From IMG/VR virus record IMGVR_UViG_3300043436_003658, positions 1-31,631 of that record: a DNA stretch of 31,631 nucleotides. The stretch is one strand, 5' to 3'. The DNA is from a virus. The notes under the pieces are model-generated. The model worked only from the letters and a program-made list of their open reading frames with translations, was not told where the DNA came from and did not search any database. Of this stretch, positions 1-31,631 are shown piece by piece. The translations under genes were made by a program, and so were the position numbers. Positions within the stretch are counted from its first letter, which is position 1. Each line of letters begins with the position of its first letter.

Positions 1-2
1 TA

Positions 3-1265
3 ACTACTTTTAATGTTGGAACTGCATCAGGTATTGATACAATGGCTTTGAACTACTTAAAAGAAAAAGGTTTTGTTCCAGTTGTTAAATACACTGAACT
101 TGGAACATACTATGAAGTAGTTTCTGCTTCTAAGTTGAATAAAACAGAAGGTCAAAATTTTGATCCGGCAGCTTCTGAAATAGATACTAGAACAAGTTCT
201 GTATACAATGCTTTATTGGATGCATTATATGAAAGTGATAAGCGTTTTACTCCTAAATGGTTTAACTCTTTAACATCAACTGAACTAATTAATGAGGGTA
301 AAAATATTGTCAAGGATAGAATACTTAAAGCTATTGCTGATCTAGACAAGTCTTACCGTAGCAATAATACAATTGGCTTTAGATTCCGCTTAAAAAATGA
401 ATTAAGTCAAGGTTCAGGTCGTATTGTTGTAGGTAATACTTTATTTGATTCTGTTGTTGAAGAAATCTTGATGGGCTTTAGAAGTGATATTGGTTCTAAA
501 AAACCAGCAGCTGTAAACCCCCAAAGAACAAAGTCAAAAGCAGAAGAAATTTATAATAAGCTTGGTAACAAAACTAAATCTGAAAATGTTATTTTGCCTT
601 CTGATTTAGAAGTAAATACTAAATACACAGGTAAAAACTTTTGGTCTGATATTGTACCTGAAGCCCGCACATTGTTTGATAATAAATTAAATAGAAAAAC
701 CGGAAAATTAAAAGCTCTTATTATTGCTTATAGAGGTAATTCTAAAAAATCATTTTTGCAGAATTATAAAGATAGTTTGACTATTGGAAATCCATTTGAT
801 TGGCAAAATGTTCAAACATCAAGAGATGAAGCTGGAAAAATAACTACCATGCAGTTTATTTACTGGATGACAACTGGAGATAATTTAGGAAATGTCAATG
901 CAACTAAAGAATATAGACAAGCAATCATTAATGATATTCTTTCAGGCAAAATTAAAGGATCTTCTATTCTTTATTATCAAGAAAAGGGTTATGCTACGCA
1001 TGCTACTGCATTAGATTATTTAATTAATCAATATGATTGGTCTACTCCAATAGTTGAACCATCTGTTAGTGTAAGTAAATACACTTATGATACCTTGCCA
1101 TTTACTGCAGAACAAAAACAAACTATATTAACTAACTTTACTGCAAAGTTCTTTAAAGGTAAATCAAGTAGTGAAGCTCAAAAATATATTGAGGAAGCTC
1201 TTGAAAAGGCAAGTCCTGAAAAACAAAATGAAATTATTGAATTACTAAAAGAGTGTTACAAATGA
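3..1265 (+). CDS. C-terminal part of a large phage protein, DUF4326-like C-terminal region (5' end outside window)
   Basis: The reading frame is open to the left edge. The first ATG (42) has no ribosome-binding site, and the codons before it read as ordinary protein, so the true start lies upstream and this is a fragment. About 420 residues are visible. Counting from the ATG at 42, residues 190-335 carry a GNPF motif (249-252), an F-x-x-W block (272-275), a KGSSILYY segment (305-312) and an ATHATALDYLI stretch. That order (GNPF, then WL-like, then a glycine/lysine turn, then a histidine-containing helix) resembles the DUF4326 type of domain found in phage giant proteins. This is a match by eye, and the function is unknown. 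The stop overlaps the start of the next gene as ATGA, which indicates translational coupling and a shared late or virion role. Gene reality is near certain; the domain call is weak. Confidence 0.8.
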   Translation, partial: TTFNVGTASGIDTMALNYLKEKGFVPVVKYTELGTYYEVVSASKLNKTEGQNFDPAASEIDTRTSSVYNALLDALYESDKRFTPKWFNSLTSTELINEGKNIVKDRILKAIADLDKSYRSNNTIGFRFRLKNELSQGSGRIVVGNTLFDSVVEEILMGFRSDIGSKKPAAVNPQRTKSKAEEIYNKLGNKTKSENVILPSDLEVNTKYTGKNFWSDIVPEARTLFDNKLNRKTGKLKALIIAYRGNSKKSFLQNYKDSLTIGNPFDWQNVQTSRDEAGKITTMQFIYWMTTGDNLGNVNATKEYRQAIINDILSGKIKGSSILYYQEKGYATHATALDYLINQYDWSTPIVEPSVSVSKYTYDTLPFTAEQKQTILTNFTAKFFKGKSSSEAQKYIEEALEKASPEKQNEIIELLKECYK

Positions 1266-4200
1266 GTTGTGTAAATCCAAATTCACCAGAGTTTCAAAGT
1301 ATTCTTAAAAAGGAACCTAACTTTTTATTAGCTGAGTTGATATATAAGGAACTCATGGATAAACAAAATGTTGTTTTGTATGATGATGTCCGTGATTTAA
1401 AAGAAGCCGCTCCTGATAAAAGAAATAAAGAGTTTATTGGCTCTACTGAAAATTGGGGATATCCGCTTATTGATACAGTAATGCGCTTAACAGATAAAGA
1501 AGTAGCAGCTTTAATGAAAAGACCCGAATACAAAATTACTAATCCCTTAGATCAAGATAGATTTACTGAGTTAGTTAATGCTGTAGGAGAGAAAGAGGCA
1601 TACCGCGATTACTTTGAACACAATCAAGTTGTAAGAACATCAGAAGCTGTAATTGAAAAGTTAAATGAGCGTCTTGAATCAGAAGATTTTGATCCAATTA
1701 ACACTATTACAGATTTAGATAATGGTTCTGAATTTGGATTTGATGACTTCATTAAAGACTTTAATAAAACAGTTGACACTGTAAATCAATCTAAAGCTAT
1801 AGCTGTTGCTACAAAAATGTCTGAACAATTAGGAATTCCTTTTGAGGTAATTACTATGGATGATATGGAGCGCTTGTTTCCTGGTCAACCTTACAGACAA
1901 AATTTTTACCAGGCAGGTAAAGTTTATTTAGTTGCAGGGGCTTTTGATCAGAATAGTGTATTTCACGAATTTTCTCACCCCATTATTAAATCAATGAGTG
2001 TTCAGAATCCTGAGCTATTTCAATCATTGTTTAATGAATTAGGACAAACTGAACTAGGTCAACAAATTATTAATGACCTTATTGCCGATCCTCATTATAA
2101 CCAAGGAACTAGAGAGTTCATGGAGGAAGCAATTGTTAGATCTTTAGAAGCAATTAATGCAGATGAATCAGCGGCACCAAAAGGATTTATCAGTAATCTA
2201 TTTTTCCAGATCAAGCAATTTTTAAGAAAGATGTTTGGTAAAAAAGTTGATGTATCTAAACTCAATTCTAAGACTAAATTAAAAGACTTAGTTAACATGA
2301 TTAACTATGGAGAAGAGTTTATTTTAGATACTGACTTTTTGAATCAAGACCTTATGGTAATGTTTCAAACAGATTATGATCAATTAAAAGCACAACTAAA
2401 AGACAGTGCTGCCAAGCAGACTCAAGAGTTAATGAATAACTTTTACAATGTAGTAAAGGTACAGCTTGCAAACTTTAAAGCTGAAAATGATATTTTCAAA
2501 CTTATTGAAAGCCAATTAGCAGATGAAAATAGAGAGGGTGTTTTAAACCAAATGCAACAAATTCTAGAGGGCTTAGCTACAATTGGTAGTAACAAGCTTG
2601 TAAAACCTCTAGAGTCATTAAATATTACAGGTAATGCCGCATTAGATGCAGACATTATTGAATTTAATAACAAGATATCATCCTTTGTTCAAGTTTTATC
2701 AATGACAGATCAAATGTTTGATTTGTTTAATAAAAAACTTATTGAGCTTCAAAAAAATGGCGTAACAGAAAATGAAGATTTTGATCAACTGTTTGCCATT
2801 ATGCAATACAATGATGACTGGCTGGAAAAATTACAGCAGTGGAAAAATGAATTTACTACTACTAGTCTTGTAAGTGGCTCAGTTGCTTTTACAGATATTA
2901 TAGATCCTGTAACCGGTTTATCATCTAACCCTATTAGAGATGCGCTTGATGATTTAATCAATAAATTGCAGCGCACTAAGAGCATGTCTAATGCATTGCA
3001 AGTAGATTCAGTAATTGATGTATTGTATGATCATTTAACTAAACAACTTGCTCCAGTTAAAAAAGATTACTTAGAACAGATGGCTTCGTTAAAAGCTGCC
3101 GGTTCTTTAGCACAGTACAACAGATTGCATCAGGAATATTATGGTGTTACTGCAGAAGAAATGGCAGAAATGAATAGACTCAAAGCAAAATCTCCTCAAA
3201 CTTTAACCAGGGAAGAGGAAATTCGCTTAGAAGAATTAACCCGTAAGTCTTATGACTCTCATAATATTACCAAAGAAGCTTTAAGAGCAAGAGCTGAGGG
3301 GCGCTTAGGAGATTCTAGAAAATGGAATGGATTATTAGAATCTTACTTGAGTAACCAAGATGTTATTGTAGGTGGCTTTTATTCCTTCCTAATGAAGACT
3401 TTTAACACAATTGATGGTAATGCTAATGCAAGACGTTCAGAGATGTTAGAGGGATTAAAACCACTATTAGCTGCTGCCGGTTATGATACTCATTGGTTGG
3501 GTGAAGGTCAACTAGGTAAGGATATAGGTCAAGTAAACCGCTCATATGAAAAAGATGAATATGGTAATATTCAAGAATTCATGGAGTACAAATTCATAAG
3601 TAATTTTATTAACTGGGAATTTGATTTACAAAAACTTAGACAGGATATTGTAACTGCAAGACAGAATTATAATTCTAATCCTTCACAAGCAAATAAAGAT
3701 GCTTGGACTCAAGCTAAAAATGCATTAGAGCAATTTGAGTCTGATTACATGAACCGTGAATATGTTCAGGCATTTTATGATGTAAAAAATAAATACTTTT
3801 CTACTCCTGAAGGTGAAAAAGCAAGAGAAGCTTTGCAAGATGTGTTTGACAGAATGCAAATCATTGCAGAAAATGTTGACATTGATCCAACTAATTTTGG
3901 TTCTGTAGAAGAATTAAATAAATTGTGGAATGAATACCAAAGACTACACAGTTTATATGATGTAGATGGTAATGAAAAAACAGGTATTGCTAAAGATATA
4001 GCTGAAATACTTTCAGGTTACAGAAATGATATCTCTGAGTTTTATGAATGGGAAGAAAGAGAAGATGCATTTGAAAATGCATTTGCTAGATTTAATCAAG
4101 CTCTTATTGACCAGGGAAAAATTCCAGGTGAACCTGCACATACCGAAGCTGTAAGAAAATGGTTAGAGACTAATACAACTATTGCAGTTAAGGAAGAATT

Positions 4201-7200
4201 TTATCAAATTAGGGAACAATTACTTGAGGCTAGGTCGCAAACCATTCAACCTATTGTTGATATTAATAATTCATTAGTTGACTTAGCTCCTATGTATGCT
4301 AAGGTTTATGCTATTCTTAAACCTACAAAAGATAACTTTAATCAGTTTGATGGCAATCAATTAACCCCTACTGCTCAAATTACAATTAGAGATATTCAAC
4401 AAACAATTGCTACTGTAAAAGACCAATGGATTCAACTGTTTGGTGGCAGCAAAGATGAGTTAAGAAAGTATAGAGAAATTGAATTCTTTAGAGATAGAAA
4501 TAATGGTCAATTCAGAGATGAAGATGATGCTAATTATTACTATGGTTTCTGGGATGAAATGCAAGCTCGTCTAGAGGATGACTTTAATATTACAAAAGCT
4601 GATATGGATTTTGTAAGAGACTTGGACAAGACTTTAAGTTCAATGTCAGTTTCCGGGCTTACTCAATATTATATTAGTGCATTTATGGATTTTGCCAACA
4701 CTAATGATGAGTCTATGGAAATATTTGAAAGAATGTTTCCTGACTTAGATATTGCTGAAGGTGATGTACCTACTTCAGAACAAATATATGAAGTGGTTAC
4801 CAGTCCTTATTGGAGTGCTTCTTTATCTAAAGTTAATGCTGATTTTAAATCATGGTTTGAAAGAAACCATTATCAACAAATGGCTGATGAATATGACAGC
4901 ACTGGTAACTTTGTAGGTGAATATTTAGCAAATCGCCCTACATCTGCTTGGAAGTTTTCAATTCCTGAAGACAATCAGTACTATGAAACTAAGTCCGTAA
5001 TTGGTACAGGGGTGCCGAATACATTTGCACCTAATGGTTTTATTGAGCTTGATGGTATTCCTAGAATTCCAACTAGAGCTTACTATAGAAGAAAGGTCAA
5101 AGAAGAATTCAAGACTCAAAAAGTAGAAAGAGATTATGTAGATGCAAATGGTAATCTTGTATTAGCTAATGTTGACAACCGTGACCAATGGCTTCCTAAA
5201 GATTTTAATCCAGGAGATACTGGCAGTGCCAAAGATTCTAAATACATAGATGGTAATTACAAAAAGATGTTTGAAACTGAAAGAGCTAAGTGGAACTTGC
5301 TTGATCATTTAAGAACATCTCATTTAAATAACCAAAGAGGGCTTGATAATTCTCAAAAATTATATCTCAGCTACCCGCGTTATAGAAAAGGAGTTACTGA
5401 AGGGTATGATAAAAACTATTTTAGAAGGAAGGCAGCGCGTATTAATGATGCATTATATGGCGGAGCAGATGATGCAGAATATGGATTGTTTTTAGGATCA
5501 TCTACTAGACTTAATTATAAAACATTAACTCGTCCTATTGGCGGTAGCTATAAACTACCTATTATAGATGTATCAACTAATATTATTGATTCAATGATGG
5601 ATCATGCATATTCTATTGAGCACTTTAAAGGCATGCGTAAAGTAAATTCTTTTGCTAATGTTTTTGAAAATGCTATGGTGAATCTTGCAGCTAACCCGCA
5701 GAAAACCGAACTGGAAAAAAAATTAAATGATGCGGCATTATTAACTGCTAAAGAAAGTGATACTCAAGAGCGCATTAAACAAATTAGAAGCATCTTAAAT
5801 AAGCATTTTAAAGGTGAGCAATTATCAGAAACAAATTCAACTATGATTGGAATTGTTAGAGGTACTGTGGCTTTACAAAGATGGATGTCATTTACATCAT
5901 TTGCATTAGATCCAATTAAATCTTTGACCAACTACTTTGGTGGTAAGTCTATGATGTGGAAAAAAGCAGCTGAAGGAATGATTTATAATGCACAAGATGT
6001 GGCGTTAACAAGAGGAAAATCTGCATCTGCCATTTCTGAGTTAATTGCAACCATGTATTCTAATAAACAAGTGTCTCCTAAGTTGCAACTACTTGATGTT
6101 TTAGGTGCAATTCCTGGTAATTTAAAAAAGGAAATTGGTGCCAGAGGAAGTAAAACAGTACAGCAATCTATAATGGAAGGTAAATTCTTTTATTTTGATA
6201 GAAGATACCTCAGTGATTCAGTTCCTGTTCATCAGTTCTATGCAATCCTCAACCATAATTCTTTTATGTTAGATGGTAAAAAAACAACTTTGGATGATGC
6301 TGTAGAACTGGTAAATGGTAAAATTCAAACTAAGCCCGGTGTCCCTAAAGATATGTCTATTAGTTATGATGCTGAAGGTAATGTTGTTTTAGGGGACAAA
6401 TTAAAGGATTTAATGAATGAGCATCAATCTTTATTGCAAAAGTCATTAGGTATTGGAAATGAGTTTACTGAAGCTGAAGTATACAGAACAGCTATAGGAA
6501 AATTTGTATTTTTCTTAATGAAGTTTTTTCCAGGCATGCTCTTGGATCGTTACCAGATCAGAACTAAAAAAGGAAAAAGAGGTCAAAGAAGACTTAATTA
6601 TGCTACGCGTAGAGCTGAAGCCGGTACTTACTTATCAGCTATTACACTTATACAAGAGTTGATTAGTAATAAAGGAAGATTTTGGCAATTTAATGCTTAC
6701 AGTTGGCAAGCAAAAAAAGGTGCGTTGCAACTTGCTCTTGCTTATGCAATTTCTATGGTGATTAATATGTTATCTTCTACTGTTGGATTTGATGATGATG
6801 ATGATGGTTTGATTGATTTTACTTTTGATCCAAATGCAGAAAATATTTATTCTCAATTAAGAAAATCTACATCATTGCCTCAGTTACCATTAATTTCTGA
6901 AAAAAGAACATTAGTTAAAAGTAACCGTAATTTTGATCCAGAAACTTATCTTAAATTACAATTGCTAAGACTTGAGCTAAGAGTAAAAAGAGAAGAGGAA
7001 ACATTTATGCCATTTAATGCTTTAGGGACAGCAGGAGATTTAGCAATGCTAAATTCGCCACTTTCTGATGGAGGAGGGGTAAAAACTATAAAAGATATTA
7101 GTAAATCATTGTACCAAACTTATTGGTTAGATGATCCTGATCTTTATGAAAGAGCAGCCGGACCATATGTTTTCCAAGAAGCAGATAAAAACAAAGCTTG

Positions 7201-7291
7201 GAACTTAGCTTTAAAATCTATTGGTCTTAGTGGAAGTTTAATTGATCCGGCTACATCTATAGAAAGAGAGAATTCAGACTTCTTTAATTAA
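1262..7291 (+). CDS. Giant (2009 aa) putative virion-associated protein with HExxH motif
   Basis: I chose the ATG at 1262, which overlaps the previous stop (ATGA), over a GTG nine bases earlier; the protein then begins MSCVNPNSPEF. HEFSH at residues 235-239 fits the zinc-metallopeptidase HExxH pattern and is followed by a helical region. Most of the protein is charged and helical, rich in Q, N, E and K, and reads like coiled coil. Near the C terminus there are hydrophobic stretches (FVFFLMKFFPGMLL, and an ALAYAISMVINML segment), then an acidic GFDDDDDG run. Size, single copy and position after another giant gene suggest an internal virion or ejected protein; crAss-like and other phages of Bacteroidota carry giant proteins in such places. 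I see no DxDxD RNA polymerase signature. Whether the HEFSH site is active cannot be told: no third zinc ligand is obvious. The gene ends 8 bp inside the convergent minus-strand gene. Confidence 0.9.
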   Translation: MSCVNPNSPEFQSILKKEPNFLLAELIYKELMDKQNVVLYDDVRDLKEAAPDKRNKEFIGSTENWGYPLIDTVMRLTDKEVAALMKRPEYKITNPLDQDRFTELVNAVGEKEAYRDYFEHNQVVRTSEAVIEKLNERLESEDFDPINTITDLDNGSEFGFDDFIKDFNKTVDTVNQSKAIAVATKMSEQLGIPFEVITMDDMERLFPGQPYRQNFYQAGKVYLVAGAFDQNSVFHEFSHPIIKSMSVQNPELFQSLFNELGQTELGQQIINDLIADPHYNQGTREFMEEAIVRSLEAINADESAAPKGFISNLFFQIKQFLRKMFGKKVDVSKLNSKTKLKDLVNMINYGEEFILDTDFLNQDLMVMFQTDYDQLKAQLKDSAAKQTQELMNNFYNVVKVQLANFKAENDIFKLIESQLADENREGVLNQMQQILEGLATIGSNKLVKPLESLNITGNAALDADIIEFNNKISSFVQVLSMTDQMFDLFNKKLIELQKNGVTENEDFDQLFAIMQYNDDWLEKLQQWKNEFTTTSLVSGSVAFTDIIDPVTGLSSNPIRDALDDLINKLQRTKSMSNALQVDSVIDVLYDHLTKQLAPVKKDYLEQMASLKAAGSLAQYNRLHQEYYGVTAEEMAEMNRLKAKSPQTLTREEEIRLEELTRKSYDSHNITKEALRARAEGRLGDSRKWNGLLESYLSNQDVIVGGFYSFLMKTFNTIDGNANARRSEMLEGLKPLLAAAGYDTHWLGEGQLGKDIGQVNRSYEKDEYGNIQEFMEYKFISNFINWEFDLQKLRQDIVTARQNYNSNPSQANKDAWTQAKNALEQFESDYMNREYVQAFYDVKNKYFSTPEGEKAREALQDVFDRMQIIAENVDIDPTNFGSVEELNKLWNEYQRLHSLYDVDGNEKTGIAKDIAEILSGYRNDISEFYEWEEREDAFENAFARFNQALIDQGKIPGEPAHTEAVRKWLETNTTIAVKEEFYQIREQLLEARSQTIQPIVDINNSLVDLAPMYAKVYAILKPTKDNFNQFDGNQLTPTAQITIRDIQQTIATVKDQWIQLFGGSKDELRKYREIEFFRDRNNGQFRDEDDANYYYGFWDEMQARLEDDFNITKADMDFVRDLDKTLSSMSVSGLTQYYISAFMDFANTNDESMEIFERMFPDLDIAEGDVPTSEQIYEVVTSPYWSASLSKVNADFKSWFERNHYQQMADEYDSTGNFVGEYLANRPTSAWKFSIPEDNQYYETKSVIGTGVPNTFAPNGFIELDGIPRIPTRAYYRRKVKEEFKTQKVERDYVDANGNLVLANVDNRDQWLPKDFNPGDTGSAKDSKYIDGNYKKMFETERAKWNLLDHLRTSHLNNQRGLDNSQKLYLSYPRYRKGVTEGYDKNYFRRKAARINDALYGGADDAEYGLFLGSSTRLNYKTLTRPIGGSYKLPIIDVSTNIIDSMMDHAYSIEHFKGMRKVNSFANVFENAMVNLAANPQKTELEKKLNDAALLTAKESDTQERIKQIRSILNKHFKGEQLSETNSTMIGIVRGTVALQRWMSFTSFALDPIKSLTNYFGGKSMMWKKAAEGMIYNAQDVALTRGKSASAISELIATMYSNKQVSPKLQLLDVLGAIPGNLKKEIGARGSKTVQQSIMEGKFFYFDRRYLSDSVPVHQFYAILNHNSFMLDGKKTTLDDAVELVNGKIQTKPGVPKDMSISYDAEGNVVLGDKLKDLMNEHQSLLQKSLGIGNEFTEAEVYRTAIGKFVFFLMKFFPGMLLDRYQIRTKKGKRGQRRLNYATRRAEAGTYLSAITLIQELISNKGRFWQFNAYSWQAKKGALQLALAYAISMVINMLSSTVGFDDDDDGLIDFTFDPNAENIYSQLRKSTSLPQLPLISEKRTLVKSNRNFDPETYLKLQLLRLELRVKREEETFMPFNALGTAGDLAMLNSPLSDGGGVKTIKDISKSLYQTYWLDDPDLYERAAGPYVFQEADKNKAWNLALKSIGLSGSLIDPATSIERENSDFFN

Positions 7292-7835
7292 GTCCGTACT
7301 CTTCTATAATTTGCTCTTTAATAGTTGGTATAACATACATTGTTTCATGTTCATTGTTAGGGGGAGAGAGTAATTCTTTCCCCTCAAGTTCATGCTCATG
7401 TATGTTTAAGACTTCAGCGAATTCTTTGTAATTGTTTTCAGGATACAAACACATCAAGACAGGCTTTCTTTTTTCTACTCCAGATATAACTATTTTAAAG
7501 TTATTAGACAATTTGGAATAGCTACCTTGAACTAACATATCATAGTCATCTTTAATTTTGTACATGTTAAAGAAAACAATATCAAACTCTGAGTCTTTGA
7601 AAATAAAATCACACATTGGATGTGATTCTATTTCTTTTTTCATGCTAATATATTGGGCGTTTTCATTGTGAAATAGTGCAATAAGTACACGGTTATCTTC
7701 TAAATCTAAATCACCAATTTTTAAATAAGTTTCAATTGGTTGTATTTTAAGATTAAGTAGAGGCCACAAAAAGGTTTTGCTTTTTTGAACATACATGCCC
7801 ATTTCAGCTAACAGATCTACATTTATTTTTTCCAT
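7284..7835 (-). CDS. Hypothetical protein, 183 aa, last gene of the minus-strand block
   Basis: This is a soluble protein with no signal peptide or membrane segment and no domain I recognise. It has an alternating beta/alpha appearance (VLIALFHNENAQYI, DIVFFNMYKIK, FKIVISG) and an acidic C-terminal half with an EHELEGKEL segment. It starts 3 bp after the MazG-like gene stops and ends convergent with the giant plus-strand gene, overlapping it by 8 bp. It is therefore the most promoter-distal gene of the minus-strand operon. No terminator hairpin is seen at its end, so minus-strand transcripts may run into the antisense of the giant gene. Function unknown. Confidence 0.75.
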   Translation of the reverse strand: MEKINVDLLAEMGMYVQKSKTFLWPLLNLKIQPIETYLKIGDLDLEDNRVLIALFHNENAQYISMKKEIESHPMCDFIFKDSEFDIVFFNMYKIKDDYDMLVQGSYSKLSNNFKIVISGVEKRKPVLMCLYPENNYKEFAEVLNIHEHELEGKELLSPPNNEHETMYVIPTIKEQIIEEYGLN

Positions 7836-7838
7836 AAG

Positions 7839-8222
7839 TTACAAGCTTAACACATCTTTTAATTCTACTTTTTTAAATCCAACAGGTTTAATGATTTTAC
7901 CATCAGCTCTAAGAATAGGGTTACCATCTGGCCCCAGTTTAGATAAATTATTCTGATGGACTAGTTCAAATGCTTTAACAATATGATCTTGTAATCCATG
8001 TTTACAAATTGTACCAAACAGTATATACAGTTGATCTGCTAATGAATCAAGAATTTCAATCATATCTTCTTCATTTACTGCCTGAATGTATTCATCAAGT
8101 TCTTCTTTACCTAATGAATACCTAAGAGCAGACTCGTGTCTTGTGATAAAACCAGGTTTATCTTTTTGCTCTTGTTTGAATTTTTGGTGAAATTCATAAA
8201 CCATTTTGATTTGTTCTTGCAT
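7839..8222 (-). CDS. MazG-like nucleoside triphosphate pyrophosphohydrolase
   Basis: This 127-residue all-alpha protein fits the MazG/HisE-like NTP pyrophosphohydrolase superfamily. It has a first acidic pair EELDEY (about residues 45-50), a second motif EILDSLADQLYIL with D59 and D63 in the ExxD-like metal site, a central GTICKHG turn, and the typical C-terminal tail F..VHQNNLSKLGPDG, then an RADGKIIKP segment. The VH.sN.sKl..DG.P..r.DGKi.KP ending is highly characteristic of phage and bacterial MazG-like proteins. Family members hydrolyse (d)NTPs to (d)NMP and pyrophosphate. In a phage this may remove non-canonical nucleotides, shift the dNTP pool or lower (p)ppGpp signalling; which of these applies here is inference. 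It lies at the end of the replication operon, after a stretch of tiny genes. Confidence 0.8.
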   Translation of the reverse strand: MQEQIKMVYEFHQKFKQEQKDKPGFITRHESALRYSLGKEELDEYIQAVNEEDMIEILDSLADQLYILFGTICKHGLQDHIVKAFELVHQNNLSKLGPDGNPILRADGKIIKPVGFKKVELKDVLSL

Positions 8223-8232
8223 TTGTTGTTTG

Positions 8233-8544
8233 TTAATTAAAATAATCAGGGTTAAATTTTTCCATGTATTTTACATATTTCGCATAGCATTTTTTTAAAT
8301 AGCTGCTTGCCCACATGTAGTTTTCAGAAGATAAAACATCTTCTAAAGCTTCATAAGCAAAGTAATTATTTGATATTAATTGATCAGTAGATCTACTATA
8401 AATTAAAGTGTTTGAGTTCTCATCACCGTCTTTATAGTTGCTGTAGAAATAGAAATTTTCTGTTACCAAAGATAGCCTAAAAAGCTTACCCCTTATAGAT
8501 TTTGTTTTATTAATTTTGATTTTTATTGGGGGAGGATCTATCAT
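8233..8544 (-). CDS. Hypothetical protein, 103 aa
   Basis: A small protein with a proline-rich start (MIDPPPIKIKINK), a beta-rich N-terminal half and an aromatic, helical C-terminal half (tyrosine-rich KKCYAKYVKYMEKF). No membrane segment or known motif. Its ATG overlaps the stop of the preceding 44-residue membrane-protein gene (ATGA at 8541-8544), so the two are probably translationally coupled. The gap to the MazG-like gene is 10 bp. Function unknown. Confidence 0.7.
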   Translation of the reverse strand: MIDPPPIKIKINKTKSIRGKLFRLSLVTENFYFYSNYKDGDENSNTLIYSRSTDQLISNNYFAYEALEDVLSSENYMWASSYLKKCYAKYVKYMEKFNPDYFN

Positions 8545-8675
8545 AACAATACAATTGATAATATTATAACTGCTATAGATATACCGGCAAATATTCCTAC
8601 AACAGACCCATATACAAATACAGGCCAGTTTTCATCTTTAACTGATTTTTTCACAAGGTCTAATAGTTTTTTCAT
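8541..8675 (-). CDS. Small single-pass membrane protein, 44 aa
   Basis: A 44-residue gene filling what would otherwise be a gap. Both ends are ATGA overlaps: its ATG (8673-8675) overlaps the stop of the 69-residue gene, and its stop (8541-8543) overlaps the ATG of the 103-residue gene. This fits the operon's pattern exactly and supports it as real. The protein has a basic N-terminal helix (MKKLLDLVKKSVKDENW) followed by one hydrophobic segment of about 24 residues (from PVFVYGSVVGIF to the C terminus), which suggests N-in/C-out membrane insertion. It is too small, and outside a lysis cassette, to be called a holin. A membrane-anchoring, superinfection-exclusion or host-targeting peptide is possible, but nothing in the sequence decides this. 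Confidence 0.7.
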   Translation of the reverse strand: MKKLLDLVKKSVKDENWPVFVYGSVVGIFAGISIAVIILSIVLL

Positions 8676-8881
8676 TCTGATAGTTTATTTATTTTATAAA
8701 GAATTTGTTTTAAATCTTCAGCCGCTCTTTTAATGGCAGCTCTTTCTTTTACTCTATATGGTTCACCATCTCCAATCATAGATTTGGCAATCCTGTTTTT
8801 GTATTCTACAAACTTTTTTTGAAACCGTTCTAATTCTGGTTCAAGCTCTTTAATTAATTCAATATCTTTTTGATACTTCAT
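8672..8881 (-). CDS. Small charged helical protein, 69 aa
   Basis: Almost entirely charged and helical with heptad-like spacing (IELIKELEPELERFQKKF, then a second helix near ERAAIKRAAEDLKQI), so probably a short coiled-coil hairpin that oligomerises. There is no recognisable family. It is coupled on both sides by ATGA overlaps, to the 72-residue gene before it and the 44-residue membrane protein after it. Confidence 0.7.
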   Translation of the reverse strand: MKYQKDIELIKELEPELERFQKKFVEYKNRIAKSMIGDGEPYRVKERAAIKRAAEDLKQILYKINKLSE

Positions 8882-9096
8882 AATTCAATGTAGTCTACAC
8901 CTTCTGATTTTAATTTTTTAAGAACATCTTGGTCTTCTTTAGAAAACATAGATATAATATCAGCAAGAATATCTAGCAAGTTATATTGATTTGAATCACC
9001 TTCATATGATGTCATTGCAGGTGTTATGTTTTCAGAAATGATTTTCTCGGCCTCTTCTGAAATGTCTGGTAAATATTCAATTATTATTCTTCCCAT
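8878..9096 (-). CDS. Small acidic hypothetical protein, 72 aa
   Basis: A soluble acidic protein with a beta strand at the start (GRIIIEYLP) followed by helices rich in E, D and I, ending in VDYIEL. No known domain. It begins 20 bp inside the end of the preceding 60-residue gene and ends in an ATGA overlap with the next gene, so it belongs to the same co-translated chain. Function unknown. Confidence 0.65.
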   Translation of the reverse strand: MGRIIIEYLPDISEEAEKIISENITPAMTSYEGDSNQYNLLDILADIISMFSKEDQDVLKKLKSEGVDYIEL

Positions 9097-9259
9097 TGTT
9101 TTTTTGAATTAAATCTTGCGCACACAAGCGGGCAAGATAAAGTGAACACTTATATTTTGATTTGATGTAACTCTCTAGAGCTTTAGGAATAAACTCAGAG
9201 TAATTTTTATTGTCTAGCATCAAAGCCGTGACAATAGTTCTTCTTTTATTAGAAATCAT
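9077..9259 (-). CDS. Small basic hypothetical protein, 60 aa
   Basis: A basic, helical protein (MISNKRRTIVTALM start, then an IPKALESYIKSKYKC segment, ending KNNGKNNN). No domain is recognised. The start is 2 bp after the stop of the radical SAM gene, and the last 20 bp overlap the next gene. The basic asparagine/lysine-rich tail could contact nucleic acid, but this is only a guess. Confidence 0.6.
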   Translation of the reverse strand: MISNKRRTIVTALMLDNKNYSEFIPKALESYIKSKYKCSLYLARLCAQDLIQKNNGKNNN

Positions 9260-9261
9260 GT

Positions 9262-10134
9262 TTAAAATATATACCTAATGGTATTCCAATTAATAATATC
9301 ATCATGTAAATTAGTCCAATCTTTGATGTAATCAGCCTTTAATTCATGTTTGTATCTAATATTTGTTCCGCCATATTGAGATATTTTATTTTCCTGGGTT
9401 GTTGGAGTCCACAATAAATCTTCTCCAGGTATTTTATTATCTAAATTGTATTGATGCTTTTTTGCATTATGCGTTAAGAAAATTACTTCTGCTTTTACAG
9501 AATTATTATCCCATCCGTTTTTTTCTGCATACTGGCTGACCTGAACAAAAAGTTTTGAATAATCTCTAAGATAATTAGGTGATACAATTACAGGACTAAA
9601 ATTAAGATGTACTTCATAACCGGCTTCTTTAAATAAACTTACAGCTTTTAATCTTTCTTCTATAGAACTAGTGTTTGGTTCTAACTTATCAGCAAAAATC
9701 TGAGGCATTAAACTAAACCTAATTCTAATTTTACCTTCAGGATTAAAAGCAAGAAGTTTTTTGTTAACATACTTTGTAGCAAATGATCCCATTGCCACAG
9801 GATGCATTTTAAAGAAATCAAATATATATTCCCACTGATGATATTTAGCATGAAGTGCAAAATCTTCATTGCATGAAATGTCATAAGTTATATACTCAGA
9901 ATGAGTTTGATTAGGTTTTACTACATCTGCAAATGCTGCATGATTATTTATCTCTGTTAAGATTTGACTGGGATTGGTTGCAATATCTAAACCGTAAGGT
10001 TTATGTCTTTTCATGTAGCAGTAGCCGCATTCATATAAGCAGCCGTGACCAAAACTGGGCGCAATAAAATCAGTACTACGCCCGGATGGTCTAATAATCA
10101 TACTTTTTCTAACTACTTTCTCAACGGTGCTCAT
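9262..10134 (-). CDS. Radical SAM protein of the spore photoproduct lyase (SPL)-like family
   Basis: A 290-residue protein with the canonical radical-SAM cluster motif CxxxCxxC: C32, C36 and C39 in GCLYECGYCYMKRH. The preceding stretch SMIIRPSGRSTDFIAPSFGHG is typical of SPL-family radical SAM proteins. Fifty-six residues after C32 there is another cysteine (C88) in YDISCNEDFALH. In Bacillus SPL the hydrogen-atom donor Cys141 lies 51 residues after the first cluster cysteine in a similar segment (..EACTSDxxGxxH). The later blocks RIRFSLMPQ and a VHLNFSPVIV segment fit the TIM-barrel strands of this family. B. subtilis SPL is somewhat longer (about 340 aa). SPL reverses the spore thymine photoproduct 5-thyminyl-5,6-dihydrothymine; whether this phage protein repairs such a lesion or acts on another substrate is unknown. 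It is coupled by ATGA to the upstream 73-residue gene. Confidence 0.8.
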   Translation of the reverse strand: MSTVEKVVRKSMIIRPSGRSTDFIAPSFGHGCLYECGYCYMKRHKPYGLDIATNPSQILTEINNHAAFADVVKPNQTHSEYITYDISCNEDFALHAKYHQWEYIFDFFKMHPVAMGSFATKYVNKKLLAFNPEGKIRIRFSLMPQIFADKLEPNTSSIEERLKAVSLFKEAGYEVHLNFSPVIVSPNYLRDYSKLFVQVSQYAEKNGWDNNSVKAEVIFLTHNAKKHQYNLDNKIPGEDLLWTPTTQENKISQYGGTNIRYKHELKADYIKDWTNLHDDIINWNTIRYIF

Positions 10135-10352
10135 TGTTTAAAGGTTTCGTTGTAGTATTTCTCTACATTAGAAAATGCAGTTCTAATATCTAAGTCTAAT
10201 GCTTTGTCTAAACAATTTTCCGCAAACTTAATCTTCTGCTCCTTCTCCATTTCTTTGGCTTTTATAACTAAGTCCTTAAATGATTGAGAATGTTTTATGT
10301 GAGGAAAATCTTTTAAGTTCTTAGAAAACCATTCTACTGCTGTTTGTTTCAT
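10131..10352 (-). CDS. Hypothetical protein, 73 aa, upstream of the radical SAM gene
   Basis: A small, mostly helical protein (KDLVIKAKEMEKEQKIKF) with a tryptophan near the start (VEWFSKNL). No known domain. ATGA overlaps on both sides tie it to the 100-residue gene before it and the SPL-like gene after it, so it is made together with the radical SAM enzyme and could be an accessory to it. That is inference from position alone. Confidence 0.65.
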   Translation of the reverse strand: MKQTAVEWFSKNLKDFPHIKHSQSFKDLVIKAKEMEKEQKIKFAENCLDKALDLDIRTAFSNVEKYYNETFKQ

Positions 10353-10651
10353 TTTTTTTTAACTTTTTGATAGTTGTATTTTTCTTCTGGTGTCATTTTA
10401 GATACCAAATTTTCAAAGTATGCAGTTCTTTTCTTTTCACTTGTGCCTGGCTTTTCAATTCTATATTCAAGGGTTATACCAAGTTCATCTAAAATATCAT
10501 CAGTAAAACTGATTTTTTCAAGATTGAAATAACTGCGAGCTAAGTATCTAGTTTTACCTAAATCAATTGCTGCTTGGACAGAAAGATTTTTAAGTGAATC
10601 ATTTCCAAATCCTAGAATGCTTTTTCTAGTTAATGTTCTTTTTAGCACCAT
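10349..10651 (-). CDS. Basic hypothetical protein, 100 aa
   Basis: A basic soluble protein (KRTLTRKSILGFGNDSL start, very basic C terminus ending YQKVKKK). No recognised family. The segment SVQAAIDLGKTRYLARSYFNLEK looks like a helix-turn-helix-sized unit, but it is too weak to call. It begins 1 bp after the helicase stop codon and ends in an ATGA overlap with the next gene. Possibly nucleic-acid binding, given its charge and setting. Confidence 0.65.
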   Translation of the reverse strand: MVLKRTLTRKSILGFGNDSLKNLSVQAAIDLGKTRYLARSYFNLEKISFTDDILDELGITLEYRIEKPGTSEKKRTAYFENLVSKMTPEEKYNYQKVKKK

Positions 10652-10652
10652 G

Positions 10653-11963
10653 TTAAATTATTTTTAAATATCTATTTGCTCTTACTTCTACTTTGCATTT
10701 AGCTCTTGTAATAGCTGTGTAAAACCATTTAGCTGAATCCCATACAGGCATTAGCCAATCAGCATCTATATAAACATTATCCCATTCTTGACCTTGAGCT
10801 TTATGACAAGAAATTGCATAACCGTAGGTTGCAATATTTATAGATTTATCAAATGTTACTTTCTTTTGATATTTAGCGCCAACATCAAATTTGAACAATT
10901 CATGCAGTAATACTTGATCAATTTCTATTAACCCTGCTTTAACTACAGATTCTAATTCATATGTTGAAACACCTGCTTCTACAAGTTCTGGAATAAGAAT
11001 AGTCCTTTGGTTATAACTGTGTTTATAATACAAGCATTCATATTCTGTTTGTTTTTCTTTTTTAACCAGCTTAATTTTAAAACTCTTAACAAACCGAGGG
11101 TTGTTAATTTTAAATGTTTCACCATTATTGTAATTTATAGTATTGGCTATAGAAACAAGTTTATCCCCATGTTGAGCATATTCTGATATATCCGGATCAT
11201 TAAACCTAATTGCTCTAATTTTGGCATTGTATAAAACTCTTCTTTGGTTTGTAGAGGTCAATACAATGTATGGATTATCTAGTTTAATGTTATGTAAGAG
11301 ACTTTTGCTAAATCTTGGTACTATGGATAGATCAGAATTTTCAGGTTGGTTAAACAGAGATTTTTTATTTTCTCTGATTTGAGTTGCAATCTTTAATAAA
11401 CTACCGTCATATCTTTTGACTTCAGTTAATTCATACTTGTTATGACTTCGAAAGTATAACCTGTATTTAACATTTTTATCCCAGTTAAAAATTTGAGGAT
11501 TGTGTCCTACAGGTTCTAACTGAAAACTATCTCCCATAAAAATTACTTTAAAGTTTTGCTTTAGAGCATTTTCAACAATAATGTCAAGTACATATTCATC
11601 AATCATAGAGCACTCATCAATAATGAGAACGGTATTTTTTTGATGTTTTTTTTCAATATATCCACCTTTACCGGCAACACTTATGTTAAAGTATGAGTGA
11701 ATAGTAAAATACTCTAAATAAGGGTTATTGATTTTTTCTGATAATCTAGTTACTGCTGCATTAGTTGGTGCTAATAGGACTGCGTTAGTAGCATTTGCAA
11801 TGTTTTCTGCAAGAGTTGTTTTACCACATCCTGAATATCCTGCTAGGAGGAAAAATTGATTATTTGATTTTAAAAACTTATGTACTTTAATTAGGGCTTG
11901 TTTTTGTCCATCGGTAAAGTCTATGGCCACTTTTCTGGCATTGACTAATTGTTCTAATGTCAT
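10653..11963 (-). CDS. SF1 DNA helicase, Dda/RecD-like
   Basis: A 436-residue superfamily-1 helicase. Walker A is GYSGCGKTT (residues 42-50), an APTNAA motif Ia follows, Walker B is VLIIDECSM (112-120), then GDSFQLEPVG as motif III. Near the C terminus, ISCHKAQGQEWDNVYI is motif V and TAITRAK is motif VI. This order and the UvrD_C_2-type end match phage T4 Dda and RecD2-like 5'-to-3' helicases, which work at forks and in recombination. I chose the ATG at 11963. A GTG at 11999 would add 12 residues, but it lies inside a strong hairpin and the extra residues are not family-like. The 66-bp leader holding that hairpin separates it from the DUF932-like gene, one of the larger gaps in the operon. 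Confidence 0.9.
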   Translation of the reverse strand: MTLEQLVNARKVAIDFTDGQKQALIKVHKFLKSNNQFFLLAGYSGCGKTTLAENIANATNAVLLAPTNAAVTRLSEKINNPYLEYFTIHSYFNISVAGKGGYIEKKHQKNTVLIIDECSMIDEYVLDIIVENALKQNFKVIFMGDSFQLEPVGHNPQIFNWDKNVKYRLYFRSHNKYELTEVKRYDGSLLKIATQIRENKKSLFNQPENSDLSIVPRFSKSLLHNIKLDNPYIVLTSTNQRRVLYNAKIRAIRFNDPDISEYAQHGDKLVSIANTINYNNGETFKINNPRFVKSFKIKLVKKEKQTEYECLYYKHSYNQRTILIPELVEAGVSTYELESVVKAGLIEIDQVLLHELFKFDVGAKYQKKVTFDKSINIATYGYAISCHKAQGQEWDNVYIDADWLMPVWDSAKWFYTAITRAKCKVEVRANRYLKII

Positions 11964-11988
11964 TGTTGGGGGATTGATGGCTGATGAT

Positions 11989-12016
11989 AGTAACCGCACT
12001 CTTACATGCGGCTACT
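11989..12016 (-). promoter_or_regulatory. Stable hairpin in the leader of the SF1 helicase gene
   Basis: On the minus strand AGTAGCCGCA and TGCGGTTACT form a 10-bp stem with one G-U pair and an 8-base loop. It lies 13 bases after the DUF932-like stop and 25 bases before the helicase ATG. No U-tract follows on either strand, so it is not a standard terminator. It could be an mRNA processing or stability element, or a protein-binding site. The pairing is direct observation; the role is inferred. Confidence 0.5.
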
Positions 12017-12029
12017 TCATCGCCAAGGA

Positions 12030-13409
12030 TTAATTTTCTAGAACAAAGAATTCTTTGGAGTCTAGCTCAAAAACTGTGTGGTCTATGCCTTTGGTGACAT
12101 CTACTACACGTCTTTTGTTTTGATACTGTGATGTCAGCATCTCATCTACTCTCTCTTGGAATTCTTGAGGCACTATACTTTGAACTTTTGGTTCTTCTGT
12201 GAATAGTGACATTGTGTCTATCTCTTCTTGTGTTTCTTCTACTTCCTCTGTTAGATCAAAGAGGGAATCAGTATCAGCTGTAGAACCGACATAACCATCA
12301 TCAGGACTGCCTGTTTCAATAATGCCAAATTCTTCTTGAACAAGTTCAACTTCTTCTACTGACATTGGAGCTGTAGGAAGGATTACATCATCTTCAAATT
12401 CAGGAACACCCGCTGCTTCTAACAACTGAACATCATCTTCCTCAATAAATTCAGACAACTCTTCAAGTTCTACAAGCTCTCCGTAACTAACTGTTTCATT
12501 ATCTAATTCAGTTCTAATTTCTTCAAGTCTTTCTTTCTTAGAATAGTCTGCTTCTTGAATCATATTTTGAGCTTGAATTAAGTTATCAATGCTTTCCATA
12601 TTGACTTCTTCAGTTACTGTTTCTGTAGATTCATCTTCTTCTGACTCAAGTTCTAACTTTAGTTGGTCAGTTGCATCTTCAATGTTTGTTTCTACAGCTA
12701 CATTGTACATCACTTGAATGTATGCGCTAATCTGCATTTGCTGTTCATACCATTTCTTAGGTGAGTTTTCAGCAATACCGAACATAATCATTTTGTACAA
12801 TTCCCATAAAGTGCCTTTGTCTTTGTAATCAAAGGATGGTTTATCATACTCAACACGGATTAAACTTACTTGATTAGGAGTAAGAATCTTTTTGTCTAAG
12901 TACAACAAACCAATCAGTTTAGCATAATCTTTTCTAGATACTTCAATAGATTTGAATTTATCTTTCATGGCTATGATTGCATCAAAGTGATCTTCTGCAG
13001 ATTCAATCATTGCATCAATTACCTGCATGGTATCATTTAGAGCCGTACCTGTGTGTTTTCTTAGCCAAGACGCTGCATTACTAGATGAGATGAATGGAAC
13101 TTCATTATCATAAATAAAACCTCCTACAGAGCATCCAAAGCGAATCTTCTTATTATAAGAATTGGTCCAGTTAAATGTCATACCCATGTCTGGGTCTTTG
13201 CTATTTTCAATTTGAATAAATGCCATTGCTACATCACCGGCATCTTCTGCTTTATATAATTCACTTTTGATAATGAATCCTTTTTCATCAAGCTTAGTTC
13301 TAAGTGTATCAATAATTGTACTGTGTGAGATCACAGTATATGACTTAGTTGCTTGGGGTAATTTTGTTTTTCTTAAATAATCTTCTGTTTGTGTTCTGTT
13401 AATCCTCAT
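12030..13409 (-). CDS. DUF932-like phage/plasmid protein with acidic tail
   Basis: A 459-residue protein. The N-terminal 230 residues resemble the DUF932 family of phages and plasmids: a TFNWTNSYNKKIRFGCSVGG segment (the family's N-S-Y-D/N-K...G core), then two-helix stretches, then LWELYKMIMFGI with a PKKWYEQQ block, equivalent to the family's W-D-x-Y-N...HP..W motif. The second half (about residues 250-430) is very acidic, low complexity and probably unstructured, with many E, V and T residues. DUF932 proteins often sit next to replication genes but their biochemical role is not established. It starts 11 bp inside the end of the DNA polymerase gene. The acidic extension could act as a flexible interaction or DNA-mimic segment; this is inference. 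Confidence 0.65.
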   Translation of the reverse strand: MRINRTQTEDYLRKTKLPQATKSYTVISHSTIIDTLRTKLDEKGFIIKSELYKAEDAGDVAMAFIQIENSKDPDMGMTFNWTNSYNKKIRFGCSVGGFIYDNEVPFISSSNAASWLRKHTGTALNDTMQVIDAMIESAEDHFDAIIAMKDKFKSIEVSRKDYAKLIGLLYLDKKILTPNQVSLIRVEYDKPSFDYKDKGTLWELYKMIMFGIAENSPKKWYEQQMQISAYIQVMYNVAVETNIEDATDQLKLELESEEDESTETVTEEVNMESIDNLIQAQNMIQEADYSKKERLEEIRTELDNETVSYGELVELEELSEFIEEDDVQLLEAAGVPEFEDDVILPTAPMSVEEVELVQEEFGIIETGSPDDGYVGSTADTDSLFDLTEEVEETQEEIDTMSLFTEEPKVQSIVPQEFQERVDEMLTSQYQNKRRVVDVTKGIDHTVFELDSKEFFVLEN

Positions 13410-15393
13410 TGAAAAATAAGTTTTGTTGTTGAGAAGGCATAATCTTATTGATTTCTTTATTGATTTCTCTCAAGTAATACTGAGTATCAATTTCATAATC
13501 ATCAAATTCTTTATTCTCAAACTTGTTCATAATTCTTTCTAAACTTTTTGAAGCTTCTACTTTAATAGCTCTGCTTCCATCAACTTTAAGAATCTTACAT
13601 CCTTTTAGGGACATGTAATACCTTAAAGTTTTTTGTGCACTTTGCTGATCAAGTTCTCCATTAGTCATGCAGGTTAAAAAGAATTTCCAACTACCAACTG
13701 CTCTAACTCCTGCACAGTAATCATATATTTTCTTATTCTCTTCTAAAGTCTTTTCCGGACTTTGATTATGAACAAAATAATAGTAGTAAGCTATTCTCTT
13801 AATGCGAAAGCTTTTGTTTTTGTGCAATGGTTTATCAACTTCAAACCTACCTTTACTTTTAGTGGGATACCATAAGTATCGGTTGTCTTTAGTTCTTTTG
13901 ATTAGTGGTTTTGGAAACTCATTTTTGATTTTCTTGACTGCATCTTCTTTAGTAATTTCTTTACCCGCAAAGATGCCGATGTAATTGTTGACATCAGGAA
14001 TGATTAGCTTTTCATACGCTTCAAATTCTAACTGCAACAAAGTTTGTTCTTCCCATTCTTTGCATATCTGATGATATAATTCTTCATATTCTCTAGGAAT
14101 AATTATCTCACCACCATCAGTATTAACCATGATTGGTCTGGCACCAGGAATAGATTCACATAACTCTTCTATTAACATTACCAATAGCAACTGACCATTA
14201 CATGTAATGCGCATAGTAAACATGCTATCCTTTAGGAATGAGTTGTCTTCATTAGACAAACCATAGGTTGAGTTTAGCAAAATTTTGTACACATAGTTGA
14301 GCGGATCTTTTTTGCTGTACTTCTTTCTTTCTTCAAAGAATCCTTCATAGATTTCACAAAATGCTTTTTTATCAATATGCGCTGGAGCCCACTGATTTCT
14401 AATAGCAAGGTTAGGATAGAAACTTGTTACATCAAAAGACTTAATGATAAAATCTTTATCTGATTTGTATATACCTTTCTTAGCCCCATGAATTCCACCT
14501 AATGCAAAAGATAATGTCAATCCTCGGTAAGTTACTTCATGCTTAAATGAACCTTTAAGATTTTCTCCATCAAGCTTTAACTTTTTAAACTTTGACAGCG
14601 TAGCTTTTAACTCAGGTGTTTTGAATTCAATATATGGTAATATTGCTTCATTGAGATTAATAACCTTGCGGTATGTCTTTTGTTTTTTAAGTATGTGTGG
14701 AGATACTTTAAGTTTTTCAGAAAGCAATTTTAGAAATATACTTTTTGATAACTTGGGTTCAGAATGATTAAGCAGATTCATTCTAAAGTGTTTGGACAAA
14801 TCACTTCTTAACACAATCTCCGCCTTGTTCCTAAAGAAAAGCTCTCTAGTGGACAAACAGTCATTAATACAATACTTGGTTAACAAGAGAATATCTTTGG
14901 CGTTGTGAGGCTTTCTAAAGTCAGTAGACATGTCTTCTACATTATGCCAATCCATGCTATACTGCAGCCATTTAAGACTACTGCGTTTTGCCGGATTGTC
15001 ATAGTTGTTAATAGCAAGTATGTCACATTCTTTAAAAGGATTGTCATTAGGATGAAAGATAGGAAACTCTTTCTGATTAGCTCTTCTGATTACTTCTTGC
15101 GCAAAATTAAATACATCGCTGGCAATCTTATCTCCTGGAGCATTTTTTAAATTTACTGTGTACCCGTCTAATAGAAATCTTGAAATCTGATTGTCAAATT
15201 TTAAGCCATTATATGATATCAGTGTAGTTTGGTTTTTAATTAAATCAATTAAAAAATCTATGTATTCTCTGTATTGATTTCTTTGATCACTAATTTCAAA
15301 CACTTTAATGTCATTAGGATCTTTAATATTAATAAATACACAGAGAACACAATTGACTACTGTTTCATAGTCATATACATATGCTTTGGCCAT
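13399..15393 (-). CDS. Family B DNA polymerase with 3'-5' exonuclease domain
   Basis: A 664-residue replicative polymerase. All three exonuclease motifs are present: Exo I YDYET (D8, E10), Exo II SYNGLKFDNQ (N62, D67) and Exo III YCINDC (Y174, D178). Polymerase motif A is SFDVTSFYPN (D321), motif B YKILLNSTYG (K370, N374, Y377, G378) and motif C VNTDGGE (catalytic D426). Motif C is usually DTDS in the family; the N-T-D-G form keeps the essential second aspartate and, from memory, occurs in other phage polymerases. The palm is compact and I see no TPR insertions of the protein-primed (phi29) type, so priming by the encoded primase is more likely. I chose the ATG at 15393 (MAKAYVYDYE), 10 bp after the upstream stop; a TTG 120 bases earlier would overlap the neighbour and add unrelated sequence. 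Confidence 0.93.
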   Translation of the reverse strand: MAKAYVYDYETVVNCVLCVFINIKDPNDIKVFEISDQRNQYREYIDFLIDLIKNQTTLISYNGLKFDNQISRFLLDGYTVNLKNAPGDKIASDVFNFAQEVIRRANQKEFPIFHPNDNPFKECDILAINNYDNPAKRSSLKWLQYSMDWHNVEDMSTDFRKPHNAKDILLLTKYCINDCLSTRELFFRNKAEIVLRSDLSKHFRMNLLNHSEPKLSKSIFLKLLSEKLKVSPHILKKQKTYRKVINLNEAILPYIEFKTPELKATLSKFKKLKLDGENLKGSFKHEVTYRGLTLSFALGGIHGAKKGIYKSDKDFIIKSFDVTSFYPNLAIRNQWAPAHIDKKAFCEIYEGFFEERKKYSKKDPLNYVYKILLNSTYGLSNEDNSFLKDSMFTMRITCNGQLLLVMLIEELCESIPGARPIMVNTDGGEIIIPREYEELYHQICKEWEEQTLLQLEFEAYEKLIIPDVNNYIGIFAGKEITKEDAVKKIKNEFPKPLIKRTKDNRYLWYPTKSKGRFEVDKPLHKNKSFRIKRIAYYYYFVHNQSPEKTLEENKKIYDYCAGVRAVGSWKFFLTCMTNGELDQQSAQKTLRYYMSLKGCKILKVDGSRAIKVEASKSLERIMNKFENKEFDDYEIDTQYYLREINKEINKIMPSQQQNLFFNED

Positions 15394-15403
15394 AATTTTT
15401 ATT

Positions 15404-15955
15404 TTAACATGCCGCCCATCCAACAAATTTGTATAGACCTTGCTTTTCTGTTGTTGATTTTTTGTATGTAATAGTTGCGCATTGGCTATTACCTTCAGTA
15501 AGTTCTTTAGCAATAATTACTTTTACACTTGCTTCTGGATTAGCTTCAACATAAGCTCTTGCTTTTTTTATACAAACTGTTTGGCTTTTATCACGAGCAA
15601 CTTCTTTTTGATCCCAAGTAGTAACAGCTTTGTAAACTGTTTCCCATTTACGCGTTCCTTTTTGAGGAGTAACATCAACTTGAGATTTAACTTTATTTTT
15701 ATTTTCTACTGGTGCCTCCATACAAAAACCCCAAGCTTCACGTTTGTTGGCATTCTCTTGAATATATTCTTCAAGTTGACGGAAACTTTTTGTTTTTGTC
15801 ATTGAAGTAACATCTTTAGTTAAATTACAAGTGTGCATTCCACCTGAATAACCTTCTTGATGACCAAGATAGTCTTCATCTTGTTCACATACTTTCCTAA
15901 AGGCATCTTGAATATTTTTACCTCTTGCTGTTCTAAAAATTAGTTCCGCTCCCAT
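15404..15955 (-). CDS. Hypothetical protein, 183 aa
   Basis: A soluble protein I do not recognise with confidence. The start MGAELIFRTARGKNIQDAF followed by GHQEGYSGGM recalls small phage and bacterial proteins that begin with a beta strand, a helix and a G-Y-S/N-G-x-I turn. The rest has two similar-looking halves rich in K, T and E, with five scattered cysteines and a final GLYKFVGWAAC. It lies between the WGR-domain gene (16-bp overlap) and the polymerase (10-bp gap). A repair or replication role is suggested only by its neighbours. Confidence 0.6.
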   Translation of the reverse strand: MGAELIFRTARGKNIQDAFRKVCEQDEDYLGHQEGYSGGMHTCNLTKDVTSMTKTKSFRQLEEYIQENANKREAWGFCMEAPVENKNKVKSQVDVTPQKGTRKWETVYKAVTTWDQKEVARDKSQTVCIKKARAYVEANPEASVKVIIAKELTEGNSQCATITYKKSTTEKQGLYKFVGWAAC

Positions 15956-16371
15956 TGTTCTGCTTCTTTAGTTTCAATTAATAATTCCGCTAACCTTACT
16001 GTTTCTTGATCATTGGAATATAAAAGTTTTGTTATTTTAGAATGATCATCTTGACTAATAACTTGTTGTGCTAAAAGTTCATTTGCAAAAGAAGTATATA
16101 CTCTTTCTCTATGTGGATCATAAACTCTATTTTCTACAGTGTATCCTTTTTTTGTTTTAGAATTGACAAGTTTATTATATTCTTTAAATGCTAATTCAAA
16201 TGATAGAGGTACTGGATTTTTGCGACCTTCTGTTAAATATGAATGTCTTCTGCCATAAGCAAAATGAACATTCCACAAATTGGCTTTTAAAGTTTTAACT
16301 AACTTGACTCTATATACTTTATCAGATCTATGGTCTACATATTCTAAGTTGGTTGATTTAACTAATTCCAT
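15940..16371 (-). CDS. WGR-domain protein
   Basis: 143 residues. The N-terminal 70 match a WGR domain: VYRVKLVKTLKANLWNVHF, then YGRRHSYLTEG (the W-G-R position reads Y-G-R), then PLSFELAFKEYNKLVNSKTK with KGYT. WGR domains occur in poly(ADP-ribose) polymerases and in stand-alone bacterial and phage proteins, and are thought to bind nucleic acid ends. The C-terminal part carries a short two-helix motif, VISQDDHSKITKLLYSNDQE followed by TVRLAELL, which recurs in three other proteins here. It overlaps the upstream 61-residue gene by 14 bp and the next gene by 16 bp. A DNA-end or nick-binding accessory to the adjacent polymerase is a reasonable inference. Confidence 0.75.
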   Translation of the reverse strand: MELVKSTNLEYVDHRSDKVYRVKLVKTLKANLWNVHFAYGRRHSYLTEGRKNPVPLSFELAFKEYNKLVNSKTKKGYTVENRVYDPHRERVYTSFANELLAQQVISQDDHSKITKLLYSNDQETVRLAELLIETKEAEQWERN

Positions 16372-16543
16372 CTGCTGATTTTTTAATTAAACTCATTAAT
16401 GTTTTTTTACCTAAATCATATACATCAGTTTCTTCAGAATCTAAATACTCTTTGATGCGATTATACTGCTCTTCTGAAATTATTTCTTTCTTCTTAGCAA
16501 TATTAAGTCTTATTATGTCTGGGTTTTTTTCAAAGAATGCCAT
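16358..16543 (-). CDS. Small protein with the shared two-helix motif, 61 aa
   Basis: 61 residues, mostly one unit: EIISEEQYNRIKEYLDSEET then DVYDLGKKTLMSLIKK. It aligns by eye with the C terminus of the neighbouring WGR protein and with segments of two other proteins in the window. Its ATG follows directly on the U-tract of an intrinsic terminator, so it should be translated only from read-through transcripts or a very close promoter. It overlaps the WGR gene by 14 bp. Function unknown; possibly a free-standing copy of an interaction module. Confidence 0.65.
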   Translation of the reverse strand: MAFFEKNPDIIRLNIAKKKEIISEEQYNRIKEYLDSEETDVYDLGKKTLMSLIKKSADGIS

Positions 16544-16548
16544 CTATA

Positions 16549-16585
16549 AAACAAAAAGTGCGAGACACTTTTAGCATCTCGCACT
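16549..16585 (-). terminator. Intrinsic terminator / attenuator after the 133-aa gene
   Basis: Read on the minus strand, AGTGCGAGA pairs perfectly with TCTCGCACT (9 bp, 11-base loop) and is followed directly by TTTTTGTTT. It begins 19 bases after the stop of the 133-residue gene and ends a few bases before the ATG of the 61-residue gene. On the plus strand there is no U-tract, so it acts only leftward. Confidence 0.85.
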
Positions 16586-16604
16586 CTGTTAATTTGAGAA
16601 TTAG

Positions 16605-17006
16605 TTACTTCTTTGCTTCTTTAGCAACAGGAGGATTGATTACATTTTTAAAAGGAAATGTATCTGCATTAACTGCAAACATTTCTACAAAAGCAATGAT
16701 ATCATCTTCATTTACAAGTGTATACTCATAAAATGTTTTGATTGCCTTGCGTTCCTCTTTGTAATTCTTGTTAACAGCTTTTCTTGCTTTAGCATTAACA
16801 ACATCTCCATTGTCATCTAATTTAGGAAACATATGGAATGTATCCTTTTGAACTGTAGAGATAATTGCTAACTGCTTTTGATCTGGAACATAAATACATT
16901 CTACATATGGACAGCTGTCATCTACTCTAATCATACTAAAGGTTGGCATTCCGCGATGGTCTTGTACAACAAGCATCATACTTTTTTGGTTGGTTTTTTC
17001 TGACAT
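16605..17006 (-). CDS. Hypothetical protein, 133 aa, probably highly expressed
   Basis: A soluble protein with a beta-rich first half (MMLVVQDHRGMPTFSMIRVD, then a VECIYVPDQKQLAIIST stretch) and a basic helical second half (KARKAVNKNYKEERKAIKTF), followed by EDDIIAFVEMFAVNADTFPF. No known domain. It is flanked by a strong terminator 19 bases after its stop and by two TAnnTTTG elements just upstream (17041-17048 and 17021-17028). It may thus form its own transcription unit and be made in large amounts, as would suit a structural or nucleic-acid-coating factor; this is inference. The gap to the upstream nuclease gene is 11 bp. Confidence 0.7.
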   Translation of the reverse strand: MSEKTNQKSMMLVVQDHRGMPTFSMIRVDDSCPYVECIYVPDQKQLAIISTVQKDTFHMFPKLDDNGDVVNAKARKAVNKNYKEERKAIKTFYEYTLVNEDDIIAFVEMFAVNADTFPFKNVINPPVAKEAKK

Positions 17007-17017
17007 ATATTTGTTTC

Positions 17018-18052
17018 TTACAAAGATATTAAATTGTTTGCAAAGTTATAAGGTAAGCTAAAGTCTTTATTATTAATGTGATAAGTAACTTGAGTATTAA
17101 TCATTTGAGTTAATTCTTCAGTCCAAGTGTCCATAGTTTGTTCACTTACAGGAAAGCAATATACATCATCATTTTGATCTACTACAATATAATGAAAGAT
17201 AACTTGATAATCAAATGCTCTGCCTCGTAATAAACTGTTTGCAAGGATTTTATAAATTACAGGTTGTAACCAGTAGTTATACTTTTTAACTGCATCAGGA
17301 AAGTCTTTAAGCTTACCATTGTGAGTTTTTAAATCACTAACATAGATTACTTTATTGATTCTGTCTACACGAATGGCATCTAGAATTCCTTTAACACCAA
17401 ATTGTAATTCATCTGGACGGTCACTTAATTCAATCTCTGTTCTAACTTCATCAGTTTCATCTTGTTTATTTAACAAGAATGAAGCTTTAGGATTACTAAG
17501 AACAGCTTGAGCTTTAGCATAACACTTATCCCAGGAAGCAACATCAACAATAGTTTTATCTCTACCTTCAATTTGAATTCTAAAATATTCTTTAGAATTT
17601 TCATTAATGATTTTGGTTAATCTTTTTTCATCACCTGTAAGCATAACGCCATTCTTGTCTGCCTTTTTATCATCTACTAAAGATTGATGTAAGTTTACAT
17701 CTTTAAGATAGTTGATGATCTCTTCAGCATACTCTTCAAGTTCTGATGCACTTCTTCCTAAAGATAATAAGTGTTCTAAACATAGGCGAGTACTATCTGT
17801 GGGTACAGAAATACCCATGTTGACAAACTTATTATTGAGTTCATCTGCTTCGAGAACCATGCAATGAACAAGGGAGCCTTCATCAAAATGTTTGGCGCTA
17901 TATTTTTCCTTTTCATTTAAGACATAATGATTGAAATATTTTCTAGGAGAATCAACCAATAGTTTTAGTGCACTTGGGCTAAGATTAAGGTTTTCTTTAT
18001 TTGCAAAGAATGCATCATAATGCATCTGTTGTACTTCATTTAATTCTTGCAT
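17018..18052 (-). CDS. PD-(D/E)XK exonuclease, RecE/Cas4-like
   Basis: 344 residues with the motif order of the PD-(D/E)XK nucleases of phage recombination. These are LSPSALKLLVDSPRKYFNHY at the N terminus, GSLVHCMVLE (59-68, the GxxxH motif), acidic GILDAI (D225), YVSDLKT (D240, K242) and WLQPVIYK (Q263 in the QxxxY helix). The S-x-S-x-x-x-L-x-x-SP-x-x-F/Y start is typical of RecE-type (exonuclease VIII, DUF3799) proteins, which resect double-stranded ends for annealing. A Sak4-like ATPase and an SSB are encoded in the same operon. It overlaps the upstream gene by one base (TAATG). Confidence in the nuclease fold is high; RecE versus Cas4-like end use is less sure. Confidence 0.87.
   Translation of the reverse strand: MQELNEVQQMHYDAFFANKENLNLSPSALKLLVDSPRKYFNHYVLNEKEKYSAKHFDEGSLVHCMVLEADELNNKFVNMGISVPTDSTRLCLEHLLSLGRSASELEEYAEEIINYLKDVNLHQSLVDDKKADKNGVMLTGDEKRLTKIINENSKEYFRIQIEGRDKTIVDVASWDKCYAKAQAVLSNPKASFLLNKQDETDEVRTEIELSDRPDELQFGVKGILDAIRVDRINKVIYVSDLKTHNGKLKDFPDAVKKYNYWLQPVIYKILANSLLRGRAFDYQVIFHYIVVDQNDDVYCFPVSEQTMDTWTEELTQMINTQVTYHINNKDFSLPYNFANNLISL
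17021..17048 (-). promoter_or_regulatory. Possible Bacteroidota-type promoter (-7 TAnnTTTG, two copies)
   Basis: On the minus strand TAACTTTG (17048-17041) and TATCTTTG (17028-17021) both match the Bacteroidota -7 element TAnnTTTG and lie 14-35 bases before the ATG at 17006. A clear TTTG-type -33 element at the usual spacing is not seen. The octamer TATCTTTG also occurs inside genes, so chance is possible. Confidence 0.3.
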
Positions 18053-19014
18053 TATTTTTTAAGTTTTAATTTGAAATCAAAGATTGAACTTCTTTCAATG
18101 TGGGGACTATAATAGTTGTCTGCAACTTTTTCAAGTATCTCATTACTTGCTTTGACACCAAAGATCTTTTCATATAGTTGAACTATTTGATCAGCATTTC
18201 TTGAATAAGATACAGTTGTATTATATCCTTTATTTATTAAAGGCATTATTGGAATCCTTACATTCTTTTTAATGTCTCCTTTCATGTGATTAATTATGCA
18301 AATTAATTCTATAAAAGAAGTGTATGGATTAATTGTATTCAATATGGTTACTGCAATTTTTTCAGTATCGCGATTGCTTAAAAGTGTTTTAACTTTATTT
18401 AACTGGTCACTTGTGATTGCTGAGTTATTACAATGTTTATATACTTCATGTATTGAAAGACATTTAAACTCATTTGGAACAAAGACACCTTCTAATGTTA
18501 AGACTTTTGATGCATCATGTTCTGATGACAAATGCCAATTTGAATTAGCATATTTATGTGCACTGTGCCATTGATAAGCCATTTGAACATAATCATTTTC
18601 ATCAATAAGTTCAAAGTCTAATGCATTGTTTAGCACTTCTACAGTTTTTTCATAATAAGAACTGTTATAGTTTAGTTCTAATACATCTTTTACTTTTTGA
18701 AAACAATATCTTTCTACTTGATCTAAAGCATGTATATAATAATCACAACTAAATTTTTGAACATCTCCTGATTTTATCTCAGCATCTATTAAAAGATTCT
18801 TTCTGATATCTAAAGGTGCATAGATTGTCAAATTTTTATTGGTGATTATGCTTTTAACATCATGTGTTTCAATTTTTATATTATCAATTTCAAGTTGTAC
18901 TTGAGGATTGAGTAAAAACTTTTCTGTTTTTAATTTATCTGTACTTCTAAACCAAGTAGGAGTTCCCGGAAAACAAATCTCCGGGAGCTTCACTACATTA
19001 ATATACTTTATCAT
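18052..19014 (-). CDS. Hypothetical protein, 320 aa, linked to the MoxR/VWA pair
   Basis: A soluble protein with no family I recognise. The N-terminal half is beta-rich (VKLPEICFPGTPTWFRS); the middle is helical with many Y, H and N residues. Around residues 200-235 it carries the two-helix motif AITSDQLNKVKTLLSNRDTE followed by KIAVTILNTI, which is shared with three other small proteins in the window. It is joined to the MoxR-like gene by an ATGA overlap and to the nuclease gene by TAATG. Co-translation suggests it may be a client, adaptor or regulator of the MoxR-VWA machinery; this is inference from context. Confidence 0.7.
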   Translation of the reverse strand: MIKYINVVKLPEICFPGTPTWFRSTDKLKTEKFLLNPQVQLEIDNIKIETHDVKSIITNKNLTIYAPLDIRKNLLIDAEIKSGDVQKFSCDYYIHALDQVERYCFQKVKDVLELNYNSSYYEKTVEVLNNALDFELIDENDYVQMAYQWHSAHKYANSNWHLSSEHDASKVLTLEGVFVPNEFKCLSIHEVYKHCNNSAITSDQLNKVKTLLSNRDTEKIAVTILNTINPYTSFIELICIINHMKGDIKKNVRIPIMPLINKGYNTTVSYSRNADQIVQLYEKIFGVKASNEILEKVADNYYSPHIERSSIFDFKLKLKK

Positions 19015-20207
19015 TCTAAAATAACATTGATTACTTCGTCCTCAAGCATGAGAACATTGTATTTGTTGTTAGAGTTAATTACCTTTTTAGCTAATACAAA
19101 TTTCAAATCTGCACCAAGGCATTGGCTTACTACAAGTTCTTTGACTCTTTCAATAAAAGCAGGGTTGATCTCCTTGTCTTTTACATTATAGATCATGTGG
19201 TTAATCAAACGTGTGGTCAATACATAAGCTAAATCTGAGCGATATGCAGGACCTTCTTTGATTAGTTCTTTAATCTTACCTTGTATTGTATCAAAGCTAA
19301 CTTTGGTGTCTAAGATATCCATAGGTGAAATCATTTTATCCAACTTGTTATGAATAAATGAAGTAAACATAGTAGTTACTTCAGGGCCTACGGCACCTTC
19401 ACCAATGTTTTGAATTAGCGCTAAGTTTTTATCAAAGTCTTTGATAGTTCTTAGTGAGTTATAGAATTTAACTAAGCTTCTTGGATTAACTTCTGGACGG
19501 TTGTCTTTGATAATTTCTTTACCATTTAGCAAAGTAAAGTTAATTGCGCGTTGGTCAATGCCTGATTTCTCAGCCCATTCAGCCCATACTTCTGGCTCCC
19601 AGCGCATATCAAATGTAATGTATCTTGACTTAGCTGCAGCATCAATGTCAGTTACATTGTAAGTACCGTCATCAGGATTTTCTGTAAGAAGAATTGTCCA
19701 TCCTTTTGGCAACGCCCAAGAAATATATCTTTGCTTGTCAATGATTTCCATAACAGCTTGCATAAAGCGTGGTGCTGCACGAGTATAGTCATCTAAGATA
19801 AGCACACCATTTTCTCCTTTACCGGAGATCCAAGCTGGCTTAGCATAACTCATTCGGCTTTGTCCATTAGCCTTCCATCCCTGTGCAGCAAAGGAATCCA
19901 TGACTTTTTCATCAACCCATTTACCTACTGCTTTGTCACCTTGCTTAGCAACCATCTGATATTCCTTAACAGGAATACCAACCAAGTCACCTAACTCATC
20001 TAACTGTGCAAGGTTAATAATTTCTACATGATTTATATTTAGCTCTTCGGCTAATTGTTCTACTACTGATGTTTTACCTAAACCTGCTGCTCCACATATA
20101 GAAACCGCTACCGGTTTCAAGTTATCTTCTTGCAATGCGCGATTGTTTAAGATAATGTGTGTTAATGTTTCCTTTAATTCTTTACTGTTTAATTGTACCT
20201 TATTCAT
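19011..20207 (-). CDS. MoxR-type AAA+ ATPase
   Basis: A 398-residue AAA+ protein. Walker A is GAAGLGKTS (39-47), followed by INLAQLDELGDLVG (the MoxR-type pore/insert region). Walker B is GVLILDDYTRA (134-144), then PRFMQAVMEIIDKQRY, a sensor-1 TILLTENPDDG, and sensor-2/arginine-finger region DAAAKSRYITFDM. These are features of the MoxR clade, whose members act as chaperones that remodel or load metal-binding and VWA-domain partners. The next gene (5 bp downstream) encodes a VWA protein with an HExxH segment, the classic MoxR-VWA pairing. The 3' end overlaps the 320-residue gene as ATGA. A GGAG lies only 2 bases from the ATG, too close for a good ribosome-binding site. Confidence 0.88.
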   Translation of the reverse strand: MNKVQLNSKELKETLTHIILNNRALQEDNLKPVAVSICGAAGLGKTSVVEQLAEELNINHVEIINLAQLDELGDLVGIPVKEYQMVAKQGDKAVGKWVDEKVMDSFAAQGWKANGQSRMSYAKPAWISGKGENGVLILDDYTRAAPRFMQAVMEIIDKQRYISWALPKGWTILLTENPDDGTYNVTDIDAAAKSRYITFDMRWEPEVWAEWAEKSGIDQRAINFTLLNGKEIIKDNRPEVNPRSLVKFYNSLRTIKDFDKNLALIQNIGEGAVGPEVTTMFTSFIHNKLDKMISPMDILDTKVSFDTIQGKIKELIKEGPAYRSDLAYVLTTRLINHMIYNVKDKEINPAFIERVKELVVSQCLGADLKFVLAKKVINSNNKYNVLMLEDEVINVILE

Positions 20208-20212
20208 AACTC

Positions 20213-21436
20213 CTAATTTAATTTAACTGTTTTTCCTGGTAAATGATCTGTATCACTACATTTTGTTGATAGAACCCACAATATGTTTTTTACTGGGGCA
20301 TCTGGTGCAGGTGCTTCACCATCTGTAAGATAGATAAGCGTTGTATATTTCTTCTTGTACTTGAGATAATAGTCAACTACAGGATTGAAATCTGTACCAC
20401 CTCTTTTCTTTATGTCAAGCGGGGTATTAGGTCTATATCTAATTGGATCTTGCATTTCAGTATCAGCAAATACTAATGTGAAATCATGACCGCATTTATA
20501 CATATGATGTATTTCATTCATAAACTCTTTAATCTCATCATCAGATACTGAAGCTGAGCTATCTATAGCAATAAGAATGTGAGACAACTCTTGTACGCGT
20601 ATGCCAAAGTCAAGTTCAAACCTTTTACTTTGCTTTCTTTTAGTCTTACGCATCATGCTCTTAGAGCTGTTACCAATATATCTTCTTAGATAAGCTCTCC
20701 AATTAAACTTAGGTGGTTCTATGTTCTTGAGAGCTTCCATTCTTTGTAAGACATTGTGCGGTATAGTACCGCGCATCTTTTGGACTTGCTCTACAACCTC
20801 TGTAAGCATTACTTCTAATTGCTTATCTACAAGTTTCTGTTGAGTATCTGTAAGATCAGCAAAGTCATCCCATTGGTGATCCGGAACCTGCATGTTGTTT
20901 TGTCCTTGTCCTTGAGTTTGCATGGTGCCATTATCAATAGCATCTTGAATAGCATCCAATAGACTTTGACCACCTGATCCATTGCCTTGACCAGGACCTT
21001 TTTCTTTTTCTTTACTTAACTTATCATAGTATGTATTAGTACCTTCTTCAGGTAACAATCCATAATCTTCAAATTTTTCAAGTGTACATCCGCCAGGTGG
21101 CAAATACTTTTCATCAATCTTTTGGTTAATCTCAATATCTTGAGAAATATTAGCCAATTCATGATTAGGCAAGTGTTTGTATTCTGTTATATGAAAGAAT
21201 GCAATGTGCATCAATTCGTGTTGCAACAATCCTTTTTTGTGGTCATCACTTAGTGATTGCCAAAAATCTGGATTGATATACAGTTTGTAGTTAATTCCAT
21301 TTAAACCTACACCGGCTGTAGGAACTTTAGTAGTCCATTCCTTGTTTAGGTGTAGTAACAACAAGCCATAAAATGGCTGCTCTAACATAAGATCTTTACA
21401 AATCTTTGTTAAATTCTTTTGGAGGTCGTAATTCAT
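20213..21436 (-). CDS. VWA-domain protein with putative metallopeptidase region (DUF2201-like)
   Basis: 407 residues. HELMH at 73-77 is an HExxH zinc-peptidase-like motif within LLQHELMHIAFFHI, following a YKLYINPDFW block. A Gly/Gln/Asn-rich linker covers about 148-190, a basic stretch (RKTKRKQSKRF) about 263-273, and a VWA domain starts at about 285. The MIDAS site is complete: DSSAS (292-296), T348 in GGTDF, and D372 in LTDGEAP. This matches the DUF2201 family (N-terminal putative metallopeptidase plus VWA-like domain), usually encoded beside a MoxR-like ATPase as here. It starts 41 bp inside the end of the 141-residue gene. Together they probably form a metal-dependent remodelling or protease complex with unknown target. 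Confidence 0.87.
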   Translation of the reverse strand: MNYDLQKNLTKICKDLMLEQPFYGLLLLHLNKEWTTKVPTAGVGLNGINYKLYINPDFWQSLSDDHKKGLLQHELMHIAFFHITEYKHLPNHELANISQDIEINQKIDEKYLPPGGCTLEKFEDYGLLPEEGTNTYYDKLSKEKEKGPGQGNGSGGQSLLDAIQDAIDNGTMQTQGQGQNNMQVPDHQWDDFADLTDTQQKLVDKQLEVMLTEVVEQVQKMRGTIPHNVLQRMEALKNIEPPKFNWRAYLRRYIGNSSKSMMRKTKRKQSKRFELDFGIRVQELSHILIAIDSSASVSDDEIKEFMNEIHHMYKCGHDFTLVFADTEMQDPIRYRPNTPLDIKKRGGTDFNPVVDYYLKYKKKYTTLIYLTDGEAPAPDAPVKNILWVLSTKCSDTDHLPGKTVKLN

Positions 21437-21821
21437 GTAGTGCAGTTATTTGCTTTAAGACTTCTTGTCTTTTTTCATAATCCCAGGTGTCTGTCATCAT
21501 ACCAAATACATAATTGTTGTAATAGGTAAAGAATGTTTCAATGACATATGCTTCACAAGGGTTTAAGCTGATATGAGTAACTAATTCAGCCATTCGGTTT
21601 ATCACTGGTTGACTTGTTGACCAAGGACAAATTGATTCCAAATGTTGAACTGTTTCTACAGAAAGATTATTTATTAAGGGCTCTAACTTAATATACCAAT
21701 AAGGCATATTTGCTTTGGTTGCTTTCTTAATAAGGGTTAGTTCTCCTAATCTTTTTTGTTCTGGATCTTCTGATTTAAGAAGTCGTATTATTTTTTGATT
21801 TATTGTGTTCTCTGAGTGCAT
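21396..21821 (-). CDS. Helical protein with the shared two-helix motif, 141 aa
   Basis: I chose the ATG at 21821 (MHSENTINQ); a start at 21878 would overlap the primase by over 100 bases and adds nothing recognisable. The N terminus carries INQKIIRLLKSEDPEQKRLG followed by ELTLIKKAT, the same two-helix motif seen in the WGR, 61-residue and 320-residue proteins. The rest is helical and aromatic (CEAYVIETFFTYYNNYVFGM). It overlaps the primase by 47 bp and the VWA gene by 41 bp. As the first gene before the VWA/MoxR pair it may be a cofactor of that pair; not provable here. Confidence 0.6.
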   Translation of the reverse strand: MHSENTINQKIIRLLKSEDPEQKRLGELTLIKKATKANMPYWYIKLEPLINNLSVETVQHLESICPWSTSQPVINRMAELVTHISLNPCEAYVIETFFTYYNNYVFGMMTDTWDYEKRQEVLKQITALHELRPPKEFNKDL

Positions 21822-22782
21822 TTTTAAAGATTGGTATAAAATGTAATCTTGTATTTTCACTACCATGTTGTTTAACACACTCTGCCATATCTTTTTCCAT
21901 GTTGAAATAAATATAGGGTATGCCGAATTGTTCTTTGTATTTCTGCATTGCCTTCATGCCTGCGACATCATTGTCAAACATTGTGAAGACATACTTGTAA
22001 TGCTGACGGTACTTGTCAATTTGTTGGGGAGTGATAGTAACATTCTCGCTATCCGGTGCAACTAAATCTATATTGGCCAACTTGAGTGACAGAAAAGCTC
22101 CGATGTCTTTTAAAGAAGATGCAATGATAAGGCATTGCTTGTCATAGGTAATTTGTTCTTCACCTTGAGTATATTCTTTTATCTTGAGGAACTTTGCTGA
22201 CTTTCTTGTGGGCTGATACAACTTATACAAGTCGCCTGCATTATTAAAATAACCATAGCACATAGTTGTTTGAAACTGAAGTTTTTCTTTAGTGTCTCCT
22301 TTAGTTACGCCTATGGTATAAGACTTGATGGGTTTAATGTTATATTTCTTTAGGAATGATCCACTGATTCCAAACTGTTTCCAAAACTCTGCATCTGCAT
22401 TAAGCCATGGTCTAGTCTGATAACTTAGTATTTCTTTGATTTCCTTTTGAAATGTTGCAATCTTATTAGGGACATCTGCATTGTCCTTGAAGAGTTCTAA
22501 TACTTTTCTGTAAGCCAGTTGTCTATCAGATAGATTGTATTGAGCTACAATAATATCTATTGCATCACCATATAGGCCTGATGAAAAATCTTTGAACCTG
22601 TATATTCCTTCTGCATCAGAATAGAAAATTACCATAGATGGATCTTCATCTTTAGGATTAAATATTGATCTAATCTTAATTGATTGACCATCTAGTGATT
22701 CTCCTAAAGCTAGAACCTTTTCCATGATTAGATTACTTGGAATAGGAAAATTTTTGTTGGTGTAATAAACTGTCTGAATCAT
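21775..22782 (-). CDS. DnaG-like (Toprim) DNA primase
   Basis: 335 residues. The N-terminal part has the DnaG-type core without zinc ligands: FNPKDEDPSM (42-50), then YRFKDFSSGLYGDAIDIIVA (61-80), equivalent to the SPF..D..PSF and DF..G..GD..dfv pattern of phage primases. The Toprim domain follows: CLIIASSLKD (217-226), FDNDVAG (269-275; D270, D272) and MEKDMAE (295-301). The first Toprim position, normally glutamate, reads serine here; a similar S-x-K-D form appears, from memory, in other phage primases. No helicase domain is fused; a separate DnaB-like gene exists. The ATG lies directly behind the U-tract of an intrinsic terminator, so primase should be made at a lower level than the upstream SSB. 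Confidence 0.85.
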   Translation of the reverse strand: MIQTVYYTNKNFPIPSNLIMEKVLALGESLDGQSIKIRSIFNPKDEDPSMVIFYSDAEGIYRFKDFSSGLYGDAIDIIVAQYNLSDRQLAYRKVLELFKDNADVPNKIATFQKEIKEILSYQTRPWLNADAEFWKQFGISGSFLKKYNIKPIKSYTIGVTKGDTKEKLQFQTTMCYGYFNNAGDLYKLYQPTRKSAKFLKIKEYTQGEEQITYDKQCLIIASSLKDIGAFLSLKLANIDLVAPDSENVTITPQQIDKYRQHYKYVFTMFDNDVAGMKAMQKYKEQFGIPYIYFNMEKDMAECVKQHGSENTRLHFIPIFKNALREHNKSKNNTTS

Positions 22783-22785
22783 AAT

Positions 22786-22819
22786 AAATAAAAAAGGTGG
22801 GCTAAGTTAATAACCCACC
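22786..22819 (-). terminator. Intrinsic terminator / attenuator between SSB and primase genes
   Basis: On the minus strand GGTGGGTTA pairs with TAGCCCACC (9 bp including one U-G, 6-base loop) and is followed by TTTTTTATTTATT. The hairpin begins 21 bases after the SSB stop, and the U-tract runs into the primase ATG at 22782. On the opposite strand no U-tract follows. Confidence 0.87.
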
Positions 22820-22840
22820 GTTAATTATAAAAACATTTAT

Positions 22841-23602
22841 TTATTCATCATCAAGATCAAATAACTCTTCATCATTCAATGTATCAAATGTATCATCTAC
22901 AGATGGCTCAATGAATACATCATTGTCTTCTGCTTCATCTACACCTTCGTTGAGTGATTTGTTTTCAGTTGCCTTAGCATCTTTCTTGATATGAACTGCC
23001 GGATCAAACTTAGTAACTAAGCCTCCTTCAATGGCAAATGGATTCTGTGCAAGCATGCGGTTAGGTAGATACATGTAGTATACAGTATAACCTTTAGCGT
23101 TTACAGATTCTGTTGCAGCGATACACCAAGAAAAGTATTTATCTTTAAGAATACCACTTCTTACAATACCTGAAAATAATTGTGTCCAAGTATCAAACTT
23201 GCCATCATTATCTTCTAACCATGACTCAGCACCTGCTTCAGTAAGAAGTTTTTGAAGGAACTCAAGAATTTGGGCAGATGCCAAAATCTCAAATTGCTTA
23301 CCTGTTTTCTTAGAGATACCTTTATTGTCTTTGATAGGCCAATCAGACATTTGAATTTTCTTAGTCTGACCTAAGTACTGACCTTTACTTGGATCACCAA
23401 ATACTTTATCAAAGCCTACAAACTCACCGCCAATTGGCTTAGTTTCTAACTCAATAAAGATTTTGTATTCCGGATTTTTAGGATCACGGGGTTGAGCAAG
23501 AGTCTCAATAGTTAAGTTATTGATTTTTGCTATACAGTTACCTGGCTTAATCTCTTTAGAGATATAAGACTTCTTTACTCCTTTTGTTGAAATTCCTGAC
23601 AT
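22841..23602 (-). CDS. ssb: Single-stranded DNA-binding protein (phage SSB)
   Basis: 253 residues: a beta-rich body (IAKINNLTIETLAQPRDP, then YKIFIELETKPIGGEF) and a KYFSWCIAATES segment with aromatic residues, ending in a highly acidic tail (last ~36 residues: DEAEDNDVFIEPSVDDTF and EELFDLDDE). An OB-like beta body plus an acidic C terminus is the design of phage SSBs (T4 gp32, T7 gp2.5), whose tails recruit replication partners. The location between the Sak4-like ATPase and primase fits, and resembles SSB genes of crAss-like phages. A strong terminator right after the gene suggests high, separate dosage, as expected for a stoichiometric protein. No catalytic motif exists to prove the call. 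Confidence 0.7.
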   Translation of the reverse strand: MSGISTKGVKKSYISKEIKPGNCIAKINNLTIETLAQPRDPKNPEYKIFIELETKPIGGEFVGFDKVFGDPSKGQYLGQTKKIQMSDWPIKDNKGISKKTGKQFEILASAQILEFLQKLLTEAGAESWLEDNDGKFDTWTQLFSGIVRSGILKDKYFSWCIAATESVNAKGYTVYYMYLPNRMLAQNPFAIEGGLVTKFDPAVHIKKDAKATENKSLNEGVDEAEDNDVFIEPSVDDTFDTLNDEELFDLDDE

Positions 23603-23632
23603 GTTACTTATTTTATAAATTGATACTAATTA

Positions 23633-24430
23633 CTAAATATAAATTTGATTCCAGTGAGTAATCAAATTATCATTCTCATCATATTCTGAAATGAGAACTT
23701 CTTTTCCTTCAAGTCTTTTGATTTTACAACCAGCTAAGACATCATCACTTGGCAAGAAACAAAGATAGTTTGCTTTACCAATGCGCGTCATGTATGCAAT
23801 GGCTTGTGCTTCTGCAGAAATAGATTGCTTGTTTTTACCAATCAAGTTTACATCATGTGATGTAATTTCAGCACCTTCTTTAAGAATGTTTGTCTCTTTG
23901 ACATGCGCAATATAAATAATATTATCTGCGCATTCTTCAATCATTTTGGTAATCTGTTTAAATGCTTGACGCAAATACTGATAACCTGAACCGTTAGGTA
24001 AGAAAAGAATGCTAGTGTATTTAGCTTTACCACATGTAGGCAATAGCCTTCCTGTAGCTTCATCTTTTTTAATCCAGCTATCCTTACCCATTGGTGTGCG
24101 CATATAGATTCTCTCCGCTTCTGTAATGCATAAATCCTCTAGCTTAGTTAGAGTATCAATTGCAATATACTTATACGGATTACCCGCCTGCTTAATTTTA
24201 GATAGAACTTTCTTCAAGTCTTCTAAAGTTGGTACATACATTACCATACCGTCAGCAGTTTGAATCTTATCTTCTAAATTAATTACAAGACAGTTATCTA
24301 GTGCGGCAATGGATGTGGTCTTACCAATCTTTGGTTTACCAAATACCAATAATGGACTAGGGTTTACCAACTTACTTTTGGTTGGCTTACTTGGTAGGAT
24401 AAAGTCATCTACCTGTTTTTCATTGCTCAT
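23633..24430 (-). CDS. Sak4-like RecA-fold ATPase (AAA_24)
   Basis: 265 residues: PSPLLVFGKPKIGKTTSIAA with Walker A GKPKIGKTT (31-39), LVINLEDK, Walker B-like YIAIDTLTKLED, then IIYIAHVKE (the motif with the conserved H) and SAEAQAIAYM. This is the layout of the short RecA-fold phage ATPases of the Sak4/AAA_24 type, which assist single-strand annealing recombination together with SSB. It is encoded directly before the SSB gene (30-bp gap), which supports the assignment. It starts 8 bp after the 173-residue gene stop. Confidence 0.85.
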   Translation of the reverse strand: MSNEKQVDDFILPSKPTKSKLVNPSPLLVFGKPKIGKTTSIAALDNCLVINLEDKIQTADGMVMYVPTLEDLKKVLSKIKQAGNPYKYIAIDTLTKLEDLCITEAERIYMRTPMGKDSWIKKDEATGRLLPTCGKAKYTSILFLPNGSGYQYLRQAFKQITKMIEECADNIIYIAHVKETNILKEGAEITSHDVNLIGKNKQSISAEAQAIAYMTRIGKANYLCFLPSDDVLAGCKIKRLEGKEVLISEYDENDNLITHWNQIYI

Positions 24431-24438
24431 ACTATTGA

Positions 24439-24960
24439 CTATTTACTTTTTACTATTTCATTCAACCAAGGTTTCATACTTACTGGTTTACCTGTTAGGA
24501 TAGCAGCAAGATCTCGGATTGTTAATTGATCAATTGGCAAGTCTTGATCAGGATCAGGCATATCAAATTCATCTATTGAAGATGGTATATCAGAACAAAC
24601 AATTAACTCATCTACAGGGATGATATATCTAATTGTTTGCATCTCTGATGCTGGATGCGCAGTCCTATATTCTGAAGTGTAATGTGGATTGTATACCCAT
24701 TTGTATAGTGTCCGTGTTTCATCTTCAGAATCATAATTTCTACTCACAAATTCAGTGTAGATGTCTTCTCCTCTTTCCATTTCACTTGGAAAGAAAGAGA
24801 TAACTCTTTCACCTCTGTCTATGTAAGCCATCTTAGGAGAAAAGAATGGATCTTTTATACCTAGTCTAGCAAAGATACTTTTGTGATGAGATTTTAGATT
24901 TTCAATCTTAGCCTTCTTGTCTAATGTTTCATTGGTATTTCTTTTTGTACTAATACTCAT
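24439..24960 (-). CDS. Replication-module hypothetical protein, 173 aa
   Basis: The N-terminal part is basic (NTNETLDKKAKIENLKSHHK), the middle has a FFSPKMAYIDRGERVISFFP block, and the C terminus holds LPIDQLTIRDLAAILTGKPV followed by KPWLNEIVKSK. That C-terminal T-I-R-D-L-A-A-I-L..KPVS...WLN pattern is, from memory, common in proteins beside DnaB-like helicases in phages of Bacteroidota, but I know no assigned function. It is joined to the helicase gene upstream by ATGA. A helicase- or ATPase-interacting peptide is possible. Confidence 0.65.
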   Translation of the reverse strand: MSISTKRNTNETLDKKAKIENLKSHHKSIFARLGIKDPFFSPKMAYIDRGERVISFFPSEMERGEDIYTEFVSRNYDSEDETRTLYKWVYNPHYTSEYRTAHPASEMQTIRYIIPVDELIVCSDIPSSIDEFDMPDPDQDLPIDQLTIRDLAAILTGKPVSMKPWLNEIVKSK

Positions 24961-25949
24961 TTCTTTTTAGTTTGAATTGGTTGTTGATCTTGACCAGGAG
25001 TATCCATTTCACTGATTAACATGTTATGAAACTCTGCTTTAAAAAAACTCATACCTACCTCACCATTTCTAGATTTAATCCAATGCATTACAAGTGTATT
25101 GTCATCTTCAATAATGTATCTATCAGGGCCATAGTAGCGAATGAATCTTTTAGCAGGTCTATTGATACCTACAACTAAATCGGCATGTTGAACAAGTCCA
25201 TCACCCCCATATATATCTGACTCTAAAATAAAGTTACCGTATTTGCCATTCTCATTTCTTTCAGGTCTGTCTGTATCCCTATTTAACTGGGTAAGTAGAA
25301 TGAATGCAATTGGAAATCTCTTTTTTAGTTCAGTACATGCTTCACCAAGATTAGCTAATGTTTCTTGTTTACTAGCTTCATTATCACTTTTCTTGATCAA
25401 TACAGAGTGGTCCAGGGTTACAATGGTGTTTTGATATTTAACCTCACCATTGACAGTCACAGAATACTTTTTCATATATTCCGTGATCTCAGATTTAAAT
25501 TCTTTTACGGTTACAGATTCATCTACAATATCAATAGGATATTTAGATGCTTCCTTGGCGTATGCATGACATGTTTTAATTACATCATCAGATACTACAA
25601 TACCTTCTTCTTCTGCACTACATAGATACCTATAGGTTTCTTTAGTTACAGAAGAGAACTCACGAAGCTTAGTAGTTCTACCAAACATTTCTAATTGAAA
25701 CTGTAGTACTCTAATGTTAAGACCGGGATTTAATTTAAAACCTTCTCTTACAATTTGATCTACCATCAAAGTTTTACCAGAAGCAGGACGCGCACCAATA
25801 ACTGTAATGGTATTGAACTCAATTCCATTTAGTGTTGCACTGTTGAACTTAGGCCATGGAGTTTTGTAGCTAGGAATAGTACCGAGCTGTTTACCCTTCA
25901 TGTATTTTAATGCATCAAGGTAATGGTCTTTATGGCTTTTCCACTTCAT
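24957..25949 (-). CDS. dnaB: DnaB-family replicative DNA helicase
   Basis: 330 residues comprising a RecA-like helicase core with only a short N-terminal lead and no typical DnaB N-terminal domain. Walker A is GARPASGKTL (52-61) after the ITVIG strand. Walker B is NTIVTLDHSV, followed by a FILLTQLNRDTDRP motif (H3-like), then DGLVQHADLVVGINRP and LVMHWIKSRNGEVG carrying the basic arginine-finger region. This fits hexameric phage replicative helicases (SF4). The operon supplies a separate primase, SSB and polymerase, so a full replisome is present. ATGA overlaps couple it to the genes on both sides. Confidence 0.88.
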   Translation of the reverse strand: MKWKSHKDHYLDALKYMKGKQLGTIPSYKTPWPKFNSATLNGIEFNTITVIGARPASGKTLMVDQIVREGFKLNPGLNIRVLQFQLEMFGRTTKLREFSSVTKETYRYLCSAEEEGIVVSDDVIKTCHAYAKEASKYPIDIVDESVTVKEFKSEITEYMKKYSVTVNGEVKYQNTIVTLDHSVLIKKSDNEASKQETLANLGEACTELKKRFPIAFILLTQLNRDTDRPERNENGKYGNFILESDIYGGDGLVQHADLVVGINRPAKRFIRYYGPDRYIIEDDNTLVMHWIKSRNGEVGMSFFKAEFHNMLISEMDTPGQDQQPIQTKKK

Positions 25950-26539
25950 AAGATCTTTGTTTTAAAGTATTTTTCCTTAGTGTAATTCTTATTGTTTACA
26001 ATTTTATCACAGTAGTCTGCCAGATCAGAGTGTACTACTCTGGTGCCATCTTCTTTACGGATAAAATACAATGCAGTTCTCATGTATAAATAATTCTTAG
26101 CTCTAAACTCTTCTATATAAGTGTTAGTAGCATCTAGGATTACTTCCCATGAGTAATTGTAGTTCTCAAAAAACCATCTGAAATTAGTTTCAATGTTCTT
26201 CTTATTGCCTCTAGCGTATTTACCATTAGGCAGTTTAGCTGTAGGAAAAGATTCAATGTATGCTGCAATTTGTTCATTGTAATCAGCACCCATTATCTCA
26301 TCTAATTTTAGTTTCTTTTTTGTTGCAAACAAATCATCTATGCTTTCAATAACTTTGATTGCGAATGGTGTAAAATCATTCTCTTCAAAGTCCCAAAGTC
26401 TGCCTCCAAGAATATCTTTTGCTTCATCAGTTGCATCTCTTTGCATGTATTGTTTATACAAAATAAGATACTGTTTAATACTGATTTTGTGATGCTTGAG
26501 TCTATCAAATAGACTGCTTTGTTTGAGCTTTTTTTTCAT
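25946..26539 (-). CDS. Hypothetical replication protein, 197 aa (possible helicase loader)
   Basis: I chose the ATG at 26539 (MKKKLKQSSLFDRLK); a TTG at 26572 would add 11 residues. It is helical and basic at the start. The second half carries KNIETNFRWFFENYNYSWEV, then a TNTYIEEFRAKNYLYMRTA segment, then LYFIRKEDG and SDLADYCDKI. Such a helical unit followed by 'YF I.K... S.LA..C' resembles proteins encoded beside DnaB in phages of Bacteroidota and, loosely, helicase-loader or replisome-organiser C-terminal domains. No ATPase motif is seen, so a DnaC type is excluded. ATGA coupling to the helicase gene supports a loader-like or stabilising role by position only. Confidence 0.6.
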   Translation of the reverse strand: MKKKLKQSSLFDRLKHHKISIKQYLILYKQYMQRDATDEAKDILGGRLWDFEENDFTPFAIKVIESIDDLFATKKKLKLDEIMGADYNEQIAAYIESFPTAKLPNGKYARGNKKNIETNFRWFFENYNYSWEVILDATNTYIEEFRAKNYLYMRTALYFIRKEDGTRVVHSDLADYCDKIVNNKNYTKEKYFKTKIL

Positions 26540-26565
26540 AGAAGGGCTACTAAGATACAAAACTT

Positions 26566-27150
26566 TTACCAATTAATTGCCTCAATATCACGAGATTCTA
26601 ATAAAGAATTGATACTGTTAATAAGTATTTCTAAACTAGATTCTGTGTCCCAAAATGCAGGCTGAGTTTCAGGTAAAAATATTTTGTAACCATACTCATC
26701 TTCAGTTACAAGCTCACCAAATTGTTGTGCATCAAAGCCAACAAATACATATACTAGATCTTTCTTATTGGCTAATAAGAAATCAATAAAATAAATGTTA
26801 AACATTCTCCATTGATCTAGCTGTTGCTCTTCATTACTATTAGTGCGAGCAAGTGTAAAGAACATAATACCTTGTTGGTTTAGTTCTTCTTTCTTTTCTA
26901 TAGATATCTCTTGTGTAGATACAAAGACTACTTTAAGATCATCTAATGCTACTGATTGGAAATCCTTAAACCAATCCTTCATAGCAGGAGAAAAGGAAAT
27001 ACCTTTACCTACATTATCAATTAGATTATCTAAGAATTTACTGAAGTCTGGTTTGTCAAACTCCTGAGTTAGGAATTTATTCCATGAACTTGTAGCGTAT
27101 TTTTCTTTCTGTTTATTAATTATATCTTTGCTATTAATATTAGAACTCAT
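26566..27150 (-). CDS. Uracil-DNA glycosylase-like protein lacking the catalytic motifs
   Basis: 194 residues that follow the UNG (family 1 uracil-DNA glycosylase) plan: SSWNKFLTQEFDKPDFSKFL (21-40, cf. W..xL..EF..PYF..L), an ISFSPAMKDWFKDFQ block (cf. iyPp...iF.AF), LDDLKVVFVSTQEIS (69-83, cf. ..DVKVVILGQDPYH), QGIMFF (cf. qGVLLLN), and LVYVFVGFDAQQF (132-144, cf. VFLLWGa.AQ). The active-site GQDPYH reads STQEIS, so the catalytic aspartate is glutamine. The HPSPLS loop is replaced by PETQPAFWDTE (160-170). It therefore probably cannot excise uracil and may instead be a structural DNA-binding or processivity-type factor, as the poxvirus UNG D4 is in part. Similarity is by eye and structure prediction would settle it. 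Its start codon overlaps that of a divergent gene. Confidence 0.6.
   Translation of the reverse strand: MSSNINSKDIINKQKEKYATSSWNKFLTQEFDKPDFSKFLDNLIDNVGKGISFSPAMKDWFKDFQSVALDDLKVVFVSTQEISIEKKEELNQQGIMFFTLARTNSNEEQQLDQWRMFNIYFIDFLLANKKDLVYVFVGFDAQQFGELVTEDEYGYKIFLPETQPAFWDTESSLEILINSINSLLESRDIEAINW
27123..27130 (+). promoter_or_regulatory. Possible -7 promoter element for the lone plus-strand gene
   Basis: TATCTTTG, a perfect match to the Bacteroidota -7 core TAnnTTTG, lies 18 bases before the ATG of the plus-strand gene, inside the first codons of the divergent gene. The same octamer occurs before the 133-residue gene. The -33 TTTG is not found at normal spacing. Confidence 0.3.
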
Positions 27151-27463
27151 GGCTACTAAAAAAATTAAAAGTGTTGTTATTAAAAGCGGAACTATTATGA
27201 ATATAGAAGTATCCGCTGAATACTACTATAGAGTTTATGATCTAATGACTAGGCTGTTAGAAAGACAACCTAATGCAAAAGAAGCATTGATTAATATTGA
27301 TACACCTGGAAAGGAATTAAGTATTTCCGAGGCAGTTATACAAACCTTTATGATGATGGTTAAATCATGTGAAGAGTTTGCAGATAAGAACAAGACTGAC
27401 TACACTGAAGAGGTAGAGGTAGACATTGAAGTTGATGATGATACTACTGTAGATCCTTCCTAA
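27149..27463 (+). CDS. Hypothetical protein, 104 aa, only plus-strand gene in the early block
   Basis: I chose the ATG at 27149 (MATKKIKSVVIKSGTIMNIE). The protein has a basic beta N terminus, a helical middle (AEYYYRVYDLMTRLL, then a VIQTFMMMVKSCEEFA helix) and a short acidic tail (EEVEVDIEVDDDTTVD). No minus-strand gene covers this stretch, and its sequence looks fully protein-like, so it is real. Its ATG shares two bases with the ATG of the divergent UNG-like gene (CATG at 27148-27151), and its 3' end overlaps the convergent NinB-like gene by 20 bp. It must be transcribed separately from the rest of the block. Function unknown; the small size, acidic tail and separate control would suit a regulator. 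Confidence 0.75.
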   Translation: MATKKIKSVVIKSGTIMNIEVSAEYYYRVYDLMTRLLERQPNAKEALINIDTPGKELSISEAVIQTFMMMVKSCEEFADKNKTDYTEEVEVDIEVDDDTTVDPS

Positions 27464-27839
27464 AGTTAATGTTTAAGAAGTCACCTATCAAGTATATCTT
27501 TTCAATTACATCAGACAAGCTTTCCTTAGACTCGCTACCAAAGGATTTGTAGACTTTCTTTCCATCTATGTAGGTAGTAAGCCCGCATTGGTCTTTGATA
27601 TCTTTCTTAGTCTTCTTAACATCTTCGCCTGTCTCATCAGATATTTCTTTGATCATGACATGTATCTTAGCAAGCTGAGCTTTTGTATTGTTAGGCTCCA
27701 TTGCTTCTATGATACATTCTATTTCATCATCATCAGTCAATGACTCTATGAACTCTTTGAGTCTGGCTTTCATCAGGCCATCTTTAGGAGCAAGTTTGTT
27801 ATTGACTTTTCTAAATTTAATTACACAGGTTTTTTTCAT
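27444..27839 (-). CDS. Possible NinB-like recombination protein, 131 aa
   Basis: 131 residues: KKTCVIKFRKVNNKLAPKDG, an acidic DDDEIECII segment, then NNTKAQLAKIHVMIKEISDE, TGEDVKKTKKDIKDQCGL and KSFGSESKESLSDVIEKIYLI. The 'Q-x-A-K-x-H-x-x-I-x-x-I...E' helix followed by a K-rich helix and a final S-x-E-E/x-L-S..I..I helix resembles phage NinB-type proteins (lambda Orf/NinB family, recombination mediators that bind SSB and ssDNA). The match is by eye and weak. The stop region overlaps the plus-strand gene (20 bp) and its start lies 23 bp inside the preceding gene. Confidence 0.5.
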   Translation of the reverse strand: MKKTCVIKFRKVNNKLAPKDGLMKARLKEFIESLTDDDEIECIIEAMEPNNTKAQLAKIHVMIKEISDETGEDVKKTKKDIKDQCGLTTYIDGKKVYKSFGSESKESLSDVIEKIYLIGDFLNINFRKDLQ

Positions 27840-28320
27840 TGTGTTGTTTTAATGAAGAGTGAAGATTTACAGTTTCCTTGTCCATATTTTCTACTAAATC
27901 CCAAAGTTTTTCATAATCCATATCGGGAAATTCATCATCTTCTTTGTGTATTTTGCAGGTTTCAATGTCATCTTCATCTAAATACTGATCTGTAAGTACA
28001 CCATTTTTGTAAATATACTTACCATACAAATTACCACCTGATTCTTCATATTCATATTCAAACTCCAAATCAAACAACTGAGCAATCCTTACCATGTCTT
28101 GAGGTATAGGACTCCATCTTGATTCAAAACTTATTACACCGGTGTCTGTTGTTTGTATCCAGAACATGTATCCATCTATAACACCTTCTAGAACAAATAA
28201 CATTTCACCATTACCGTGTGAATCTTGAATCTCAATTGTTTTTTCTAGTACTTTTTGAAAGTTATTTAAATTATCTTCATTACCCGTAAAGGTTACATTA
28301 TTACTACACCAGTTAGGCAT
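27817..28320 (-). CDS. MPNWC-type ferredoxin-fold phage protein (Api92/DUF1281-like)
   Basis: 167 residues starting MPNWCSNNVTFTGNEDNLNN, the signature beginning of the DUF1281/Api92-like family common on phages and plasmids. SRWSPIPQDMVRIAQLFDL further on matches the family's 'F.TkWsPP...v..Ls..fP' block, and FEYEYEESGGNLYGKYIYKNG its C-terminal strands. The family is predicted to have a ferredoxin-like fold; the molecular role is unknown. The C-terminal 50 residues are acidic and helical. The start is unambiguous because MPNWC is the conserved N terminus. It overlaps the next gene by 23 bp. Confidence 0.8.
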   Translation of the reverse strand: MPNWCSNNVTFTGNEDNLNNFQKVLEKTIEIQDSHGNGEMLFVLEGVIDGYMFWIQTTDTGVISFESRWSPIPQDMVRIAQLFDLEFEYEYEESGGNLYGKYIYKNGVLTDQYLDEDDIETCKIHKEDDEFPDMDYEKLWDLVENMDKETVNLHSSLKQHNEKNLCN

Positions 28321-28347
28321 TATGGCTCAACATGTGGGTTAATGTTT

Positions 28348-28833
28348 CTAGTATAATTCTTTTTCATCTCTCTCAGTTTTGTACGGATATTTACTTGGTC
28401 TTCCCTTTTTAACCTCTTTCTTTTTGGTTTCACGGGGGTCTCTGTTTTTCTGTAACAAGACAGGTTTAAATTTTCCATATTTTTTTATGTCTTCTGTATT
28501 TCTGGGTTTAATTGGGTAAAGACCCTCTTCAACAAATTTATTAAAATGCTGATCTATAAATTCTTTATGACCGTAAATAGGAATATATTTATTTAAATAG
28601 TAATGAGCTCTGTCATGTCCACCTAAATTAAGAACATTAGATATTCCTTTTAAACTGATATCTTTACATATCTTTTTGCATAAGTGCGCAGCATGATATT
28701 TCATAGCTACATAGTACTTATCTCTTCCAGTATATGCTTTAAAATATCTGTTTAAGTGAGTGAGCTCAGGATATTTATCATAAATAGTTAGATCATGGTA
28801 ATAATTTTTGTTTATTAGACCGTGATTCATCAT
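28348..28833 (-). CDS. DnaA domain IV-like DNA-binding protein with AT-hook-like tail
   Basis: 161 residues, highly basic and histidine-rich. GRDKYYVAMKYHAAHLCKKI followed by CKDISLKGISNVLNLGGHDR and AHYYLNKYI follows the layout of DnaA domain IV: a helix with R/K and A-R-x-x-x-x-L, then 't..sL..IG..fGgRDHtTV.ha'. The RDHTT signature reads HDRAH here, so the fit is partial. Near the C terminus KKGRPSKYPYK holds a GRP core like an AT-hook minor-groove binder. Together this suggests an AT-rich DNA-binding protein, possibly an origin or regulatory factor. It starts 41 bp inside the upstream gene and ends 28 bases before the MPNWC gene. Confidence 0.55.
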   Translation of the reverse strand: MMNHGLINKNYYHDLTIYDKYPELTHLNRYFKAYTGRDKYYVAMKYHAAHLCKKICKDISLKGISNVLNLGGHDRAHYYLNKYIPIYGHKEFIDQHFNKFVEEGLYPIKPRNTEDIKKYGKFKPVLLQKNRDPRETKKKEVKKGRPSKYPYKTERDEKELY

Positions 28834-29101
28834 ATATTTTTTTTTCTGCAGGACTTAAACAGTCGTATGTGTAAGTTGGTTCATTAAACATTTCTTCTTC
28901 TGTTTCATAATAGGGTTCTGTTTTGCTTCCAAGTATGTTACTGCTTTTACTTTTATGAAGAAGGGTATTCTTGTAACTATATACTACTGCAACTACTTGT
29001 TCTTCTGTAAGGTCCTTGGCTTTAGCTATAGCTTCTATGCTCCAACCAATTTGATACATTAACTTAATAGTATTACAGTTAGCGTATGACAATTCTGTCA
29101 T
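28793..29101 (-). CDS. Small protein with predicted helix-turn-helix, 102 aa
   Basis: The N terminus, NCNTIKLMYQIGWSIEAIAK and AKDLTEEQVVAVVYSYKN, reads as a helix-turn-helix of the type 'G-x-s-x-x-x-I-A-k-x-x-x-l-t-x-x-x-V' found in phage regulators. The rest is acidic and ends with a YDCLSPAEKKIYDE segment. It overlaps the next gene by 41 bp and is joined to the preceding one by ATGA. A transcriptional regulator is likely from the fold alone, but the target is unknown. Confidence 0.6.
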   Translation of the reverse strand: MTELSYANCNTIKLMYQIGWSIEAIAKAKDLTEEQVVAVVYSYKNTLLHKSKSSNILGSKTEPYYETEEEMFNEPTYTYDCLSPAEKKIYDESRSNKQKLLP

Positions 29102-29382
29102 GCTACAGGTGTGCTGAGAATCTCTTGCAGTTCTGCTTCTAATTCTGCTATTTCTTTGTTGTCAACAGGCTCAAATCTGTTAGGGTTGAAATAGTGATAG
29201 GGAAAGCATGACTCATCAAGTTTGATTTCTGCGAGTTCAAAGCCAAGTGCATTGGATGATAGTAACATCTGCACACCGATGACTGTATAAATCTGACCTT
29301 TTTTAATCCACTTGTCTTGTGGGATTTCTTGTGGCTTGTTGGCATCATTGATACACATCACTGCCATAGGTAAATCATTCAT
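29098..29382 (-). CDS. Small SH3-like conserved phage protein, 94 aa
   Basis: Pattern seen: MCINDANKPQEIPQDKWIKK, GQIYTVIGVQMLL, LGFELAEIKLD and PYHYFNPNRFEP. The order 'C.dd..kP..Ip..kW.kkG..YtV......gf.L.Ei.l.....y..f...RF' is, from memory, a recurrent small beta-barrel (SH3-like) protein in phages of Bacteroidota. Its role is not known; such small barrels often bind nucleic acid or protein. ATGA overlaps join it to both neighbours. Confidence 0.65.
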   Translation of the reverse strand: MNDLPMAVMCINDANKPQEIPQDKWIKKGQIYTVIGVQMLLSSNALGFELAEIKLDESCFPYHYFNPNRFEPVDNKEIAELEAELQEILSTPVA

Positions 29383-29588
29383 ATTTTTTTTCCTGTTTTA
29401 ATGTCTTCTACATCATCTTCAGATAAGTTTTCATACCATTCTACAAATTCATTTACAAAGTCTCCGTGTAGGTCTTCTAAGACCCCTATGAGATATGTTG
29501 TAAATATATTACTACATTGGATTTTACTAAACCCTCCGTCCCTCAGTATTGTGAGGATGTCATCCGGTATGTCAACTGTTATCTTCAT
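29379..29588 (-). CDS. Small acidic hypothetical protein, 69 aa
   Basis: MKITVDIPDDILTILRDGGF, then an amphipathic helix rich in E and D (FVNEFVEWYENLSEDDVEDI). The start resembles the N-terminal strand of ribbon-helix-helix-like proteins, but nothing decides it. ATGA overlaps on both sides. Function unknown. Confidence 0.6.
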   Translation of the reverse strand: MKITVDIPDDILTILRDGGFSKIQCSNIFTTYLIGVLEDLHGDFVNEFVEWYENLSEDDVEDIKTGKKI

Positions 29589-29884
29589 GGTGCTTGCAAC
29601 TTAATTATTTTCTGTAGGAACAATTCATTCTCTCTCTTCAGGTCTTTGATTTTATTCTCAAGATCTTTTAATCTTGTTTTATATCCCCTGCTTTTAAGAA
29701 TCAATGCTCCCTTCTCTTCTGTTTTCATTAAGTCTTTAAGCTCATCAAATTCTGATTGTAGCATGCCGAGTTGAATCTTTAGATGTTTGTTTTCTTTTTC
29801 TAAAGATTCTTTCTCATGCTGCAGCCAGATTAATTTTTCCTCCGCGGACTGCGGGCGGAAATTCATTAGTGGTTCATCTGTCAT
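29585..29884 (-). CDS. Coiled-coil protein, 99 aa
   Basis: Nearly all of residues 15-95 form a predicted coiled coil (EKLIWLQHEKESLEKENKHL, then a MLQSEFDELKDLMKTEEK stretch and a final LKRENELFLQKIIKL). No enzyme or DNA-binding motif. It is coupled to the 69-residue gene by ATGA and starts 2 bp after the ClpS-like gene ends. Could be a scaffold or partner of its neighbour; not testable from sequence. Confidence 0.65.
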   Translation of the reverse strand: MTDEPLMNFRPQSAEEKLIWLQHEKESLEKENKHLKIQLGMLQSEFDELKDLMKTEEKGALILKSRGYKTRLKDLENKIKDLKRENELFLQKIIKLQAP

Positions 29885-29886
29885 AT

Positions 29887-30108
29887 TTACTGTATTAAAT
29901 CAACCTTTAAGTTGACATTTTCTAAATCATGTTTTATATCCAGTAATTCAATGTAATCTCCTGTCATGATAGAGCATTTGCCTGCGTTGTGTGCAATCAA
30001 TACACATTGTTCAGCTTGCATTGGCAAATGATCACAGAACCTAATTAATGATGCCATTACTTTTGGAAAGCTATTGCGATCATCATTATGTAATATTAGT
30101 TTTGCCAT
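29887..30108 (-). CDS. clpS: ClpS-like N-degron adaptor
   Basis: 73 residues matching the ClpS core. LILHNDDRNSFPKVMASLIR corresponds to 'vilxNDD.t..e.Vi.vL'. The N8-D9-D10 block equals E. coli ClpS N34-D35-D36, which bind the alpha-amino group of the substrate. CDHLPMQAEQCVLIAHNAGK holds H40, equal to ClpS H66, in the 'A..l.l.vH..Gk' motif, and then come DYIELLDIK and a final LKVDLIQ. ClpS delivers proteins with N-terminal L, F, W or Y to the ClpAP/ClpCP protease. The 'QAEQC' block is, from memory, typical of Bacteroidota ClpS. The N-terminal extension E. coli ClpS needs for delivery (about 25 residues) is absent if the ATG at 30108 is used. An ATG at 30213 would add 35 residues but overlap the helicase by 128 bases. 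It overlaps the SF2 helicase by 23 bp. Confidence 0.82.
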   Translation of the reverse strand: MAKLILHNDDRNSFPKVMASLIRFCDHLPMQAEQCVLIAHNAGKCSIMTGDYIELLDIKHDLENVNLKVDLIQ

Positions 30109-31177
30109 TGTATTTAAATATTTTACTTCTATCAAAGTCTGCCAGTGCTTTCTTACACCATTTGGTATCAATTGTATTTCTGTAGCACAACAAATGTATA
30201 ACACTTTTTTCATTTGGATTAAGCCTTAGAAATCTACCTATCTTTTGGCTTAGCTTTTTCTCATTGGCATATGCATGCATAATGATACCAACTTTTAAAT
30301 CAGGTATGTTAGCTCCTTCAGCAATTTGTTGAACAGAACTTAATTTAGTGATTTTTCCTGACTTAAACAAATCTAAGTGTTCTTTAGATTTTTTTTCTTT
30401 GCTATGATAAGAGTGTTCACAAATGATATCAGCTTGCTTTGTGTAATCAGTAAAGACTAATGTCTTTTCTGTTTGTTGATCAAGCAAACGCTTAGCATAG
30501 GTAACCTTAGTGTTATAAGATTGCAATGCTTTCATGCGCATAACTCTTTTCATTGCCTTTTGATCTTCTGTTTTAGCATTACTAATCATCTTATCCCACA
30601 TAGCGTAATTAAATTGCTCTGACATCAATGCTCCTCGTGATGTTCTAAAGTTTTTTCTAGAATCTAAATCTAAAAGATGCACATAGATTTTATAATCATT
30701 AAGCAATTTATCATGTATACCTTCTTTGATTGTATACTTATAGGCTACTGGAAAGTATTCATGACAAACAATGTAACTTTCTGCTAAATAATATTTAGGA
30801 TAAGTTCCGGTTAAACCAAGCATGGTTCCTTTGTAGTGCTGCATCCAATTAGCATGCTTATACTTGGCGTTATGACATTCATCAAAGTATACAGCATCAT
30901 AGGTAAAAGGTTCTTTATGAAGACTAAGATAGGTTACAAACTTAATGTGATAGATTAAGTATCCATATCCGTGATCTTGTGCTTGTTGTAACCATTCATT
31001 ATGAATTGAAACTTTAGGAGCAACAACTAAGAACATAGCAGTATCATGATACTTTGTTACCATATGTTTTATCCCAAGCAATGTTTTACCTGCACCGGTA
31101 CCAAGTACTACACCTGCACGCTTTTTATTACCTATAGCTTCAAGACATTCTTGCTGTATAATTGATTTTTGATTCAT
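30086..31177 (-). CDS. SF2 DNA/RNA helicase (UvsW/SNF2-like)
   Basis: A 363-residue two-RecA-domain SF2 helicase: a QQECLEAI Q-motif-like start, Walker A LGTGAGKTLL with GTGAGKT (26-32), motif Ia VVAPKV, motif II YFDECHNAK (DECH 99-102), motif III LTGT (122-125). In the second domain TLVFTDYTKQADII is motif IV, QQIAEGANIPDLKVGIIMH motif V and QKIGRFLRLNPNEKS motif VI (Q..GR..R). This fits the short phage helicases (UvsW, SNF2-like) that remodel forks and recombination intermediates; related genes occur in crAss-like replication blocks. ATGA couples it to the 71-residue gene upstream. Confidence 0.88.
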   Translation of the reverse strand: MNQKSIIQQECLEAIGNKKRAGVVLGTGAGKTLLGIKHMVTKYHDTAMFLVVAPKVSIHNEWLQQAQDHGYGYLIYHIKFVTYLSLHKEPFTYDAVYFDECHNAKYKHANWMQHYKGTMLGLTGTYPKYYLAESYIVCHEYFPVAYKYTIKEGIHDKLLNDYKIYVHLLDLDSRKNFRTSRGALMSEQFNYAMWDKMISNAKTEDQKAMKRVMRMKALQSYNTKVTYAKRLLDQQTEKTLVFTDYTKQADIICEHSYHSKEKKSKEHLDLFKSGKITKLSSVQQIAEGANIPDLKVGIIMHAYANEKKLSQKIGRFLRLNPNEKSVIHLLCYRNTIDTKWCKKALADFDRSKIFKYNGKTNIT

Positions 31178-31389
31178 AGCCAGCGCAATTGTTTAGGGTC
31201 ACATTTTTCACCAGTGTCACCGTCATGAAACCTAGCCCATATTCCACCGTTTTTTACTGTAGAGATAAATCCAACCTCACAGTCCGGATGGTCTTCATCT
31301 AGTGCATGAGGTGGTACATATAATACAGGTGCACCTAAATGTTTAAATTCTACTTCTGTACCTTCAATAAATACATTACTTTTTTCCAT
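31174..31389 (-). CDS. Small SH3-like protein, 71 aa
   Basis: MEKSNVFIEGTEVEFKHLGA, then DCEVGFISTVKNGGIWARF, then GDTGEKCDPKQLRWL. The order 'f..G..V.......p..e.G.is.v...gi.arF......kcd...L' is a common small beta-barrel design in phage genes, also with a 'k-C-x-P-x-x-L' ending. No assigned function. It starts 4 bp after the HNH-like gene stop and is coupled to the SF2 helicase by ATGA. Confidence 0.65.
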   Translation of the reverse strand: MEKSNVFIEGTEVEFKHLGAPVLYVPPHALDEDHPDCEVGFISTVKNGGIWARFHDGDTGEKCDPKQLRWL

Positions 31390-31393
31390 GGTG

Positions 31394-31630
31394 TTATTTT
31401 AAATAACCAAGTTCTCTTGCTGTTTGTGGATTAGCATGCACCCATTGGTGACAAGTTCTGCATGTTGCAAACCAGGTGTCAACCTCTAAGTAATTAGTTC
31501 CTCTATATGCAGAGTGATGTATCTCAGTTGACTGAGATGTACATTGTGCTGAACCAATCTGACACATGCTGTGTTGTTCTAAATAGATCCGTCTTAACTT
31601 GGTATAAAGAGGATCTAATTTCTTTTTCTT
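31394..31630 (-). CDS. HNH endonuclease-like protein, C-terminal part (start outside window)
   Basis: The frame is open at the right edge, so the N terminus is missing; 78 residues are visible. HSMCQIGSAQCTSQSTEIHH contains C..(6)..C spacing and the HNH-type 'a-t-E-I-H-H' pair (EIHH). It is followed by YRGTNYLEVDTWFATCRTCH with a CxxC zinc pair, and QWVHANPQTARELGY. 'EIHH..gR...yl....w...Cr.CH..i...P..A...gy' is the usual form of small phage HNH-type nucleases (related to NinG-type and recombination endonucleases). It is likely the first gene or near the start of the visible minus-strand chain. Confidence 0.7.
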   Translation of the reverse strand, partial: KKKKLDPLYTKLRRIYLEQHSMCQIGSAQCTSQSTEIHHSAYRGTNYLEVDTWFATCRTCHQWVHANPQTARELGYLK

Positions 31631-31631
31631 T

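Follow-up and report, generated by a model that had tools for sequence, protein, structure and literature searches.

Here we show, on the evidence of gene sequences, that the ClpS proteins of a crAss-like phage lineage lack the N-terminal extension (NTE) throughout the family, whereas the ClpS of Bacteroidota bears one. The member that we characterized is encoded at 29887..30108 on the minus strand of the window, by which we mean the whole stretch of DNA analyzed, an IMG/VR record of 31.6 kb (31,631 nucleotides). Translation of this ORF (30108..29887) gives a protein of 73 aa, MAKLILHNDD...VDLIQ. The original prediction had taken it by eye for a phage-encoded ClpS and had proposed an HMM search, which bears the identity out: Pfam PF02617 (ClpS) matches with E=5.1e-11 and 42.7 bits against a curated cut-off of 23, and ClpS is likewise matched by 16 of 16 members of phage family alignment A2. 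The fold agrees as well. An AlphaFold model computed from alignment A3 (phage and bacterial relatives) has a pLDDT of 97.8 and the secondary structure E2-7 H14-25 H29-42 E44-50 H52-64 E69-72, and all of its 73 residues superpose on residues 27-105 of E. coli ClpS (Z 14.5, 0.9 Å rmsd). Against ClpS structures in general Z lies at 13.0-15.3, with full-length superposition also on the ClpS of Caulobacter, Mycolicibacterium and Arabidopsis. Since the protein begins at E. coli position 27 and the published core of E. coli ClpS extends from residue 26 or 27 to 106 (PMC9663308, PMC12493166), the window protein is the core and nothing else, as had been proposed, and the ORF is a true ClpS core. Selection on the phage ClpS proteins is purifying: dN/dS is 0.10-0.35 in the window's own sub-clade (pairs with measurable dS) and its median across 390 pairs drawn from the wider family is 0.27.

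Some other likenesses were set aside. The PDB profile search was run on the family alignment without E. coli ClpS, the inclusion of which would have been circular. TAL-effector repeats, the top PDB matches when phmmer was run with the single ClpS sequence, are a chance result, as profile and fold searches give ClpS. The ClpS fold is known to be distantly similar to the C-terminal fold of L7/L12, which accounts for a likeness to the latter at Z 8-10.6, below that for ClpS. Glutathione peroxidase gave a weak Pfam match only (0.11).

The substrate pocket is largely kept. By alignment, N8, D9, D10 and H40 of the window protein correspond to E. coli N34, D35, D36 and H66, exactly the pairs named in the original prediction. 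Across 52 aligned phage ClpS sequences N34 and D35 are both found in 52 of 52, D36 in 51 of 52 and H66 in 44 of 52. The histidine is replaced by D in seven aligned sequences (part of a sister clade and a few others) and by E in L023, while D36 is replaced by K in L022; the carriers of such pocket drift are L022, L023, L071, L080, L091, L098, L111, L115 and L117. The pocket is thus not under full constraint, and N-degron binding may be altered in that part of the sister clade. The hydrophobic pocket positions of E. coli ClpS, which we take to be M40, V43, V46, M62, V65 and L99, are occupied in the window by F14, V17, S20, V36, A39 and L67, partly changed, as they are in host ClpS; relative to the host, the phage pocket lining shifts at V46 (to C/S) and at V65 (to A/V/T). 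MAFFT aligns the E. coli ClpA contacts E79, E82 and K84 with D51, E54 and L56, in a helix 3 whose register is ambiguous by 1-2 residues, and the motif E54-D57-K59 has the same spacing as E79/E82/K84 one register away.

Scans of viral contigs with the window's single ClpS or helicase sequence returned no relatives; these were found with PolB and then with family alignments. The PolB search led to eleven relative records, five of the 11 with clpS and the same five with the helicase, and the family-alignment scan gave 184 relatives; the locus counts below use the best 80. One metagenome record of 22.8 kb (L009) has a PolB 100% identical to that of the window over 488 residues, and its sequence indicates that it is a second sampling of this phage or of one very close to it. 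Megablast of 21.6 kb of the window against named phages gave no match, nor did ClpS against plasmids. The window record itself yielded no identifiable capsid gene. A near-complete relative of 117 kb (G001) has TerL (phrog_6681), portal (phrog_6547) and MCP (phrog_11589) genes; the best match of its MCP is Leptolyngbya phage Lbo-JY46 (L201; 26% over 99%), followed by Azobacteroides phage ProJPt-Bp1, the Cellulophaga phages phi17:2 and phi4:1, and csAssE-Sib. On these protein matches of a relative we call the carrier lineage crAss-like, without a family name. Its capsid lineage seems to reach beyond Bacteroidota phages, since the best named match is a cyanobacterial phage capsid.

The host is probably a member of the Bacteroidota, the phylum to which the original prediction had also pointed. 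The best cellular ClpS matches are all from Bacteroidota wherever the record title gives the phylum or a rank below it, and a Shine-Dalgarno-like motif precedes only 2 of the 33 starts in the window, which fits such a host. Of 148 Bacteroidota genomes sampled, 146 have ClpS; it was not found in the control genome of Bacteroides ihuae. Clp_N proteins of about 850-890 aa, the size of ClpB/ClpC, occur in all 13 of 13 ClpS-bearing Bacteroidota genomes, and the ten phage records searched held no Clp_N or ClpP over the family cut-off, so that the target or partner of phage ClpS would be the host's. A ClpP candidate in G007 was rejected, its match being below cut-off and interrupted by an internal stop.

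Whether the window protein is really without an extension depends on its start codon, a question that the original prediction had raised and that the relatives and the helicase reading frame settle. The core begins at an ATG at 30106..30108 (minus strand), conserved in L038-L042 and L022, and the first 23 bases of the gene are shared with the 3' end of the helicase gene. An alternative ATG at 30213 would add 35 codons, and in the window the ClpS frame is indeed open for 112 codons; those 35 codons, however, fall within the helicase ORF (31177..30086), in a different frame. The frame is also closed close to the core in the nearest relatives: in L039-L042, which share the start ATG and the local sequence, an in-frame stop lies 18 codons before the N-D pair of the pocket, in L038 it lies 9 codons ahead, and in L022 (the same as G010) a stop falls within 9-18 codons. 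More widely, the open frame before N-D is at most 20 codons in 56 of 80 viral loci (best 80 of 184 relatives), and in 79 of 80 of the same set (best 80 of 184) the ATG of the core stands 7, 10, 12 or 13 residues before N-D. With the 30213 stretch lying inside the helicase gene and stops in relatives leaving no upstream room, a start at 30108 is close to certain on sequence grounds, and a true start at 30213, giving a protein with a functional extension, is extremely improbable.

In 52 distinct aligned phage sequences the lead before N-D measures 7-14 residues, 7 in the window and 12 in most members, about 6 of these lying beyond the core. Bacteroidota ClpS has at least 24 residues, most often 26, in the loci examined where an ATG start could be assigned, and the two ranges do not overlap. 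In a ClpS tree of 95 sequences and 79 columns the 52 phage sequences fall on one side of a branch with SH-aLRT 97, among Bacteroidota ClpS. Probably, the phage lineage acquired a Bacteroidota clpS once and then lost the NTE; given the 79 columns, many other open forks and the very long E. coli branch, this is the simplest reading of the tree, not proof. Loss of the lead is not a necessary fate of phage ClpS, as uncultured phages of 635-642 kb keep about 25 residues before N-D. In Vibrio phage 2.275.O (L207) a ClpS-like protein at 592-948, beside IF-3 and RpsU genes, has 12 residues before N-D and is perhaps a second, independent short form.

The overlapping upstream neighbour of clpS is a superfamily 2 DNA helicase of 363 aa (30086..31177, minus strand), identified by Pfam and PHROG (ResIII 1.1e-9, Helicase_C 3.9e-9, phrog_16 DNA helicase 4e-32). 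A homologue precedes clpS in 79 of 80 viral loci (best 80 of 184), the remaining one being cut by the contig end, and the pairing holds across about 45% helicase identity. On the other side, homologues of orf94 (29098..29382, minus strand), to which no function was assigned, follow clpS closely in the wider family, with tblastn matches in 80 of 80 viral loci (best 80 of 184), mostly at most 10 bases after clpS. Flanked in this way across these loci, clpS is a long-standing part of the lineage and not a recent passenger. In the window itself the directly downstream gene is orf99 (29585..29884, minus strand), a predicted coiled coil with weak coiled-coil-like Pfam matches and homologues in L038-L042 only, the window's own sub-clade. 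An HNH-like small protein (31394..31630, minus strand), recognized by motif only, runs off the contig; a Pfam search with it gave no match, and most of the 80 loci (best 80 of 184) have a homologue ahead of the helicase gene.

Because the helicase neighbour is conserved, a function independent of Clp is also conceivable: phage ClpS might read N-degrons and act as a chaperone or tether for a phage protein such as the helicase, whose gene overlaps its own. Ubr1-like proteins do hold ClpS-type domains without a Clp partner, and the drift of H66 in a sub-clade would fit such a role. Gene order is, however, widely conserved in phages and need not mean contact, and the N, D and D of the pocket are still nearly invariant, so that we regard a reader no longer tied to Clp as rather improbable.

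Two further features of the window were noted. In the replication region, a radical-SAM protein at 9262-10134 (minus strand) matches spore photoproduct lyase (PF20903, 2e-20), and a function in repair of DNA photo-damage is possible. At 19011-21436 (minus strand) a MoxR-like AAA ATPase adjoins a DUF2201 metallopeptidase/VWA-like protein, a pair that is a known cellular module and, judged from where the neighbouring ORFs lie and how long they are, is also present in relative L029.

How might a ClpS without its extension act? In E. coli, ClpA pore loops pull the NTE into the channel and thereby remodel ClpS, whereupon the substrate is handed over (PMC9663308). If entry of the NTE is blocked, delivery is inhibited, and with ClpA variants unable to remodel ClpS, ClpS even hindered N-degron degradation (PMC9663308). 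Sequence comparison indicates that the crAss-like lineage took up a Bacteroidota clpS, probably once, lost the coding sequence of the NTE and kept the core beside its replication helicase. This core, with its N-degron pocket, would presumably dock on the N-domain of host ClpC or ClpA. Having no NTE peptide to offer to the ATPase channel, it could hold N-degron proteins or occupy N-domains without handover, and by competing with host ClpS it might, in infected cells, slow the host's turnover of N-degron proteins and perhaps that of other proteins whose degradation depends on the N-domain. A possible gain would be the protection of phage proteins with destabilising N-termini. The family-wide core-only form, the kept pocket and fold, the placing of the phage branch among Bacteroidota ClpS, purifying selection, the Clp_N proteins of the 13 Bacteroidota genomes and the lack of Clp_N and ClpP over the cut-off in the ten phage records searched all count for a competitor or decoy of host ClpS. 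A block or redirection of the host protease had already been put forward in the original prediction, and is drawn from E. coli ClpA biochemistry; we give the decoy reading somewhat less than an even chance. The ambiguous register of the ClpA-contact residues weighs against it. Nor is loss of the pocket histidine (H to D) in part of the sister clade what one would expect of a pure N-degron decoy.

It might also be that phage ClpS is a working delivery adaptor, the Bacteroidota Clp ATPase needing no long NTE, and directs proteins of host or phage to the host protease with a substrate choice of its own. The about 6 residues beyond the core in most members might suffice for delivery in Bacteroidota, which counts against the decoy. 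Pocket and fold are kept under purifying selection, the pocket-lining positions differ somewhat from the host's (V46, V65), and jumbo-phage ClpS has been read in this way (PMC7824862). However, all sampled Bacteroidota ClpS have at least 24 residues before N-D, suggesting that the extension matters there, and it is absent from all sampled phage members; we consider delivery unlikely, if by no means negligible. Taken to its full extent, the decoy reading would mean that a widespread crAss-like lineage uses a tail-stripped host ClpS as an anti-adaptor to switch off or reprogram the N-degron pathway of the host in infection, a proposal that we make tentatively and with some doubt.

If that anti-adaptor reading is true, the protein is a phage inhibitor of N-end-rule proteolysis. 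Up to now, phage ClpS has been regarded as a feeder of host proteins into the protease of the host. A family that never has the segment on which delivery depends in E. coli points the other way for the crAss-like phages carrying it. An inhibitory core would be a means by which the phage counteracts host protein turnover, as well as a small genetically encoded inhibitor of the Bacteroidota N-degron pathway, itself little known. Either way, the phage cores are natural truncations for probing what the NTE does.

Among known systems, E. coli ClpS, the ClpAP adaptor and N-recognin, has the same fold and the same N34/D35/D36/H66 as the window protein, which is six residues shorter in the core loops and does not have the NTE of about 25 residues that in E. 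coli enters the ClpA channel (PMC9663308, PMC12493166). Bacteroidota ClpS (PF02617) is closer, with aligned core segments up to 58% identical and with the signature QAEQC...H..GKC and the N-degron pocket common to host and phage; the host proteins, however, have at least 24 residues before N-D and the window protein 7. The ClpS domain of the eukaryotic Ubr1 N-recognins also resembles it (Z about 10 in the fold comparison, 3e-6 for a UBR1 chain in the profile search), but is part of a very large ligase, whereas the window ClpS is a free 73-aa protein. Jumbo-phage ClpS has been reported before (PMC7824862, PMC6102473) and interpreted as an adaptor bringing targets to host ClpAP (PMC7824862). The jumbo phages PA5oct, Atu_ph07 and Phosso do encode ClpS, but with a lead of 25-26 residues, and the uncultured phages LR745206, LR756502 and LR756504 (635-642 kb) have a Bacteroidota-type ClpS with about 25 residues before N-D; overall, ClpS of the jumbo and 635-642 kb phages has about 22-28 residues before N-D or its equivalent. 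Within the collection of papers searched, none linked ClpS with crAss-like phages. Phage ClpS as such is known; what is new is a conserved NTE-less ClpS across a crAss-like lineage and its contrast with the ClpS of Bacteroidota.
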